Part shown: positions 1 through 64,000 of the stretch, one piece after another
How positions within the stretch are numbered: position 1 is the first letter of the stretch
Layout of the letters: each line of letters opens with the position of its first letter
Assembly: GCA_937981665.1 (NCBI GenBank)
Contig: CALJOJ010000021.1
Location: forward strand, 1-64,000
DNA from: an uncultured Rubritalea sp.
GTDB taxonomy: Bacteria > Verrucomicrobiota > Verrucomicrobiia > Verrucomicrobiales > Akkermansiaceae
Reading direction: 5' to 3'
DNA length: 64,000 nucleotides
Translations under genes and position numbers: made by a program
Notes under the pieces: generated by a model
The model's input: the letters and a program-made list of their open reading frames with translations, nothing else
Databases searched by the model: none
What the model was told of the DNA's origin: nothing

Positions 1-1
1 A

Positions 2-115
2 TTATTAGCAAATGGGAAGCCTAAGAAATTGGCTTTAATTGCAGTAATGAGAAAACTTTTATCTTATCTTAACTTACTCATGAAAAGACACTTACTAGAA
101 ATTGAAGCTAAATAA
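2..115 (+). pseudogene. IS110-family transposase, C-terminal end (cut by window edge)
   Basis: Frame 2 is open from the window edge to a TAA at 113-115 and reads as 37 residues containing NGKPKKLALIAVMRKLL. This resembles the C-terminal tail of IS110/IS116 transposases, where a Lys-rich helix closes the catalytic Tnp_2 domain. The upstream catalytic part lies outside the window, so whether the gene is intact cannot be said. It is AT-richer than the genes to its right, which fits acquired DNA. Family assignment rests on this short tail only. Confidence 0.6.
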
Positions 116-136
116 TTACTTTTTATTAAAAAGACA

Positions 137-182
137 GTTGCTGATCCTTTTTTAGTTTCGTTGCTGACCCTTTTTTAGTTTC
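137..182. repeat. 23-bp tandem repeat, two copies
   Basis: Two adjacent 23-bp units (137-159 and 160-182) differ at one base (GCTGATCC versus GCTGACCC) and each ends in TTTTTTAGTTTC. They lie 22 bp past the transposase stop, so they may belong to the right end of that element. Nothing else is recognised between 183 and 297. Confidence 0.8.
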
Positions 183-297
183 CTCAGACAAAAGTTAGGA
201 CTGTTCTATACCTTGAAGAATAAGGGGGAATCACCGATGAATGCCCTTAAGTCCGTGCCATTCGGATCTTCACCCCTTCACTACCTAATATCAACAC

Positions 298-1323
298 ATG
301 CAAAACTCACCAACTAGCGACTACTCTCCCCTCAGGGAACTATTAGAAATAGACTCACCATCAGGATTCACCTACCAAGCCTGTGACTACATCGTTAGCT
401 ATCTTAAGGACCTCGGCTACACCCCCGCACTCACTAACAAAGGCGCTATCCGCTGTCAGTTCGGGGAAAACCCACGCCTAGCCATCGCTGCTCACCTAGA
501 CACCCTCGGAGCCATCGTCTCTGGTATCAATCCCAACGGCACACTTAGATTCTCCCTCCTCGGTGGACTCTCACTCACAGGAGCCGAAGGAGAATACGTC
601 CGCATCCGCACCCTCGACGAGCAGATTTACACAGGCACCATCCTACTAAACGACCCCTCATCACATACCAACAACCGACGTGAATCTACCGACAGAAGCA
701 TCAACAACATGCACATAAGGCTCGATGAAGAAGTCTATAACAGAAACGACACAGACAAGCTCGGCATCAACATCGGCGACATCATCTGCCTTAATGTGAA
801 CTACGAGGAAAAAGAAAGCGGCTACATCAAGTCACGCTTCCTAGATAACAAAGCTGGATGCTTCATCCTCATGGAACTAGCTAAGCAATATGCCGGAAAA
901 AATGTACCAGTAGAAATTTTCTTCTCTAACTACGAAGAAGTCGGCCACGGCGGAACCTGCGGATACTCAGACACCATCACAGACCTACTCGTCATCGACA
1001 TGGGCGTACTTGGCGATGCCTGCGAAGGCGATGAAGTCTCCTGCTCCATCTGTGCCAAAGACTCCACCGGTCCCTATGACTACCGCATGCGTCAGTCACT
1101 CGTCCGTCTAGCAAAGTCTCACAACATCCCATACAAGCAAGACGTCTACCCCTTCTACGGTTCAGATGGCTCCGCAGCCCTGCGCGCAGGAAACGACATG
1201 CGCGTCGGCCTCATCGGCCCAGGAGTAGCCGCCTCTCACAGCACCGAGCGCTCCCACAAAAAAGGAATCCAAGCCACCCTCGACCTCTGTGAAGCATTCA
1301 TCGAAGATCAGTTTATTGGATAA
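298..1323 (+). CDS. M42-family metallopeptidase (aminopeptidase)
   Basis: Predicted cytosolic two-metal aminopeptidase of 341 residues, a usual length for family M42. Visible metal-site elements are His66/Asp68 in AAHLDTLG, the bridging Asp183 in FLDNKAG, the catalytic pair Glu213-Glu214 in NYEEVGHGG, Asp234 in VIDMG, and a C-terminal histidine in ASHSTERSH (314-320). M42 enzymes remove N-terminal residues from peptides, some as large oligomers; the substrate cannot be told here. The ATG at 298 has no ribosome binding site. A second M42 gene (12791-13849) in this window is only distantly similar, so the two are not recent duplicates. No operon partner is evident; the next gene has its own promoter. 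Confidence 0.88.
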   Translation: MQNSPTSDYSPLRELLEIDSPSGFTYQACDYIVSYLKDLGYTPALTNKGAIRCQFGENPRLAIAAHLDTLGAIVSGINPNGTLRFSLLGGLSLTGAEGEYVRIRTLDEQIYTGTILLNDPSSHTNNRRESTDRSINNMHIRLDEEVYNRNDTDKLGINIGDIICLNVNYEEKESGYIKSRFLDNKAGCFILMELAKQYAGKNVPVEIFFSNYEEVGHGGTCGYSDTITDLLVIDMGVLGDACEGDEVSCSICAKDSTGPYDYRMRQSLVRLAKSHNIPYKQDVYPFYGSDGSAALRAGNDMRVGLIGPGVAASHSTERSHKKGIQATLDLCEAFIEDQFIG

Positions 1324-1375
1324 TAGAACACTCAGTAACTAGATCTAACTACAACTACTTACCCCTATTACCCAC

Positions 1376-1409
1376 TTGACAAATCATCCATGTTATAACA
1401 TATGTTATA
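1376..1409 (+). promoter_or_regulatory. Promoter and palindromic operator of the toxin-antitoxin operon
   Basis: A perfect TTGACA -35 box lies at 1376-1381. A perfect 16-bp palindrome, TATAACATATGTTATA, lies at 1394-1409, immediately before the antitoxin ATG at 1411. A -10 hexamer at about 17 bp spacing would fall inside the palindrome (1399-1404, a poor match), which would put the transcript start close to the ATG. Antitoxins of this type usually repress their own operon by binding such a palindrome; that role is inferred. Confidence 0.6.
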
Positions 1410-1410
1410 C

Positions 1411-1641
1411 ATGACAATTGAAACCAAAGTCAGAAAAATTGGCAACTCATACGGAATCATCTTACCTAAAGAAGCACTCCAAGAGCTCAATGTCTCCGAA
1501 GGATCAGCCCTCTACATCACCGAATCAAAAGATTCATCCGTAAAAATTTCTGCAAAAGATCCCAATTTTGCAGAAGTAGGGTCAATAATTGATGACATCA
1601 TTCAGCGTTATCCAAATACTCTAAGTGAACTAGCTAAATAA
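1411..1641 (+). CDS. AbrB/MazE-type antitoxin
   Basis: A 76-residue protein beginning MTIETKVRKIGNSYGIILPKE, which is the swapped-hairpin SpoVT/AbrB DNA-binding fold (residues 1-45) in its usual form, followed by an acidic tail that would hold the toxin. I prefer the ATG at 1411 to the in-frame ATG at 1402, because 1402 lies inside the operator palindrome and would add only Met-Leu-Tyr ahead of the conserved start. Its stop overlaps the toxin start (TAATG), so the two are translationally coupled. AbrB-type antitoxins paired with Doc toxins are common; the classical P1 pair instead uses a Phd antitoxin. Confidence 0.85.
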   Translation: MTIETKVRKIGNSYGIILPKEALQELNVSEGSALYITESKDSSVKISAKDPNFAEVGSIIDDIIQRYPNTLSELAK

Positions 1642-2024
1642 TGGAACCTCTATGGGTTAGCTTAGAAAGCTGTATTTTAATTCACGATAAATCTTTATCA
1701 AACTTTGGTGGTGCCGATGGTGTCCGGGAGCAAGGTCTTCTCGAATCAGCGTTATCAAGACCTCTACAGCTACACCACTATGAGCAAGCCACGCTATATC
1801 AGTTGGCGGCTAGCTACGCATACGATATTATTAAAAATCATCCCTTTATCGATGGCAATAAACGTACAGGCTTTATAGCCTCCGCCCTCTTCCTCCAACT
1901 AAACGGCCACCGCCTCATAGCCACAGAAAAAGAATCACTCCACCAAACCGTAGCTCTAGCAGCCAGCAGTATATCCGAACAACAATACGCAGAATGGCTA
2001 ACCAAGTCATGCCAAGAAATCTAA
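1641..2024 (+). CDS. doc: Doc-type (Fic fold) toxin of a type II toxin-antitoxin pair
   Basis: A 127-residue death-on-curing family protein. Residues 67-75, HPFIDGNKR, match the Fic/Doc core motif HxFx(D/N)xNKR, with the histidine, acidic residue and phosphate-binding Asn-Lys-Arg all present, so the active site looks intact. P1 Doc phosphorylates elongation factor Tu and halts translation; this enzyme is expected to act likewise, but its target is inferred. It overlaps the antitoxin stop by one base and would be co-transcribed from the promoter at 1376. No frameshift is seen, so the pair should be functional. Confidence 0.85.
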   Translation: MEPLWVSLESCILIHDKSLSNFGGADGVREQGLLESALSRPLQLHHYEQATLYQLAASYAYDIIKNHPFIDGNKRTGFIASALFLQLNGHRLIATEKESLHQTVALAASSISEQQYAEWLTKSCQEI

Positions 2025-2106
2025 AAAAGCAATAAACCCCATCCCCCTGGCTCTTTCACTTGGCACTTTCCCCTTTATCCTTTCACCTTTATCCTTTTCT
2101 CACCAC

Positions 2107-4650
2107 ATGCTACTTACCAAACCCTCTGGAGACTACTCCACCGATGATGTACTCAACCACTTCCTCGAACAACTCATCGAGTCCAACATCGAACTCTATG
2201 ACCACCAAGAAGAAGCCATCCTAGAACTCTTCGCTGGCAACAACGTCATCCTCAACACCCCAACAGGATCTGGTAAATCTCTCGTAGCACTAGCCCATCA
2301 CTACAAGTCATACTGCGAAGGCCGCACCTCCTACTACACCGTCCCTATCAAGGCACTAGCCAACGAGAAATTCCTCTCCCTCTGCTCCACCTTCGGCCCA
2401 GAAAATGTAGGCATGATCACTGGTGACGCCACCGTAAACTCAGACGCCCCCATCATCTGCTGTACCGCAGAAATTTTGTCCAATCTCGCACTCCGCGATG
2501 GTGAGAACGCAAAAGTCGATGACGTCATCATGGACGAGTTCCACTACTACTCAGATGCCGAGCGTGGCGTAGCATGGCAGATCCCCCTCCTCACCCTGCC
2601 CCAGTCACGCTTCCTCCTCATGTCAGCCACCATTGGCGACACCGCATTCTTTAGCGAGACCATGACTCAGCTCACAGGAGCCGATACCACCCTAGTCCAG
2701 TCAGACCAGCGCCCCGTGCCACTAGAGTTTGACTACTCAGAGATCCCCCTCACTGAGAAAGTCACCGAGCTAGTAGAGCAAGATAAGTCCCCCATCTATC
2801 TCGTAAATTTCGCCCAGCGCGCCACCGCCGAGACCGCCCAGGCACTCATGTCTATTAACCTCTGCTCCAAGGAAGAGAAAAAACAAATCGCAGAAGCTCT
2901 CCATAAGGCAAACTTCCGCTCACCCTACGGTAAAGAAATCAGCAAGCTCCTCCGCCACGGCATCGGTATCCACCACGCAGGACTCCTACCTAAATACCGC
3001 GTACTCGTAGAAAAACTCACCCAGAAAGGACTCCTCAAAGTCATCTGCGGCACAGACACCCTCGGCGTAGGGATCAACGTCCCCATCCGCACCGTCCTCT
3101 TCACCCAGCTCTTCAAGTACGATGGTACAGGGACTAAAATTTTATCAGTACGCGACTTCAAGCAGATAGCAGGACGAGCAGGGCGCCGTGGATTCGACAA
3201 CGTAGGCTACGTCGTAGCACAAGCTCCACCACACGTCATCGACAACCTCAAACTCGAAGCCAAAGCCGCAGCATCCACCAAGAAGAAAAAAATCGTCAAG
3301 AAAAAGCCACCCGAGAACGGCTTCGTCTCCTGGACCGCAGACACATTCACCAAGCTCCAGACCTCACAGCCGGAAGCACTAGTCTCCAGCTTCAAAATGA
3401 AACACAATATCCTGCTCAACGTCCTAGGACGCGAAAACGAAGACGGATGTGAAGCCTTCAAAACCCTCATCGAGAAATGCCACGAGACAGACGCCTCTAA
3501 AAAGAAGCTCCGCAAAAAAGCCAGATCCATGTTCATCTCACTCGTTAGAGGTAAGGTCTTCAGCATCATCCCAGCAGCCGAGCGAGACACGCAGACAGGC
3601 AGAAAAGTAAAACTCCACCTAGACCTCCAGGAAGACTTCTCCATGAACCAAGCCCTAGGACTCTACCTCCTAGAAGCCATTCCAGAACTAGACGCCGAAG
3701 ACCCGAACCACGTCCTCAACGTCCTCTCCCTAGTAGAAGCCGTCTTAGAAAACCCAATGACCATCCTCAAGGCACAAGTCAACAAACAGAAATCCGAACT
3801 CGTCGCCGAGATGAAAGAAGACGGAGTCGAATACGACGACCGAATGGAAAGACTAGAACAAGTCACCCACCCCATGCCCGGTAAAAACTATATTTACGAC
3901 ACCTTCAATGTCTTCCGCGCCAAGCACCCATGGATCGAGTCCGAGAGCATCCGCCCCAAGTCCATCGCCCGCGAAATGTTCGAGGACTACATGACATTTG
4001 AAGACTACATCAAGCTTTACAAAATGGAGCGCTCAGAAGCCATCCTCCTCAGACACCTCAGTGATGTCTACAAGACCCTCAGCCAGACAGTCCCACAGAA
4101 CCTCAAGACAGAAGAAATTCTTGACGCAGAAGAATACCTCAAAGACCACCTAGTCAGCGTAGACTCCAGCCTCATCGATGAATGGGAACTCATGCAGAAC
4201 CCAGACTACATCGCAGCAGAAAACAAACCAAAGCTCCAAAGCGACAAGCCATACACCCACAACAAAAAACAACTTCACAAACACATCCAAGAAAAAATCT
4301 TCACCGCCGTCAAATACCTAGCCCACGATAACCTAACAGAACTCCTCGCCCTCTTCACAGAAAATGATACCGCTGGAGACAAGTGGACCATCACCAGACT
4401 AGACCCCATCCTAGACGACTACTTCACAAACCACCACAACATCCGCCTAGACCCAGAAGCTAGAAATAAAAAACACCTCTCCATCCAAGACCTCAAAGAC
4501 GCAACCGACCCCAACCTCCTAAAAATCACCCAGACCATCACCGACGACGACCTCCACAACGACTGGACCCTAACCGCCACCCTAGACATCGCAGCATCAA
4601 ACAAAGCCGAAGAACCAATCATCACCCTAGAGTCCATCGGAGCGATTTAA
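2107..4650 (+). CDS. Ski2-like DEAD/DEAH-box helicase with DUF3516 C-terminal region
   Basis: An 847-residue superfamily 2 helicase. Motifs seen are Walker A TPTGSGKS (51-58), motif II DEFH (143-146, a variant of DExH), SAT (173-175) and motif VI QIAGRAGRRG (about 352-361). The arrangement and the Ski2-type motif VI place it near Ski2/Mtr4 and Hel308 helicases. The long C-terminal region matches the shape of the DUF3516 family found in Verrucomicrobia and actinobacteria, whose role in RNA handling is not well established. A Lys-rich segment (KKKKIVKKKPP) after the helicase core may contact nucleic acid. The ATG at 2107 has no Shine-Dalgarno sequence but follows a pyrimidine-rich stretch. It seems monocistronic. 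Confidence 0.85.
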   Translation: MLLTKPSGDYSTDDVLNHFLEQLIESNIELYDHQEEAILELFAGNNVILNTPTGSGKSLVALAHHYKSYCEGRTSYYTVPIKALANEKFLSLCSTFGPENVGMITGDATVNSDAPIICCTAEILSNLALRDGENAKVDDVIMDEFHYYSDAERGVAWQIPLLTLPQSRFLLMSATIGDTAFFSETMTQLTGADTTLVQSDQRPVPLEFDYSEIPLTEKVTELVEQDKSPIYLVNFAQRATAETAQALMSINLCSKEEKKQIAEALHKANFRSPYGKEISKLLRHGIGIHHAGLLPKYRVLVEKLTQKGLLKVICGTDTLGVGINVPIRTVLFTQLFKYDGTGTKILSVRDFKQIAGRAGRRGFDNVGYVVAQAPPHVIDNLKLEAKAAASTKKKKIVKKKPPENGFVSWTADTFTKLQTSQPEALVSSFKMKHNILLNVLGRENEDGCEAFKTLIEKCHETDASKKKLRKKARSMFISLVRGKVFSIIPAAERDTQTGRKVKLHLDLQEDFSMNQALGLYLLEAIPELDAEDPNHVLNVLSLVEAVLENPMTILKAQVNKQKSELVAEMKEDGVEYDDRMERLEQVTHPMPGKNYIYDTFNVFRAKHPWIESESIRPKSIAREMFEDYMTFEDYIKLYKMERSEAILLRHLSDVYKTLSQTVPQNLKTEEILDAEEYLKDHLVSVDSSLIDEWELMQNPDYIAAENKPKLQSDKPYTHNKKQLHKHIQEKIFTAVKYLAHDNLTELLALFTENDTAGDKWTITRLDPILDDYFTNHHNIRLDPEARNKKHLSIQDLKDATDPNLLKITQTITDDDLHNDWTLTATLDIAASNKAEEPIITLESIGAI

Positions 4651-4702
4651 ATCACCCTACTTAAAATAGTTACCTTCTCTCATCAACCCCAGTAACCCCA
4701 AC

Positions 4703-4774
4703 GAGGAAGCCCCCGAAGCAGCACTAAAATACGTAAGCCGAAGTATCCTCGAAGAGTTCGCTACCATCGAGTAA
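4703..4774 (+). pseudogene. Duplicated 3' fragment of the DUF2237 gene
   Basis: The last 23 codons before the TAA at 4772-4774 read EAALKYVSRSILEEF plus a short tail, nearly the same as the C-terminus of the intact DUF2237 protein (EAALQYVSRSILEEF, ending at 5361). DNA identity is high, including silent positions. No start codon or upstream part of the gene is present. The similarity continues past the stop into a copy of the palindromic repeat that also follows the intact gene, so a segment covering gene end plus repeat has been duplicated. Confidence 0.8.
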
Positions 4775-4789
4775 TCGCTTAAGCCCCCC

Positions 4790-4876
4790 CCTGAAGGGAG
4801 ATCATTTGCAAAGCCCATGACTTTAGTCGTGGGTATAAACATCAAATATAATACTGTGCTGGAGGCACAGCGGATA
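4790..4876 (+). repeat. REP-like palindromic repeat, copy A
   Basis: The unit runs CTGAAGGGAGATCAT, then TGCAAAGC, then a hairpin (CCCATGAC TTTA GTCGTGGG, 4814-4833, one G-T pair), then a second hairpin (TGTGC TGGAG GCACA, 4855-4869) and CGGATAA. Copies B (5376-5465) and C (5491-5582, inverted) share the same order of elements. Such two-hairpin units resemble REP/REPIN repeats, which are moved by RAYT transposases; no RAYT gene is in the window. The rest of 4877-4983 shows nothing recognisable. Confidence 0.75.
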
Positions 4877-4983
4877 ATTGCAGTTAAGCTTTATCGCAGG
4901 AATGTGAGTAATAACTAAGCCTACAAACCATCAAGATCAGAAAAGACGATAGATAAAACTAAGAACTCATGTAGTGTCTACGC

Positions 4984-5361
4984 ATGGCAAAAACAGATAA
5001 AAACAAAAACGTCCTTGGTGAGAAGTTAATCCCCTGCAGCATGGATCCTATAACGGGATTCTATCGTAACGGTCAGTGCCAAGTAGGGCCAGAAGACCAC
5101 GGCTGCCACGCTATCTGCTGTGAGCTAACTAGTGACTTTCTAGCCTACAGTAAAGCATGTGGTAACGACCTCAGCACACCGATGCCGCAGTATGGATTTC
5201 CAGGTCTAAACCCAGGCGATAAATGGTGTGTCTGCGCAGCACGATGGGTAGAAGCCCACGCCGCAGGTCACGCATGCCCTGTCGTCCTAAAAGCGACCTC
5301 AGAAGCAGCACTACAATACGTAAGCCGAAGTATCCTCGAAGAATTTGCCATCGTGGAATAA
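4984..5361 (+). CDS. DUF2237 family protein
   Basis: A 125-residue soluble protein of the DUF2237 family: NVLGEKLIPCSMDPITGFY, then GPEDHGCHAICCELTSDFL, GNDLSTPMPQYGFPGL, and PGDKWCVCAARW are the conserved blocks in order. The family is widespread and Cys-rich (here seven cysteines, including CHAICC and WCVC) with no established function. The length is that of the whole family domain. The gene stands alone, flanked by REP-like repeats, and its 3' end is duplicated at 4703-4774. The ATG at 4984 has no ribosome binding site. Confidence 0.88.
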   Translation: MAKTDKNKNVLGEKLIPCSMDPITGFYRNGQCQVGPEDHGCHAICCELTSDFLAYSKACGNDLSTPMPQYGFPGLNPGDKWCVCAARWVEAHAAGHACPVVLKATSEAALQYVSRSILEEFAIVE

Positions 5362-5375
5362 GCTTCAGGACCAAA

Positions 5376-5465
5376 TCTCCTGAAGGGAGATCATCTACAA
5401 AGTCTAGGGCTTCAGCCCTAGGTATGAGCATAAAAAAACATCTGTGCTGAAGGCACAGCGGAAAT
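5376..5465 (+). repeat. REP-like palindromic repeat, copy B
   Basis: Same order of parts as copy A: TCCTGAAGGGAGATCAT, a perfect hairpin CTAGGGC TTCA GCCCTAG (5404-5421), then a perfect hairpin CTGTGC TGAAG GCACAG (5442-5458) and CGGAAAT. The stem of the first hairpin differs from copies A and C but stays paired, a sign of compensated change. It lies 15 bp past the DUF2237 stop and may also end transcription. Confidence 0.8.
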
Positions 5466-5490
5466 GAACACAATTAGTCACTTCATAACC

Positions 5491-5582
5491 TATCCGCCGT
5501 GCCTTCAGCACGGGCTAGATATTACATATGCTATCCCATGGCTGAAACCATGGGCTTTGCAAACATGCTCCCTTCAGGAGCA
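5491..5582 (-). repeat. REP-like palindromic repeat, copy C (inverted)
   Basis: Read on the minus strand this is CTCCTGAAGGGAGCATG, TTTGCAAAGC, hairpin CCCATGG TTTCAG CCATGGG (5535-5554), a spacer, then hairpin CCGTGC TGAAG GCACGG (5497-5513) and CGGATA. It faces copy B across a 25-bp gap, making a REPIN-like inverted pair. From 5583 to 5755 nothing further is recognised. Confidence 0.8.
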
Positions 5583-5755
5583 GTCAGTCAGGACATATTC
5601 CCTTCTGTAACGACAAACCAGACATCCTCCATACTTTAATGTGAAACCAGAAATCCTCCCTGCTGAAACAGTAACTCACCCCCTTCATGAGAAATCAGTA
5701 GATTCACTTTATACATTTCATTTTACATTCCACCTCATCTATCAAGACTGTGGGC

Positions 5756-6157
5756 ATGTCACGTAACCGTCCAGCTTACCTTGCTCTCATCATCATCACG
5801 ATAGCTCTCGGTCTCTTCACTCGCTGCAGCTATATGCCTGCGAAGGATGGCTTTATCGCCACCTACTCTGGTGATGCATTATGGGCCTCTATGGTGTATC
5901 TGATCTTCTGTATTCTCTTCCCTAAGTACTCTTCCCTAAAGATCGCTACCTACGCGCTTGCGTTTAGCTTCGCTATAGAATTCTCTCAGCTAAACCAACA
6001 AGACTGGCTCAATAGTATCCGCCACACTCGGCTAGGTGGTCTCGTGCTAGGGTTTGGCTATCAGTCGAGTGATCTAGTTTGCTACATCATCGGAGTTCTG
6101 CTACCTTACTTGATTGAAAGTCCTCTTTACAGACCGACGACCAAATCTAAATCATAA
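5756..6157 (+). CDS. DUF2809 family membrane protein
   Basis: A 133-residue inner-membrane protein with four hydrophobic segments: AYLALIIITIALGLFTR near the start, a segment around WASMVYLIFCILF, another around IATYALAFSFAIEFSQL, and a last one around LVCYIIGVLLPYL. The pattern FSFAIEFSQL...RLGGLVLGFG...DLVCYIIGV is that of DUF2809, small VanZ-like proteins of unknown role. I chose ATG 5756 (MSRNRPAY) over a GTG at 5750. It has no operon partner, since both neighbours are more than 140 bp away. Confidence 0.8.
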   Translation: MSRNRPAYLALIIITIALGLFTRCSYMPAKDGFIATYSGDALWASMVYLIFCILFPKYSSLKIATYALAFSFAIEFSQLNQQDWLNSIRHTRLGGLVLGFGYQSSDLVCYIIGVLLPYLIESPLYRPTTKSKS

Positions 6158-6298
6158 AGAACAGGATGCCAGCGGCTAAACAACATCACACAAATACGTG
6201 ACTCACATAGCCACTCTATAAAAAGAATCAGAACCTCTCCAATGACTTAAATTCAGAGGTTGCATTCAGCTTAATGACTCACTAATCTCGTCATCAGC

Positions 6299-7111
6299 AT
6301 GAAAATTTCAGATCTATTTATCCACTACACACTCTTTGCAGCTCTTGCCGTTCCACTAGCTGCACGAGCTGAAGTACCAGTTGTTAAACCAGTCAAAAAA
6401 GCTAAAGAAAAAAACATCCAACCCTGGTCAGGTTATGCCGTACACGATACACAACGCCCTGCTCCGCCGAAGGTCAAAGTCACAGCCTGCACCACTACTC
6501 CTGCCCCATCAGATGCGGATATCATTTTCGACGGTAAGGACTGCTCAGCTTTCACCAAGGAATGGACAGTGAAAGACGGCATCTTAATAGCGACTAAAAC
6601 CGGCACTAACTCGACTAAGAAAGACTACGGATCATGCCAGGTGCATCTTGAATGGCGGGTACCAGCAGACCGTGAAGTAGATGGTCAGAAAGGTGGTAAC
6701 AGCGGTGTATTCCTCATGGGGAAATATGAGATACAAATCATGGAAAGCCACTCCAATGAGACCTATCCAGATGGGCAAGCTGCAGCTCTGTACGGTCAGT
6801 ACCCACCGCTGGTGAACGCCTCACTCCCACACGGCCAATGGCAAAGTTATGACATCACCTTCATTGCTCCTGTATACGATGCTAACAAGCTAGTGACTCC
6901 AGCTACAGTCACAGTCATGCACAACGGAATCATGGTGCACAATGCTCAGCCATACAAAGGTCCAACAACTCATAAAAGAGTAGCTAATTACCCAGCCAAA
7001 CATCCAGAAAAAGCTCCTCTCACGCTACAATGGCACAGTGACCCGATTGAGTACCGTAACATCTGGATCCGTGATATCGGTGAATACAGTACTAGCCCTG
7101 AAGCTAAATAA
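6299..7111 (+). CDS. Secreted DUF1080 (3-keto-disaccharide hydrolase) domain protein
   Basis: A 270-residue protein with a signal peptide (residues 1-24, cut likely after AARA) and one DUF1080 domain from about residue 78 (DIIFDGKDCSAF) to the end. Typical elements include the lectin-like core CQVHLEWRVP, GNSGVFLMGKYEIQIMES, ALYGQYPP and a C-terminal HSDPIEYRNIWIRDI. The fold is a concanavalin-like jelly roll, and some members cleave 3-keto-glucosides; many have no known activity. Verrucomicrobia and Planctomycetes usually carry many copies. Expected in the periplasm. A terminator follows at 7174-7206. Confidence 0.85.
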   Translation: MKISDLFIHYTLFAALAVPLAARAEVPVVKPVKKAKEKNIQPWSGYAVHDTQRPAPPKVKVTACTTTPAPSDADIIFDGKDCSAFTKEWTVKDGILIATKTGTNSTKKDYGSCQVHLEWRVPADREVDGQKGGNSGVFLMGKYEIQIMESHSNETYPDGQAAALYGQYPPLVNASLPHGQWQSYDITFIAPVYDANKLVTPATVTVMHNGIMVHNAQPYKGPTTHKRVANYPAKHPEKAPLTLQWHSDPIEYRNIWIRDIGEYSTSPEAK

Positions 7112-7173
7112 TGTTTAGTAATTGGCACTACTCATATTTGTAGATGACTTGCCTATTCAAGCCCTTATCTGAA

Positions 7174-7206
7174 GAAGCTACGCAACTGTTGCGTGGCTTT
7201 TTTATT
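7174..7206 (+). terminator. Rho-independent terminator after the DUF1080 gene
   Basis: The stem GCTACGCAAC / GTTGCGTGGC (7177-7197, one T-G pair) is followed by a run of six T. It lies 63 bp past the stop of the DUF1080 gene. Confidence 0.75.
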
Positions 7207-7271
7207 GAGCCCCCCTTCGTCCTTGTGAATATAGAGAAACCAAATAAAATAACAGTAATCATTTCCTCATC

Positions 7272-7490
7272 ATGCCATTCATATTTTTTGCCTTCGTTGT
7301 ACTCATTATCACCGGCATCTACTTAGCCGAGCTAAGCTGGAAAGCTGTACTCATATACACCTTACTTGCAGTAGTAAGCCTGGTCACCGTCGTTCTTCTA
7401 AATTTGCACATCGGAATATGTATCGGCTTTGTAGGTTTCCTAGATGCTATTCTGCTCCTGCATGTATTCAAGCGTGACATCACAATATAA
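7272..7490 (+). CDS. Small membrane protein of unknown function
   Basis: A 72-residue, very hydrophobic protein with about three membrane segments (residues 2-18, 25-44 and 47-65) and only a short charged C-terminal tail (HVFKRDITI). I recognise no family. Support for it being real: it sits between two terminators, ends 10 bp before a strong one, and its ATG follows a pyrimidine-rich stretch like its neighbours. It could still be chance in AT-rich DNA. Confidence 0.5.
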   Translation: MPFIFFAFVVLIITGIYLAELSWKAVLIYTLLAVVSLVTVVLLNLHIGICIGFVGFLDAILLLHVFKRDITI

Positions 7491-7499
7491 TCCTAGCAC

Positions 7500-7544
7500 A
7501 AAAAAGCTCCAGATTTGATGATATCATTAAACCTGGAGCTTTTG
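7500..7544. terminator. Bidirectional terminator
   Basis: AAAGCTCCAG (7503-7512) pairs with CTGGAGCTTT (7533-7542), with A-rich and T-rich flanks on both sides. It serves the small membrane protein (+) and the M3 peptidase (-), which converge here. Confidence 0.85.
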
Positions 7545-7560
7545 AAATTTGGTATAAAAA

Positions 7561-9648
7561 CTAACCTAGTCCTGCACGCTCTAGCACTGGGCTGACTTCC
7601 GGATCTCTCCCCATGAAGGCACGGTATGACTCATCCGCCGGCCGAGTATTTCCCGCTGCTAAAATTTCCTTTCTAAAGGATCTACCAGTCTCGGCATTCA
7701 AGACTCCTTCTTTTTTAAATCGAGTAAAGGCATCTGCATCTAACACCTCTGCCCACTTATAGGAGTAGTATCCAGAAGCATAGGCCACCGCTCCACTGAA
7801 TAGGTGACTAAACTTACGCAGCACACTCGGGGATTCTGTAGCGGCTTCTGTTCTATACTTCTTTAGAATTTCTCTCTCTAACTCATCAAGATCTTGGCCT
7901 TTGTACTTAGCCACTTCCATATGGATTTCTAAATCAAGTCGCTGCATACCGATCTGACGCATCGTCATAGATCCACTCATGTAGTTACGAGCTGCCATCA
8001 TTTTATCAAACAAGACATCAGGAATCACCTCGCCAGTCTCGTAATGCTTAGCAAAGAGGTCCAGCGTCTCACGCTCCCAACAATAATTCTCCATGATCTG
8101 AGACGGTAGCTCCACAAAGTCCCACGGAACATTCATTCCAGACAAGGACTTAATCGCAGATTCACCTAACACATGGTGTAGTAAATGACCAAATTCATGG
8201 AAGATAGTCTCCACTTCGCGGTGGTCTAACAGCGCGGGCTCATCACCCACGGGCTTCGTCATATTACCTACCATCAAGCCTAGATGTGGATCTCTTGTCT
8301 TACCATCCATAGGAGGAAGCCCAGTCTTAAAGGTGTTCATCCAGGCTCCACCACGCTTACCTTTACGCGGATGCCAGTCAGCGTAGAACGACCCTAACAG
8401 ATCTCCATTCTCCTCATCAAAGACATCATAGAAAAGGCAATCTTCATGCCAGACCTGCACAGCTCCTTCTTTATCTGCGCCAAAGACAGTCTCGCGCTCT
8501 TCGATACGAATCCCAAAAATCTTAGAGGTAATCTCAAACATACCAGCCATCACATTATCTACTGAGAAATAAGGACGTAGCGCATTACTGTCGAAGTCAT
8601 ACTCTTCCTTCCTGCGCTTCTCTGACCAGTATCCACCTTCCCAAGGCTCTAACAACCGTGGCTCTGATCCAGTGGTCTTCGCCACATATTCCTTAAGGCT
8701 CTGTTGGTCTTTCTTGAAATAACTCTCCACCTTAGCATGCAGATCTTCTGTAAAATCAATCGCTGCCTGACCAGTCTTCGCCATCCGGTGCTCTAGGATC
8801 ATATCAGGGAAATTCTTCTTCCCTAACAGCTCAGCCTTTTCTTGGCGTAGTTCAAGAATGCTCCAGATCAGATCCGTATTATCCCAGTCACCCTTATGAC
8901 CTATCTGACAAAGCCCTTGCCAGATCTCCTTACGTAGACTCTCGTCATCTGCGAACTGGAGCACTGGCGACATAGATGGATGCTGCAGAGTGAATCTCCA
9001 CTTTGGCTCATCCTCAGATCCATGCCCCGTCTCCAGAGCATTCAGACGCGCTCCCTCTATCGCCATCACTGGCATTCCTGCGAGACGAGACTCATCATGC
9101 ACGATCAGCTCCCAGTCATCAGTAGAGTCCACCACATTTTCAGAAAATTTCTGCGTAAGCGCAGACAGCTCGGCATCTATCTCAGCCACTCGTGCCTTCT
9201 TATCCTTTGGTAAATCAGCACCAGAGGAAACGAAATCGACACACGTCTCAGTCACGAAGCGCAGCTCTAGCTCACTCATCTCCTTCGCGGCTTCACTATC
9301 GCGAAATGCCTTTAATGAAGCCCAGATACCTGCATCAAGTGCTATAGATGAGTAAAATGCGGACACCTCAGGCAGCATTTTATTGAGTTCTTCGCGCAGA
9401 CCATCGATGTCACACACAGAGTCCATATGGTTCAGTCTACCCCATGCTCTACTCAACTCCTCCGTAGCACTTTCGAGAGCTAGAAAGGTATTCTCTAAGC
9501 TCACCTCATTAGCCTTCACACATCTTATCTTTTCTAACTTATCTTGAGCTAACTTGATTCCTTGTTTGATGTCTGTCTCCACACATTCTGGGGTAAGAGT
9601 GGACCAGCGGATGTGATAATCGTCAGAGAGAAATGGATGAGTCGTCAT
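7561..9648 (-). CDS. prlC: M3-family oligopeptidase (oligopeptidase A-like)
   Basis: A 695-residue cytosolic zinc oligopeptidase, close to the 680 residues of E. coli PrlC. The zinc motif HEFGH is at about 484-488 (FHEFGHLLHH), with the downstream conserved ENYCWE supplying the third ligand and a C-terminal SYKWAEVLDADAF typical of the thimet oligopeptidase group. These enzymes degrade short peptides left by ATP-dependent proteases and cut signal peptides. The start at 9648 (MTTHPFLSDDY) has no ribosome binding site. It is a single-gene unit, ending at a bidirectional terminator. Confidence 0.93.
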   Translation of the reverse strand: MTTHPFLSDDYHIRWSTLTPECVETDIKQGIKLAQDKLEKIRCVKANEVSLENTFLALESATEELSRAWGRLNHMDSVCDIDGLREELNKMLPEVSAFYSSIALDAGIWASLKAFRDSEAAKEMSELELRFVTETCVDFVSSGADLPKDKKARVAEIDAELSALTQKFSENVVDSTDDWELIVHDESRLAGMPVMAIEGARLNALETGHGSEDEPKWRFTLQHPSMSPVLQFADDESLRKEIWQGLCQIGHKGDWDNTDLIWSILELRQEKAELLGKKNFPDMILEHRMAKTGQAAIDFTEDLHAKVESYFKKDQQSLKEYVAKTTGSEPRLLEPWEGGYWSEKRRKEEYDFDSNALRPYFSVDNVMAGMFEITSKIFGIRIEERETVFGADKEGAVQVWHEDCLFYDVFDEENGDLLGSFYADWHPRKGKRGGAWMNTFKTGLPPMDGKTRDPHLGLMVGNMTKPVGDEPALLDHREVETIFHEFGHLLHHVLGESAIKSLSGMNVPWDFVELPSQIMENYCWERETLDLFAKHYETGEVIPDVLFDKMMAARNYMSGSMTMRQIGMQRLDLEIHMEVAKYKGQDLDELEREILKKYRTEAATESPSVLRKFSHLFSGAVAYASGYYSYKWAEVLDADAFTRFKKEGVLNAETGRSFRKEILAAGNTRPADESYRAFMGRDPEVSPVLERAGLG

Positions 9649-9791
9649 AAGTTAGATAATGGATAAATAGTTAGTAATAGCTCAACTTGATTTACTCAAA
9701 ATGCAAGCACCAAGCGAAGATAATCCACTCGATAAGCGTTACTATATTTTTAGTTTACTATCTTCCGCACCCAAACTATAACATCTGTATC

Positions 9792-11060
9792 ATGAAAACG
9801 CTTCTCTACACATCAGCCATAGCTATTTCTGCCCTTACCTCTTCAGCTCAAGCGCAAGAACCTGCTGCACCAGATACATCAACCAACTCTGTAAAAGCTC
9901 AAGTCCCATCCCCTCCTGCTGCAGTAGTCGTAAAAAAAGCTAATCCAAAAAATGATATCTTAGAAGCAATCACCCAGAAAAACTCTCTCCGCGCGGAACA
10001 ACTCAAAGCTGAACTCGCTGAAAAAAAAGCACAGGTAGCTAAACTCAAAGTCGAGAGTGAGTTACTCACTGAACAGCAGAAAATCACTGAGCTAAAGCAG
10101 CAAATAGAGGAGCAGGCAGCCCTGAAAATATCTACCGACCTCGAAGCTAAAATGAAACGTGAGGCATCCATTGCTAAAAATAAAGCAGCCCTTGCAGCCG
10201 CCGAGCTCGACCTAGAAAAAACAAACCTTCTCCGTAAAACCACCCTCAAGCAAATAGAGCTAGAGGCGATCATGACCGACCAAAAGCGTGACAACTACGC
10301 TGACAGTAAGCCCATCTACCTAGAGAACCCTCTAACAGACGATGACGTACTCGTCATCTCAGATCGTCGCATTAGCCTCAACGGCCCAGTCACTAAGCAA
10401 AGTGCAGACTATATATGTGACCGCATTCACTACTTCAATAATAAGGATAAAAAACACCCTATATTCATCGTCATCGATTCCTCACCAGGTGGATCCGTCA
10501 TGTCCGGCTACCGTATTTTAAAAGCAATGGAAGGCGCAGATGCTCCTGTCCATGTAGTCGTAAAGTCTTTTGCAGCTTCTATGTCTGCGGCTATCACTAC
10601 CCTCGCTGAAGAATCTTACGCATACCCGAATGCTCGCATCCTCCATCATCAGCTCAGCTCTAGCTTCCTCTTCACCACCATGAACCTCACCCAGCAGAAA
10701 GAATCACTCGCTGATACTAATAAATGGTGGGAAAAGCTCGCTACCCCGATCGCTGATAAAATGGGTATCACTACCGATGAACTCATCAAGCAAATGTATG
10801 ATAAAAACTCAGACGGCGACTGGGTAGAATTTGCCTCAGAAGCCAAGAAGCTCAAGTGGGTCAATCACATCGTCAATAGCATCAAAGAAACATCTACAAT
10901 TATCAATCCAGACTCCATCGTAGCTCCCAAACAACAGAAAACTGGCGCCTTAAATGAAAGCACAGACAAAGACGGCAAACCATGCATTTTCCTACCTAGA
11001 CTCAATCCATACGATGCGTACTTCCTTCACAATCCGGATGGTTACTACCGTGTGAAGTAA
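9792..11060 (+). CDS. Exported ClpP-fold serine peptidase with N-terminal coiled coil
   Basis: A 422-residue protein whose true start is the ATG at 9792, because only this gives a clean signal peptide (MKTLLYTSAIAISALTSSAQAQ); 35 upstream in-frame codons are non-coding in character. Residues about 55-160 are rich in Ala, Glu and Lys and form a long predicted coiled coil. The C-terminal half is ClpP-like: DSSPGGSVMSGY, then SFAASMSAA with the likely nucleophile Ser263, then LHHQ with the likely catalytic His286. ClpP itself is cytosolic and works with AAA+ unfoldases; an exported, single-chain relative suggests an envelope role like that of SppA or SDH-type Clp-fold proteases. Substrate is unknown. 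Confidence 0.8.
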   Translation: MKTLLYTSAIAISALTSSAQAQEPAAPDTSTNSVKAQVPSPPAAVVVKKANPKNDILEAITQKNSLRAEQLKAELAEKKAQVAKLKVESELLTEQQKITELKQQIEEQAALKISTDLEAKMKREASIAKNKAALAAAELDLEKTNLLRKTTLKQIELEAIMTDQKRDNYADSKPIYLENPLTDDDVLVISDRRISLNGPVTKQSADYICDRIHYFNNKDKKHPIFIVIDSSPGGSVMSGYRILKAMEGADAPVHVVVKSFAASMSAAITTLAEESYAYPNARILHHQLSSSFLFTTMNLTQQKESLADTNKWWEKLATPIADKMGITTDELIKQMYDKNSDGDWVEFASEAKKLKWVNHIVNSIKETSTIINPDSIVAPKQQKTGALNESTDKDGKPCIFLPRLNPYDAYFLHNPDGYYRVK

Positions 11061-11160
11061 AAATAAATAACAGTGAACTTAGTCCTAGTAACTGACCATG
11101 GTCGTCAAGGGAAATAAACGCCCTGCCAAACTCTAGTATTCTCTAACACACTCACTACTT

Positions 11161-11652
11161 ATGAATAAAAAACTACTCTCAACTATCGTCCCTGTAATCA
11201 TTGGCATAGGTGTCTATTTTTGGTGGTTTTCAGATACCAAAGTCATCAAAAGGCAGGCAGAAGATCTGATCGAATGCTTTGAAAAAGATAATAATGACGG
11301 AAGGTTCGGTGGTGTTCTCGCTACAACTAACCTCAAAGAACTTCTTCACGAAAACATCGACTTCCAATATGAAGGTGAGATGCCCTATTCTTCCTTACTG
11401 GCAGGGGGAAACATCAGTAAAGACACCCTCATACAAGCTCATGGAGCATTGGTAAATTCCGCAGGTATCGTTACTATTACCAATAAGAAAATCATCGTCA
11501 CAGATGTTAAAGATCACGAAGCCGATGTAGACCTATCCTTTCACATCAAAACCCAAAAAATAGCTGAAAACTTCGATCAAAATATCGACTGTCAGCTCAT
11601 CTTTAAAAAGGTAAAAGGAGACTGGAAGATCTCCAGCGCTATCATTAAATAA
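11161..11652 (+). CDS. Membrane-anchored hypothetical protein
   Basis: A 163-residue protein with one N-terminal membrane segment (residues 5-24, LLSTIVPVIIGIGVYFWWF) and a polar domain from residue 25 that should face the periplasm. The domain begins DTKVIKRQAEDLIECFEKD and ends FKKVKGDWKISSAIIK, a shape seen in NTF2-like/SnoaL-type small domains, but I recognise no defined family. A truncated relative of this gene follows directly (11692-11853), so the locus has undergone tandem duplication. Confidence 0.7.
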   Translation: MNKKLLSTIVPVIIGIGVYFWWFSDTKVIKRQAEDLIECFEKDNNDGRFGGVLATTNLKELLHENIDFQYEGEMPYSSLLAGGNISKDTLIQAHGALVNSAGIVTITNKKIIVTDVKDHEADVDLSFHIKTQKIAENFDQNIDCQLIFKKVKGDWKISSAIIK

Positions 11653-11657
11653 TAACA

Positions 11658-11700
11658 ACTCATAAAATCATGATCAAACACTCATAAAATCATGATCAAA
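11658..11700. repeat. Tandem repeat over the start of the broken paralogue
   Basis: A 21-bp unit (ACTCATAAAATCATGATCAAA) occurs at 11658-11678 and again at 11680-11700, period 22. Both copies contain an ATG-ATC-AAA start; the first is closed after five codons and the second opens the truncated paralogue. Confidence 0.85.
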
Positions 11701-11853
11701 ACACTCACAAAACTCATCATTGTAGCTGCCATTGGCTTTGCTGCCTTCACCTGGTGGAATGCAGATGATAAAGTCATCATCCGTAAAACAGAATCGTTAA
11801 TCGGATTTTTCATTAAGAGCTCAGGTGACGTAGACTTTAGGCACATTGCCTGA
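11692..11853 (+). pseudogene. Truncated tandem paralogue of the anchored hypothetical protein
   Basis: Starting at ATG 11692, a 53-codon frame ends at TGA 11851-11853. Residues 18-42 (FAAFTWWNADDKVIIRKTES...) align with the membrane exit and start of the domain in the gene just upstream (YFWWFSDTKVIKRQAED...), but the rest of the domain is missing. It is best read as a tandem duplicate cut short, although a small expressed anchored peptide cannot be excluded. Confidence 0.65.
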
Positions 11854-11858
11854 GTCCT

Positions 11859-12788
11859 CTATCTGCGATCATTCACAGCTGTCTCAATCCTCTGATGAAG
11901 AGCTTTCATTCTTGGGACAGCTACATTTCTAACCTGAGCCCTACGCAGTGGCTCAGTCCATATTGCCTCTACCTCTACTGGTTTTCCAGCTACGAAGTCG
12001 ATCATACTTGATGGTCGATAACCTTTCATTGGCAAGGTAATTGCGATTTGGTGATCAATGAAACCAGCATCGATCTCATGGCCATATGCAGCAGCACAGG
12101 CGATGACTTCGCTCATGATCTCACGGACTTCCGCCCCTAGATCTAACTCACCTAACAGCTGAGCTGTATTCACACCACCTTCAGCGATCGCTAATCCATT
12201 AAAAGGAATATTCCACACCAGCTTCATCCACTGGGCTTTCTCTAACGAATCCACCCACTCACAAGGGAAGCCAGCAGCATTGAAAGCCTCCATCCACCCC
12301 ATTGGCTCGGCACTTCCCGTGTGCGCCCCCACTCGGATAAGGCCTGATGCTGTGTGCTGAATGTAGCCCGGTGAAATCCTGTTGATACAGACAAAGCACA
12401 AGCCACCGAAGACACGCTCAGCACCGAATAGGTCAGCGTAGAACTCACAATTCCCCATACCATTTTGCAGTAATAACAGGCGAGTCTTCTCCCCCACTAA
12501 AGGTGAAATAATACTCTCAGCTAGAGCATTCACTGTCGCCTTCCACGCCACAATAACGAGATCTACTTCCCCTATATCCGCACTCTTTTCTACACAGCTT
12601 ACCTTTTCTAACAGAAAATCACCATCCACACTATCTACCCGAATACCGTGCTCTCGCACATGGTCATAATCACTACGCAGCAAGAAGCACACATCATGCC
12701 CAGCCGCTGCTAATCTGGCACCGTAGTATAACCCTACCGCACCAGCTCCCACCACAGCGATCTTGTCTAATTGACTAGATGGTCTCAT
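11859..12788 (-). CDS. panE: 2-dehydropantoate 2-reductase family protein
   Basis: A 309-residue ketopantoate reductase. The N-terminal Rossmann motif is VVGAGAVGLYYGARLAAAG (residues 11-29). The central LLLQNGMGN and the helix with EKAQWMKLVWNIPFNGL carry the conserved catalytic lysine and asparagine, and the C-terminal YRPSSMIDFVAGKPVEVEAI is the usual ApbA_C substrate segment. PanE reduces ketopantoate to pantoate with NADPH for coenzyme A synthesis. It starts 3 bp after the M42 gene stop and is surely co-transcribed with it. Some family members act on other 2-keto acids, so the substrate is probable rather than certain. Confidence 0.85.
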   Translation of the reverse strand: MRPSSQLDKIAVVGAGAVGLYYGARLAAAGHDVCFLLRSDYDHVREHGIRVDSVDGDFLLEKVSCVEKSADIGEVDLVIVAWKATVNALAESIISPLVGEKTRLLLLQNGMGNCEFYADLFGAERVFGGLCFVCINRISPGYIQHTASGLIRVGAHTGSAEPMGWMEAFNAAGFPCEWVDSLEKAQWMKLVWNIPFNGLAIAEGGVNTAQLLGELDLGAEVREIMSEVIACAAAYGHEIDAGFIDHQIAITLPMKGYRPSSMIDFVAGKPVEVEAIWTEPLRRAQVRNVAVPRMKALHQRIETAVNDRR

Positions 12789-12790
12789 CT

Positions 12791-13849
12791 CTATAGAGTC
12801 CAGTCACCAATCTCTAACTCACAGACACACGCTGTCAGTAGTTTGATACAGTTCTCGATATCCTTCTTATGTGCCATCTCGATAGACTGATGAATATAGC
12901 GTGTAGGAATAGAAAGAGCACCGGCAATAGAGCCACCTGGCACCATGCGCTGTAACGCGCCTGTGTCTGTCCCCCCAGCAGGAAGAACCTCTGGCTGCCA
13001 CTTGATCTTCTCCGCTTTTGCCACCTGCTTCATGTAGGCGATCATGCGGTAATCACAGATCGCAGAGCTATCCATGATTTTAATCGCCACCCCTTCACCG
13101 AGTTCAGTGATTCTATCCTGAGGTAGCACTCCCGGAGTATCACATGCGAGAGTAGTATCGAGACCGAAACCATAGTCTGGCTTAATGTCCAGCGCTGAAA
13201 CGTTCGCTCCACGCAGACCTACTTCTTCTTGCACTGTAAACACAGCATAGAAATCATAGGCTGGCTCCTCACCACTCTCCTTCAGACTCTTTAGCGTCTC
13301 TAACAGGATATAAACTGACACACGGTTATCGAGTGACTTCACATTCACGCAGTCACCAAGCTCTATCAGCTCGCGCTCACGGGTGATCGGATTTCCTACC
13401 TCAATAATCTTATCAAGTTGCTTTTTACTCAAGCCTGTATCGATATAATAATCGCTGAGTTCCATTTTCTTACCGCGCTCCTCAGGCTTCATGATGTGAA
13501 CAGGCTTGCACCCCATCACGCCAACAATATCCTTAACTCCGTGAATAATCACACGCTGAGCTGTAAGCGTCTTCGGGTCAAACCCACCGAGTGGACGGAA
13601 CCTAACAAATCCTTTATCATCGATATGCGATACGATGAAACCGATCTCATCCATGTGCGCTGCAGCCATCGCCTTTTTCTCCGAGCTCTTGCCCTTCTTT
13701 AGCGCGATCACATTGCCCATATTATCCACACGGACGTCATCAGCCCGCCCCTTTAGCTCCTTTAGCACCAGTTCACGGATCTTCTTCTCATATCCAGGAG
13801 CACCAGGTGCCTTACATATTTCACTCAGTAATTTAACATCAATTGACAT
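12791..13849 (-). CDS. M42-family glutamyl/leucyl aminopeptidase
   Basis: A 352-residue cytosolic peptidase of the M42 family (FrvX/YpdE group). Metal and catalytic residues visible are His65/Asp67 in AAHMDEIG, Asp174 in KSLDNRV, the Glu208-Glu209 pair in FTVQEEVGLRGA, Asp231 in GLDTT, and the C-terminal HQSIEMAHKKD. The site is complete. It is the first gene of a two-gene unit with panE on the minus strand. The only other M42 protein here (298-1323) is clearly divergent. Confidence 0.93.
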   Translation of the reverse strand: MSIDVKLLSEICKAPGAPGYEKKIRELVLKELKGRADDVRVDNMGNVIALKKGKSSEKKAMAAAHMDEIGFIVSHIDDKGFVRFRPLGGFDPKTLTAQRVIIHGVKDIVGVMGCKPVHIMKPEERGKKMELSDYYIDTGLSKKQLDKIIEVGNPITRERELIELGDCVNVKSLDNRVSVYILLETLKSLKESGEEPAYDFYAVFTVQEEVGLRGANVSALDIKPDYGFGLDTTLACDTPGVLPQDRITELGEGVAIKIMDSSAICDYRMIAYMKQVAKAEKIKWQPEVLPAGGTDTGALQRMVPGGSIAGALSIPTRYIHQSIEMAHKKDIENCIKLLTACVCELEIGDWTL

Positions 13850-13902
13850 ACCAAGAAACTAGCTAACTACATTCAAAGAACAACGATAAAACAGTTCATA
13901 AG

Positions 13903-14652
13903 CTACTCCACCTTCTGAAGTGGATAAATCTCCACATCCACCCTACGTGACATAACAGCATGATCATAGAGCCTTCCTGGTCTAGCAAACCCTGCAAGCT
14001 CGATGGGATAGTCAGAATACTTACCTACCTTCACCTCATGCAAAGGGTATGGCTCATGATATACTCTACCTGAGTAAAGTTGTTGTTTCTTAGGGTGATA
14101 GCAAAACAGATAATAACGCTCTGTTAAAAAATACTCCAATGAACCAGGTTCAGAAGATCCCGCTGATTCTTCAGGTGCATACAAAAATTTAGCGACCTCA
14201 CTTGAACCCTTTTGCTGAGATGTATAATTCGTCACCCCATCAAGCGTCTGAGCCTGCATCTTTGCATCAAAATACGGCAACTTGAAAACATTCCGCGCAA
14301 TTCTCACTGCAAGCTTCAAATCTGCATCCAATGAGTAGAACCATACCCCAGCACGACCATACTTATCATGCACATAAGCTCTGACATTCATCTCTAAAAA
14401 ATTAGAAATACCAGGAACCGCTGGCAGGAACCGAGGGCGAATATTTTTCATATAAAACGGCACCACACCAAGGTAAGTCTTCCCCTCATGAGTATCGACC
14501 GTCAGCCCATCTGGTAAAGTAGCCTGGACCTCTGCGGGATCCACCTCCCAGTGAAGAAACAATAGTTCACTCCACGACTGGAACATCACTCGTCGCTGAT
14601 TGGTCGGTCGCTGGGTCGCTTTAATGCGATCATCTAAACTAGGAATTCTCAT
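13903..14652 (-). CDS. DUF2071 (YqjF-like) protein
   Basis: A 249-residue protein of the DUF2071/YqjF family, whose members have an acetoacetate-decarboxylase-like fold. The marks are VMFQSWSELLFLHWEVDPAEVQATLP near the start, LGVVPFYMKNIRPR, the FLEMNVRAYV block, GVWFYSLDAD and FKLPYFDAKM. No enzymatic activity is established for the family. No signal peptide or membrane segment is visible. It lies 53 bp upstream of the M42-panE pair on the same strand and could share a transcript. Confidence 0.82.
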   Translation of the reverse strand: MRIPSLDDRIKATQRPTNQRRVMFQSWSELLFLHWEVDPAEVQATLPDGLTVDTHEGKTYLGVVPFYMKNIRPRFLPAVPGISNFLEMNVRAYVHDKYGRAGVWFYSLDADLKLAVRIARNVFKLPYFDAKMQAQTLDGVTNYTSQQKGSSEVAKFLYAPEESAGSSEPGSLEYFLTERYYLFCYHPKKQQLYSGRVYHEPYPLHEVKVGKYSDYPIELAGFARPGRLYDHAVMSRRVDVEIYPLQKVE

Positions 14653-14780
14653 CTATTTCAACCTAGACGATTTTAGTCAATTGTCTTCTACTATTTCAGA
14701 TTATACACACTCTATCTCGTATTGACAAAGCCTGCCCCCGCAGTAACGTGCTGTAGACTTATTAAGACTACTTCTACACT

Positions 14781-15593
14781 ATGTTACTCCACTTTTACAA
14801 AATGAACGGTGCTGGCAACGACTTCGTTGTTATCGATAATCGCGACCTCAAGACTGACTTACCAAAAGAACTCATTGCAGCTCTCTGTGACCGCCACCGT
14901 GGTATCGGTGCTGACGGCCTACTTGCTGTTGAGCCAGCTGAAGATGGAGCAAACTATAAATTCCGCTACTACAATGCCGATGGTGGCGAAGCTGAAATGT
15001 GCGGAAATGGCGCACGCTGCTTCGGTAGATTCACCGCTCACCTCGGCGAAGATGTCAAAAACATTGTCAGTTTTGAAACAATCGCTGGCACCTTGACAGC
15101 AGAAATGATCGACTCCAACGTCCGCATCGCAATGTCAGATCCATTTGACCTAGACCTTTATGCTGACTGTAAAATAGACTCTCTCGGTGCAGACGTACAC
15201 GTCCTCAACACAGGCGTACCTCACGCAGTCGCTTTCGTAGATGATCTAGAAAACCTTGATGTCCTGAAAAATGGCGCAGCTGTTCGCTATCATGAGAGAT
15301 TTGCCCCTAACGGAACCAATGCAAACTTCGCTAAAATACTCGCCCCAGATCACATCGCTATCCGTACATACGAGCGCGGTGTAGAAGGTGAAACTCTCGC
15401 TTGCGGTACTGGCATGTGTGCAGCCGCACTCATTCACAATCTCCTCACTGATGCCCCATCCCCGATCAAGGTAGACGTGGCTGGCGGTGACACACTAGAA
15501 ATAGGCTTCGAGAGAACCGGTGAAAACACCTTCACAAACGTCACTCTATCTGGCCCAGCAGACTTCGTCTTCGAAGGTGACATTGAGATTTAA
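14781..15593 (+). CDS. dapF: Diaminopimelate epimerase
   Basis: A 270-residue enzyme converting LL- to meso-diaminopimelate for lysine and peptidoglycan. It shows the two catalytic cysteines in their motifs, Cys74 in MCGNGARC and Cys208 in ACGTGMCAA, plus the N-terminal MNGAGNDF and the central NTGVPHAV. Length is normal. It is a single gene, divergent from the DUF2071 gene and closed by a terminator at 15617-15653. The ATG at 14781 lacks a Shine-Dalgarno sequence. Confidence 0.96.
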   Translation: MLLHFYKMNGAGNDFVVIDNRDLKTDLPKELIAALCDRHRGIGADGLLAVEPAEDGANYKFRYYNADGGEAEMCGNGARCFGRFTAHLGEDVKNIVSFETIAGTLTAEMIDSNVRIAMSDPFDLDLYADCKIDSLGADVHVLNTGVPHAVAFVDDLENLDVLKNGAAVRYHERFAPNGTNANFAKILAPDHIAIRTYERGVEGETLACGTGMCAAALIHNLLTDAPSPIKVDVAGGDTLEIGFERTGENTFTNVTLSGPADFVFEGDIEI

Positions 15594-15616
15594 CACCTGT
15601 TAATCACAACTCTTAC

Positions 15617-15653
15617 AAAAGGCGCTTACTCATCGAGTAAAGCGCCTTTTTTA
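15617..15653 (+). terminator. Rho-independent terminator after dapF
   Basis: AAAAGGCGCTTACTC pairs with GAGTAAAGCGCCTTTT across a three-base loop with one bulged base, then runs into T-rich sequence. It starts 24 bp past the dapF stop. Confidence 0.9.
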
Positions 15654-15815
15654 TAGCCCCGCTATGTAAATACGTACTGTACAATTTGGTATAAAATCAA
15701 TTGTCATGAGGCAACCTCCGCCTAGTGGCGTTTTTCTCGTAAATCTTAAATTCTGATTTTTCTAACAGAAAATATGAAAAGCAGGTCAACTCGGAATGAG
15801 TTTGATCTGATAAAT

Positions 15816-16250
15816 GGGTCTATTCTCGATTGCTTTAGGTGTTTTTTATCTTGTTTGGCTTTGATTTTTAGGGGGTAAACCCTCCTGAGGAGGCTTAACG
15901 AACTAAGAAGGCGTAGCGATCCATATTGTAGGTTAAATTACAAAAAGCATTGTGTTGTTTCGCTCTCTTCAGTCCTACTCGCCGAAAGAGGTCTGATCCC
16001 ATGTATTTCATCCGACTAACTTTCTTGTTAAATCCTTTGTCTTCTTCACTCAAAGCATTGTTACGATAAGCTTTAAGCATCACGAAGTCTTCCAAGTCAT
16101 TCTTTCGCATCATCTCTTCGTTAGCTTCAGAATTGTAAGCGCTGTCAGCCAAGATCGCCTTATCTTTAGAATCGAGTAATTCTTCGAAAACTTGACTGTT
16201 GTGAAATAGCTATCTAAAACACCTCAAGCCAATTGCCCTGAGATAAACTC
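15816..16250. mobile_element. Internally deleted insertion-sequence relic (IS5-like)
   Basis: The two ends form imperfect terminal inverted repeats. The left end (15816-15850) reads GGGTCTATTCTC, ATTGCTTTAGGTGTTTT. The right end read in reverse (16250-16210) gives GAGTTTATCTC, ATTGGCTTGAGGTGTTTT. Between them is only the C-terminal part of a DDE transposase on the minus strand. The promoter-proximal two thirds of the gene are gone, leaving a non-autonomous, MITE-sized element of about 435 bp. No clear target duplication was found. IS5-family assignment comes from the transposase fragment. Confidence 0.7.
15895..16203 (-). pseudogene. IS5-family DDE transposase, C-terminal fragment
   Basis: The frame from about 16203 to the TAA at 15895-15897 reads HNSQVFEELLD, then KAILADSAYNSE, and later MKAYRNNALSEEDKGFNKKVSR...GLKRAKQHNAFCNLTYNM. 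The LADSAYNS block is the second catalytic aspartate region of IS5-type transposases, and the arrangement of basic residues near the end fits the third acidic/basic block. A stop codon lies in frame just upstream, so no start or N-terminal part exists. The gene is dead. Confidence 0.75.
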
Positions 16251-16307
16251 GTCAATGATGAAGATATAATGGCAGAATTAATGGATTAATGATCCAATTT
16301 AAACTCA

Positions 16308-16970
16308 CTACTGGTCTATAAAGTAACTGAGACTCTCTAACTCCATCGCTAGATCCACCCTGGTGACCACTACATGTTCTGGTACCTGAATGATCGTAGG
16401 AGAGAAATTTAAAATCCCCTGCACCCCAGCAGCCACCAGTTCATTCGCGACTTCTTGGCCGTACTTGGCGGGGACACAGAGTATCGCCATACGGACACTG
16501 TGTTTACTAATGAAGGGAATCATCTCGTCATCATGCATCAGTGGGACGATAAGATCATTTCCCTTCAACGCTTCCGGATTAGTATCAAAAGCTGCCAGCA
16601 CTTCAAATCCCTCTTTCTTGAAACCATCATAATGAAGTAAAGCGCGACCAAGGTTACCAACACCGACTAAAATAACCGGCTGGAGAGTAGAGCGTCCAAG
16701 AACATCGCCGATCGTCTCTAACAAAAGCTCTACAGGATAGCCGAGTCCGCGTGTTCCTAGCTGACCAAAACAGCCGAGATCCTTACGTAGCTGAGCTGGC
16801 TTCACATTAGCAGCCTGAGCGAGAGCATGAGAACTCACCGTCTCCATCCCATTCTGCTGCAGACGCTTTAAGCACCGACTATAGATTGATAGTCGGTAAA
16901 TCGTCTTCTTAGGAATATCTACTTTATTGTCCACATTTGCGAAATATGCCTCATTACTTAGAATGGTCAA
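16308..16970 (-). CDS. rex: Redox-sensing transcriptional repressor Rex
   Basis: A 220-residue Rex repressor. The N-terminal winged helix (about 20-95) contains KTIYRLSIYSRCLKRL, SHALAQAANVKPAQLRKDLGCFGQLGTRGLGY, the standard Rex DNA-contact region. The Rossmann part has VGVGNLGRALLHY (about 102-114) for NADH binding and ends with a swapped helix. Rex releases DNA when the NADH/NAD ratio rises, freeing fermentation and respiration genes. The start is a TTG at 16970; no ATG lies ahead of the conserved region. It sits 8 bp after the lpxI gene, so the two form one unit, an unusual pairing. Confidence 0.93.
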   Translation of the reverse strand: MTILSNEAYFANVDNKVDIPKKTIYRLSIYSRCLKRLQQNGMETVSSHALAQAANVKPAQLRKDLGCFGQLGTRGLGYPVELLLETIGDVLGRSTLQPVILVGVGNLGRALLHYDGFKKEGFEVLAAFDTNPEALKGNDLIVPLMHDDEMIPFISKHSVRMAILCVPAKYGQEVANELVAAGVQGILNFSPTIIQVPEHVVVTRVDLAMELESLSYFIDQ

Positions 16971-16978
16971 CTTATAAA

Positions 16979-17809
16979 TTAGAGCGCGACAATTGAAATC
17001 CCCTTTTCATCACACATTTTAACCACATCTTCCTTGCCTAGAATCAAAGTTCGCTTGGCTTCGCAGGCTATAACTTTTACCCCTGCCCCAGCACAGGTCT
17101 CTACCGTGCGCGTTCCGAGACACGGCACATCAAATCTAAAATCTTGGTTCGGCTTACTCACCTTAGCTAAGGTACAGCTCTTACCACGGCCCAGTTTCCC
17201 GCCACGCTTTATACACTCATCAGTACCTTCAAACGCCTCAACAGCCAGTACCGTCCCATGTCTAACCACCACACTCTGACCGACATCGAGGCGGCTGCTC
17301 TCCTTGGCTATTTCAAATCCATACTCAGCATCCTCCTGCTGCCTCTTCTTAAGCTTAGGTCCACAGACATGCCCGACCTCAGGTAGTAAGTCATCGAGAT
17401 ACGTCGTAGCATTGATCAGCTCAATGCCGTCTTTTGCGAGCTCTTCACCTACAGCTCCGAAAAGCGTCTCGGCATTACGCTTTTTCACCCGAGCCAGCAT
17501 TAGCAGTATGCGCATATCAGGGCGGAGATTGAACAGATTATTAGGAGCTATCTGACCCACCATAATCGCACGCGTCACCCCCTGTTTCTTGAAAAATTTA
17601 ATGATCTTATTCAGCTGGCCTACTCTCACCCACTCGATAGCGTCTACTTGATCAGCGAGATCTTCACGAGTTTCATCATGAAATGCAGCAACGACGAGCC
17701 TACAGCCCGGCGCATTCTTCCTCGCTGCCTTCACAAATGTCTCTGGATAAATGCCATTACCAGAAATAATTCCAATCGTGTTACCGCTATCTGCTGTTGT
17801 CTCACTCAT
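16979..17809 (-). CDS. lpxI: LpxI-type UDP-2,3-diacylglucosamine pyrophosphatase
   Basis: A 276-residue protein of the LpxI (DUF1009) family, which replaces LpxH in many bacteria and hydrolyses UDP-2,3-diacylglucosamine to lipid X during lipid A synthesis. Signature stretches include IGIISGNGIYPETFVKAAR at the N-terminus, VGQIAPNNLF, the conserved CGPKLKKRQ region, and DVGQSVVVRHGTVLAVEAFEGTDECIKRGG. The C-terminus ends in EAKRTLILGKEDVVKMCDEKGI. It is the first gene of a pair with rex. lpxA and lpxD are elsewhere in the window rather than in one cluster. Confidence 0.92.
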   Translation of the reverse strand: MSETTADSGNTIGIISGNGIYPETFVKAARKNAPGCRLVVAAFHDETREDLADQVDAIEWVRVGQLNKIIKFFKKQGVTRAIMVGQIAPNNLFNLRPDMRILLMLARVKKRNAETLFGAVGEELAKDGIELINATTYLDDLLPEVGHVCGPKLKKRQQEDAEYGFEIAKESSRLDVGQSVVVRHGTVLAVEAFEGTDECIKRGGKLGRGKSCTLAKVSKPNQDFRFDVPCLGTRTVETCAGAGVKVIACEAKRTLILGKEDVVKMCDEKGISIVAL

Positions 17810-17918
17810 CTGTAACCTATTTAAATCAGCTAACAGCCTACACGCAACTATGAAATAAGCATTACGTCATCCACAAACACACTTGTAAAACCCCCACCTG
17901 TCCACTAACCTCTCTGTA

Positions 17919-18935
17919 ATGGATGACTCCTTCTACGATAAAACCTCACAGACTCAGGATGTAAACTACGAGCAATCGCTCAGACCTCCTGCATTTAGTG
18001 AGTTTCACGGCCAAGATAAAATCAAAGAACGCCTCACCCTCATGGTAGAAGCTGCCCAGCAGCGCGGTGATGTCCTCGAGCACGTTCTCCTCTCTGGACC
18101 TCCAGGGCTCGGCAAGACTACACTGGCAAACATCATTTCAGGTGCCGCTGGAACCCAGCTTCACACCACCTCCGGCCCTCAGATAGAAAAAGCTGGCGAC
18201 CTAGCCGGTATTCTAACAAATGTCCAGAAAGGTGACATCCTCTTCATTGATGAGATCCACCGTCTACATCCAGCTATCGAAGAATACCTCTATCCAGCAA
18301 TGGAAGATTTCCGCCTCGACATCATTATCGACTCCGGTCCATCTGCAAGATCCATCCAGCTCAATTTACCAAAATTCACGCTCGTAGGAGCCACCACCAG
18401 AGCCGGCATGCTCACCTCACCACTGAGGTCACGCTTCGGACTAGTGAACCGCCTCGACTACTACAAAAAAGAAGAACTAGCCGTCATCATAGAGCGTTCT
18501 GCTGGTCTGTTAGAGATAGAAATAACACCGGAGGGTGCTGCAGAAATAGCGGCGAGATCACGCGGTACACCTCGTATCGCCAACAACCTACTTCGCTGGG
18601 TACGTGACTTCGCCCAGGTGAAAGCAGACGGAAAAATTTCTGCAGACATCGCTAACAAAGCATTAGCCATGATCGAAATCGATGAAGATGGTCTCGATGA
18701 AATGGACAAGCGCATCCTAGAGTCCGTAATCTATAAGTTCAACGGAGGTCCAGTAGGACTCTCCTCAGTAGCTGTAGCCGTGGGTGAAGACGCCTCGACT
18801 CTGGAAGAAGTACATGAGCCATTCCTCATCATGCAAGGCTTTCTAAAACGCACCCCCCGTGGCCGCGTAGCCATGCCAACAGCCTACACTAAAATAGGCG
18901 CCACTCCCCCTAAGAATACAGGAGAATTACTCTAG
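17919..18935 (+). CDS. ruvB: Holliday junction branch-migration ATPase RuvB
   Basis: A 338-residue AAA+ motor, normal length. Walker A GPPGLGKT is at 60-67, Walker B DEIH at 111-114, and sensor motifs are in the [20 protein letters not shown] stretch, followed by the C-terminal winged helix. RuvB drives branch migration with RuvA, and RuvC then resolves the junction. ruvC lies about 4 kb away at 22852 on the same strand, while ruvA is not in the window, so the usual ruvABC order is broken. ATG 17919 lacks a Shine-Dalgarno sequence. Confidence 0.97.
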
Positions 18936-18979
18936 ATTCCACCGAAGAAACATTCCACCGTGCCTCCATTCACTGGCAA

Positions 18980-20134
18980 CTATTTTTCTTCGTATGCTTT
19001 ATTATACAGAATACATTCATCGAGCAGAGCTTCATCCAGCTCATGCACATCTTCTCCTTCTCCGAGCCCCTTCAGCAGCAGCACCGTAAGCTGACCACCA
19101 AGATGCTCACGGAACTCCTCAAGACCGGCTATCACTTTACGCCTTCCGTCTTCGCCACGTAACTCATACGCAGCATGATAAAGCGGCAGCCCCAGATTAT
19201 CTAAAATATCTAACACACGGTGAGCATCCTTCTCAGAAATTCTATTCGTTTTCCATGAATACACTGTATCTAGCGCGATGCCTACACTCACAGCCTCAGC
19301 ATGGCTGAGGTCAAAATCTGTAAGCTGCTCAAGCTTGTGCGCAGCCCAATGCCCAAAATCTAACGGCCTGCTACTGCCTGTCTCAAATGGATCACCACCC
19401 TGTGCGATGTGTTCAGCATGCTGGATCGCAGATCGCTCCACAGCCTCCTCTAGCACTTCTGCTTTCAGCTCAAAAAGAGATTTCACATTATCCTCAAGCC
19501 ACAAGAAAAATGCAGGGTCACGCACGAGCGCCACCTTCACAGCCTCCACCAGACCATCTCTGCGTATACCTTCAGGCTGCGTATGTAGAAAATTAAAATC
19601 ATTGATCACCGCATAAGGAACAGCAAAGGATCCCAACCAGTTTTTCTTATCAAAGGCGTTGATCCCATTTTTCACACCCACTCCACTATCATCCTGAGAC
19701 AGCGTAGTAGTAGGAAGTCTAACAAATCTCACCCCTCGGTGTGCCGTAGCTGCACCAAACCCCACTACATCAAGAAACGCGCCACCACCGATGCAGAGCA
19801 CATAAGAATGCCTGTCCACCTTCTCCTCCTCGATCGCATCCCACACTCTTTGCAGCACTTGTTCATCGCGCTTACATTCTTCCGCGCCAGCATCTAGTCT
19901 TACCCCTCTAAACTCTAGTCCCTCAGAAGCCGCGAAATAATCTTCCACCTGCGTCTCTAACTCGGGAAATGCCTCTGCCACCGCATGCTCTATAAACACC
20001 AAAACCTTAGACACTCTACCACCCTCGTCAGTAAGTAATTTCTCCAACATCCGGTTGTCCCCAGAAAAGGCATCTCTAGTGAATCTGATGCGATGCTGGA
20101 TGTTGAGTGAAATCGTGTAATCTTTGCCGTTCAT
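18980..20134 (-). CDS. EboD-type 3-dehydroquinate synthase homologue
   Basis: A 384-residue member of the sugar-phosphate cyclase superfamily. NAD and metal sites are present: CIGGGAFLDVVGF, PTTTLSQDDSGVGVKNGINAF, and the likely metal ligands Glu197 (GLVEAVKVALVRD), His262 (DFGHWAAHKLEQ) and His278 (LSHAEAVS). The block GGDPFETGSSRPLDFGHW and the ATAHRGVRFVRLPTT context are features I associate with EboD proteins rather than housekeeping AroB. EboD works with EboA-C, E and F in making or moving eustigmatophyte/bacterial ubiquinone-precursor-like or scytonemin-type compounds, a poorly known pathway. No other ebo genes flank it. It converges on ruvB and is a single gene. Confidence 0.78.
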   Translation of the reverse strand: MNGKDYTISLNIQHRIRFTRDAFSGDNRMLEKLLTDEGGRVSKVLVFIEHAVAEAFPELETQVEDYFAASEGLEFRGVRLDAGAEECKRDEQVLQRVWDAIEEEKVDRHSYVLCIGGGAFLDVVGFGAATAHRGVRFVRLPTTTLSQDDSGVGVKNGINAFDKKNWLGSFAVPYAVINDFNFLHTQPEGIRRDGLVEAVKVALVRDPAFFLWLEDNVKSLFELKAEVLEEAVERSAIQHAEHIAQGGDPFETGSSRPLDFGHWAAHKLEQLTDFDLSHAEAVSVGIALDTVYSWKTNRISEKDAHRVLDILDNLGLPLYHAAYELRGEDGRRKVIAGLEEFREHLGGQLTVLLLKGLGEGEDVHELDEALLDECILYNKAYEEK

Positions 20135-20366
20135 AAAGTCAGTTGCTATATAATAAGTGTATTACCGAAAAATCACCTCTTTAAAAAAAAACGCAATCTT
20201 ATTTATCAAAAATCCAGAGTATTTCTGTGAATTCAATTACGTATTCACAAATCTATATATTTCATCCTTTCTACTCAAACCCCACACTTCTCATGTCACG
20301 ATTTTATCCCTATCCGCCAATGGAAACTATTGACCACCGCCCCACTACCAGCTAAAAGTATCACCA

Positions 20367-21368
20367 ATGAGTGCAACTAATTCTAGGATACCCGTAGCCA
20401 TCGCAGGCACTGGAAGCTATCTTCCCAAGAGAGTCATGACTAATAAAGACCTCGAGAGCATTGTTGATACCACCGACGAGTGGATCACCAGCCGAACCGG
20501 TATCAAGTCCAGGCACATCGCTGCTGAAGGTGAGAACACCTCAGACCTAGCTACAGAAGCTGCTAAGAATGCACTCGAAAACGCTGGTATAGAAGCTGCT
20601 GATATCGATCTCATCATCGTAGGTACCATCACTCCGGACACACTCACACCTGCTACAGCTTGCTACGTACAGCATAATATAGGGGCAGTGAAAGCACTCG
20701 CCTTTGACGTCTCTGCAGCATGCTCAGGCTTCCTCTACGCCATGAAGGTTGCGCAGGACATGATCGCTGCTGGCACCTATAAAAACGCACTCATCATCGG
20801 AGCTGAGAAGCTTTCCGCATTCACTAACTGGTCAGATAGAAACACCTGCGTACTCTTCGGTGACGGAGCGGGTGCAGCCATACTCACAGCAAGTAAAGAA
20901 GGCCAAGGACGCATCCTCGCTACCGAGCTAGGAACCAACGGCTCTCAGACATCTATCCTCAATATCCCAGGAGGAGGATCAGCATGCCCTACCACCATCG
21001 CCAATGCTGACCAGAAACTCGCATCCCTCGCCATGCAAGGCCGCGAGGTCTTCAAGCACGCAGTAAATGTCATGAAGCGCTCTGCTGAAGCCGTGATCGA
21101 AGAAGCTGGACTCAGCCCAGAGAACATCCAGCAAGTCATCCCACATCAGGCAAATCTACGTATTATTGACGCCATCGCAGATCGCCTCACCATCCCTAAC
21201 GATAAAGTATTCGTTAACCTGCACAAGTACGGCAACACATCTGCAGCCGCCGTTGCAATAGCACTCGATGAAGCTCACCGTGAGAAGAAATTTGAGCGTG
21301 GTGACAACATCGTACTCGTAGGTTTTGGCGCTGGGCTTACATGGGCAGCAGTCGCCATCGAGTGGTAA
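20367..21368 (+). CDS. fabH: Beta-ketoacyl-ACP synthase III
   Basis: A 333-residue condensing enzyme that starts fatty acid synthesis from acetyl-CoA and malonyl-ACP. The triad is visible: Cys119 in DVSAACSGFLYA, His260 in IPHQANLRI and Asn290 in KYGNTSAA. Length is typical. It lies alone, with 232 bp before it in which no feature is recognised and no fabD/acpP neighbours. ATG 20367 follows AAAAGTATCACCA, without a Shine-Dalgarno sequence. Confidence 0.95.
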   Translation: MSATNSRIPVAIAGTGSYLPKRVMTNKDLESIVDTTDEWITSRTGIKSRHIAAEGENTSDLATEAAKNALENAGIEAADIDLIIVGTITPDTLTPATACYVQHNIGAVKALAFDVSAACSGFLYAMKVAQDMIAAGTYKNALIIGAEKLSAFTNWSDRNTCVLFGDGAGAAILTASKEGQGRILATELGTNGSQTSILNIPGGGSACPTTIANADQKLASLAMQGREVFKHAVNVMKRSAEAVIEEAGLSPENIQQVIPHQANLRIIDAIADRLTIPNDKVFVNLHKYGNTSAAAVAIALDEAHREKKFERGDNIVLVGFGAGLTWAAVAIEW

Positions 21369-21562
21369 GCTCACCCGAAGAACACTACACAAAAAATCGC
21401 TATCCCATTCAGTAATTCTGAAATGGCTCCTGTACATAAGCACGTAAAATAGCACACTCATTCTCAGCGCCTGATTACCAATAAGTAAATAGCGCTGAGC
21501 AAATAATGCAACCGCGTGCGTTTTTCCTTTTAAATTCTATATTTACTGGCTACCACCAGCAC

Positions 21563-22816
21563 ATGCTATTTACTGAGTTAGGACTATCCGAGCCTATTTT
21601 AAAAGCCGTCACTGAAGCCGGCTACGAAAAACCAACACCGATCCAAGCACAAGCCATCCCTATTATCTTAGATGGTAAAGATCTCGTGGGTGCGTCCCAG
21701 ACAGGAACAGGTAAGACCGCAGCATTCGCACTACCCTCACTCAGTCAGATCAAGAAGATAGGCAAGCCACAAATCCTCGTACTCGAGCCTACCCGTGAGC
21801 TAGCCCACCAGGTAGCTGAACAATTTGAAGCCTACGGTAAGTACACTGGCATGTCAGTAGCTCTCCTCTACGGAGGTGTCGGATACGGAGCTCAGCTAGA
21901 CCAGCTCAAGGACGCGGACATCGTAGTCGCTACTCCAGGCAGATTAGTCGACCATTATTTCCGTGGTAGTGTGAAATTTCGTGAGATCAGTATTCTCATT
22001 CTTGATGAAGTAGACCGCATGCTTGACATGGGATTCCTCCCTATCGTCAGAAAGATCGTAAATCTCTGTCCATGGAACATAGAAAAAGAAGAGGAAGAAC
22101 ACCGTAATGGATCTATTAGAAGATTCCATAATGGTAGTAAGCGCCAGACGCTCTTCTTCTCAGCCACCATGCCACAAGCCATCCAAGGCTTTGCGAACTT
22201 CTGCCTCACTGACCCCGCATCTATCGAGATCGCTCGTCGTGAAGTAGCCTCTACCATTAAGCACGCATTCTACCCAGTATCTATGGATCAGCGTGACGAA
22301 CTACTCCTCTCACTCGTCCAGCAAACAGAACACGAGTCACTCATGATCTTCACTCGCACACGGAAAGAAGCAGATACAGTCTGCTCTATGCTCAATGATA
22401 AGAGCGATGCGAGCGTAATAGCGATGCACTCTGACATCGGCCAGAAAGACCGTATGAAGGCCCTCGCTGGCTTCAAGGACAACACCTATAACATCCTCGT
22501 AGCTACTGACGTAGCCGCCCGTGGAATCGACATCTCAAGTGTTTCTCACGTGATCAACTACCGTGTCCCTGAGAATGCGGAAGACTACGTACACCGCATC
22601 GGAAGAACAGGAAGAGCAGAATCTGAAGGTGATGCATTCACCATTTTAACAGCAGACGAGCTCGACTACGCTCTCTCTGTAGAAGTCTTTGTTAATCAGA
22701 AAATTGAGCGTAAAAAGCTTGAGAACTTTGACTACAAGTACACCGCTATTTTAGATGACAAGCCAGCTAAACCGCTCCGCAAAAAGCGCCCAGCGCCGAA
22801 ACGTCGTAGAAGGTAA
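21563..22816 (+). CDS. DEAD-box type RNA helicase with DEVD motif II (RhlE-like)
   Basis: A 417-residue RNA helicase. Motifs in order: Q motif TPIQAQ (25-30), Walker A ASQTGTGKT (44-52), PTRELAHQ, TPGRLVD, motif II DEVD (148-151) in place of DEAD, SAT (200-202) and motif VI HRIGRTGRA. Between motif II and SAT there is an extra, highly charged stretch (about 171-194: IEKEEEEHRNGSIRRFHNGSKR), and the tail is basic (RKKRPAPKRRRR), as in RhlE. I chose ATG 21563 (MLFTELGL) over 21506, since family members begin at this point. ruvC follows after 35 bp and may be co-transcribed. Confidence 0.9.
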   Translation: MLFTELGLSEPILKAVTEAGYEKPTPIQAQAIPIILDGKDLVGASQTGTGKTAAFALPSLSQIKKIGKPQILVLEPTRELAHQVAEQFEAYGKYTGMSVALLYGGVGYGAQLDQLKDADIVVATPGRLVDHYFRGSVKFREISILILDEVDRMLDMGFLPIVRKIVNLCPWNIEKEEEEHRNGSIRRFHNGSKRQTLFFSATMPQAIQGFANFCLTDPASIEIARREVASTIKHAFYPVSMDQRDELLLSLVQQTEHESLMIFTRTRKEADTVCSMLNDKSDASVIAMHSDIGQKDRMKALAGFKDNTYNILVATDVAARGIDISSVSHVINYRVPENAEDYVHRIGRTGRAESEGDAFTILTADELDYALSVEVFVNQKIERKKLENFDYKYTAILDDKPAKPLRKKRPAPKRRRR

Positions 22817-22851
22817 CTACGTCACCAGACTTCAATCCTCCCTCGTAATCA

Positions 22852-23355
22852 ATGAGAATTCTAGCCATTGACCCAGCTGTTAGAAATACTGGCTACGCGC
22901 TACTAGAGGGTGACCAGCATAAGCAAACCGTCATCGACTATGGCGTCATCTCCATCCCCGGTAAGATCCCACAGTCGGGCGCATTAACGGCGGTTAAAAC
23001 AGGCATTACTAATCTCATCACTCAATACGAGCCAGATGAAGTAGCCGTTGAAGCCATCATCTTCGTACAATCTATAAGAACAGCCATCTCTATGGGAGCC
23101 GCCCGCGCAGCCTCCATGATAGCCGCTGCTGAGCAAGGCCTACCCATCTATGAGTACGCACCGAAAAAAGTCAAAAAAGCCGTCGTAGGTAATGGTAATG
23201 CTGACAAGGCACAAGTCGCCTTCATGATCCGCGCCCTACTCGGACTCTCCGAGACTCCGCAGCACGATGCCGCAGACGCCCTAGCCATAGCCATGGCTCA
23301 CCTCTCTGCCTCAGACCCACTCAAGGCATCCCTACTAGACCGTAAAAGAATCTAG
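22852..23355 (+). CDS. ruvC: Crossover junction endodeoxyribonuclease RuvC
   Basis: A 167-residue Holliday junction resolvase with an RNase H-like fold. The four catalytic positions are all filled: Asp7 (AIDPAVRNTGYA), Glu67 (AVEAIIF), His138/Asp139 and Asp142 (QHDAADALAIA). Length is that of the family. It lies 35 bp after the RNA helicase on the same strand, and ruvB is 4 kb upstream. A bidirectional terminator closes the unit. Confidence 0.93.
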   Translation: MRILAIDPAVRNTGYALLEGDQHKQTVIDYGVISIPGKIPQSGALTAVKTGITNLITQYEPDEVAVEAIIFVQSIRTAISMGAARAASMIAAAEQGLPIYEYAPKKVKKAVVGNGNADKAQVAFMIRALLGLSETPQHDAADALAIAMAHLSASDPLKASLLDRKRI

Positions 23356-23376
23356 TCCCCTGCTCTATTAGGGCAT

Positions 23377-23415
23377 AAAAAAAGCAGGTAACGCCCTATT
23401 GACATCACCTGCTTT
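23377..23415. terminator. Bidirectional terminator between ruvC and the cytochrome b562-like gene
   Basis: AAAGCAGGT (from 23380) pairs with ACCTGCTTT (to 23415), with an A-run on the left and a mirrored T-run on the minus strand. It separates two convergent genes. Confidence 0.85.
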
Positions 23416-23438
23416 GGAAAATTTGTTACGCTAACTGA

Positions 23439-23870
23439 TTAATCATCAGTGTAAGCCTTGTGACCTTCCTTCTTGAGGTCCTTCCACTTCTGAGCTAGCT
23501 CACCGATGAGCTTGTCATCCTTCTTCAGATAAGCAACCTCTAGTTCACAAAGAGCTGCATAGGTAAGCCCCATAAGTCTGCGTGAGTCAGCAAGAGCGAT
23601 CTCCTTCTCAGCGCCGTCTGCCATTTCCTTAACGAGTGCTGGACTATATGCCATAGAGCGAAGAGTAGCCTCATGCGCCTTACGCACAGCTGCAGCACCT
23701 GCTGCATAATCTGACTTATCGATCTTACGAAGACTCTTGAGTGAAGAACTGATCTCCTTCATCTCCTTAGTCATTGGAGTATCCTCCTCATCTGCAGCTA
23801 TCGCTGAAGCTGTACCAATAAAACCAAGAGCAAGCGCTCCAAGAAATAATCTTACTTTTTTAATATTCAT
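23439..23870 (-). CDS. Cytochrome b562-like periplasmic four-helix protein
   Basis: A 143-residue exported protein; ATG 23870 gives the signal peptide MNIKKVRLFLGALALGFIG up to TASAIA. The mature part is helical. An early Met in the context TKEMKEISSSLKSLRKI and a late His in LKKEGHKAY sit where cytochrome b562 has its heme ligands Met7 and His102, and the overall length (about 119 mature residues) is similar. No CXXCH motif is present, so heme would be non-covalent. Heme binding is inferred. Twelve further in-frame codons upstream (to 23906) would spoil the signal peptide. Confidence 0.6.
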   Translation of the reverse strand: MNIKKVRLFLGALALGFIGTASAIAADEEDTPMTKEMKEISSSLKSLRKIDKSDYAAGAAAVRKAHEATLRSMAYSPALVKEMADGAEKEIALADSRRLMGLTYAALCELEVAYLKKDDKLIGELAQKWKDLKKEGHKAYTDD

Positions 23871-24160
23871 ATGCAAAAAAACTACACCAATTTTCTGCCA
23901 TAGCAAAAACTTTCACCAAAAAATTAAAGCGCATTAGTTTACTTATCCTATTACTCCTTCTGGATAGCTTTCATCCTCTCTCCCGCCTACTTGGCTTTTT
24001 TCGTCTTATTCCAAAGTGGAGGGGTGCGCCACTCCGCTCCTGTAGCGCGACCTTCACCCATGTCATGGATTAATAAATCCATGTTAGATCAGAATTGAAA
24101 ACCTAAAAACTCAATTCGTGACGGTTGCCAGAGGTTCCCATAAGAAGTATTTAATTCAAC

Positions 24161-24193
24161 TAATATAGGTTGGCGGAGGTTACCTATATTAGA
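24161..24193. repeat. Hairpin repeat with AACCTCCGCC-type loop in a gene-free stretch
   Basis: CTAATATAGGT (24161-24171) pairs perfectly with ACCTATATTAG (24183-24193) around a loop GGCGGAGGTT. A relative of the loop lies at 24122-24135 (GGTTGCCAGAGGTT), and the same core is seen at 15713-15723 beside the IS relic (AACCTCCGCCT). The stretch 23871-24264 otherwise holds a GC-rich patch at about 24020-24060 and no gene. Confidence 0.6.
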
Positions 24194-24204
24194 ACCCAAA
24201 TAAA

Positions 24205-24238
24205 AAAGGTCGGTTCCAACTAGTGAAACCAACCCTCT
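24205..24238 (-). terminator. Terminator of the porin gene
   Basis: On the minus strand GGTTGGTT (from 24234) pairs with AACCGACC (one mismatch) and is followed by TTTTTTATTT. It begins about 25 bp past the porin stop. Confidence 0.7.
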
Positions 24239-24264
24239 TGATAAACTAATATGATACGTTTTCC

Positions 24265-25524
24265 CTAGAATGAATAATCGATCTGAACAGATCCCTGAGT
24301 AATTCCGTCATCATCTTGGCCGTTAAAGTAAGCGATCTTAGAGACGAGATTGATATTCTCTGTCAGCTTCTTCATTGCTACGAAGTCCACTTCCCAGCCT
24401 AAGTCTTCACTAAATGAATCATCATAGAAGTAGTGACCAAATGCCATAAGCTTCACACCCGCTGCCTCAGTGCAAGCATGTACGTAAAAGTTATTGATCC
24501 CCGGATCACTAGCTGCAAGACCTAGGCGCTGACCTATAAACCTGTCTGCAAATCCATTGAACATATGCACTGTAGAGAGAGGCGTGTAGAACTCTGAATC
24601 TCTGTACTCCAGCCCACCTTTAAAGTGCCAGTTACCAGCCTTCTTAGTATAGTAAATGTTTGCGTAATCTGTGGTCCCCCTATCGAGAGTGGAGTTACCA
24701 CCATCTTGCTGAAGTGCGTACTCAGCATGGAAACCTTTAAAATCAATATAACCGCCGTAGGTATTAGATGATGCTCTATTAGCAAATCTATTACTAGCTG
24801 CATCGTCAAAATCCAGAAGATAGGCGTATGCACCCACCTTGAAATCCTGACCAATTTTCGTCCAGCCATTGAGAAGGTGGACATCCCCTTCCAGCGCTTC
24901 AACTACGCCAGTAGCATCAGAACCAAAGATACGATTCACTCGGTTCACATAAGAATACGTGAGCGCTAAGCTCTCTTGATTATAAGAAAGAGTCGCTGCA
25001 TCATAAGTCTGCTCATTTTGCCTCCACTTAAGATTCCCCACAAACGCCGCATTATCTAGGATGACACGCTGACGACCCACCTTAGCAAGAAATCCGTTCT
25101 TCTTGTACTGAACAAACGCTCTGTTGAGCTCTGTAGTCTCAGGATCTAAAATATCTGTATTCCCAGGAGTAAACGGAGAAAGCGACGCTTGAGACCCAGA
25201 GTTATAGTCATCTACAAGAGCCTCGGTAAACTCACCTTCTACGAAAAAGCTAACATCATTCTTAGGTAAGATCATTATCCCTGGTCTCACTCTAAAAGTA
25301 ACTGCGTGTGATGAGTCTGCAGTTCCTTGTTCACGGAACTCATAACGCAGACGCGCATCTAGCGAGAAGTCAACGTATTCGCAGAGTACATTACTTTTAC
25401 TAAAGACGTCGTCAACGAAGCCTCCTTGATTATAATCATTATTATTGTCCCCCTCTTTTGCTGAGAGAGATCCGGACAAGATTGTGGCTGATACTGCAGC
25501 CACGGCAGTTGTATTGATTTTCAT
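24265..25524 (-). CDS. Outer-membrane porin-like beta-barrel protein
   Basis: A 419-residue exported protein. ATG 25524 gives the signal peptide MKINTTAVAAVSATILSGSLSAK. The rest is rich in alternating aromatic and polar residues, as in barrel strands, and contains FSLDARLRYEFREQG, KVGRQRVILDNAAFVGNLKWRQNEQTYDA and a C-terminal phenylalanine (SVQIDYSF), the usual outer-membrane insertion signal. The RQRVILDNA and WRQNEQTYDA blocks are like those of alginate-export type porins in Verrucomicrobia and proteobacteria. The solute is unknown. A TATATT -10-like hexamer lies only 5 bp before the ATG. Confidence 0.8.
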   Translation of the reverse strand: MKINTTAVAAVSATILSGSLSAKEGDNNNDYNQGGFVDDVFSKSNVLCEYVDFSLDARLRYEFREQGTADSSHAVTFRVRPGIMILPKNDVSFFVEGEFTEALVDDYNSGSQASLSPFTPGNTDILDPETTELNRAFVQYKKNGFLAKVGRQRVILDNAAFVGNLKWRQNEQTYDAATLSYNQESLALTYSYVNRVNRIFGSDATGVVEALEGDVHLLNGWTKIGQDFKVGAYAYLLDFDDAASNRFANRASSNTYGGYIDFKGFHAEYALQQDGGNSTLDRGTTDYANIYYTKKAGNWHFKGGLEYRDSEFYTPLSTVHMFNGFADRFIGQRLGLAASDPGINNFYVHACTEAAGVKLMAFGHYFYDDSFSEDLGWEVDFVAMKKLTENINLVSKIAYFNGQDDDGITQGSVQIDYSF

Positions 25525-25653
25525 TTTAAAATATAGATATCGAGAATCCACCCTGCGAGACTACAAATGAGCTCACAGATAATATATGCGGAGTCATCCC
25601 CGATTCTCAATGGGGTGACGCGCTAGTTTAAATTTTGTTAGATTAGAAATGCT

Positions 25654-26145
25654 CTAAACAAAATCTGGTGGTGGTATATCTACTTCTAATGAAATTCTGA
25701 TCAGCGATTCACGCTGCTCTCTTTCAATCAAAATCAAGGTGCTGGCAGGGCTGAAACATCGGACTGAGCTAAGTCTATTGACCATCTTCTCCACTACATC
25801 TGCCTGCTTGCTCAGCTTATTAGATGGGACATGATTAGCACTCTCTTCTACTTCACGTAGAGAACTAGCTAGATCACAGAGCGCACATGGATTCTCTCCG
25901 CTAAAGGTGCGTTCCACTCCATCTTCAAATGGACTAGAATTTACCATCTCTGAAGACAACATCGAAACCCACGCCACTCCCTGCATCAATGAACTACCAC
26001 CTCCATAAGTGATGAGCACACAGACTAACAATAAACTACGGAGCACTACTCCCAAGCTTTTGCATATCTTACCCTGCGCTTTCTGCCCGTCCATGAACAT
26101 CCATATCGGATTAAATAATTCACTCACAATGTCAACAACTATCAC
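25654..26145 (-). CDS. Hypothetical protein with one membrane segment and a CXXC motif
   Basis: Up to 163 residues if the GTG at 26145 is used; shorter starts at ATG 26100 or 26094 (MDGQKAQG) are equally possible. There is one hydrophobic segment (SLGVVLRSLLLVCVLITYGGG) and then a polar region with NPCALCDLASSLREVEE, a possible metal or redox CXXC. The C-terminus is LEVDIPPPDFV. I recognise no family. It is 129 bp upstream of the porin on the same strand, so the two might be co-transcribed. Confidence 0.55.
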   Translation of the reverse strand: MIVVDIVSELFNPIWMFMDGQKAQGKICKSLGVVLRSLLLVCVLITYGGGSSLMQGVAWVSMLSSEMVNSSPFEDGVERTFSGENPCALCDLASSLREVEESANHVPSNKLSKQADVVEKMVNRLSSVRCFSPASTLILIEREQRESLIRISLEVDIPPPDFV

Positions 26146-26398
26146 ATTATATAAAGCCGAAAACCACTCACTAACATCTAGAGCTAAGTAATATAAAAGA
26201 AGACTAGCAGAGGCATCTCTCAGCTCTACCTTTCCGCCCTTCAGCTCTATTCTCTTCTATAGACCTTTTCCTTGTTAACTACTAGGCTTGGCATATTTTT
26301 GAGTTTGTAAATTCTGAGGTAAAATTTATGACTGTTTATTGTCTTTGAACTTGGAATGTCATCCTGATTCACCTATTGGATGCATAGCAGATTTTACT

Positions 26399-27151
26399 AT
26401 GCGTACTTTATACATATTATTTAAAAAAGAATTCAGTCATTACCTATGCTCACCCTTTGGCTGGGTTGTGCTAGGTATCATTATGCTCCTTCAGGGGTTT
26501 TGTCTATCCACAGTCCTTCAACGCTATGAAAAACAAGCAGTAACGAACAATATGCTATTAGATAGTCTTAACGTCCCTATCTTCACTATCTATTTCCTTT
26601 TCCTCTTCCCACTCATCACGATGAAGCTCTTCTCTGAGGAAGAGCGTAGCGGCACATTAGAAACTCTAATGACAGCACCTATCCGCACCTGGCAAGTCGT
26701 CTTAGCTAAGTACCTTGCGGTATTCAGTTTTTACTGTATTTTATGGCTTCCTCTACTAGCTCACATTAAGATTTTCGACTTCTTCTCCAGCACACCTGCT
26801 CCGCTAGAAATGGGACAGATCATTGGAATCTTCACTATTCTCACCTTAATCGGCACCTTTTTTGTAGCAGTAGGTTGCCTCGCATCTTCACTCACATCTA
26901 GCCAGATCATCGCCGCTATCGTTACCTTTGGTTTACTCGCCCTTCACTTCTTCTTAGGCTTTGTTCCTCTCATCATGGAAGACAACTTCATCGGAGATGG
27001 ATTCTTCTATTACGTTAGTATGGGAGATCATATCAATACGTTCGGTCAAGGACTCATCGACTCACGTCCATTTGTCTACTACCTGAGTATGACCTTTTTC
27101 ACTCTACTACTCACTCACCACGTTGTGGATTACCGCCGCTGGAAAAACTAA
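26399..27151 (+). CDS. ABC-2 type permease, GldF-like
   Basis: A 250-residue inner-membrane protein with six hydrophobic segments. It begins MRTLYILFKKEFSHYLCSPFGWV and contains LFSEEERSGTLETLMTAPI, the hallmark of GldF/NosY-type ABC-2 permeases. I chose ATG 26399; 20 in-frame codons upstream lack character. It is followed after 17 bp by a GldG-like gene and then a DUF4340 gene, the normal order of this module. The ATPase that usually comes first is not here: the 250 bp upstream hold no gene. Function in Bacteroidetes is linked to gliding; in non-gliders it is unknown. Confidence 0.85.
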   Translation: MRTLYILFKKEFSHYLCSPFGWVVLGIIMLLQGFCLSTVLQRYEKQAVTNNMLLDSLNVPIFTIYFLFLFPLITMKLFSEEERSGTLETLMTAPIRTWQVVLAKYLAVFSFYCILWLPLLAHIKIFDFFSSTPAPLEMGQIIGIFTILTLIGTFFVAVGCLASSLTSSQIIAAIVTFGLLALHFFLGFVPLIMEDNFIGDGFFYYVSMGDHINTFGQGLIDSRPFVYYLSMTFFTLLLTHHVVDYRRWKN

Positions 27152-27168
27152 TTTCTTTTATTACCGCT

Positions 27169-28818
27169 ATGTCGTCACCAAAACCAGACAGCCAGACCGG
27201 CTCAGATCCTGAAGCACACTCAGACACTCTCACTAAGAAGAAAAACCGCCCAGCTAGGAAGCTCGCTCGGATTAACCGCTTCAGTATGGGCTCAGTGATC
27301 GCACTTCAGATCATTCTAGCCTTCGTCTGCGTCTGCTTATTTAACTACCTCACTGCCAGTAAGCATATCAGAAAAGACCTGACAGCCGGGTCTCAATACA
27401 CACTTTCTGGACTCTCACTAGACTTCCTAAAAGGTAAACAACTTGAAGAGCATGACGGCACTATAAAGATCTTCGTCATCTCGAAACCAAACCCACTCAC
27501 CACACAGAGACTGCGCAGTCTGCTAGAAGAATACGCACGTCACTCAGCGGCTGATATGGAGATAGAGTTCATCGACCGTGTCAAAGACGCGAACCGTCTC
27601 AACGAAATCTCTGCCATCTACAGGAAGTCACTCTTCGAAGATAGTATCCTCATCGATGCCCGCACTGAAGTAGAAAAGACAGCACTCGACACACCAGAAG
27701 GCGCTACTCCTCTCGCCAGCAATACTCAAGCAGCTTCTGTTCAACTCAAACGTATACGCCAGCTTCCTATCAAAGATCTTTTCCAGATCTCTGAGGATGG
27801 CTCACACATCGTGGCTTGGCAGGATGAAAAGGTCATCACTTCATATCTCCTCAGTGCTATAGAAGGTAAGCCGCGTAAGTTCTACTTCATCGTGGATAAA
27901 AGTGAAATCGACGACCAAGGTGACGGCTCACCAGCTTGGAAGACATTTAACTACCTACTAGATAGTCAGAACATCACACTCCAACCATATCAGATTTCCT
28001 CTGGTGAAGCTATCCCAGCAGACGCTGAAGGCCTAGCTATCATTGGACTCGACGTTGACTTCGATGACAACGAGATTGAGATTTTAAATGAATACTGGGC
28101 ACGTAACAATGCCTCTATTTTCATCACAGTGAAACCTGAGGCTAAATTAGTAAAGATCCGTAGATTTCTCGCTAGTTACGGTGTAAAGGTAGAAAATGAT
28201 CAAGTCACTATGATGAAGAATGGCCGCAAACTCACCACAGCTCGTGGTACTTTCGTACGTGGAAATGAGATCACCAAAGGCTTCGGTGATCAGGCTACCC
28301 AGCTCGATGGCGTGTCCCGCTCACTTACCATGGTCAATCTCGATCAACTCGGCAGCAGAAACATCAACGTGTACTCCATCCTCAATTCAGCTCCAGGCTG
28401 GTGGGGAGAAGTCAGCTACCAGAACGACAACGTAAAGTACGACCCCGGTAAAGATAACGGAGCTGACCCTGCTAGTCCAGTCAGCCGCCCAGTATCTATC
28501 GCATGCGCTGTAGTTCGAGGTAAACAGAACCAAGATACAACCAAACACCTCACCTCAAAAATGATAGTGATAGGAAACACTCATTTCCTGAAGCCTAACA
28601 ACATGCGCGAAGAACTCACTCACTTCACCGTCTCATCTATCAACTGGCTCGCAGGAAGAGAAGACCTAGTAGGAAGCATCGGCCAGAAGCCAGCAGAGAA
28701 CCAAAAAATCACAATTCCTGAAGAGCAGAAATCCAAGATAAACATCTCTGTCCTCGCTGTACTTCCCAGCATCTCAGCATTCATTGGCCTCATCATCTGG
28801 TTCAACAGACGCTCATAG
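27169..28818 (+). CDS. GldG-like ABC transporter auxiliary protein
   Basis: A 549-residue protein with a polar N-terminus, a membrane segment at about 42-61 (SVIALQIILAFVCVCLFNYL), a large periplasmic part and a C-terminal membrane segment at about 525-545 (ISVLAVLPSISAFIGLIIWF). The region after the first segment (RKDLTAGSQYTLS, then KIFVISKPNPLTTQRLRSLLEEYAR) and the central EVEFIDR-type block are typical of the GldG family (ABC_transp_aux). It sits between the GldF-like permease and the DUF4340 protein, with 41 bp before the latter. Partner ATPase missing locally. Confidence 0.85.
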   Translation: MSSPKPDSQTGSDPEAHSDTLTKKKNRPARKLARINRFSMGSVIALQIILAFVCVCLFNYLTASKHIRKDLTAGSQYTLSGLSLDFLKGKQLEEHDGTIKIFVISKPNPLTTQRLRSLLEEYARHSAADMEIEFIDRVKDANRLNEISAIYRKSLFEDSILIDARTEVEKTALDTPEGATPLASNTQAASVQLKRIRQLPIKDLFQISEDGSHIVAWQDEKVITSYLLSAIEGKPRKFYFIVDKSEIDDQGDGSPAWKTFNYLLDSQNITLQPYQISSGEAIPADAEGLAIIGLDVDFDDNEIEILNEYWARNNASIFITVKPEAKLVKIRRFLASYGVKVENDQVTMMKNGRKLTTARGTFVRGNEITKGFGDQATQLDGVSRSLTMVNLDQLGSRNINVYSILNSAPGWWGEVSYQNDNVKYDPGKDNGADPASPVSRPVSIACAVVRGKQNQDTTKHLTSKMIVIGNTHFLKPNNMREELTHFTVSSINWLAGREDLVGSIGQKPAENQKITIPEEQKSKINISVLAVLPSISAFIGLIIWFNRRS

Positions 28819-28859
28819 CCACTAAGCATCTATCAAGCAAATCTAGTCTCTAACAACCT

Positions 28860-30788
28860 GTGAAATTATTCACCACATTATTTCTAACACTCTGCACCGC
28901 TAGCCTCACTTACTGGCTGGTGTTAGACTTGCTAGACAGTAACAAGCAGCCATCACTTGACGCTAGTGGAGCTGTCATTCCAGGTAACAGACTCTTTGAT
29001 AACCCTAATCTACTAGATAGAGATACAATCACTATTTCTAAAAAGGGACTTCCCGAGCATAGCTTCAAGCTGAACCGAAACCAAATCTGGGAGTACACTG
29101 CACCATTCAAAGACCGCGCATCAGGCATCACTTATGTAGACCCTCTACTCACCTTCACCACCAATGCAGAAGTCATAGAAGCCATCCCTCTCGATGATGA
29201 TATAAATCTAGATGACTACGGATTTAAAGAAAACTGGATCAAAGTCAGCGTGACAGACATCCATAACGAAATAGCCGCTAGCTATAAGATAGGCATGGAT
29301 TCAGCCTGGAAACACCGTGTCTACTCTATCGATGAAAACGGCAAAGAAGTCTCTCTAGACTTCCCCTGTACGTATATCATCAAAGAGGACGAACATGCTG
29401 ATAACATGCTCTACCTAGTAGCTGACCCGACCCTAAATATCCGCTCACTTTTCGATAATGACTTCAGTGGCTTTCGCGACCATCGTCCATTCGCACTCAA
29501 CCGTAAATTCATGGAGGAGATCAGCATAAAGCAGTCTAACAAAGAGATCGTCATTGAACACTCAAACTCTCAATCACCATGGCGCATCTCTAAGCCGCTA
29601 GATCTAGAGATGGACAACAAAGCTCTAACCAAGCTCATGGTCGGAATTTCAAACCTACGTGCGGTGAAACTCCACCCAATAGGATCTATTACACTTCCTC
29701 AAGAGACTGACAACCTCACTCAAGTTTCTATAAAAAACTTTAGCTCCGACGAGAGAATAACTCTTAAGATTTACCCTCCTGCTAATGAAAATGCGAACAC
29801 TACCTATGCCACCATCACTGATCGCGATGTTATTTTCGAACTACCTACTCGCCCTATAGAAGGATTTAAAAGCTCGGTCGCAACGCTACCCTCTAGTGTT
29901 AATGAGCTGCGTGCCCGTCATATGCTAAACCTTAATCGGGCAAACGTTCGCGGATTTATTATCAGACAAAACAATAAACCACCCATCATCATCGCCCGCC
30001 CAGCAGCAGGATCTAACTACGAGCTTCTCACGCTGGATAATCAACGAGTCGCTCCAAATGATGCCGCCATTGCCAACCTCATTGCCGTCATTTCTAAAGA
30101 GCCAGTTAAGGAATTCGTCTCTGATGCTGCTACGGATCTCAGCATCTATGATTTCCATAACCCTATACTCACTATTGACATTCGCCCGCTAGCTGGCCGC
30201 CCTCAGAAACTCTTATTCTCAAGACAGGGAGACACTATTTATGCTCATTTACAAGGCACCACGGTAGTCTGGGAAATCAGCCAAGATTCATTCACCCGCA
30301 TCGCTAGAAACGAAGCTGAATGGAAAAGCAACCAGGTCTGGAATCTCGTAAAAAATGACATTATCCAGTTTTCTATCCATCAGCGAGGCAGGCAAAAAGT
30401 CACCGTTAATTACGACTACCTAACAGACTCTGCAGACGCTAAAGTCGGCACCAAAGACTCTTCAGATCAACTGAACCCACTCCAAGCTAAGCTCTTCATC
30501 AACAATAATTGCCAACTCAACGCTAGGCGCAGACTCGGACCTGACAATGAACAAGCCATCAATGCTCTGAGTAACCCAGTCTGCCGAGTCACTATTACTA
30601 GCCAGTTATTCGATGACTTCGCGATGCCTTCTGAACAAATCACGAATACGCTACTCATCGCTAAAGCTAGCGAGCGAGCTAACCGAGTAGCGTTCTACTA
30701 CGCGAAGAGTAGTAACGACCCTGACTACTTCACTATCTCACCAGCTACATACTACCAACTCACCACCGATGTATTCGCTGAAGAGTAA
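28860..30788 (+). CDS. DUF4340 domain protein of the GldFG-type module
   Basis: A 642-residue protein anchored by one N-terminal segment (FTTLFLTLCTASLTYWLVLDLL) with a long periplasmic part. DUF4340 repeats of the LDDYGF type are seen (about residue 117 NLDDYGFKENWIKV, and again later DLSIYDFHNPILTI). The start is GTG at 28860; no ATG suits. The protein is the third gene of the permease-GldG-DUF4340 row. Its role is not established; such proteins go with the membrane complex in many Verrucomicrobia, Planctomycetes and Bacteroidetes. Confidence 0.82.
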   Translation: MKLFTTLFLTLCTASLTYWLVLDLLDSNKQPSLDASGAVIPGNRLFDNPNLLDRDTITISKKGLPEHSFKLNRNQIWEYTAPFKDRASGITYVDPLLTFTTNAEVIEAIPLDDDINLDDYGFKENWIKVSVTDIHNEIAASYKIGMDSAWKHRVYSIDENGKEVSLDFPCTYIIKEDEHADNMLYLVADPTLNIRSLFDNDFSGFRDHRPFALNRKFMEEISIKQSNKEIVIEHSNSQSPWRISKPLDLEMDNKALTKLMVGISNLRAVKLHPIGSITLPQETDNLTQVSIKNFSSDERITLKIYPPANENANTTYATITDRDVIFELPTRPIEGFKSSVATLPSSVNELRARHMLNLNRANVRGFIIRQNNKPPIIIARPAAGSNYELLTLDNQRVAPNDAAIANLIAVISKEPVKEFVSDAATDLSIYDFHNPILTIDIRPLAGRPQKLLFSRQGDTIYAHLQGTTVVWEISQDSFTRIARNEAEWKSNQVWNLVKNDIIQFSIHQRGRQKVTVNYDYLTDSADAKVGTKDSSDQLNPLQAKLFINNNCQLNARRRLGPDNEQAINALSNPVCRVTITSQLFDDFAMPSEQITNTLLIAKASERANRVAFYYAKSSNDPDYFTISPATYYQLTTDVFAEE

Positions 30789-30830
30789 TACAGTCTCTAA
30801 ACCCATTAGACTACCACACAAACACACCAC

Positions 30831-32063
30831 ATGCCTCTAGACGAACAAGCCATCCAAAACATCCGCGCACAGTTCCCTATCCTTAAGCAAGAAGTCAATG
30901 GCACCCCCATCACTTATCTCGATAACGCAGCGACCACTCATAACCCACAAGCTGTGATCGACGCTTCCACTAAATATTACACAGAGACTAACTCTAACAT
31001 CCATCGCGGAGCGCACTACCTCTCACGTCAAGCCACTGCAGCTCATGAGGCAGCACGTGACACCATCGCCAAGCACTTCAATGCAGCGCACAGTCATGAG
31101 ATCATCTTCACATCAGGAACCACAGACAGTATCAATCTCGTCTCCACTAGTATTTCACTCTCAGGTGACATTAAGTCCGGCGACCGTGTACTAATCTCAG
31201 GGCTAGAGCATCACTCTAACATCGTACCATGGCAGATGCTCTGCGAGCAAACTGGTGCGGAACTAGACGTCATCCCTATCACCGATAACGGCGAATGGAA
31301 TCTCACAAATCTAGACACACTACTCACCGAGCGCACTAAAGTAGTAGCGATCAGCCATATTTCTAACGCACTAGGAACGATTAACCCGATTGAGAAAATC
31401 ATCCCTAAGGCCAAGGCAATAGGCGCACTCGTTCTTGTAGATGGAGCGCAGTCATCAGCTCACATGCAGGTAGACGTGCAGAAGCTAGGCTGTGATTTCT
31501 ACGTTTTCTCTGGGCATAAATGTTACGCACCTACTGGAATAGGTGTGCTATGGGGACGCGAGGATGTGCTCAACCACCTCCCACCATACAAAGGAGGCGG
31601 AGAGATGATCAAGCTCGTTAGTTTTGAGAAAACTACTTATAATGAACTCCCATTCAAGTACGAAGCAGGCACACCAAACATCGAAGGAGCCATCGCTCTC
31701 GCCGCTGCATTCGACTGGATCAACGAGATCGGCCTAGATGACATGGCTGCTCACGAGGATCATCTATTGGAAATAGCAACAGCTGCCATCAAAGAAATAC
31801 CGGGAATAAAAATTTACGGAACGGCAGATAAGAAATCTGCTGTACTATCTTTTAACATCGAAGGCATCCACCACTACGATCTCGGCACATTGATCGACCA
31901 AATGGGAGTTGCTGTCCGAACTGGCCACCATTGCTGTCAGCCACTAATGGCAAGATTCTCTATTCAGGGAACAGTCCGCGCTTCATTTGCTATTTACAAT
32001 AACGAACAAGACGTACACACCTTTATCAGCGCACTAAAAAAAGCTAGTATGATGCTCGCTTAA
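30831..32063 (+). CDS. sufS: SufS-type cysteine desulfurase
   Basis: A 410-residue PLP enzyme releasing sulfur from cysteine for Fe-S clusters. The PLP lysine is Lys230 in FSGHKCYAPTGIG, the N-terminal block is TYLDNAATTHNP, and the sulfur-accepting cysteine is Cys368 in RTGHHCCQPLM, as in group II (SufS) enzymes. No sufB, C, D or U gene is adjacent, so the rest of the pathway is elsewhere. lpxA follows after 36 bp on the same strand. A conserved-looking length supports an intact gene. Confidence 0.95.
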   Translation: MPLDEQAIQNIRAQFPILKQEVNGTPITYLDNAATTHNPQAVIDASTKYYTETNSNIHRGAHYLSRQATAAHEAARDTIAKHFNAAHSHEIIFTSGTTDSINLVSTSISLSGDIKSGDRVLISGLEHHSNIVPWQMLCEQTGAELDVIPITDNGEWNLTNLDTLLTERTKVVAISHISNALGTINPIEKIIPKAKAIGALVLVDGAQSSAHMQVDVQKLGCDFYVFSGHKCYAPTGIGVLWGREDVLNHLPPYKGGGEMIKLVSFEKTTYNELPFKYEAGTPNIEGAIALAAAFDWINEIGLDDMAAHEDHLLEIATAAIKEIPGIKIYGTADKKSAVLSFNIEGIHHYDLGTLIDQMGVAVRTGHHCCQPLMARFSIQGTVRASFAIYNNEQDVHTFISALKKASMMLA

Positions 32064-32099
32064 ATCGTTTAATTAATTAATAATATTTCTTATCCAGCC

Positions 32100-32873
32100 A
32101 TGATCCACCCTACTGCTATCATTTCAGAATCAGCCACTATTGGCGAAAACGTCAGTATTGGACCATACTCTATCATTGGCGAAAACGTCAGTATTGGAAA
32201 AAATTCCACACTGAAATCTCACGTCGTGATCGATGGGCACACCACCATCGGTGAGGATAACCTCTTCTTCCCATTTGCCGCGATAGGACAACTCACGCAA
32301 GACCTTAAATACAAAGAAGAACCTACCTATCTAATTATCGGTGATAGGAACACCTTCCGGGAAAACTGCACGATCCACCGCTCTACATCACCGAACACAC
32401 CAACCACCATTGGTCACGATAACCTTTTCCTATGCTACGCACACGTTGCTCACGACTGCGTCATCGGCAACCACTGTATTTTCTCTAACAATGGATCTAT
32501 TGCCGGTCACGTCACGGTAGAAGATCACGTGATTATCTCTGGGCTCTCAGGCGTCCACCAATTCTGCCGCATAGGTACACACGCTATCACTGGTGGCTTT
32601 ACTAAAGTAGTAAAAGACATCCCACCTTATACCATTGTAGATGGAAATCCAGCCACTGTGCGAGCTATCAATCAAGTCGGACTTGAGCGAAGAGGCTTTA
32701 CCAGCGATGATATATCTAATCTACGCCGAGCCTATAAATTCCTCTTTTTAAAGAAAGAAAAGAACCTAAAAGAAGCAATCAAAGAAACCAAACTAGCTGA
32801 ATGCTTCAAGAACGAGCATGTTCAGAAGCTAGTTGCATTCCTTGAAAACAGTGAACGCGGAGCGACCCGCTAG
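32100..32873 (+). CDS. lpxA: UDP-N-acetylglucosamine acyltransferase LpxA
   Basis: A 257-residue left-handed beta-helix enzyme that starts lipid A synthesis by acylating UDP-GlcNAc. Hexapeptide coils run from HPTAIISESATIGENVSIG on; the catalytic histidine is His118 in YAHVAHDC, and the QDLKYKEEPTYLIIGDRNTFRE and VHQFCRIG blocks match E. coli LpxA throughout. Two coils near the N-terminus are encoded by the same 24 bases (32139-32162 and 32175-32198) though total length is normal. The stop overlaps the stop of the convergent rsuA-type gene by 4 bp. Confidence 0.96.
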   Translation: MIHPTAIISESATIGENVSIGPYSIIGENVSIGKNSTLKSHVVIDGHTTIGEDNLFFPFAAIGQLTQDLKYKEEPTYLIIGDRNTFRENCTIHRSTSPNTPTTIGHDNLFLCYAHVAHDCVIGNHCIFSNNGSIAGHVTVEDHVIISGLSGVHQFCRIGTHAITGGFTKVVKDIPPYTIVDGNPATVRAINQVGLERRGFTSDDISNLRRAYKFLFLKKEKNLKEAIKETKLAECFKNEHVQKLVAFLENSERGATR

Positions 32874-33556
32874 AAGCTCTTAACCTCTTCTTCGGTAAGC
32901 TCTCGGAATCCAGCTTTTGCCAGATCACCTAGACTCACTCCACCCACTGACTCACGGTGCAGCTTAGTGACTCTATTTCCCATCGCACCAAACATACGCT
33001 TCACTTGATGGTACTTCCCCTCTGTCAAAGTTAGCCGGGCTGTATTCTCACCTGTAATCTCTAATTTCGCAGGCTTAGTCGGCTTCACTTCATCACGTAA
33101 TAGAATACCATTGGTAAACTCCGTGACGTAGGTTTCCTGGATCGGTAAAATAGTTTCTAACAAGTAGATTTTCTCACACTTGTAATTGGGCGAGGTCACA
33201 CGGTGCGACCACTGACCATCACTAGTAATAAGAACTAGACCGGTAGTATCCTTATCTAAGCGACCTGCGATGTGCAGCTCTCTATGTGTATAACCATCGA
33301 GAAAATCTAGCACAGTATCCTGCTCTTCATCTTGCGTAGCACAGATAATCCCAGCCTGCTTATTCATCACCAGATACACTTCACTAGACTCTGCCAGCTC
33401 GCGACCATTGACCCAGACTTTATCTTCTGCCTTGAGCTTACGACCTTGATCTTTGACCACCTCACCGTTCACCTCTACACGGCCAGATTTTATCGCCATC
33501 TTTGCCAGTGTACGAGAAGCATCAGAATGCGTAGCTAGGTATTTGTCTAATCTCAT
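32870..33556 (-). CDS. rsuA: RsuA-family 16S rRNA pseudouridine synthase
   Basis: A 228-residue enzyme with an N-terminal S4 RNA-binding domain (1-60, MRLDKYLATHSDASRTLAKMAIKSGRVEVNG) and the pseudouridine synthase domain, with the catalytic Asp101 in IAGRLDKDTTGL and the LTEGKYHQVKRMF motif. The short length and sequence fit RsuA, which modifies U516 of 16S rRNA. A second S4-PUS enzyme, at 39420, is the RluB type. Converges on lpxA with a 4-bp overlap and no room for a terminator. Confidence 0.9.
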   Translation of the reverse strand: MRLDKYLATHSDASRTLAKMAIKSGRVEVNGEVVKDQGRKLKAEDKVWVNGRELAESSEVYLVMNKQAGIICATQDEEQDTVLDFLDGYTHRELHIAGRLDKDTTGLVLITSDGQWSHRVTSPNYKCEKIYLLETILPIQETYVTEFTNGILLRDEVKPTKPAKLEITGENTARLTLTEGKYHQVKRMFGAMGNRVTKLHRESVGGVSLGDLAKAGFRELTEEEVKSF

Positions 33557-33676
33557 CTCGGCTAGTTCTAACGCCAGAAGTCATTTACACAACAAGAAAA
33601 CACTAGACATTGAGCTTATAACCATGTTTTTATTGTCGCTTCCATTACTGGAAATATCAATCAACCGATCAAACAC

Positions 33677-34573
33677 ATGAACCACCTACTCTCCATAGAA
33701 GAACTCAACGCAGAACTTCTCAATAACCTCGTGGACTCAGCTGTAACTATCAAAGCTGAACGTAGTAAGCCTAGCTCTCAACCACTCGCTGGTCAGACAT
33801 GGGCGATGATCTTCACTAAGTCATCCACACGCACGCGTGTATCCTTCGAAGTAGGTGTCCGCGAACTTGGTGGTTCTATCATGTTCCTCTCATCTAACGA
33901 TATTCAACTCGGACGTGGTGAGCCGATCAAGGACACTGCAAGAGTACTCGGCAGAATGGTTCACGGCTGCATCATCAGAACCTTTGACCAGCAAGACGTA
34001 GTGGATTTTTCAAAGTTTGGCAATATTCCCACAATCAACGCCCTCACTGACGACGAACACCCATGTCAGATCCTAGCAGACCTACTCACTATAAAAGAAA
34101 AGCTCGGCACTTGGGATAACAAGAAAGTCGTATTCATCGGTGATGGAGATAACAACATGTCTCGCTCATGGATCTGGGCTGCGAAACATCTAGGCTTTGA
34201 GCTCGTCATCGCCGCACCAAAAAGCTGCCTACCTCCGACTAACTTTATGGAACAAGTAGGCGCGTCTAACATCACTCTTACTGACGACCCGATAGCCGCC
34301 TGTAAAGATGCTGACATCATAAACACTGATGTTTGGCTATCTATGGGGCAAGAAGGACAAGCTGAGAAAGAAGCCCTTTTCGGAGCTTACCAGGTGAACA
34401 AAGAACTACTCGAACATGCGAATGACGATCACATCGTTCTTCACTGCTTACCTGCCTACCGAGGTAAGGAAATCACAGAGGAAATACTCGAGCTTCATGC
34501 TGACACCATTTTCCAGCAAGCCGAGAACAGACTACATGCTCAAAAAGCAGTACTCACAAAAATAGCGCAATAA
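33677..34573 (+). CDS. argF: Ornithine carbamoyltransferase
   Basis: A 298-residue anabolic OTCase making citrulline from ornithine and carbamoyl phosphate. Carbamoyl-phosphate site KSSTRTRVSFEVG (48-60), HPCQILADL, and the ornithine-binding HCLPAYRGKEI near the C-terminus are all present. Length is normal. No other arginine gene is adjacent. ATG 33677 follows AACCGATCAAACAC with no ribosome binding site. Confidence 0.95.
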   Translation: MNHLLSIEELNAELLNNLVDSAVTIKAERSKPSSQPLAGQTWAMIFTKSSTRTRVSFEVGVRELGGSIMFLSSNDIQLGRGEPIKDTARVLGRMVHGCIIRTFDQQDVVDFSKFGNIPTINALTDDEHPCQILADLLTIKEKLGTWDNKKVVFIGDGDNNMSRSWIWAAKHLGFELVIAAPKSCLPPTNFMEQVGASNITLTDDPIAACKDADIINTDVWLSMGQEGQAEKEALFGAYQVNKELLEHANDDHIVLHCLPAYRGKEITEEILELHADTIFQQAENRLHAQKAVLTKIAQ

Positions 34574-34685
34574 AATAATCACGCTATAGATTTAAAGAAT
34601 ACCTAGCACTTAGCATAGGTACACTGTCTTAAAATCAGATCCAAAAGAACCTCTAGCAACTTAATGATGTTGATGCAGAGCTTAC

Positions 34686-34913
34686 TTAAGCTGCAATCTC
34701 GTAATGCTTTGCAATGTCATCAAAGATCTTATCTCTACGATGTCTTGCCTGATCCACGTCTCTTGTCTTAAGAGAAAACCTAAGGCGTTCAGCTGTAGCA
34801 TCAGCTTTATGTACAGTAAGGTGGCACCACCAGACTCCCCTATTATTCCATAGGTGGTGATTTGGATTGTTTCCGTTTACTCTGAGAGCCAATGTTGTTT
34901 TCTTTTTAGCCAT
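34686..34913 (-). CDS. Small lone protein resembling an integrase arm-binding domain
   Basis: A 75-residue basic protein. The stretch GVWWCHLTVHKADATAERLRFSLKTRDVDQARHRRDKIFDD is cut here into parts: a beta-sheet half (WWCHLTV, ERLRFSLKT) and a helix (DVDQARHRRDKIF), which is how the N-terminal arm-site DNA-binding domain of phage-type tyrosine recombinases is built ('SLKTRDVDQAR' is typical). No catalytic domain follows in any frame. It might be a DNA-binding protein in its own right. Function unknown. Confidence 0.6.
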   Translation of the reverse strand: MAKKKTTLALRVNGNNPNHHLWNNRGVWWCHLTVHKADATAERLRFSLKTRDVDQARHRRDKIFDDIAKHYEIAA

Positions 34914-35027
34914 AAGTTAATGTTGATTACTCGTTAAACATAGTAAAAAAATACTGTTTAGCAACAAAAAACCAATATAATCACATAAATAAATCACAAC
35001 TTACTTATAACAAATCAGTTGAATACA

Positions 35028-37145
35028 TTACATTTTTAGTTTTAATTTTACTTTGTCAACTAGTTCGCCTATCTGCTGAGTTCTATCATACCCTCCGAAA
35101 CGAGATTCCTCATGTAGCGAAACCAGCTCTTTTAGCTTCGCAAACAACTGCTTATCCAACTTACCTTCTCCGCTATGAACCCACTGCTGGTATGTTCTAG
35201 AAACTGGCCGTGCCCCGATCACCTCTGTAAGCCCTCCTTCCAGCATCACTAACTCAGCAGAGATCTCATAGCCATAGTAATCAGGTAGCTTACCGTCCGA
35301 AACTACATCCAGCTCTTTGGCTTTAAATAAGCGATACGCCACCCACCCGAGCAATATCGCGCCTAAGCCCCAAAATATCATACCTACAAAAGACTTATTC
35401 TCTTCATCTGTTCTCCACATAAGGAAGTCTTGCTTAATGTTATGAAACCAATCGCGCATTCCTTGTGACCAGTCTGCCCCCTGATGGTCATTCTCAGCAC
35501 TTAGCCAATCTGGAGGAGTCAAATCCACAGTCTCCCATACTCCATCAATCCATACGCTACACCAAGCATGTGCATGTGTGCCACGCATGATCCAAGTATC
35601 ACCATCCCTTTCCCGAGCAACATACCCTACACAATAACGAGCAGGTACTCCCTGTTCTCTAAGCAGCAAAGCAGCGGTAGTAGCGAAATACTCACAATGA
35701 CCTTTCCTCACTCCATGCATAAAACGCTGGAGATCATTCCCCCTCACATCCACCTCTGGCATATCCATATACAGCGAGTACGTGAAATTACTGAAAAAGA
35801 ACTGGCGTATCGCTTCCACTTTTTCATCCGCAGATGAATAACTACTTAGCCCTATCTCTCGGCTGAGCTTCATCACATCGTCCGCATTTATAGTACTAAC
35901 TTGAAGATCCATGGCGTCAGGAGCCCTATCAAGAAGGTTCACATCAGCACCCCAGAGACGGTAATCAATGACCGCTTTTCTGTTAGACAACTGCAACACT
36001 CCTAGTGGATGCACCGCTGGTATCACATCAGAACCCGCCATATCACTGACCGCAAATAGCCCTCCTATAGAAGGAACCACACTCTGCTCACTAACAGTTC
36101 CTCTACTCCTAAGAGAATCCCCCATACCTCTAAGCCTCACTATCGCTTTCTCATTGTCACTAGAATCAAGTAACTCCTGATGCTCATTTCTGAAGACATA
36201 GACTCCCTCACCATTCGCCCCCACATCGATACCAGCACCACTATCAAAGGCAGCATTCATAGTTTCAAAACCTTCTTTTTCAGCTTTAAATTCATAACTC
36301 CAACCAACCCCATAACACTTGTTGAAGTTACTCATACGCAGATACTCCGGCACCTTATCACCCCACATCCGCCATTGAATATCCGCACTCTGCTTCACAT
36401 CACCAAGCTGCCCCAGATCAGAATAGAACGCAGACGAACCACGACCAACTTTACCTAAGCCCCCGTCACCTCTTCCCATATATGATTTATAAATATTAGC
36501 TAACTCAAGTTGCAAGTATGCGATAGACCCCATCATTATGGGAGCCACCCAGATCAAGCGCTTCCAGCTTAATCCACGCCTCACTCCTGCCGTCATAAAG
36601 ATCACCGCCACTAAGACAAGCATCGCTATATGAATAAACACATCCATACGTTCACTACAGCTAGCCACCACAATAGTAAGTAATATATAAGGGTATCCAG
36701 TATTGAGAACCTCATACTCCACTGGCCGTCCCTCTTTCATATCCTGCTTCATTCGCCTCCTAGCGAAGTAAAAAAAAGTATTAAGCTTCATCGACCTACT
36801 TCGTCCATACCGCTGCGCTAGCTCCACAGGCAGCAGGCACACAGGAAACCATTTATTCACATTATACAGACTATCCTGATCCACCTCACCCATCCAGACT
36901 AAGAATAACACAAAGCCCACTAACCCAAGTGATACATGAAAAGCCTTTAAATAAGCAGAATCATCAAAATCCCAATTCCACTTCACCCAGTTCTTCCCCT
37001 CTAAAATAACTGCCATGATAAGCGCCACAACCAGCTCTCCTGTCATCGCCCCCCAGTATAATAAAGTAACCCCTGCTAATAACCTAGGCGGCTCCATCAC
37101 ATAGGACTTCGCTTTATTAACAGTATTTGTAGAGGTTTTACTCAT
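35028..37145 (-). CDS. Membrane transglutaminase-like protein (TgpA-type)
   Basis: A 705-residue protein with several N-terminal membrane segments (about 25-220), a large external domain and one more membrane segment near residue 595 (FVGMIFWGLGAILLGWVAYRLF). The transglutaminase-like core shows the cysteine in KGHCEYFATTAALLLREQG, the histidine in GTHAHAWCSVW and the aspartate in VDLTPPD, a complete triad. This is the TgpA/DUF3488 arrangement; in many bacteria it neighbours a MoxR ATPase and a DUF58 protein, which are absent here. The acceptor substrate is unknown. Confidence 0.85.
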   Translation of the reverse strand: MSKTSTNTVNKAKSYVMEPPRLLAGVTLLYWGAMTGELVVALIMAVILEGKNWVKWNWDFDDSAYLKAFHVSLGLVGFVLFLVWMGEVDQDSLYNVNKWFPVCLLPVELAQRYGRSRSMKLNTFFYFARRRMKQDMKEGRPVEYEVLNTGYPYILLTIVVASCSERMDVFIHIAMLVLVAVIFMTAGVRRGLSWKRLIWVAPIMMGSIAYLQLELANIYKSYMGRGDGGLGKVGRGSSAFYSDLGQLGDVKQSADIQWRMWGDKVPEYLRMSNFNKCYGVGWSYEFKAEKEGFETMNAAFDSGAGIDVGANGEGVYVFRNEHQELLDSSDNEKAIVRLRGMGDSLRSRGTVSEQSVVPSIGGLFAVSDMAGSDVIPAVHPLGVLQLSNRKAVIDYRLWGADVNLLDRAPDAMDLQVSTINADDVMKLSREIGLSSYSSADEKVEAIRQFFFSNFTYSLYMDMPEVDVRGNDLQRFMHGVRKGHCEYFATTAALLLREQGVPARYCVGYVARERDGDTWIMRGTHAHAWCSVWIDGVWETVDLTPPDWLSAENDHQGADWSQGMRDWFHNIKQDFLMWRTDEENKSFVGMIFWGLGAILLGWVAYRLFKAKELDVVSDGKLPDYYGYEISAELVMLEGGLTEVIGARPVSRTYQQWVHSGEGKLDKQLFAKLKELVSLHEESRFGGYDRTQQIGELVDKVKLKLKM

Positions 37146-37230
37146 AGTCGAATTTCAAGAGTTATAACCTAAGCAAATTTCCCAGATAGAGCAAGTGACC
37201 ACTCAGCCTTTCGTCATAAATTTTGACACA

Positions 37231-37288
37231 AAAAAATACCAGCTTGTCAAACTGTGCTAAGCACGTTTAATAATCTGGTACCTTTTTG
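37231..37288 (-). terminator. Terminator after the CAP-domain lipoprotein gene
   Basis: On the minus strand GGTACCAG pairs with CTGGTA and is followed by TTTTTTT; a nested stem AAACGTGC/GCACAGTTT lies inside. It separates the CAP-domain gene from the transglutaminase gene. Confidence 0.75.
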
Positions 37289-37315
37289 AAACTATCCGCT
37301 AAATACAGTAGTTCT

Positions 37316-37900
37316 CTATCGTGCAAATACCTGAGTGGCGTAAACTGTACCATCACGGGAATCTACGGTAATCGCAACTCCAGTATGCGTATAATCACCG
37401 GTTAGATTATCAAAGTGTCCCTCAGAGCCTATCCATCCCTCTAAAAGGTTATCGGCAATCTCATCATTAGTAAATCCTCTATTAGCTCCAACATTTTCCC
37501 CATAGTTAGTATATCCACGGACAAATGACGCATCCGCTCTCAATAAAGCTCCGTTATGACTAATTGTAATATCACCTCCTACTGTAGCTAAATTGATCAT
37601 ACTCTCATTATGGGTTTCTGCCAATGCGCTCAATTCAGTATCAATGATGAGATCAGCAAGTCCATTTCGAGCTCTCTCTGCATTAATCCCTGCAAACACA
37701 GCTGCAACGTATTCCTCTTCAGCCGCATCATTCACAGTCTCAGAATCAAAATCAGCAGGACCAAAATCAACTGCTGCAGCTAAATCATCTGGAAGTTGAA
37801 CGTCTAATCCCGATGCTTCACTAATAACGTCTCCACCACCACTGTCACAACTCACCAAACCAAGAATACAAACAAACCCTATCATCTTAACTCCTCTCAT
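37316..37900 (-). CDS. CAP (SCP/PR1-like) domain lipoprotein
   Basis: A 194-residue predicted lipoprotein. The start is uncertain among three in-frame ATGs (37924, 37900, 37885); 37900 gives MRGVKMIGFVCILGLVSC, a short charged leader and a lipobox ending at Cys18. The 37885 ATG is preceded by an AGGAG, rare in this window. The CAP domain contains NAERARNGLADL, HNESMIN, SHNG, YGENVGANR and GWIGSEGHFDNLTGDYTHTGV, with the usual histidines and glutamate. CAP proteins are secreted and often of unknown role in bacteria. A TATAAT lies at 37909-37914 on the minus strand. Confidence 0.82.
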   Translation of the reverse strand: MRGVKMIGFVCILGLVSCDSGGGDVISEASGLDVQLPDDLAAAVDFGPADFDSETVNDAAEEEYVAAVFAGINAERARNGLADLIIDTELSALAETHNESMINLATVGGDITISHNGALLRADASFVRGYTNYGENVGANRGFTNDEIADNLLEGWIGSEGHFDNLTGDYTHTGVAITVDSRDGTVYATQVFAR

Positions 37901-38161
37901 AGTATTATATAATGTATATTTCATAATATCTAACACACTACTATAAATATAATCCACGTCAATGTATTTTAGAACCTCATTAGTCAACACCCAAAGAAAA
38001 ACCACTCAAAAAAAGCTCTATCCACTAGCTATTTAGCTAGTTACAACCCATATCACAGTATATAAATTTTTATGGATTCCAGCTTCGCAAGTATTACAAA
38101 TTTCCGTTTTACATCCGCAAAACTTCACCTATTCTATGAATAACAACAACATTACTTAACT

Positions 38162-38902
38162 ATGCAAGATTACACAAACCAAAATAACTCTAGCGAAAAC
38201 CCATACGCATCGCCATACTCTGTAGCATCCCAATCAGTGGACATCAGAGCCCAGTTCATCCGCAAAACCTACACCCACCTAGCAGGCGCTATCGCAGCCG
38301 TCATCGCTCTTGAGTACCTCTTCCTTCAGAGTGACATGATGGTAAACCTCGCTCTCAAGATGACTGGAGTTTGGTGGATGGTCTTAATAGCCTACATGGG
38401 AGTATCTCATATCGCCAATAAGTGGGCAATGAGTAACACATCCGTCCAAAAACAATATGCAGGTTTAGGTATCTATGTAGTAGCTCAAGCTATCTTACTA
38501 CTACCAATGATCTACATCGCTACTGCCTACCTTGGTGACCATAGCATCGTTATGAAAGCAGGCGGACTCACTGCTGCAATGTTAGCTGGCATTACACTCG
38601 TTGCCTTCACTACGAAAAAGGACTTCTCTTTCCTAGGCGGCATCCTTAAAGTTGGTGGATTCATAGCCATGGGACTCATCGCTCTCTCATTCATTCCTGG
38701 AATAAACCTCGACTTAGGTATGTGGTTCTCTGCAGCCATGGTATTATTTGCTTCAGGAAGCGTACTCCACTCTACGAGCAACATCATTCACCACTACAAC
38801 ACAAACCAGCACGTAGCAGCGTCACTCAGTCTATTCGCCTCAGTAGCACTTCTCTTCTGGTACGTCCTCAGAATCCTCATGTCACTTGCTAGTAGCGACT
38901 AA
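38162..38902 (+). CDS. Bax inhibitor-1/YccA family membrane protein
   Basis: A 246-residue inner-membrane protein with seven hydrophobic segments after a polar 30-residue N-terminus. The pattern FIRKTYTHLAGAIAAVIALEY at the first segment and the last, charged-poor, segments with HVAASLSLFASVALLFWYVLRILM fit the TMBIM/UPF0005 family. Family members can act as pH-sensitive calcium leaks (YetJ) or associate with FtsH (YccA). It is a single gene closed by a terminator at 38931. Confidence 0.88.
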   Translation: MQDYTNQNNSSENPYASPYSVASQSVDIRAQFIRKTYTHLAGAIAAVIALEYLFLQSDMMVNLALKMTGVWWMVLIAYMGVSHIANKWAMSNTSVQKQYAGLGIYVVAQAILLLPMIYIATAYLGDHSIVMKAGGLTAAMLAGITLVAFTTKKDFSFLGGILKVGGFIAMGLIALSFIPGINLDLGMWFSAAMVLFASGSVLHSTSNIIHHYNTNQHVAASLSLFASVALLFWYVLRILMSLASSD

Positions 38903-38930
38903 ACATTAGATTCTAAATAATACACACTCT

Positions 38931-38966
38931 TAAAGCACCACAGCACACTGATCGTGGTGCTTTTTT
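38931..38966 (+). terminator. Rho-independent terminator after the Bax inhibitor-1 gene
   Basis: AAAGCACCAC and GTGGTGCTTTTTT form a strong stem-loop with a run of six T, 30 bp past the stop. Confidence 0.92.
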
Positions 38967-39076
38967 ATGTAGTAGATTCAACAAACACCTTAAAAAGCCG
39001 AATTTACTCACACTTTCTAGTTGCCAAAACTGAGATTCCCCACTATCAAAACCACTCAGAACAATCCAATTTCAAT

Positions 39077-39232
39077 ATGTCAAAGCATTCAAGTCTCAAA
39101 GCACAAGGTAGCGCTCAAGGTAAGCGATCAGTTATGAAGCGATTCGAGCGCGTAAAAGCACTCAAAGAGCAAGGTAAATGGGCAGAAGGTCAGTCACCGA
39201 CTGGTCTCCCTAAAACTAAGGTTACTGACTAG
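39077..39232 (+). CDS. Small basic protein of the PVC superphylum
   Basis: A 51-residue, strongly basic protein (MSKHSSLK..., VMKRFERVKALKEQGKW, GLPKTKV). It matches the TIGR04137 'small basic protein' family, known only from Chlamydiae, Verrucomicrobia and Planctomycetes; the hallmarks are the SLK start, the R-x-ER-x-x-LKE core, the W-x-EG and the closing GLPK(T/V)KV. Its job is unknown; charge suggests nucleic-acid or ribosome binding. The ATG at 39077 is taken because upstream in-frame codons run back into the preceding terminator. It has its own terminator at 39321. Confidence 0.9.
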   Translation: MSKHSSLKAQGSAQGKRSVMKRFERVKALKEQGKWAEGQSPTGLPKTKVTD

Positions 39233-39320
39233 TTATACGTCACAGCTAATTTATTAGCTCACGTACACACTATTCAATCCCTAGCTTTATCTATTTAGAT
39301 CCGACCGATCAAAATTTTCA

Positions 39321-39364
39321 TTAGCCCGCTGAGCGATCCATTCGCCCTGCGGGCTTTATTTTCT
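39321..39364 (+). terminator. Rho-independent terminator after the small basic protein gene
   Basis: AGCCCGC (39323-39329) pairs with GCGGGCT (39349-39355), followed by TTATTTTCT. The loop is long (19 bases). Confidence 0.75.
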
Positions 39365-39419
39365 ATATGATCTAGCACAGAGCCACACTAAGAGAGAGCC
39401 ACATTACAATAAGCACACC

Positions 39420-40349
39420 ATGCCCACACCAGAAGACCAACCACAGCCTGAGAAATTAGAAATTCAACCACAAGTACATGAGCAAGATGACATGGAGCTT
39501 GAGGAATTTCGCCTAAACCGTTACCTCGCAGCTTGCGGTATCGACTCACGTAGAAAGTGTGATGACCTCATCCAGAAAGGGCTCGTCTATGTCAATGGTT
39601 ACGTCTGTAAAGACCTCTCACAGAAAGTCACTACAGATGACTTCGTCAAGATCGACAACAAGCGTGTACTTCCAAAGCAGCTCAAGACCATCATCTTTAA
39701 CAAGCCTAGAGGCTGCGTCTGCACAAAGAACGACGAACTAAAACGAGAAACTATTTATGAATACCTACCTCCTACACTCAAACACCTGAACCATGTAGGC
39801 AGACTAGATCAAGACTCAGAAGGACTCCTCGTCCTCACTAATGATGGAGAGCTAGCGCAACGTCTCGCTCACCCATCTCAAAAGCTAGAGAAAGAATACC
39901 TCGTTACTACCAACCAAGCATACGACAACGAAGTATTAGACACATTCCTACGTGGAGTATTCATCGGTAAAGGCATGCCCCGCGCTAAAGCCAAGTCAGT
40001 GAAACGTCTATCACCTAGAAGAATGCTCATCACCCTAGAGACTGGCATGAAACGCCAGATTCGCCTCATGTGCAAAGCACTTCACCTCAACGTCACCCGC
40101 CTCGTCAGAGTGCGCATCGGTATGATTATCGATACAGGACTCGAGCCTGGCCGATGGGCTGAACTCAGTGAAGAAGATCTAGAGATGCTCCAGACCAATC
40201 CTAAAGAACTACTCAATGGATACCACAGCACCCCGACCAAGTCTAAAAAACAAACACAGCGTGGTCTAAGTGGAAACGGTAAGCCGAAACGAAGCTCTAA
40301 TTCCTCGCACTCTACATCTAAGAACAAGTCATACAAACGTAGGAAGTAA
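39420..40349 (+). CDS. rluB: RluB-family 23S rRNA pseudouridine synthase
   Basis: A 309-residue enzyme with an S4 domain (about 30-75, RLNRYLAACGIDSRRKCDDLI) and a PUS domain with the catalytic aspartate in HVGRLDQDSEGLLVLTNDGEL and the conserved LETGMKRQIRLMCKAL block. The layout and length fit RluB, which makes pseudouridine 2605 of 23S rRNA; RluE/RluF or YlmH-like relatives are less likely. A basic, Ser/Lys-rich tail (SKKQTQRG...KSYKRRK) extends past the domain. It stands alone between two terminator-flanked units. Confidence 0.88.
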   Translation: MPTPEDQPQPEKLEIQPQVHEQDDMELEEFRLNRYLAACGIDSRRKCDDLIQKGLVYVNGYVCKDLSQKVTTDDFVKIDNKRVLPKQLKTIIFNKPRGCVCTKNDELKRETIYEYLPPTLKHLNHVGRLDQDSEGLLVLTNDGELAQRLAHPSQKLEKEYLVTTNQAYDNEVLDTFLRGVFIGKGMPRAKAKSVKRLSPRRMLITLETGMKRQIRLMCKALHLNVTRLVRVRIGMIIDTGLEPGRWAELSEEDLEMLQTNPKELLNGYHSTPTKSKKQTQRGLSGNGKPKRSSNSSHSTSKNKSYKRRK

Positions 40350-40382
40350 TTCACTTCTCCACGCCTTTACCTCCCATAAGCT

Positions 40383-41669
40383 CTACCTCTGGAGAGCCCT
40401 AAGCCTCTCCGGATAATCTTCGGTAAATCCCCAGAACACACCGTCTGCGCTTTTAACTAGCCCTCTTTCGGCAGCATTGACGACACTTCCTCCTAATAAA
40501 ATATCTGAGCTCACCCACGGATCTCTATGGAAATAACCGTGACCTAACAGACTGCCATACTTACTCTGCGGCACCGTCACATCCACTATCTGTAGATTAG
40601 TAGACAACTTCAGCGCCGCCTTCTCCCAGTCGGTCAGCTTGCCCATCGCACTACCCACCCGGTTCGCACCGAATAATTTACCAGATACAGCTAGCGCCTT
40701 ATCCTTCGGGTACGCATACACCGTCACATTTGCCGCCATTTCAAAGAAGCGATCAAACACCGCATTCATAAAGCGCATCGAGTCCATATCTGGCGCAGCT
40801 AACACCAACTGACTGATCTTATACTTCTCTAGTAGCTGCTCAGCACTCAGCCCTTTATTCATCAGCCTCAGTTCCTTAAGTGCATTCACGACAATAGGAT
40901 TACCCGCACTGTGCGCAATGATACGCACACTCTCAGCACCCGTCATCTGCCCTACCCTACTCACAAAGCTCCTGAACAATCTCGTACTGTGCTCCGCATT
41001 ACCTTTATCCTTAAAATACCCTAACAGCTTACCAGCCGACGGCCACTCGTAGTTTACCACAGCCCCCTGTCTACCAGCGTAATGATACATCTCGCCCAAT
41101 AGCTCAGTATTCTCCACCAAACTCGTATTATAACCATGCACAAACACAGTTAACTCCTTAAGCTTACTTCGCTTCATCTCAGCACCCAAGCGCTTCAACC
41201 AAGCATTATTTCCAAACTCACGCTTCTTATCCTCACGTGATGAAAACGGCGTTAGCTTTGGGCTTTCAAACATCGTGATAGACTCCATCTCCACCTTCGT
41301 TTTCTTACGCTTCACCACATTCCTTGACTCTACGAGCACCACATCTGGCGTCGTATTTTTACCAATAGAAACCTCAGCCATTGCCAAGTAAGGAACCAGT
41401 TCAGCGCTACGTTTATTTCCAAATGGATCAACCCTATCGCCATGCGGATCTAGGTTTCTACTACTACAGATAAATACCGGTACAAACTTACGCAGTTCAT
41501 CCTCATCTAGATCCCCGTTCTGTAAATACTTACCATAAACGATCGCCAGCGGAGTAGGCGCAAGCACCGTCTTACCAGGCGTCGCAAACGGTGAAGAACA
41601 GCTAGTAACAAACAACACCACCAATACTAGTGTAAAAAAAGCACTACAAAATCTCATCATTAGACTCAT
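40383..41669 (-). CDS. DUF900 alpha/beta-hydrolase lipoprotein
   Basis: A 428-residue lipoprotein: the leader ends VLFVTSC (lipobox), so the mature chain starts at Cys24-25. The domain is a DUF900-type alpha/beta hydrolase: the oxyanion strand is ELTVFVHGYNTSL, the nucleophile elbow is RIIAHSAGNPIVV (Ser in AHSAG instead of GHSMG), then LAAPDMDSMRF and a C-terminal HGYFHRDPWVSSD with the likely catalytic histidine. It is probably on the periplasmic side of the outer membrane. Substrate unknown. It is 30 bp past the convergent rluB gene. Confidence 0.8.
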   Translation of the reverse strand: MSLMMRFCSAFFTLVLVVLFVTSCSSPFATPGKTVLAPTPLAIVYGKYLQNGDLDEDELRKFVPVFICSSRNLDPHGDRVDPFGNKRSAELVPYLAMAEVSIGKNTTPDVVLVESRNVVKRKKTKVEMESITMFESPKLTPFSSREDKKREFGNNAWLKRLGAEMKRSKLKELTVFVHGYNTSLVENTELLGEMYHYAGRQGAVVNYEWPSAGKLLGYFKDKGNAEHSTRLFRSFVSRVGQMTGAESVRIIAHSAGNPIVVNALKELRLMNKGLSAEQLLEKYKISQLVLAAPDMDSMRFMNAVFDRFFEMAANVTVYAYPKDKALAVSGKLFGANRVGSAMGKLTDWEKAALKLSTNLQIVDVTVPQSKYGSLLGHGYFHRDPWVSSDILLGGSVVNAAERGLVKSADGVFWGFTEDYPERLRALQR

Positions 41670-41749
41670 AAACTAAAGACCACACTCTCCCACGACAACA
41701 CAAAAGCATACCTCCAGAGAAAACCTTATCTTCAGAGACCAAAAAAATA

Positions 41750-42205
41750 CTACAAACTATACTCCGCCCAAGAACTCGTAGTCTCCCAGATCCTTACAGT
41801 CTTCAGTCTCACCTCCGCGCGCACCGGATACTCATCATCAGGATTATCCACATGATGCGCTAACTCCTTCGCCGTGTGATCAAAAATAGTCCGCGCCATC
41901 ACCTCAGTCGTAGGATCTTCATTCTCAAACCCAATAATACGGTCACCATAAGCATCCTTGAAAAACTCAAACTTAGGATCAGAAGTATTCATACATAATG
42001 CATGATCATAAGTATCAATAAACTCTTCCACCATATGCTTCACCAGCTTAAAATCAAACACCATCTCATGATCATCTAGCGTATCCGCCTCAAACATCAA
42101 CTCAACTTTGCGTGTATGCCCATGTGGAAAACGGCATTTATCTGGGTGCTTGGAGAGCAGGTGACCATTCTCCACTTCGATCATTTTACAAATTCTGTAA
42201 GGCAT
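41750..42205 (-). CDS. queD: 6-carboxy/6-pyruvoyl-tetrahydropterin synthase family protein
   Basis: A 151-residue T-fold enzyme. The zinc histidines are His15 (ENGHLL), His28 and His30 (FPHGH), and the catalytic cysteine is Cys24 in DKCRFPHGH. E-x-T near the C-terminus (VRIWETTSSWAEY) is also conserved. QueD makes 6-carboxytetrahydropterin for queuosine. The rest of the pathway (queC, queE) is not in the window, so it could be a pterin-pathway relative. The spacing ENGH...KHPDKC is a few residues longer than in E. coli QueD. Confidence 0.85.
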   Translation of the reverse strand: MPYRICKMIEVENGHLLSKHPDKCRFPHGHTRKVELMFEADTLDDHEMVFDFKLVKHMVEEFIDTYDHALCMNTSDPKFEFFKDAYGDRIIGFENEDPTTEVMARTIFDHTAKELAHHVDNPDDEYPVRAEVRLKTVRIWETTSSWAEYSL

Positions 42206-42534
42206 AGTTCTTAAGGTGTGTTGTTGACATTCATTAAGCCGACAAACACAGAAATTGAAAGTGTATTCTTCCGCCAGCCCCGTTTCTTTGTTAAACTGAC
42301 AACCATGATAAACCCCTACTCATGCTAGCGACTCTATCCACCAGCATACGCTACGCTACTCCAGTTAAGAAACCCTCAGCAGACCTAACACATCTCATCT
42401 TTCAGATTCCCAAACCCAACAAATAATCTTCATCTCAACACTAACGCAATTTTCTTGTATTAAGCATTTTTATAACCGACACTTCCGCCCATCTTGGAAG
42501 TTTAATCACAGGCTTCTTTAGAGAAAAATTTTCT
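42206..42534. other. Gene-free stretch between queD and the metal transporter operon
   Basis: 329 bp with no open frame that looks coding. Two small structures are seen: a hairpin ACTTCC...GGAAGT (42481-42502) and a 13-bp near-palindrome AGAAAAATTTTCT (42522-42534) that touches the next ATG and could be an operator of the transporter. No known metal-regulator box was recognised. Confidence 0.4.
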
Positions 42535-43008
42535 ATGAAAGGATCACCCATTTTAGCCACTGCGCTTGCCTGTTTCATCATGCTCAGCATGTATGTCGGG
42601 ATGCGTTTGGTCTTTTCTCAAGACGGTGATAAAGCTACTGATGCATCATCGGAGGACAACACCTCTAAGCAGCCAGCACTCGACACTGTCACAGCATACG
42701 CCGACCTCTACTTTTCTGCTAAACCACAAAGCCTCGTCATCAGTCACCCAGCTACTGACACTCCCCTACTTGCACTAAATAATCCAGACGCATTCGAGTG
42801 GAACGGCGAAATCCAGCTCCCTAATAACCTCACTGAAGAACTCGAAATCCTCTGTAAAGTAAAATGGGATAACCCACAAGATGGCTACCAGTTCATCCAG
42901 ATCACACTCTCACCAGACGGACTCGATGACCAAAGCCAGACTCTCCGCGCAGAAGGTGACATCACTGACATCATGAATTTTCAATGGAAGGAGACCCCCA
43001 GTGAATAA
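42535..43008 (+). CDS. Anchored hypothetical protein of the metal ABC operon
   Basis: A 157-residue protein with one N-terminal segment (ILATALACFIMLSMYVGMRLVF) and a polar, acidic periplasmic part (SQDGDKATDASSEDNTS...). The domain ends DDQSQTLRAEGDITDIMNFQWKE and shows no family I know. It overlaps the ABC ATPase start by 8 bp, so they are translationally coupled. It is too small to be a zinc/manganese solute-binding protein and has no His-rich loop; a helper role for the transporter is inferred from position only. Confidence 0.7.
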   Translation: MKGSPILATALACFIMLSMYVGMRLVFSQDGDKATDASSEDNTSKQPALDTVTAYADLYFSAKPQSLVISHPATDTPLLALNNPDAFEWNGEIQLPNNLTEELEILCKVKWDNPQDGYQFIQITLSPDGLDDQSQTLRAEGDITDIMNFQWKETPSE

Positions 43009-43789
43009 ACCAAAATCAACCTCAAATCCAGACACACACGAGGACCACTCATGCTGCGCGCACCACGATCACCATCATGACATCGTAGTCGAAAACCTCA
43101 CCGTCAAATACCGCGGTCTAACAGCTCTAGAAGATATCAGTTTCAATACATCTTGCGGTAACAGGCTCGCCCTTATCGGCCCTAATGGAGCAGGTAAATC
43201 AACTTTACTAAAAGCCATCGCTGGACTCGTTAAGAAATCCTCAGGTAACATCCAATGGCGCGGCACTGCTGTCCGTAAATGGTCCAGCGAGTTCGCCTAT
43301 TTGCCTCAGCGCGAAGAAGTCGACTGGAACTTCCCCATCACCGTCCGCGGACTAGTAGAGATGGGCCGCTACCCACAACTAGGTATGTGGAATAAATTTT
43401 CTAATAAAGATCGAGAAGCCGTAGATAACGCACTCGAATCGCTCGCTCTAACAGATCTACAAAACCGTCAAATCAAGCAGCTCTCTGGCGGCCAACAACA
43501 AAGAGCCTTCATAGCCCGCGCCATCGCACAGGAAGCACACGTTCTCCTGCTCGACGAGCCATTTACAGGTCTCGATAGAACCACAGCCCAGACTCTGAGC
43601 GATCTCATGCACAAGCTCGCCGGTGAAGGAAGACTCATCATCGCCTCCCATCACGACATGCACTCAGCCAAGGAGCTCTTCAATCAAGTCCTGCTCATCA
43701 ACCGTGAAAACATCGCCTTCGGTGATAGCCAAGAGCTAATCACTGACAAGCTGTTAGAGACCACGTTTAACTCAAGTATATCACACTAA
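43001..43789 (+). CDS. ATPase of a zinc/manganese-type metal ABC transporter
   Basis: A 262-residue ABC ATPase. Walker A GPNGAGKST (60-68), signature LSGGQQQR and Walker B LLLDEPFTGLD are intact, and the core looks like ZnuC/MntB. Before it is an unusual His/Cys-rich leader (residues 11-26: DTHEDHSCCAHHDHHH), which could bind metal and sense it. The start is GTG at 43001, overlapping the preceding gene. The permease follows after 2 bp. Metal specificity cannot be told from sequence; Zn, Mn or Fe are possible. Confidence 0.88.
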   Translation: MNKPKSTSNPDTHEDHSCCAHHDHHHDIVVENLTVKYRGLTALEDISFNTSCGNRLALIGPNGAGKSTLLKAIAGLVKKSSGNIQWRGTAVRKWSSEFAYLPQREEVDWNFPITVRGLVEMGRYPQLGMWNKFSNKDREAVDNALESLALTDLQNRQIKQLSGGQQQRAFIARAIAQEAHVLLLDEPFTGLDRTTAQTLSDLMHKLAGEGRLIIASHHDMHSAKELFNQVLLINRENIAFGDSQELITDKLLETTFNSSISH

Positions 43790-43791
43790 CT

Positions 43792-44619
43792 ATGGACATC
43801 CTAGCTAACATAGACCTACTGGCTGCGCCCTTCGTCGGCGCTACCGTGATTGGCTTTGCCAATGGATTCTTCAGTGGTTTCGTTAACCTTCGCCGCAGTG
43901 CGCTATCCGTCTCTGCACTTGCGCACACCATGCTACCAGGTATCGCACTTGCCGTCCTCATCACCCAGCAGCTCACTCAAGCCAATGCCTTTCTGGGCGC
44001 ATTACTCGCTTGTATCCTCGTCGGTCTTGGCTCCGTTCTCGTAAGCAGAAATTCTCGCATCCCTGAGAGTACAGCACTAGCGGTCCTCTATACTGCCGCC
44101 TTCTCTGCTGGCATCGCCATCCTGCCACACTTACCAGTAGTCGCATCTCTCGAAAGCTGGCTTTTTGGTGATCTAAGCCTCATGTCACCCCGTGACTTAA
44201 ACTTCATCTTCATCATCAGTACCCTAAGCCTAGCATTGTGTAATCTCTTCATGCGCCCACTTTTACTCACCATGTTTGAGCCAAACGTAGCGTCCGCCCA
44301 AGGAGTACCTGTTAGAGCCATGCAGTATCTCATTTTCACCCTTCTCATCCTAATGCTCGTCGCATCTCTTCAGGCAGTCGGTAGTGTGCTTTCCGTTTCT
44401 CTTCTCGTAGCGCCATCAGCCATCATGCTGCTATTTACAGATAACACCAAGAGCTTGTTCTGGGGTGGAGCCATCGTCGGAGCTGTCTCTGGTGCAGGTG
44501 GTGTGGCGCTCAGCCATCTCGTCAACATCCATGCAGGGCAAGCTATAGTAATCCTCCTAGGTATTATATTCTTGCTCGCCTTCACCTTCAGCCCTCGCTA
44601 CGGTATCCTAAAAAAATAA
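43792..44619 (+). CDS. Permease of a zinc/manganese-type metal ABC transporter
   Basis: A 275-residue ABC-3 family membrane protein with eight to nine segments. The conserved FFSGFVNLRRSALSVSALAHTMLPGIALA near the N-terminus and LQAVGSVLSVSLLVAPSAIMLLFT in the middle are the ZnuB/MntC marks. It begins 2 bp after the ATPase. No solute-binding protein gene is next to either, although the anchored protein at 42535 precedes them. crcB follows after 31 bp and may be on the same transcript. Confidence 0.9.
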   Translation: MDILANIDLLAAPFVGATVIGFANGFFSGFVNLRRSALSVSALAHTMLPGIALAVLITQQLTQANAFLGALLACILVGLGSVLVSRNSRIPESTALAVLYTAAFSAGIAILPHLPVVASLESWLFGDLSLMSPRDLNFIFIISTLSLALCNLFMRPLLLTMFEPNVASAQGVPVRAMQYLIFTLLILMLVASLQAVGSVLSVSLLVAPSAIMLLFTDNTKSLFWGGAIVGAVSGAGGVALSHLVNIHAGQAIVILLGIIFLLAFTFSPRYGILKK

Positions 44620-44650
44620 ATTCTCTCCCTTATTTTCATCTCTACATCAT

Positions 44651-45019
44651 ATGCAAAACGTACTCCTCATTTTCATCGGTAGTGGACTCGGCGCCACAGC
44701 TCGTTACCTCCTCTCACTCCAGCTCCAAGGCTCTACCCCAGGCAATAAAATGCCATGGGGAATCCTGACTTGTAATCTATTAGGTTGCCTACTCATAGGG
44801 ATTCTTTTTGGGCTACTGAAGGCTCATCATCCTAACTGGATCTCACCACTCGCCATGACCGGATTCCTTGGCGGCTTCACCACCTTTTCCACTTTTGCTC
44901 TAGATACTCAAAAAATCATCCAGTCAGGTAATCTCGGCTTAGCTCTCAGCTACATCCTACTCTCCGTCATCGGCGGTCTAGTGCTCTGCTACCTCGGCTA
45001 CTTCCTCACTAGTAAGTAA
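44651..45019 (+). CDS. crcB: Fluoride channel CrcB (Fluc)
   Basis: A 122-residue inner-membrane protein with four segments. The Fluc features are GATARYLLSL near the start, WGILTCNLLGCLLIGILFGL (the conserved asparagine), and TGFLGGFTTFSTFALDT (the T-T-F-S-T-F fluoride track and central sodium site). These channels form antiparallel dimers and vent fluoride. No fluoride riboswitch is visible in the 31 bp before the ATG. It lies downstream of the metal ABC genes and converges on the BlaR1-type gene. Confidence 0.93.
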   Translation: MQNVLLIFIGSGLGATARYLLSLQLQGSTPGNKMPWGILTCNLLGCLLIGILFGLLKAHHPNWISPLAMTGFLGGFTTFSTFALDTQKIIQSGNLGLALSYILLSVIGGLVLCYLGYFLTSK

Positions 45020-45031
45020 GCATTCACTCGC

Positions 45032-46099
45032 TTACTCGTCTCCAGGAAATGGATTCGCACTAAGTCGCAGATCCACATCCTTCTCGAACAATGGAATAAT
45101 CATTTCATCGGCTATTCCTTTCTTCTGAATCCCCTTACTCATATCAGGACGCACCAGATTGATCGCTAAGGCGACACTCGCTGACACACCAAGCACTAGC
45201 ATTACAAGCATCGTATTTACACGGCTCACCCCTGAACGTTTTTCTAGTAAATTCGTCACACGGTTCTTCAAGCTCGCCTGATTCGCCATCGCTAAGACTG
45301 CAGAGAAGCCAAGCACAGATCCTGTATTCTTCAGCTTATCGTCATGACAAGATTCCGCCACATCACACAATGCATTGATATAGCTTTTACGGTGAGCACC
45401 AGACGAGATCACATGCGCATCGCACGCGTATTCGCACTCGTGAGTCAGTCGCTTTCTAAGCATCCATACTAACGGATTATACCAATGTAGAGCACAAGCA
45501 ACCTGCCCTACTAAGCTAGTCCATAAATCTCTACGCTGCACATGTCCAAGCTCATGCAACATTACCATTTTCAATGTCTCCTCACTCCAGCTGATAGCAT
45601 TCACAGGTAAAAGCAGAACCGGCTTCATCACCCCAGTAATCACAGGAGAATCCACATTCTCAGAAATCCTAAGCTCAGGTAATTTCTTTAACTTCAGCTG
45701 ATCTGCACAGTCATTTAATAAAACAAAGGTGGCTGCATCATCACACATCAACGCTTCCATACACCAGCGTCGTATTACCGTATAATGGCTGCACAGGCGC
45801 ATCAACAAGAACATGCCTATCACAAAATACACAGACAAACTAAAAACCATAAAACTAATCCCACTACCCAAAGCTGTTACTTCTAGTACAGCAGCGGTTT
45901 CTGAAGTTCTTGCTATTAACGGCAACCAACTAAAATCTACATTGAGATGAATCTTAGGCATCCATAACAACAACGGAGTCAGCATCAGTAACACTAACAT
46001 CCCAGCAGTGAGTCCAGAGGAGTACACAGGATTTTTCCTACCCGTCCACATACTCAATACCAGCGCTAACGCTGAAATAATGATGCTCGTAATTACCAT
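45032..46099 (-). CDS. BlaR1/MecR1-type M56 membrane metalloprotease without sensor domain
   Basis: A 355-residue protein with membrane segments near 3-18, 30-48, 78-102 and 282-300. The zinc protease motif is HELGHVQRRD (His182-His186), with the third ligand in HECEYACDAH. It matches the antirepressor protease part of BlaR1/MecR1. True BlaR1 proteins of about 590 residues add a penicillin-binding sensor outside the membrane; here only about 45 residues follow the last segment, so the signal is unknown. It lies 27 bp after blaI on the same strand and would cleave it on induction. Confidence 0.88.
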   Translation of the reverse strand: MVITSIIISALALVLSMWTGRKNPVYSSGLTAGMLVLLMLTPLLLWMPKIHLNVDFSWLPLIARTSETAAVLEVTALGSGISFMVFSLSVYFVIGMFLLMRLCSHYTVIRRWCMEALMCDDAATFVLLNDCADQLKLKKLPELRISENVDSPVITGVMKPVLLLPVNAISWSEETLKMVMLHELGHVQRRDLWTSLVGQVACALHWYNPLVWMLRKRLTHECEYACDAHVISSGAHRKSYINALCDVAESCHDDKLKNTGSVLGFSAVLAMANQASLKNRVTNLLEKRSGVSRVNTMLVMLVLGVSASVALAINLVRPDMSKGIQKKGIADEMIIPLFEKDVDLRLSANPFPGDE

Positions 46100-46126
46100 A
46101 ATTCTTCTATAATTAGATTCAATAAT

Positions 46127-46495
46127 CTACTTCACCATTTTACGAATTTCATCGATCTCTTCTTTCGATAAATCTTGATCCTTCTCATCTAACAATGCTG
46201 CTACTAGATTTTGAGGTTTCCCTTCGAAGAACGTAGAAATCAAATTAGTTAATGCTGACTTACGCGCCTTCTTTTCTGCCACTGCTGGCTTATAAATATA
46301 GCGTCGAGATTCTTTTTCATGCTTCACCATTTCCTTTTTCTCCAGCGTTACTAATAGTGCGCGTACTGCTGAATATGACGGAGGATCTGGTAAGTTCTTT
46401 TCCACATCTTTTGCGGAAGCCTTACCCAGACGGTAAATAATATCCATAATCTGCCGTTCCCTACGGGACATTTGACCGTTTTCTAATCTGCTCAT
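46127..46495 (-). CDS. BlaI/MecI/CopY-type repressor
   Basis: A 122-residue penicillinase-repressor family protein. The winged helix (about 8-75) contains RRERQIMDIIYRLGKASAKDVEKNLPD, SYSAVRALLVTLEKKEMVKHEKESRRYIY; the C-terminal dimer part has LISTFFEGK, the zone where BlaI is cut by its protease. I start it at ATG 46495 (MSRLENGQ) rather than a GTG at 46504. A good promoter overlaps a 17-bp inverted repeat just upstream, implying autoregulation. The partner protease is 27 bp downstream. Confidence 0.9.
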   Translation of the reverse strand: MSRLENGQMSRRERQIMDIIYRLGKASAKDVEKNLPDPPSYSAVRALLVTLEKKEMVKHEKESRRYIYKPAVAEKKARKSALTNLISTFFEGKPQNLVAALLDEKDQDLSKEEIDEIRKMVK

Positions 46496-46502
46496 ATAGA
46501 TC

Positions 46503-46530
46503 ACTATACAGAGTGCTAAAAATACTGCAA
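46503..46530 (-). promoter_or_regulatory. Promoter of the BlaI-type repressor gene
   Basis: On the minus strand TTGCAG (46530-46525) and TATAGT (46508-46503) are separated by 16 bp, a good sigma70-type pair. The predicted transcript start (about 46497-46500) is only a few bases before the ATG at 46495, so the message would have an extremely short leader. The -35 box lies inside the inverted repeat. Confidence 0.6.
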
Positions 46531-46555
46531 TTTAAAAATGCAGTATTTTTAGCAC
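46513..46555. promoter_or_regulatory. 17-bp perfect inverted repeat, probable BlaI-type operator
   Basis: GTGCTAAAAATACTGCA (46513-46529) and its exact reverse complement (46539-46555) flank a 9-bp AT spacer. It sits between the divergent repressor and lipoprotein genes and covers the repressor -35 box. BlaI/MecI operators are dyads with a TAC...GTA core; TACTGCA/TGCAGTA is present in both arms. Control of both genes from this site is inferred. Confidence 0.75.
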
Positions 46556-46600
46556 AAAACAATTGACTAATTTATTAAATGCTGTTTTTCTAGCCTTATT

Positions 46601-47461
46601 ATGAAATTCACCACTAAAAGCCTGTGTCGAAATAAAGTAAAACTAACTTCCTTATCTAGCATAGCGGCCATTGGACTAGGGATCAGCATTCTCAATATCA
46701 CAAGCTGTGCTGTAGCCCCACCTGGAGTCCCTAACATTCCATCAGTATCTGAAGCTCCTCAAACAGATAGTCTAGCGAAAAGTAAATCTGTAAGCGCTTA
46801 CTCACCTCCTCTCGAGCGCCCAGGTCTCGGCACAGGTTGGGGAAAAGACATTTCTTCAGAAGTAGGCTTTATTAATTTCAAACGCTCTAGCAACAAACCA
46901 AGTGGAGTCGCCTCTATCTACTACAATGACAAAGAAGGCATCAAAGCAATGACCAACTCCTGGAGCTACAGTGGTTCTGGTATGCAAAAAGCAGCTGATG
47001 GGCTAGTAGAATGGGGCGTCAAAGGATCATGGGGCTACCTCAAAAACAAACATTCCAAAGGTAAGCGATTCGTCACTGGTAATAAAGATAAGAACTACGC
47101 ACTCGTCGTGAAAAACCTCTCTCGCACCAGACTTGAAATTGTATTTAGTGTAGATGGTCTTGATGTCATGGACGGCAAGCCAGCTTCTATCAAACGCCGC
47201 GGCTACATTATCCCAGCTGGGGAGACGCTCACCGTCAAAGGCTTTAGAAAAAGTGCCGATGCGGTGGCTGCATTCAAGTTCGCAAGTGTTAACAGTTCAT
47301 ACACTCAACTCAGCGGAACAGGCACCAGAAACATAGGTGTCATAGGCATGGCAGTCTTCACAGAAGCAGGTCGCGACCCATGGAAATATGGCAAAACAGA
47401 ACTCAACAACCGACACAACGCCAGAGCATTCGCAGAAGCACCACAGTTAAGAGCAAGGTAA
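46601..47461 (+). CDS. Unknown lipoprotein divergent from blaI
   Basis: A 286-residue protein with a long leader ending at Cys36 (LNITSC), a plausible lipobox. A Pro/Ser-rich linker follows (about 37-75). The later part contains YALVVKNLSRTRLEIVFSVDGLDVMDGKPAS, RRGYIIPAGETLTVKGFRKS, VAAFKFASVNSSYTQ and RNIGVIGMAVFTE; I have the impression of a recurrent family of secreted proteins but can name none. It is 46 bp from the BlaI operator repeat and may be the regulated target. No beta-lactamase motif (SxxK, KTG) is present. Confidence 0.75.
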   Translation: MKFTTKSLCRNKVKLTSLSSIAAIGLGISILNITSCAVAPPGVPNIPSVSEAPQTDSLAKSKSVSAYSPPLERPGLGTGWGKDISSEVGFINFKRSSNKPSGVASIYYNDKEGIKAMTNSWSYSGSGMQKAADGLVEWGVKGSWGYLKNKHSKGKRFVTGNKDKNYALVVKNLSRTRLEIVFSVDGLDVMDGKPASIKRRGYIIPAGETLTVKGFRKSADAVAAFKFASVNSSYTQLSGTGTRNIGVIGMAVFTEAGRDPWKYGKTELNNRHNARAFAEAPQLRAR

Positions 47462-47551
47462 ACTGACTAGATGATGTAACTAGTTAATTTACAGATCTTA
47501 AAATCAACTTACACGCGTACGGTCAATCACTCACAAAATTGATACTAACAA

Positions 47552-48133
47552 TTATTTCTTCGATGGCCCGAACATCACACATTTAGCTCCTTCTAACTCG
47601 AAGATCACCTCATGGGAAAACTCTTTTAATAGGGATTGAAATTCCTTTAGATTCTCATTCATAAGGATAAACTGAGCATGACTGCCTGCCATGAATACTC
47701 GCATCGAAGCTAAAGTCTCACGATTGTACACTAGAAAACTAGCCACTACAATATCGACAGCAGGCAGTTCTAACTCTTGATAACGCCCTAACAGTGCCTC
47801 GTGATTCACCAATCCATTGTAGTTCATTTGCTCAGAACACAGATCCAAGGCCGTAGGTGAAAGATCATTAATATAAGTTCTCTCAGCCAATCTGCCGAGC
47901 ACCAAAGTTTCAGCACCAACTCCTGCTCCTAGAATGAGAACTCGCTTACCCTTATAAAAGTCATTATGATCTTCAAGCCAAACTGTTAGAGAGTCTGTCA
48001 CCTCCCATCGTCTATCATAATAAACATCCACCCCCGCATCCATATCCTGGATGATCCTCTTCTCCACCGCCTTCTGATCTAGATCTAACAACTGGTACTC
48101 AACATCTCCAATTATCGTTTTTTTATAAATCAT
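47552..48133 (-). CDS. Class I SAM-dependent methyltransferase
   Basis: A 193-residue methyltransferase. Motif I is VLILGAGVGAETLVLG (about 65-80), followed by YINDLSPTALDLC as the acidic-end beta2 strand, and DIVVASFLVYNRETLASM as motif IV. The shape is like the METTL/ETFB-lysine type (MTF16 family) proteins, but the substrate cannot be assigned. It is a single gene, with 128 bp of apparently empty DNA before lpxD on the same strand. Confidence 0.8.
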   Translation of the reverse strand: MIYKKTIIGDVEYQLLDLDQKAVEKRIIQDMDAGVDVYYDRRWEVTDSLTVWLEDHNDFYKGKRVLILGAGVGAETLVLGRLAERTYINDLSPTALDLCSEQMNYNGLVNHEALLGRYQELELPAVDIVVASFLVYNRETLASMRVFMAGSHAQFILMNENLKEFQSLLKEFSHEVIFELEGAKCVMFGPSKK

Positions 48134-48261
48134 TATTTTTTATACTCGGTAGAATTTGAGCAGTCTTGCTCCTATTATCATAATTACTGTAACGGTAACT
48201 ATACTGGGAAACGCCAAACAGAATATGATTATCTATCAGCTGTTTAGGAAGTCTCGAAATT

Positions 48262-49287
48262 CTACTGGTCGATTTGTTTCTTAAGCTCTCTCACCTCTTT
48301 GAGGAGTTGCGGGAGCTTGGCAAGTGCCGCTTGTTTTTTACCATCTTCACGCATCGGCCTAGCTGGGAATCCAGCATAAACCACTCCTCCTGGAAGAGAT
48401 TTAGTAACTCCTGATCTAGCTGCCAAAGTCGCTTTATCACCCACTTCTAAATGCCCTGAAAGCCCCGCCTGAGCAGCCATAGTGACGTAATCCCCTAACT
48501 TTGAACTCCCTGCTATTCCTGATTGAGAAATGACTAAACAATGTTTTCCAATACGCACATTATGGGCGACCTGCACGAGGTTATCAATCTTCGACCCTTC
48601 GCCGATGAAGGTTTTACCAAATCTCGCACGGTCAATAGTAGTATTAGCTCCGATTTCCACATCATTCTCTAATACCACTACCCCCACCTGATCTACCTTG
48701 GTGTGCTTACCGTCTACTAGCTCGTAGCCATAACCGCATGAACCGATGACACAGCCAGGCTGGAGTATCACACGATCACCAATCTGTGCGTGCTCACGGA
48801 CATTCACATTTGAGTGAAATAAGCAATTTTCGCCCACTTTAGATCCTTCACAAATGACTGATCCTGCACCGATCTCGGTTCCGTCACCGATCTCGCAACC
48901 CGCTTCAATAACCACATTAGGCTTGATACAAACCTTATCTTTATTGATCACAACATCATCAGCGATCACAGCACTTGGATGAACACCAAGCCTTGTTGTA
49001 CGTTGTTTAGTAGCTAGTACCTTCACTACTTCACCGAAGGCGTATGATGGATTCTCAACCTCTAACAAAACTGCTGCTCTTGGCTGATCAGGTAGTCCGG
49101 CTGGTACGAATACGGCAGCTGCTTTCGTACCAAGAAAGTCTTGATAATACTTCTCGTTACCCAGGAAAGAAACTTCAGTATCACCAGCTTCAGCGAGAGA
49201 AGCCACACCAGAGATCGTCAGCTCGCTAACACCCTGCACGAGCTTAGCACCAGTTAAGTTTATTATTTCTTGTATCGTAAGTTGCAC
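48262..49287 (-). CDS. lpxD: UDP-3-O-acylglucosamine N-acyltransferase LpxD
   Basis: A 341-residue trimeric left-handed beta-helix enzyme that adds the second acyl chain of lipid A. N-terminal uridine-binding domain (1-100; GVASLAEAGDTEVSFLGNEKYY), hexapeptide coils with GSCGYGYELVDGKHTKVDQVGVV, TIDRARFGKTFIGEGSKIDNLVQVAHNVRIGKHC (catalytic His in VAHN) and a C-terminal helix. Length is normal. It is 20 bp after fdhD on the same strand, a chance neighbour. Confidence 0.95.
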   Translation of the reverse strand: MQLTIQEIINLTGAKLVQGVSELTISGVASLAEAGDTEVSFLGNEKYYQDFLGTKAAAVFVPAGLPDQPRAAVLLEVENPSYAFGEVVKVLATKQRTTRLGVHPSAVIADDVVINKDKVCIKPNVVIEAGCEIGDGTEIGAGSVICEGSKVGENCLFHSNVNVREHAQIGDRVILQPGCVIGSCGYGYELVDGKHTKVDQVGVVVLENDVEIGANTTIDRARFGKTFIGEGSKIDNLVQVAHNVRIGKHCLVISQSGIAGSSKLGDYVTMAAQAGLSGHLEVGDKATLAARSGVTKSLPGGVVYAGFPARPMREDGKKQAALAKLPQLLKEVRELKKQIDQ

Positions 49288-49307
49288 ACAATAGATGTGA
49301 CGTATTT

Positions 49308-50138
49308 TTACGCGCTTGTCACCTCAGTATCTGTGATTTTTTCAACTCCAGAATAAATATTCATTTTCTCATCACGCATGAATCCCACTAAGGTAAGGTT
49401 TCCCCGCTCAGCGAACTCTACACCCAGCGAAGTCGGCGCTGAAATAGCTGAGACCAAGGGAATACCAACCATTAGAGATTTCTGGATCACCTCAAAGGAT
49501 ACTCTACCAGATAACTGCATGGCTACCGTCTTTAAATCCACCCCATTTTTTAGAGCTGCTCCAATGACTTTATCAATAGCGTTATGCCTGCCCACATCTT
49601 CACGAATCACTAGTAGATCACCATTACTATTAAATAATCCAGCAGCATGTAGACCACCGGTCTGCTCGAATACATCCTGTGAAGACTTGAGCTTATCTGG
49701 CGCTGCTCTGAGAACTTCATGACTTATCCTAAACTTACTTTTCACCCCTTGCAGTTCGCTCTGGTTATCAGGATGGATCTGCAGGAAAATCTCATCCATA
49801 CTGGCTTTACCGCAGATACCACAGCTACTAGCACTATAGAGATTCCGCTGTAACCTAGCTAAATCCACTTCTACATCATCGTATAGAAACACCAATGCAT
49901 GATTCTGCTTCTGCTCCAGATCAATCCGGCTCACAGCAGATACACTAGAAATAATCCCCTCGGTGATTAAAAACCCCATCACGAGATCAACGTCATCACC
50001 TACTGTACGCATTACTACTGCGATTGGCACACCATCTACTGTGATCTGCAGCGGCTCTTCCACCGCTACAAAATCGACCATTTGCTGAGCTCTATCACCT
50101 CTTAACTTGGTAATTTCTACTGACTTCGCCTTATTCAT
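49308..50138 (-). CDS. fdhD: Sulfurtransferase FdhD
   Basis: A 276-residue protein that carries sulfur to the molybdenum cofactor of formate dehydrogenases. Cys106 and Cys109 in SSCGICGK are the persulfide-forming pair (121 and 124 in E. coli), and GGLHAAGLF, REDVGRHNAIDKVIG and LSGRVSFE follow in usual order. It overlaps the MOSC-domain gene by 8 bp, so the two are coupled. No formate dehydrogenase or molybdenum cofactor gene is in the window. Confidence 0.95.
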   Translation of the reverse strand: MNKAKSVEITKLRGDRAQQMVDFVAVEEPLQITVDGVPIAVVMRTVGDDVDLVMGFLITEGIISSVSAVSRIDLEQKQNHALVFLYDDVEVDLARLQRNLYSASSCGICGKASMDEIFLQIHPDNQSELQGVKSKFRISHEVLRAAPDKLKSSQDVFEQTGGLHAAGLFNSNGDLLVIREDVGRHNAIDKVIGAALKNGVDLKTVAMQLSGRVSFEVIQKSLMVGIPLVSAISAPTSLGVEFAERGNLTLVGFMRDEKMNIYSGVEKITDTEVTSA

Positions 50139-50637
50139 CTCTCAGAGGTATATCACCTAACACTTTTAATTCATAGCTACCTGGAGCAAGCTTACCACTA
50201 TTCAAAATTCTAGCTCTGAGTCCCCCCATACCTTTAAGAAATCCATACGTTCCATCAGCACAGGCTTCATCCATCCAGAAGCAAGGCTTGCATTCACAGG
50301 AACCAGTGAACTCTAGTCCATTGAGTGAAAATTTCTTACCGATCAGCGAATTCAGATCCACTCCTTCAAGAATGACATTACGACGGAACTTGGTAGGACA
50401 GAGTTCACCTTTGACAACTTCGTCTCTAACACGCTCAAAGACAGACCAGTCGAAAAATGTGATTTGTCCCTTATAATCTTCCTCATAATCAAAGAAACGA
50501 TCACCCATAATCCCCTTCCCTTTGATTATTTCTATCTCAGAGAACTCCTTAATCTCGTGCTTAAGTGAGGCCATCCCGTAGCGCCCAAAATAGTTATGTC
50601 CGCTCGAAATAAAGAGATGCTTGATATTGATCTGCAT
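50131..50637 (-). CDS. MOSC-domain protein
   Basis: A 168-residue single MOSC domain protein. Marks are ISSGHNYFGR near the start, KGKGIMGDRFFD, ELCPTKFRRNVILEGVDLNSL, the cysteine-bearing GSCECKPCFWMDEACADG and GMGGLRARIL. MOSC domains move sulfur onto molybdenum cofactor through a conserved cysteine. The coupled fdhD fits this role, and the pair is common. Divergent from the LptF/G gene. Confidence 0.9.
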   Translation of the reverse strand: MQINIKHLFISSGHNYFGRYGMASLKHEIKEFSEIEIIKGKGIMGDRFFDYEEDYKGQITFFDWSVFERVRDEVVKGELCPTKFRRNVILEGVDLNSLIGKKFSLNGLEFTGSCECKPCFWMDEACADGTYGFLKGMGGLRARILNSGKLAPGSYELKVLGDIPLRDE

Positions 50638-50777
50638 ACAAAAAAGAATAATGGAATATTTCCAGAATACAACCCGAATGCACCACAGTCTGACCTAAGA
50701 TGACCCAGAAAACATCTGCCTCTCCTATCTAAAAGCTTGAAAGAAAATCGCTCACCACTGACTATCAGGCAACAGCT

Positions 50778-52154
50778 ATGCCAGACCACATTAAGAAAAT
50801 CTTCATCCCTTTCATTCTGCTCCTTATCGGTGTGGGAGTGGCCGCATTTCTCATCCCTTATGAGCAGGCTGTGGTGGCTGAGCAGTTCTGCGGCTACCCA
50901 GACTCGCATAAGCAATCACACCAGCTAAGAGTCTGGCTATTAGGCGGGCTATGCTTGATGCCCTTCCTTTGCAGCATTGGTTACTACTGCATGGACCGTC
51001 TCGATCGCTACACCTTGAGAACTTTTGCTAATTCGTTCCTCATCTGTTTTGGTGCGCTATTCATGATCATGTTCCTAGAGGATTTTCAGGACAATGTTTC
51101 TGACTTCCAAAAATCCGACCAAACTGGCTCGCTGATGGCGCAGCATTATCTGAATAAAATGCCAGCACTGACCGTCTTCATTCTACCTTACTCACTGATG
51201 CTTTCACTACTTTGGGCACTCGGTAAAATGTCAAAAAACCAAGAGTTGGTATCCATCATCCAGACTGGTAGAAGTGTGATACGACTGACGCGTCCACTCG
51301 CTCTAGTAGGAGTGGTATGCACCATTATCTGTATGATTTTCAACTATCACTGGGCACCGCATGCTGAGAGTCTAGAAGATGCTATACTCGCAGAAGCCAC
51401 AGGCACCACCTTGAACGCAGCTGAATCTGTGGCATTTCAAAACGGCAGTGACACACGACACTGGCTAGTAGGGTCATTTCCATACAATCACACGAAAGGT
51501 GCACCACTGAAAGCTGTTGAAATTTTAGTGATGGATGAAAATCATAAGGCAACACAGAAAATCATAGCTGATGAGGCCACTTGGTCATCAGAAAGCCGCC
51601 AATGGACGCTCTCAAAACCAATTATTTTCAACCTTAATCAAAACCCTACTGATGAGAGTAAGGTCTTCTCTAACCAGCCTCCCACAATTTCTACAGAAGA
51701 CATGGTGACCGACTGGCCAGAGACACCATGGCAGATCATCCACCCAGGACTCAAGGCTCCCTATCTCGGTATACCAGGACTAAAAAGCTGGCTACAGAAC
51801 TACACAGATAACCCGCTCTCAGACAAACGCTCTTACCAGACTCACCTATACTACCGAATCGCTCAACCATTTATCTGCCTGATCATTATCCTATTAGCTG
51901 CACCGCTAGGTATCGTACTTAACAAGCGTGGTGTTGGTGGCGGCATTGCAGTCGCCATTTTCCTCTGTGCGGGTATGATCTTCTGCTCTACAGTATTTCC
52001 TACGCTTGGTGAGTCTGGTCACTTACCACCACTCATTGCGGCATGGGCGACTAACATCCTCTTTGGTTTCGTGGCACTCATCCTGTTCTATCGGCGGATT
52101 ACTGGCCAGCCTATCTACCAGAGTATCAAGAAAATCATCCCGTTTGGAAATTAA
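50778..52154 (+). CDS. LptF/LptG-family lipopolysaccharide export permease
   Basis: A 458-residue YjgP/YjgQ family protein with six membrane segments and a periplasmic jelly-roll-like part (about 205-330). Typical features are MDRLDRYTLRTFANSFLICFGALFMIMFLEDFQDNVSDF and the Leu-rich segment with PYSLMLSLLWALGKMSKNQELVSIIQTGRS. An extra N-terminal membrane segment (IKKIFIPFILLLIGVGVAAFLIP) precedes the family's usual start. The partner permease and LptB are not here. It probably carries lipopolysaccharide from the inner membrane in a heterodimer. The next gene follows after 32 bp. Confidence 0.88.
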   Translation: MPDHIKKIFIPFILLLIGVGVAAFLIPYEQAVVAEQFCGYPDSHKQSHQLRVWLLGGLCLMPFLCSIGYYCMDRLDRYTLRTFANSFLICFGALFMIMFLEDFQDNVSDFQKSDQTGSLMAQHYLNKMPALTVFILPYSLMLSLLWALGKMSKNQELVSIIQTGRSVIRLTRPLALVGVVCTIICMIFNYHWAPHAESLEDAILAEATGTTLNAAESVAFQNGSDTRHWLVGSFPYNHTKGAPLKAVEILVMDENHKATQKIIADEATWSSESRQWTLSKPIIFNLNQNPTDESKVFSNQPPTISTEDMVTDWPETPWQIIHPGLKAPYLGIPGLKSWLQNYTDNPLSDKRSYQTHLYYRIAQPFICLIIILLAAPLGIVLNKRGVGGGIAVAIFLCAGMIFCSTVFPTLGESGHLPPLIAAWATNILFGFVALILFYRRITGQPIYQSIKKIIPFGN

Positions 52155-52186
52155 CCAACCATCTCTAACAAAACTTCATAACCACT

Positions 52187-52801
52187 ATGGCATTACCCGA
52201 ATCCTGGTCCATCAAAGCTCGCGCCCATAAATGCGCCATCACGGAAGTAAAATTCAACGATCAAGAAGAGTTCTACACCGCTATTTTCCCAGACCTTGAA
52301 GAAGGTGGCTACCTCCGCATGGACTTCTCTGAAGATGCATGGCAAAACCGTGAAACTAAATACCAGAAGCCATTCTCATTCTGGAAAAGCACTTATGAAG
52401 TATTACTCAGTGAAGAGAAGAAAGAAGTAGTCACTAAGGAGTCTGCTGAAGACCTACTCAGTAGACTCATAGAAGAAGACAAGGAACATACTGAGAACGC
52501 GCGTTACATTCTCGCTGTCATGTTAGAACGTAAAAAGCTCTTAAAAGAGACCGATAAACAGGAGACTCCCAATGGCATCTTACGTATTTATGAACAGCGT
52601 AAATCTGGTGAAGTCTTCATCGTTTTAGATCCTAATATCCCGTTAAATCAGATCGAAAAGGTACAGAAAGAAATTTCCGAGCTATTGGATGGAGATAAGC
52701 AGCAAACTGAAGAAGAAGCTGAAGTAACGAGTGAGAGTGAAGAGGCTGCTATAGAGGAGTCAGACAAAAATGAAACCACTGAAGAGACGGAAGAAGAGTA
52801 A
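52187..52801 (+). CDS. Hypothetical acidic-tailed protein
   Basis: A 204-residue soluble protein. The first 150 residues look folded (SIKARAHKCAITEVKFNDQEEFYTAIFPDLEEGGYLRMDFS; ENARYILAVMLERKKLLKE). The tail from about 170 is almost all Glu, Thr, Ser and Asp and should be disordered. No known family is recognised. It follows the LptF/G gene by 32 bp, so co-transcription is likely, and converges on trkH without a visible terminator. Confidence 0.7.
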   Translation: MALPESWSIKARAHKCAITEVKFNDQEEFYTAIFPDLEEGGYLRMDFSEDAWQNRETKYQKPFSFWKSTYEVLLSEEKKEVVTKESAEDLLSRLIEEDKEHTENARYILAVMLERKKLLKETDKQETPNGILRIYEQRKSGEVFIVLDPNIPLNQIEKVQKEISELLDGDKQQTEEEAEVTSESEEAAIEESDKNETTEETEEE

Positions 52802-52817
52802 AACAATCTCTCCTTCA

Positions 52818-54293
52818 CTAATACTTCATCCAGAGCCTTCGACTGAAGAGAACGATAACAGCGATGAACTCAAGTCTACCGAGTATCATCAGTATAGAAA
52901 GTAATCCAAGAGTCTCGTCTGAGATGAATGAATAGTTCTGTGTTGGTCCCAAGTCTCCAAAAGCTGGGCCAATATTACAGATCGCTGAAAGCACCGCTGA
53001 TGAACAGGTAATAATATCTAGATGTGGCTCTAATAGCGAGATTAGCATAGTCCCTGCGAGAAAAATAAGAACCGCTACAGAAGTCACCACATAGACAGAA
53101 CGTGCGACTTCATCACCTACTGCCTTGCCATTCATTTTGAGCTTAAGAACTACATTCGGACGGAAGCCATGAATGATTTCATTTTTCATCGAACGTATCC
53201 ACAACAGCACTCGACTTACTTTTAAACCACCGGAAGTAGAACCAGAGCAACCACCCACTATCATGAGCAGCATGATAATCTGCTTACTAAGCATCGGCCA
53301 GGAGTCGTAATCCCCAGAGACAAATCCAGCTGTAGTAATAATGGTGACCACATTGAAAATCACATCTACTGTACAGGATATACTGTCAGATAAGGTATTG
53401 GTCACTCCGATAATAATCGTAGCAGCTACAGTGATGAAGATATACCAGCGAGTCTCCTCGTGGCGCTTTAGGATACTAAAGTCACGCCTCTTGAGTAAAG
53501 CAATGTAGAGAGGAAAACTAATACCACTCATCAGCATAATGAATGACAACCAGAGCTTCACTCCATTAGAGAAACTAGTGACGCTATCATCCTCGGTTCC
53601 AAACCCTCCAGTAGCAGCAGAGGTCATACCGTGGTTGATCGCCTGAAAGATGCTCATATCCATACTCCAGAGTCCTAGAATACTAATCACTGTTAGGCCT
53701 ATATAAATACGCCATAGATTACGCATCGCTGAGCGCAGATCAGTACTAGATAAGTCAGCACCATGAATCGAAGACTCAAAGCTAAGCAAGGTTTTACCAC
53801 GGGACTCACCCGAAAAGATAAGTAGAAAAGCTCCCAAAATCCCCATGCCACCTAACCATTGGGTCATAGATCTCCATAGGAGCGAAGTCTCAGAGAGAGC
53901 CTCTACCGAAGTGAATACAGTGGAACCAGTGGTGGTAAATCCAGAACAGGCCTCAAACACCGCCTGTAAACAGGATCTGTCAGGAATACATAAATAGTGC
54001 GGCAGCGCTGCAAATACCGAACAAAGTATCCAGCCTAGTCCCACTACCGCAATAGCCTCACGGCGATATACTTTCTTATCCTTTGCTCCACGCAAACGAA
54101 GTTTCCCAAAGCCATAAGCAAGTAAACCAGTAACCACGGTGATCGCCACTGACAGCCACCAGCCATCATAGTCCACCATCATGCCGCTGCGCTGGGCTGG
54201 AACTATCCAACCCAAGAACATACAACTCAGCATACTCAACCCGACAAGCGTGATCAGTGAGCCTAATGACTTAATTATAATATTAAAGTTCAT
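52818..54293 (-). CDS. trkH: TrkH/KtrB-family potassium uptake channel subunit
   Basis: A 491-residue inner-membrane protein of the superfamily of K+ transporters, with about ten segments in four M1-P-M2 units. Selectivity-filter type sequences include ACSGFTTTGSTVF, GMTSAATGGFGT, ITTAGFVSGD and AICNIGPAFGDLGP. The partner TrkA/KtrA is not adjacent. It is a single gene flanked by 229 bp of empty DNA upstream. TrkH imports potassium driven by proton or sodium gradients. Confidence 0.93.
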   Translation of the reverse strand: MNFNIIIKSLGSLITLVGLSMLSCMFLGWIVPAQRSGMMVDYDGWWLSVAITVVTGLLAYGFGKLRLRGAKDKKVYRREAIAVVGLGWILCSVFAALPHYLCIPDRSCLQAVFEACSGFTTTGSTVFTSVEALSETSLLWRSMTQWLGGMGILGAFLLIFSGESRGKTLLSFESSIHGADLSSTDLRSAMRNLWRIYIGLTVISILGLWSMDMSIFQAINHGMTSAATGGFGTEDDSVTSFSNGVKLWLSFIMLMSGISFPLYIALLKRRDFSILKRHEETRWYIFITVAATIIIGVTNTLSDSISCTVDVIFNVVTIITTAGFVSGDYDSWPMLSKQIIMLLMIVGGCSGSTSGGLKVSRVLLWIRSMKNEIIHGFRPNVVLKLKMNGKAVGDEVARSVYVVTSVAVLIFLAGTMLISLLEPHLDIITCSSAVLSAICNIGPAFGDLGPTQNYSFISDETLGLLSILMILGRLEFIAVIVLFSRRLWMKY

Positions 54294-54466
54294 CGTAAAT
54301 ACCCCAAGGCCAGTAGAAGCTGAACATCAGGATGAGCAATACAATTAACAAGTTTTTCAAAATTTACAACCACCAACTAAGCAATCCAGACTTGAGAATG
54401 CATCCAATATTCCACTAATAATATGGGTTTGGTGTTACGGCTTTAAATGCTACCTCCAGTAGAAAA

Positions 54467-54497
54467 AATGCCATACAGCATGATTCTGTATGGCATT
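54467..54497 (-). terminator. Rho-independent terminator after amt
   Basis: AATGCCATACAG and its exact complement CTGTATGGCATT form a 12-bp stem around a 7-base loop, with a T-run on the minus strand (A-run 54463-54468 on the plus). It starts 26 bp past the amt stop. Confidence 0.92.
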
Positions 54498-54522
54498 GAA
54501 ATTTAATCTGATTAATCAGAGA

Positions 54523-55833
54523 TTAATCTTCGTCATTAGACTGGAAATCAGGGTAAGCATTTGAGGAGTGCTCCGCAAAGTCTAGACCCATGTCCTGTGC
54601 TTCATCAGTAGCACGTAAACCGATAGTCTTATCAATAATCACAAACAGTATCCATGAAAGAACGAAAGCCGACAATGTAACAATAATCACGCCCAGAGCC
54701 TGAATGGCGAAGTTCGAGAATACTCCATTAATATTAAAGATACTCACAGAGAGAGAACCAAATACACCACAGAATAGATGCACAGGAACCGCTCCTACTG
54801 CGTCATCCAGCTTTGCTGAAAGAAGTAACTTTCCACCTACTACAGTGATCAAACCAGAGACGCAACCGATAACGATAGCAGATACTGGTGATACCACGTT
54901 ACAACATGCTGTGATACTTACAAGACCACCAAGTGCTCCGTTGATCGCAGCTTCTGGATCTGCCCATCCTCGAATCATCCATTGAAAAACGAGAGCACAT
55001 ACAAGAGCTGAACAACCAGCTAGTAATGTGTTTACTGCAATGAGACCGACCACAGCGTCAGCGTAAAGATTTGATCCACAGTTGAATCCGAACCAACCGA
55101 AGAAGAGGATCAACATACCGAGTGCTCCGAATGGAACACTATGGCCTGGGAAGATTCTCTCAGAACCATCAGCAAGGAATCTGCCCTTACGAGGCCCGAT
55201 TACGATGATCCCCGCTAGAGCAAACGTTCCACCTACACAGTGAACTACAGAGGAACCAGCAAAGTCTATGTACCCTATAGCAGCAAGCCAACCTGCACCG
55301 CTACCAAAGCCAAATCCTTCAGCAGCACCACCCCACACCCAGTGACCTATGATAGGATAAATGACAGCACAAGCAACTGCCGCGTAGATTAGATAACCCG
55401 GGAAATAGGTTCTCTCAGCCATCGCTCCAGAGGAGATTGTTACCGTTGTAGCTGCGAATACTGACTGGAAAAGAAAGTAAATCCAGACCGGAGACGTGTA
55501 AGCAATATCAGAAAATGCTAAACTACCAGTTCCAATAAAACCTCCCTGAGATGCTCCGAACATGAGCCCGAAACCAATCAGAAAAAAGCACAACACACCT
55601 ACAGACATGTCACAGACGTTCTTCATCACGATGTTGATCGCGTTCTTAGCACGTGCAAAGCCCATCTCAATCAAACAGAATCCTGCTTGCATGAAAAATA
55701 CCAGAGCTGTAGAAATCATAAGAAATACTCTGTCGGCTTTGTCAAAATCTTGAAGAGGTGCTGTCTCTGCAGCAGATGCTGTAGAAAGAAGTAGTAGATA
55801 GGCTATGATACCTTTAATGATTAATATTTTCAT
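54523..55833 (-). CDS. amt: Ammonium transporter Amt
   Basis: A 436-residue transporter with an N-terminal signal-like segment (MKILIIKGIIAYLLLLSTASA) and eleven membrane segments. Typical blocks are FMQAGFCLIEMGFARAKNAINIVMKN, YFPGYLIYAAVACAVIYPIIGHWVWGG, DFAGSSVVHCVGGTFALAGIIVIGPRKGRF and the twin-histidine equivalents in IPV/HLFCGVFGS. Amt moves ammonium into the cell. No P-II (glnK) gene is adjacent. It is closed by a strong terminator. The neighbour upstream (55889) is unrelated. Confidence 0.94.
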   Translation of the reverse strand: MKILIIKGIIAYLLLLSTASAAETAPLQDFDKADRVFLMISTALVFFMQAGFCLIEMGFARAKNAINIVMKNVCDMSVGVLCFFLIGFGLMFGASQGGFIGTGSLAFSDIAYTSPVWIYFLFQSVFAATTVTISSGAMAERTYFPGYLIYAAVACAVIYPIIGHWVWGGAAEGFGFGSGAGWLAAIGYIDFAGSSVVHCVGGTFALAGIIVIGPRKGRFLADGSERIFPGHSVPFGALGMLILFFGWFGFNCGSNLYADAVVGLIAVNTLLAGCSALVCALVFQWMIRGWADPEAAINGALGGLVSITACCNVVSPVSAIVIGCVSGLITVVGGKLLLSAKLDDAVGAVPVHLFCGVFGSLSVSIFNINGVFSNFAIQALGVIIVTLSAFVLSWILFVIIDKTIGLRATDEAQDMGLDFAEHSSNAYPDFQSNDED

Positions 55834-55888
55834 TCGTTTATTATATTTTTATGAGTCAGTAGAAAATTTACCGGAGTCTATCCACCGT

Positions 55889-56554
55889 TTAGTTATTATT
55901 CAGCAAAGACTTATATTCATTCTCAATGATTTTACGTCTTGCTTTATTAGGGATTTTCGCGATCACATTATAACCTAGCTCAGTAGCAGTCGGCTTTGCT
56001 AGCGCTAACGTACTTGGTTCGATATCCATGTCTTTCATTGCCGAACTGATCATTCCTTCAGCCACCTTACCAGGAGCTATTGCTTTTAAGAGCTTACTTA
56101 GTCTGAGCTTAAAATCAACGAAGTCAACACCATCTGCAACACTAGGAAGAGCCGCTGTATTGAGATGTTGAACCTGTTGTTCTGGCTGAAAAGCTACTGG
56201 AATAGAGGGCTGAACCTTCTTAGCAGGAGCATCTTGCCCACTACCTATCAGAGAACGTAGCTTCTTATCAACACTATTGATTGAAGCGCCGCTGCTGAGC
56301 TCTAACACAATAAGCATATTGGGAAATATGGCAACATGCAGTAATATCTTATCTGATTTAATAAGAAAACCTAGCATTTCGCGCCTAGCTTTCATGAGTG
56401 AGTGTCTCAAATCAAGTAATGTTTCAGCAATGGTCATTACCTTATTTAAGGTAATACTAAGCTGATTCTCGACCAGCTGGTTATTAGCATCGAAAATAGC
56501 AGCACCTTCCACATCTTCATTTTGGTAAATTAAGTCAATTAGCTCTGAGTCCAT
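55889..56554 (-). CDS. Roadblock/LC7-like domain protein
   Basis: A 221-residue soluble protein. Residues 1-100 (DVEGAAIFDANNQLVENQL, then KILLHVAIFPNMLIVLELSSGASINSVDKKLRSLIG) have the sheet-helix order and VAIF/LIVL strands of roadblock/LC7 proteins, which work with small GTPases such as MglA. A Pro/Gln-rich linker follows, then a helical C-terminal domain (AKIPNKARRKIIENEYKSLL). No GTPase lies nearby. A 97-residue gene precedes it by 16 bp and would be co-transcribed. The assignment is by fold impression only. Confidence 0.6.
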   Translation of the reverse strand: MDSELIDLIYQNEDVEGAAIFDANNQLVENQLSITLNKVMTIAETLLDLRHSLMKARREMLGFLIKSDKILLHVAIFPNMLIVLELSSGASINSVDKKLRSLIGSGQDAPAKKVQPSIPVAFQPEQQVQHLNTAALPSVADGVDFVDFKLRLSKLLKAIAPGKVAEGMISSAMKDMDIEPSTLALAKPTATELGYNVIAKIPNKARRKIIENEYKSLLNNN

Positions 56555-56570
56555 AATAATTGGTAAAGGT

Positions 56571-56864
56571 TTAAGAATTTAACGAGCTTAAAAGTTCGTC
56601 ATAGCTGCAGACTCCACCTTCAACGATAATTCCTTTACCTGAAGAAATACGTCCCAGTTCAGCTTTTTCTACTGCAGAGGCAAAGGACCAGCTTTTTTCA
56701 TAACTAATGAAAATGATCTGACCTTCATCTTCTAACGCAGTACGTATAGGCTTGAGTATGGTGTGGAAATATTGTGAATTTTCTTCAATGAACTGATGAG
56801 TCTCAGGAAGACAGTCACTCACTACAGCACCTTGAGTGATTTCGTATTTAATTTGGTTAGACAT
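56571..56864 (-). CDS. Small hypothetical protein paired with the roadblock-like gene
   Basis: A 97-residue protein (GAVVSDCLPETHQFIEENSQYF..., IIFISYEKSWSFASAVEKAELGRISSG). No family is recognised and there is no signal peptide or membrane segment. It begins a two-gene unit with the roadblock-like gene 16 bp downstream. 69 bp separate it from the metallophosphoesterase gene upstream. Confidence 0.65.
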   Translation of the reverse strand: MSNQIKYEITQGAVVSDCLPETHQFIEENSQYFHTILKPIRTALEDEGQIIFISYEKSWSFASAVEKAELGRISSGKGIIVEGGVCSYDELLSSLNS

Positions 56865-56933
56865 ATGGGTATGGGTATAAGTACTCTAGGGTTCTGCTTA
56901 TATGATAATAAATTCAACCAAAAAAGAGATCCG

Positions 56934-57662
56934 TTAAAAAGCTTCTATGAGGCGGTTTGCTAGTTTTTCAGGAAGACCCGCATTTAGTATCTCCTGAGCT
57001 ACAGACTCTACATCATAAGCTACTCTTCTGAAAGTCAACGTACGCTCCAGCCTATCAAAGACAACATAGCACGCTAAAGGATCTCCGTCTCGTGGCTGGC
57101 CTACAGAACCCACGTTTATCAAATATTTATTAGCTGGGTCTATAGTGACCACTTCATCATGGCGCACATGCACTTTCCCACCGATCATTTCGAAAACAAC
57201 AGGTACATGAGTGTGCCCGCTAAAGCACATTTGGGTAGTCTGGTACTTGATTGCAATCGACGCATCAAAGCTATTTCTAACGTATTCCCATGCTGAAGGG
57301 TTTTCCATGCTTGCATGCACTAGCATTTGGCGCCCCAATCTACGAGTATAAGGCAGAGAAGCTAGCCATTCCTTCTGAGGCGAACTTAACTGGCTCTTTG
57401 TCCAGATCAGAGCTTCTCTAGCAAGATTATTGAAATTATTTAGCTCATCATCATAGGAAATATATTCATCATGATTTCCCTTGATGCAGATACATTCCAT
57501 ATCTTGGATCTTAGTTACACATTCTGCAGGACGAGGTCCATAGCCAACTACATCACCCAGGCATGCATATCTTTCTACTCCCTGAGTACTGGCGTCTGCT
57601 AGCACTGCATCTAGAGCCGCTAGATTGGCATGAACATCGGAGAATATAGCTATTTTTGACAT
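56934..57662 (-). CDS. Metallophosphoesterase (YfcE/ApaH-like fold)
   Basis: A 242-residue calcineurin-like phosphoesterase. The five metal-site blocks are present: SDVHAN (8-13), GDVVGYGP (37-44), GNHDE (about 61-65), HASMENP and SGHTHVP. This type (MPPE_DR1281-like/DUF in many bacteria) can hydrolyse phosphodiesters; substrate unknown. It faces a 610-bp gene-free stretch. It may be first of a three-gene unit with the two genes downstream (gaps 69 and 16 bp). Confidence 0.9.
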   Translation of the reverse strand: MSKIAIFSDVHANLAALDAVLADASTQGVERYACLGDVVGYGPRPAECVTKIQDMECICIKGNHDEYISYDDELNNFNNLAREALIWTKSQLSSPQKEWLASLPYTRRLGRQMLVHASMENPSAWEYVRNSFDASIAIKYQTTQMCFSGHTHVPVVFEMIGGKVHVRHDEVVTIDPANKYLINVGSVGQPRDGDPLACYVVFDRLERTLTFRRVAYDVESVAQEILNAGLPEKLANRLIEAF

Positions 57663-58272
57663 TAGGAAGTTAGTAAATGAAATGAGTGATTTGTAGAGCT
57701 AGAATAGGGACTTTATTATCTTGCAATAAGACCTTTGTAAAAGTGAGATAGAGAAAATAAAATATTGTAAGAAGGTGTTCTCTTAGGTTTAGCTTGTATT
57801 TGCACTAGGCTTTAAAGCTCTATTTTTCATTGAGCAAGTAAATATCTAGTCTTTTCAAAAAAACACAAGTAGCTTACAGCGATATAGATACTTCATTAAC
57901 CAGATTTACCTTATCTTGGCAAGATGAACTACTAGTTAGTATCAACTATTTTCAAACATCCTTAAAAATTTCTAGCTCAATACTACTCCCCGTTGAAAAC
58001 TATATATCTTTTAAGATTAATTAAGTTATATGTCATTTTATACTTTGGTTAGCTTATAAAGCTTTATATAGACTAAAATTAATGATGTATTTTCAAAACA
58101 AATATTGTACTTTCTTCCTCTAAGGATAACTCATCAGACTCATGTAGGTAATGAACAGTATTCATGAAATATTCACAGGTCATAAACATTGAGTGATTTT
58201 AGGTATAAAAGCATCCTAATTAGTTCATATTTCTTGTCTTGCATATCCCGTTCTCCAGATTATTAATTGATC
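57663..58272. other. 610-bp AT-rich gene-free stretch
   Basis: The longest gene-free stretch in the window. It is AT-rich with many stops in all frames. No tRNA, hairpin-plus-T-run or known riboswitch was seen. It separates divergent genes (metallophosphoesterase on the minus strand, M48 protease on the plus) and must hold both their promoters. Confidence 0.6.
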
Positions 58273-59526
58273 ATGGACAACGAACTAGCACTCATCATTA
58301 TCATTTCACTATTTGCTTTATGGAAACTAGATTTCATCGCCACATTACTTAATCTTAAAGCATTAGAACCTAAACTCCCTGCTGAATTTACAGATGTCTA
58401 TGATGCTGAGAAATACGAGAAGTCTCAGAACTACACCCGTGTGAATGAGAAATATGGTATTTTTGAAAGCATTTTCTCACTAATGCTGATGCTAGGCTTC
58501 TGGTTCTCCGGTGGATTTGGCTGGCTTGATAATCTCGTCAGAGGATTTGGCTACAGCGAAGTTGTGACCGGACTTATTTTCATGGGACTGCTTTTCACTG
58601 GTCAGATGCTAATCATGCTCCCCTTCCAGCTCTATGAGATATTCGTTATTGAAGAGAAATTTGGATTTAATAAAACCACCCTCAAGACCTTCATCACCGA
58701 CCAAGTGAAAGGACTCGTGCTGCTAGTCATTATCGGAGCACCTATCCTAGCTCTCATCTTGTGGATCTTTGACGCAGTGCCACTCGCATGGCTCTGGGCA
58801 TGGGCAGCATTCACTATCATTCAGCTCCTCCTAACCTATATAGCACCGTCTGTATTTTTACCGATGTTTAATAAATTCGAGCCAATGCCAGAAGGTGAAC
58901 TCAAGGAAGCGATCAATGATATGGCGGAGAAGTGTGATTTCCCCCTCACTGAGCTATTTATTATGGATGGTTCAAAGCGCTCTACCAAGTCTAATGCATT
59001 CTTCACCGGCTTTGGGAAAAACAAGAAAATAGCCCTTTTCGACACACTCGTAGAAAATCACACCACTGAAGGACTCGTAGGCATACTAGCGCATGAGATC
59101 GGTCACTTTAAATGCAAGCACATCGTTAAGCGTATGGTGATCGGCATTATCCAGTCCGCGGTTGTCTTCTATTTATTAGGCCTAGTTACAGATAAGAACG
59201 GACCAGTAGCCGAGCACCTCTTTACCGCATTCAAGATGGACAACATCTCTGTCTATGCAGGGCTCATCTTCTTCGCTCTCCTCTTCGCTCCAGTGAAGAA
59301 GGTTCTAGGCATCTTTGGAAATCTCTCTAGCAGAAAAGATGAGTTTGAGGCTGATGCATACGCTTGTAATGCACAAGACACACCTGACCACCTCATCCAG
59401 TCACTCAAGAAGCTCTCAGCAGATAACCTCGTAAACCTCACACCACATCCATTACCAGTATTTCTAGACTACTCTCACCCACCAATGCTAGTGAGACTAG
59501 AGGCCCTAAAAAAGCTAAGAAAGTAG
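58273..59526 (+). CDS. M48-family CAAX-protease-like metalloprotease (Ste24 type)
   Basis: A 417-residue membrane zinc protease. I use the ATG at 58273 (MDNELALI) instead of a TTG at 58267. HEIGH at 274-278 (GILAHEIGHFKCKH) is the zinc motif, with the later DEFEADAYAC bearing the third ligand. Several membrane segments, the MFNKFEPMPEGELKEAI block and TKSNAFFTGFGKNKKIALFDTLV fit the Ste24/CAAX prenyl protease 1 subfamily. Bacterial members do protein quality control in the membrane; prenylation is not implied. The last 12 bp overlap the convergent fmt gene. Confidence 0.92.
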   Translation: MDNELALIIIISLFALWKLDFIATLLNLKALEPKLPAEFTDVYDAEKYEKSQNYTRVNEKYGIFESIFSLMLMLGFWFSGGFGWLDNLVRGFGYSEVVTGLIFMGLLFTGQMLIMLPFQLYEIFVIEEKFGFNKTTLKTFITDQVKGLVLLVIIGAPILALILWIFDAVPLAWLWAWAAFTIIQLLLTYIAPSVFLPMFNKFEPMPEGELKEAINDMAEKCDFPLTELFIMDGSKRSTKSNAFFTGFGKNKKIALFDTLVENHTTEGLVGILAHEIGHFKCKHIVKRMVIGIIQSAVVFYLLGLVTDKNGPVAEHLFTAFKMDNISVYAGLIFFALLFAPVKKVLGIFGNLSSRKDEFEADAYACNAQDTPDHLIQSLKKLSADNLVNLTPHPLPVFLDYSHPPMLVRLEALKKLRK

Positions 59527-60486
59527 ATCACCCACGGCTATCCTCCCACCCGCAGCAAACTGCTCAGCAGTCATTCTAGCACTACCTTCTGGCTGAATGT
59601 TTGTGCAGCGAATGGCAGCTTCACCACAAGCTATCACCAGCCCGCTCTTGTTCAGCTCTATCACCTCACCGGGCTTTCCGCTGAGCTCAGATTCTACTGA
59701 CGTCTGCGGGAATATCTTTAATCGCTTCACCTTACCTTGCGCCTTTCCCTTAGCCTCCACGAAGCTCGTGCTCGTCCCTGGCCATGGATCGTAAGCTCGG
59801 ATTCGCCGCTCTATTCCACCAGCAGACATATTCCAGTCTATCTGACCATGCTCACGCATCAGCTTAGGCACGTAGCTAGAAAAACCCTCGTCTTGGACTA
59901 CTCGATCCGCTGACCCGTCTATCAACATTGGCAATGCTTCGACAAGTGCCGCCGCCGCTACATCAGCTAAGAGATCATGCACCACTCCAGCTGTGTACGT
60001 TGGGGAAATTTCTAACTTACGCTGAAGAATCACATCTCCTTCATCAAGAGCCGGTGCGACATGCATGACAGAGATCCCAGTCTCAGCATCTCCCGCATCA
60101 ATGGCACCCTGAATGCAGGAAGCGCCACGGTATTTCGGTAATAAAGAAGCATGCAGATTAATACATGCTACCCCTGGGGCATCGATCACACATTCCGGTA
60201 AGATCTGCCCATACGCCATCACCACGATAAGGTCTGCTAACAGTCCATTGATCACGTCCTGCTCCTCTGAACCACGCAGCTTCGCGGGCTGCCAGACTGG
60301 CACACCATGCTCCTCGGCCACGACCTTGATCACTGGCGGAGTCATCACCTGCTTTCTCCCTACCGGCTTATCCGGCTGGGTAAAGAGACCGATGACCTCA
60401 TAATCTTGATCATTATCTAACAGGGCCTTGAATGACGGTAGAGCGATGTCCCCCGTCCCCATGAAAAGTATGCGTTGCTTACTCAA
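59515..60486 (-). CDS. fmt: Methionyl-tRNA formyltransferase
   Basis: A 323-residue enzyme formylating initiator tRNA. The catalytic triad is Asn110, His112 (CINLHASLLPKYRG) and Asp151 (ALDEGDVI), with AYGQILP before it and a C-terminal OB-like domain. Length is normal. The usual partner def (peptide deformylase) is not beside it. adk is 13 bp upstream on the same strand and likely co-transcribed. It overlaps the end of the M48 gene by 12 bp. Confidence 0.95.
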   Translation of the reverse strand: MSKQRILFMGTGDIALPSFKALLDNDQDYEVIGLFTQPDKPVGRKQVMTPPVIKVVAEEHGVPVWQPAKLRGSEEQDVINGLLADLIVVMAYGQILPECVIDAPGVACINLHASLLPKYRGASCIQGAIDAGDAETGISVMHVAPALDEGDVILQRKLEISPTYTAGVVHDLLADVAAAALVEALPMLIDGSADRVVQDEGFSSYVPKLMREHGQIDWNMSAGGIERRIRAYDPWPGTSTSFVEAKGKAQGKVKRLKIFPQTSVESELSGKPGEVIELNKSGLVIACGEAAIRCTNIQPEGSARMTAEQFAAGGRIAVGDLLS

Positions 60487-60499
60487 AATATCAGTTAAA

Positions 60500-61117
60500 T
60501 TAAAGAACCACCTTCTTCATCTCTTCATAAATGGGAAGAGTAAGAATCTTCTGGATGATGTCTGACATCACCTTCACAGGCTCCTGAGTCGCGTCAATAT
60601 CAGTAATAATAGAGTCGTCATAAAATTCAATAATCGGCTTCGTCTCAGCTTCGTATGTCTGGATTCTATCTTGAATCACATCTTCATTAGCATCATCTAT
60701 TCTATTAGAACGTAATGCACGCTTCCGCATCCTTCGAGCTAGCTCATTTCTATCCGGACAAGAGAGATGGAACACATGATGGACATCGATGTGATCTGAA
60801 AGGATCTTTGCTTGCTCCACATTTCTAGGAATACCATCAAGAATAAGAATATCTGCATCTGGAAAATAAACGTGACTGTCCTTCCAGTTATCAATCTGCG
60901 CTTTCCAAAGCTCAATCGTAAACTCATCTGGTACGAGCTGACCTTTACTAGAGTATTCTACAAATTTCTGTCCTAGCTCAGTGCGAGTGTCGAGTGAGCG
61001 AAAAACATCGCCGCAAGCGCAGTGAAAAAATTTAGGTAACTTACCAAGAGCCACGCCTTGTGTTCCCTTCCCTGATCCTGGTGCCCCTAAAATTAGGATT
61101 GCTGGTTTCTTTGACAT
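60500..61117 (-). CDS. adk: Adenylate kinase
   Basis: A 205-residue nucleoside monophosphate kinase. P-loop GAPGSGKGTQ is at about 10-19, with the NMP-site block ACGDVFRSLDTRTELG and DGIPRN. The LID region is short (RMRKRALRSNRIDDANEDVI), with none of the four cysteines of zinc-binding forms. I use ATG 61117 (MSKKPAIL); seven extra codons upstream add nothing conserved. It lies directly before fmt, and another, longer Adk elsewhere is possible as short-LID relatives are sometimes second copies. Confidence 0.88.
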   Translation of the reverse strand: MSKKPAILILGAPGSGKGTQGVALGKLPKFFHCACGDVFRSLDTRTELGQKFVEYSSKGQLVPDEFTIELWKAQIDNWKDSHVYFPDADILILDGIPRNVEQAKILSDHIDVHHVFHLSCPDRNELARRMRKRALRSNRIDDANEDVIQDRIQTYEAETKPIIEFYDDSIITDIDATQEPVKVMSDIIQKILTLPIYEEMKKVVL

Positions 61118-61179
61118 GTCGCCAAGATATTTATCCAAACACTAATGACAAGTGATAATTCAGCTAAAAACTCATATTT

Positions 61180-61252
61180 TCACCCTCCTAAAGGTGAGTC
61201 TAAAGGTAAGGTTTACCATAGACGAAAGGTTTTACTCTCAGTATATCCTTGA
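61180..61252 (+). promoter_or_regulatory. Structured leader before the SulP gene
   Basis: Three stem-loops lie in row: TCACC/GGTGA (about 61180-61197), a nested stem GTCTA-GGTAA/TTACC-TAGAC (61198-61223), and CTCA/TGAG (61238-61252). They end 67 bp before the ATG. No known riboswitch family is recognised. A regulatory RNA is possible but unproven. Confidence 0.35.
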
Positions 61253-61318
61253 GAAAAGGATTGCAAAACAGCTTAAGAGACAGTAGCCCGCTTATCATCA
61301 ACTCTCTGCTACACCACT

Positions 61319-62971
61319 ATGTTTAAGTTATTCACTAAAAAAAATGGCAACTACAAAGACGATATTCTCTCGGGAATGACCGTTGCCTTACTTCTTGTTC
61401 CTGAGGCAATTGCCTTCTCATTCATCGCTGGGGTAAACCCAATGGTGGGCCTCTGGTCTGGAGTCTTCGTAGGACTCATCACCGCTATCTTCGGTGGCCG
61501 CCCAGGTATGATCTGTGGAGCTACTGGTGCGATCGCCCTCGTAGCAGCAGGTGCTTTTAAATATGGAAAAGAACAAGGCGCTGAAGGCATCGCTGATGGT
61601 TTATTCTCAGGTTACACAGCTTATGACATAGGCATGCAGTACTTAGTAGCAGCTCTCCTCTTTGCTGGTCTATTCCAGATCTTATTCGGGGTCTTTAAGC
61701 TAGGCAGACTCGTGCGTCTCATTCCGCATCCTGTCATGATGGGGTTTGTCAATGGTCTAGCCATCATGATAGCCCTCGGTCAGGGACTATTCTTCAAGCA
61801 GAAAACGGGGCTAGATAACACTGGCGACGTAGCCCTTAGCTGGCTAGGCAGCAGTCAAGTCGGCCTCATGGTCGGTCTCATTATTTTAACAATGGCAATC
61901 ATCCATTTCTTACCAAAATTCACCAAAGCTGTACCTGCTACACTCGTGGCTATTGTCACAGTATTCGCAATTGGGTTTATCATCCCTGGAATTCGTGACA
62001 TCAGTGACATCCTCCGCATGCTCAGCCCTGAAGACACAGTGAATATCAGCAGCAGCTTCCCTCCATTCAGTGACCTTTCACAGGTTCCATGGATGCAGCA
62101 AGAATTCTACATGGTCATCATCCCTATCTCGCTCACCATCGCACTCGTTGGCCTGCTCGAATCGCTCCTCACACTTCAGCTCATTGATGACATCACCGAG
62201 ACTCGTGGTAAAGGAAACCGTGAATGCATCGCCCAAGGTGCTGCAAACATCACTTCTGGAATGTTCGGAGGCATGGGAGGCTGTGCTACCATCGGTCAGT
62301 CACTCATCAACATGAAGAACGGCGGACGTGGCAGAACCTCTGGCATAGTAGGAGCTCTCACCCTACTAGCTCTTATCATGCTCGGAGCAGAAGTCCTTAT
62401 GGGGATTCCTGTAGCCGCTCTCGTTGGTGTCATGTTCATGATCGTCATCAGTACATTCGAGTGGTCTACCTTGAAGTCTATCGGGCGTATTCCACATTCA
62501 GAACTTCTCGTCGTACTTCTTGTCACAGCTGTCACGGTCGCTACGCACAACCTCGCGATTGGTGTTGGTGTCGGAGTCTTGCTCTCCGCGCTCATTTTCG
62601 CAGCTAAGAGCTCTACTCACATCCACCTCAAGACCGTGCAGGACTCAGAAGCTGACGACAGCAGGATCTACGCACCAGAAGGTCTCCTTTACTTCGGTTC
62701 AGTGGCTGACTTTAATGAGAGATTCACAGCCACATCTGATCGTAAAAATATCATCATCGACTGCGAGAAAATGCGTGTCGCTGACCTCTCAGGCATCGAA
62801 GCTCTCAACAGCATGGCTGAGAAGTACGAAAAAGCAGGCAAGAACCTCAAGCTTCGTCACCTCTCCGCTGAGTGCAGAGCAATGCTCACTAAAGCTGGAT
62901 CATTCGTCACAGTAGAAGTTCTACCTGATGACCCAGCCTACTCAGTAGCCAACCTCAGAGCAGAAATCTAG
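61319..62971 (+). CDS. SulP-family anion transporter with STAS domain
   Basis: A 550-residue inner-membrane transporter. It has the SulP features GMTVALLLVPEAIAFSFIAGVNPMVGLWS near the start, GGRPGMICGATGAIALV, PHPVMMGFVNGLAIMIALGQ, then FGGMGGCATIGQSLINMKNGGRGRTSG, and a cytosolic STAS domain (about 450-550) with IIDCEKMRVADLSGIEAL, including the phosphorylatable-type serine. The anion may be sulfate or bicarbonate. Structured sequence precedes it. No sulfate-assimilation or carbonic anhydrase gene is adjacent. Confidence 0.92.
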   Translation: MFKLFTKKNGNYKDDILSGMTVALLLVPEAIAFSFIAGVNPMVGLWSGVFVGLITAIFGGRPGMICGATGAIALVAAGAFKYGKEQGAEGIADGLFSGYTAYDIGMQYLVAALLFAGLFQILFGVFKLGRLVRLIPHPVMMGFVNGLAIMIALGQGLFFKQKTGLDNTGDVALSWLGSSQVGLMVGLIILTMAIIHFLPKFTKAVPATLVAIVTVFAIGFIIPGIRDISDILRMLSPEDTVNISSSFPPFSDLSQVPWMQQEFYMVIIPISLTIALVGLLESLLTLQLIDDITETRGKGNRECIAQGAANITSGMFGGMGGCATIGQSLINMKNGGRGRTSGIVGALTLLALIMLGAEVLMGIPVAALVGVMFMIVISTFEWSTLKSIGRIPHSELLVVLLVTAVTVATHNLAIGVGVGVLLSALIFAAKSSTHIHLKTVQDSEADDSRIYAPEGLLYFGSVADFNERFTATSDRKNIIIDCEKMRVADLSGIEALNSMAEKYEKAGKNLKLRHLSAECRAMLTKAGSFVTVEVLPDDPAYSVANLRAEI

Positions 62972-63112
62972 TTTCCCCTCTAGTCCCTCCCGGACTTAAA
63001 TCCCCATTGCGCTAATTATTTTACCTGCCGCCATTCTTTCCTCTTGTAGGAAGTGAGTTCTGACTGCTAATACTAGCTTTAGCTATACTAACCTAGCTAG
63101 TCAGAATTCATT

Positions 63113-63418
63113 ATGGAAAATAATCAACCAAGTCACGAAGACAACGAAACCTCCGGCGGATACAGAAAATCCAGTCTCCGCATTCTCTTCTCACTACTGA
63201 GCGTCTGGTTCATAGTCAGTTTTGGTTGTGGCATTCTTTTCAGAGAAACTCTTGATCAGTTCACGATAGGAACTGCCCCCCTCGGATTCTGGATGGCTCA
63301 GCAAGGTTCCATCATCTGCTTCGTCCTCATTCTCATCGCCTACGCTATTCTTATGGGCAGGCTCGATAAGAAATACGGTTACGATGAAGCACCTGCGAAC
63401 GGAGAGGAGACCAAGTAA
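63113..63418 (+). CDS. DUF4212 small subunit of a sodium:solute symporter
   Basis: A 101-residue membrane protein with two segments (about 25-45 and 64-82). The shape RKSSLRILFSLLSVWFIVSFGCGILFRETLDQ, then PLGFWMAQQGSIICFVLILIAYAILMGRLDKKYG is the DUF4212 family, always placed right before a large SSS-family symporter of the acetate/carboxylate type. The symporter ATG follows directly after its TAA. Together they probably form one two-component transporter. Confidence 0.93.
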   Translation: MENNQPSHEDNETSGGYRKSSLRILFSLLSVWFIVSFGCGILFRETLDQFTIGTAPLGFWMAQQGSIICFVLILIAYAILMGRLDKKYGYDEAPANGEETK

Positions 63419-64000
63419 ATGAACCAAAATATCTGGAACTACATCTTTATTGGCATCAGTTTTGCCATCTACATCGTCATCGCACTCAGATCTCGCGCAG
63501 GCTCTACTAAGGAATACTACACCGCTGGCGGTGGCGTTTCCCCACTCGCAAATGGCATGGCAACAGCAGCCGACTGGATGTCAGCGGCTACTTTTATTTC
63601 CATGGCAGGCCTCATCGCAAGTAAAGGCTACGATGGTGCTCAGTACCTCATGGGCTGGACCGGTGGATTCGTCCTCCTCACCATCCTTATGGTTCCTTAC
63701 CTAAGAAAATTTGGTAAAGCAACCGTACCTGACTTTGTCGGAGATCGCTATTATTCTAAGACAGCCCGTGGCGTCGCAGTAATCTGTGCCATCTTCATCT
63801 GCATGACCTACATCATGGGCCAGATGCGCGGTGTTGGTGTCGTTTTCTCTCAGCTTTTTGAAATTTCTATCACCAGTGGTGTCCTCATCGGTTCTGCGAT
63901 CGTATTCTTCTACGCTGGCCTCGGAGGAATGAAAGGCATCACCTACACTCAAGTCGCTCAGTACTGCGTGATGGCACTCGCCTACACCATTCCAGCTATC
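63419..64000 (+). CDS. Sodium:solute symporter (ActP-like), 5' part, cut by window edge
   Basis: 194 codons from ATG 63419 remain open at the window end. Membrane segments start at about 6-24, and typical SSS blocks are [52 protein letters not shown] and [20 protein letters not shown]. It fits the acetate/short carboxylate (VC_2705/ActP) group that pairs with DUF4212. Full members have about 550-600 residues, so two thirds lie outside the window. Its ATG directly abuts the DUF4212 stop. Confidence 0.93.

Follow-up and report, generated by a model that had tools for sequence, protein, structure and literature searches.

A predicted BlaI regulon of envelope lipoproteins in an uncultured Rubritalea, and a C-terminal motif common to its M56 protease and main target

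What does a BlaI-type repressor control, and what does its partner protease respond to, when the pair carries no penicillin-binding domain and has no beta-lactamase beside it? The question is raised by three genes in the window, that is, the whole stretch of 64,000 nucleotides analysed here, which a first-pass annotation had described as a BlaI/M56 pair divergent from a 286-residue lipoprotein, an arrangement borne out by the coordinates and the Pfam matches.

The repressor, the protease and the facing lipoprotein

The genes and the catalytic site of the protease are as follows.

45032..46099, minus strand: M56 (BlaR1-type) membrane zinc metalloprotease, 355 aa (Pfam PF05569, E 2.4e-34)
45542..45556, minus strand: HELGH zinc site of the M56 protease, residues 182-186
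46127..46504, minus strand: BlaI/MecI-type repressor gene blaI (Pfam PF03965, E 5.9e-28)
46601..47461, plus strand: lipoprotein of 286 aa with lipobox ITSC, divergent from blaI

The repressor contains the Penicillinase_R winged-helix domain (PF03965, 98 bits against a cut-off of 22.6) and matches the MecI structure 1okr (E 1.6e-07). Its start is most likely the ATG at 46495, giving 122 aa, rather than the annotated GTG at 46504. The GTG overlaps the -10 element TATAGT of the blaI promoter, conservation among 53 homologues starts near M4, and since the promoter places the transcript start beside the ATG, the GTG start is probably too long. BlaR1 cleaves BlaI directly, and N101-F102 is the cleavage site of the Staphylococcus aureus members (PMC9834060). 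These two residues are not conserved in the present repressor, where A103-L104 are aligned with them; N101-F102 is a mark of the bla/mec members and not of the Pfam family as a whole, and cleavage may fall elsewhere in this repressor.

The M56 gene directly follows blaI on the same strand, and the two are probably co-transcribed. Four transmembrane segments are predicted in its product from hydrophobic segments, HExxH is present in all 50 M56 homologues, and H182, E183, H186, E223 and D227 are invariant in alignment A3, which comprises 45 of the 50 proteins (L119 and four near-duplicates were left out); E223 is presumed to be the third zinc ligand. Foldseek aligns the AF2 model with S. aureus BlaR1 (8ext, E 6.3e-07). 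Membership in BlaR1 itself was rejected at 94.7 bits against a cut-off of 400, and no class-D beta-lactamase-like sensor domain was found in the roughly 39 residues that follow the last transmembrane segment. The first-pass annotation was thus right to call this 355-residue protein a protease without a penicillin-binding sensor, and also right that no beta-lactamase lies nearby, none having been seen among the scanned flanking genes or, by eye, in the list of open reading frames.

The lipoprotein has its lipobox ITSC at Cys36 (codon 46706-46708), which is at least 90% conserved both in 21 homologues and in the 52 of alignment A2, drawn from 72 eligible lipoproteins. It has no Pfam or NCBIfam family, among 21 members no Pfam family was hit twice or more (best E 0.06), and a PDB profile search with the family returned no match. 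The AF2 model (mean pLDDT 84.3) consists of a low-confidence linker followed by a mostly beta domain, for which Foldseek gave no match at E 0.001 or better; the best VIA-align hits, to the SPOP MATH domain and a designed immunoglobulin-like protein, reached Z 5.2, below the meaningful level.

Genes for outer-membrane lipids lie near the locus, namely LpxD (48262-49287) and an LptF/LptG-type permease (50778-52154). The same contig also holds a second BlaI/M56 pair (L002, the same as L064; C21:110492) with another lipoprotein, predicted by eye, nearby (L002:2442-3176), and no operator match above 10 bits was found near this second pair.

Operator dyads and a predicted regulon of lipoproteins

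Between the divergent starts the first-pass annotation had noted a perfect 17-bp inverted repeat overlapping the repressor promoter. The repeat is real, with arms at 46513-46529 and 46539-46555 and 9 bp between them, and it exceeds chance: it is the sole perfect inverted repeat in the window with arms of at least 13 bp and a spacer of at most 30 bp, and the longest arm in 100 first-order Markov sequences of window length was 14. The reading of this repeat as a single operator did not stand. When the genome was searched for further copies of the arm, as had been proposed, only its own two arms were found without mismatch, and all nine further matches carried three mismatches, against five matches for the control; the arm was therefore rejected as the operator. 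Comparison of 23 homologous intergenic regions gives as the conserved unit a 16-bp dyad, TGCTRN6YAGCA-like with ends TGCTR and YAGCA. All 23 regions have at least two sites of at least 10 bits, and 15 have three of at least 13 bits. In the window the repeat consists of two adjacent dyads, and a third, non-identical copy, overlooked earlier, lies 5 nt ahead of the lipoprotein ATG. Identical arms were seen in the window and one close relative alone (L024/L122), where sites 1 and 2 by chance mirror each other and so produce the 17-bp repeat. The elements of the intergenic region are listed below.

46503..46508, minus strand: putative blaI -10, TATAGT, read from the sequence
46513..46555: 17-bp perfect inverted repeat, made up of sites 1 and 2
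46514..46529: predicted operator site 1, TGCTAAAAATACTGCA, over the blaI promoter (PWM 19.2 bits)
46525-46530, minus strand: putative blaI -35, TTGCAG, with a 16-bp spacer to the -10, read from the sequence
46539..46554: predicted operator site 2, TGCAGTATTTTTAGCA, between both promoters (PWM 19.2 bits)
46563..46568, plus strand: lipoprotein -35, TTGACT; TTGNC lies between sites 2 and 3 in 58/60 loci
46580..46595: predicted operator site 3, TGCTGTTTTTCTAGCC, in the lipoprotein -10/start region (PWM 15.5 bits), conserved in position

The -10 of the lipoprotein, as read from the sequence, is T-rich and poorly defined ahead of the ATG at 46601. Sites 2 and 3 lie 39-45 bp apart in 57/60 loci, and the ATG lies 2-6 nt past site 3 in 61/65. 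Given this conserved spacing, together with the -35 and the position of the ATG, site 3 would occupy the place where RNA polymerase must bind. Bla/mec-type dyad operators have a TACA/TGTA core; the dyad of the distant locus L042 reads TGTAG...CTACA in place of the sequence found here. A 17-bp hairpin between divergent genes can resemble a terminator, and one might take the repeat for that or for a chance palindrome between unrelated neighbours. It lies between two divergent starts and not behind a gene, however, no arm longer than 14 bp arose in the 100 simulated windows, and across relatives the dyads are conserved but the hairpin is not, so that the comparative data already refute this reading and leave it hardly any probability.

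The lipoprotein is present in 33 of 58 related genomes, its own included, and blaI lies divergently beside it in 23 of the 30 loci fetched. Among the other seven, five still have sites 2 and 3 at the promoter of the lipoprotein (L026, L027, L030, L031, L032), one has the lipoprotein and no operator that we could find (L036, G052), and one is cut off (L039). In a wider set of 80 loci, scanned from 420 bp before to 60 bp after the lipoprotein match, a site of at least 12 bits was found upstream in 65, compared with 15 of 1086 background tiles, with a matrix whose training loci overlap in part with the 80; the sequences counted are related, and the counts measure conservation and not independent events. 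Divergent blaI and operator occur together in 51 of these loci, the operator without an upstream blaI in 14, neither in 13, and blaI without a site of at least 12 bits in two (L177, L189). Where blaI has moved away, the sites thus mostly stay with the lipoprotein. The 13 loci with neither include records from Chthoniobacterales, Minicystis, Myxococcales and Ca. Parabeggiatoa, indicating that the lipoprotein family is wider than the BlaI control circuit.

The proposed check in relatives came out in two parts, the three genes and the sites being kept together and the 17-bp repeat itself being confined to this locus and L024/L122. Neither of the comparative outcomes that would have refuted the first-pass reading, absence of the repeat or loss of adjacency in relatives, was borne out, as the counts of 23/30 and, with sites, 51/80 show, and the proposal that the lipoprotein is a regulated target is supported, at the level of conserved DNA, by its upstream sites and the divergent blaI. 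Across the 36 genomes of the window's family, a blaI orthologue (over 130 bits) and the lipoprotein are both present in 23 and both missing in 11 (Fisher p 2.3e-07), the exceptions being G012 with the lipoprotein only and G018 with blaI only. In the G018 record (L111) the blaI orthologue is present, the M56 frame is broken and the lipoprotein was not found; M56 and lipoprotein seem to have been lost together. Another irregular case is L119, a Rubritalea profundi record, with an internal stop in the lipoprotein frame and an M56 frame that ends without the C-terminal tail described below; some 0.8 kb beyond, an open frame of 19 codons encodes the tail motif. An insertion, a sequence error or joint decay may lie behind this. 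The trio is also found in the named, cultured Verrucomicrobiota Haloferula, Luteolibacter and Persicirhabdus.

Other members of the regulon were sought as two dyads 20-32 bp apart in the 58 genomes, after which 11 second loci were inspected. In the window's genome a DUF4349 lipoprotein gene (L060:3020-3778, PF14257, E 4.6e-32) has two predicted sites 43 bp apart over its promoter. DUF4349 genes, picked by family alone, were found in 12 of the 58 genomes, and two sites precede the gene in 11 of the 12 loci; in the twelfth (L196) it lies downstream of the lipoprotein, whose own two sites precede the shared operon. For a LysM lipoprotein (L061:2027-2530), the loci with a site number 12/20 and, within the window's genus, 11/12. 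G010, the genus genome lacking the site, is also the only one at least 90% complete without a blaI orthologue, and so forms a natural control. Some of the eight LysM loci without a site belong to genomes that carry blaI (G017, G018, G019, G021). Sites also precede members of a third lipoprotein family (L058:960-1811) in 6/6 loci (L206-L211), with none directly ahead of the tandem copies L212/L224, and with sites mostly absent from proteins matching the family at the C-terminus only. Many small proteins in these genomes, L058:960-1811 and L098:1615-1941 among them, have in common a C-terminal module some 55 residues long (NPFTG..VDV.GI..G..VRDP......F.VP). A peptidase-like frame identified by eye (L057:2445-2990) has a 20.8-bit site at its start in the window's genome and was not counted, the site being unconserved at the start of three homologues; single sites also fall inside genes at L056, L059 and L063, with a further one at L062. 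Since the same sites precede several lipoprotein genes, they point to an envelope-lipoprotein regulon, and a BlaI/M56 regulon wider than one lipoprotein is well supported by these sequence comparisons. No beta-lactamase was seen among the targets.

A C-terminal motif on both protease and lipoprotein

The protease closes with E-x3-R-x2-A-x-P-F-P, and the lipoprotein ends in the near-identical E-x3-R-x2-A-x-P-F-A.

45044..45079, minus strand: C-terminal tail motif of the protease, DVDLRLSANPFP, residues 341-352, predicted periplasmic
47399..47434, plus strand: corresponding C-terminal motif in the lipoprotein, ELNNRHNARAFA, residues 267-278

R345, A348, F351 and P352 of the protease tail are as invariant in the 45 sequences of A3 as the zinc ligands. 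The core R-x2-A-x2-F is found in 49/50 M56 orthologues, as against 1.1% of shuffled tails, and it is kept both in orthologues unlinked to the lipoprotein (5/5, L106-L110) and in distant ones (6/6, L250-L255). None of ten M56 proteins of other BlaI pairs (L002, L105, L256, L257, two from L258, L259-L262) has it, and seven of these share genomes with the tailed type; L064 denotes the L002 gene again, and two incomplete proteins, the fragment L111 and the cut-off L113, did not enter the count. BlaI/M56 pairs occur commonly in these genomes, and several of the other proteases (L256, L259-L262) bear long C-terminal extensions, possibly different sensor domains.

On the lipoprotein side the core is present in 72 of 79 C-termini (shuffled tails 2.5%), the seven without it being six short or cut-off frames and L189, and it is conserved even where no BlaI/M56 was found nearby. 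With a matrix made from the lipoprotein tails of eight such loci, the M56 tail was the best-scoring 12-mer of its protein in 46/50 proteases, and 42 of the 50 exceeded 14.6 bits, the maximum for shuffled proteases. A coding pattern for the motif gave 51 matches in 13 genomes; among the 30 examined, seven lipoproteins and two M56 proteins had the match at most 10 residues from a stop in a frame of over 100 aa, and no other protein of that size bore the motif at its C-terminus. In the AF2 monomer of the protease, residues 341-350 of the tail follow a loose linker and have a pLDDT of 87, which would fit docking on the protease itself, and the tail may serve some other purpose; the lipoprotein's own tail, at about 82, would fit docking in cis.

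Because the protease tail carries the motif of the lipoprotein, the latter is probably part of the sensing and not output only. The first-pass annotation had suggested a different signal from that of BlaR1, which agrees with the missing beta-lactam sensor domain, and the shared motif narrows that suggestion to one in which the lipoprotein probably takes part. Conservation of the lipoprotein tail without a nearby protease suggests, in turn, that its pocket predates the circuit, the protease having acquired its tail as a copy.

Possible signals, and comparison with known systems

The best explanation overall, in our judgement a reasonably likely one, combines a BlaI regulon with an M56 protease gated by its tail. 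The repressor would sit on the 16-bp dyads at its own operon and at several lipoprotein promoters and keep them off, sites 1 and 2 covering the blaI promoter and sites 2 and 3 bracketing and covering that of the lipoprotein. Given the conserved DNA, regulation by BlaI at these dyads is highly probable, and from its family the M56 protease, once activated, can be expected with almost as much confidence to cleave BlaI as BlaR1 does. Activation would proceed without a penicillin-binding domain, through the short periplasmic tail that copies the lipoprotein's motif: the lipoprotein, or a pocket that normally holds its own tail, would bind the protease tail and keep the protease inactive. Envelope damage, or a lipoprotein that is scarce or mislocalised, would free the tail, BlaI would be cut, and the lipoprotein, the DUF4349 and LysM lipoproteins and others would be made until the tail was recaptured. 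Gating through tail capture is a tentative proposal, to which we give somewhat less than even weight, and about as tentative is the version in which a copy of the lipoprotein C-terminus has taken the place of the antibiotic sensor and a single pocket is contested by the lipoprotein and the tail of the protease, the cell reading the supply or placement of the lipoprotein directly and adjusting the regulon to it. If true, this would be a self-limiting circuit of envelope repair. The two loci with a divergent blaI and no site (L177, L189), the 8/20 LysM loci lacking one and the unconserved N101-F102 count against this explanation, as do G018 with its blaI and no lipoprotein found, the fairly confident tail in the protease monomer and the lack of a clear match for the lipoprotein fold.

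Other signals have to be weighed against gating by the lipoprotein. A separate periplasmic receptor, such as a PDZ-like protease, a chaperone or an envelope machine, could recognise the tail R-x2-A-x-P-F on lipoprotein and protease alike, the former competing with or reporting on that receptor and not binding the latter. DegS senses the C-termini of outer-membrane proteins. As a regulatory protease that carries a sensor domain of its own it offers a precedent (PMC7593790), and the lipoprotein tail is conserved without BlaI/M56 nearby in Chthoniobacterales, Minicystis, a Myxococcales MAG and Ca. Parabeggiatoa, so that its pocket need not lie on the protease. The 30 of 51 matches examined in 13 genomes, however, included no further protein of over 100 aa with the C-terminal motif, no candidate receptor came to light, and we regard this arrangement as somewhat unlikely.

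Rather less likely is release of BlaI inside the cell by a peptidoglycan dipeptide, with M56 constitutive or downstream and the tail structural. Such a dipeptide binds BlaI/MecI and destabilises the DNA complex (PMC3305447), and a LysM lipoprotein belongs to the predicted regulon, but a tail as invariant as the zinc ligands, and restricted to the proteases that accompany this lipoprotein, would be left unexplained. A metal switch, with M56 responding to copper, has its model in PetR/PetP, a BlaI/M56 pair that serves copper and not beta-lactams (PMC7896320), and genes of an ABC-type metal transporter adjoin the present pair (43001-44619). Its conserved targets are lipoproteins, though, the main one without any metal-binding family that we could find, which makes this switch improbable.

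In searches of an open-licence library on BlaI/M56, DUF4349 and Verrucomicrobia we found no account of this lipoprotein regulon or of the shared tail, nor a description there of tail-mimicry feedback in any M56 system. The pair comes with a defined operator, a defined lipoprotein regulon and a candidate for the sensing element, a dozen residues long and common to protease and target, whereby what M56 proteases sense becomes directly testable in the cultured genera that carry the trio, and the regulon gives a functional context to the DUF4349 lipoproteins of this group.

PetR/PetP of cyanobacteria, a copper-responsive BlaI-type regulator and BlaR1-type protease with a small regulon (PMC7896320), resembles the present system in that a BlaI/M56 pair is used for something other than beta-lactams and has few targets, and it differs in that those targets are plastocyanin and cytochrome c6, here lipoproteins. 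With BlaR1-BlaI and MecR1-MecI of Staphylococcus and Bacillus licheniformis the locus shares the repressor family, the M56 fold, adjacent repressor and protease genes, a divergent target and sites at the repressor's own promoter; unlike them, it has no penicillin-binding sensor and no beta-lactamase or PBP target that we have seen, a different operator, several lipoprotein targets and a short conserved tail in place of the sensor. In the Cpx/CpxP, Rcs/RcsF-IgaA and sigmaE/RseB-DegS circuits, an envelope protein that is a regulon member or a client gates an inner-membrane sensor. The gating proposed here would be of that kind, but in contrast to those circuits the sensor would be a repressor-cleaving M56 protease, and the suggested contact would mimic the C-terminus of its client.
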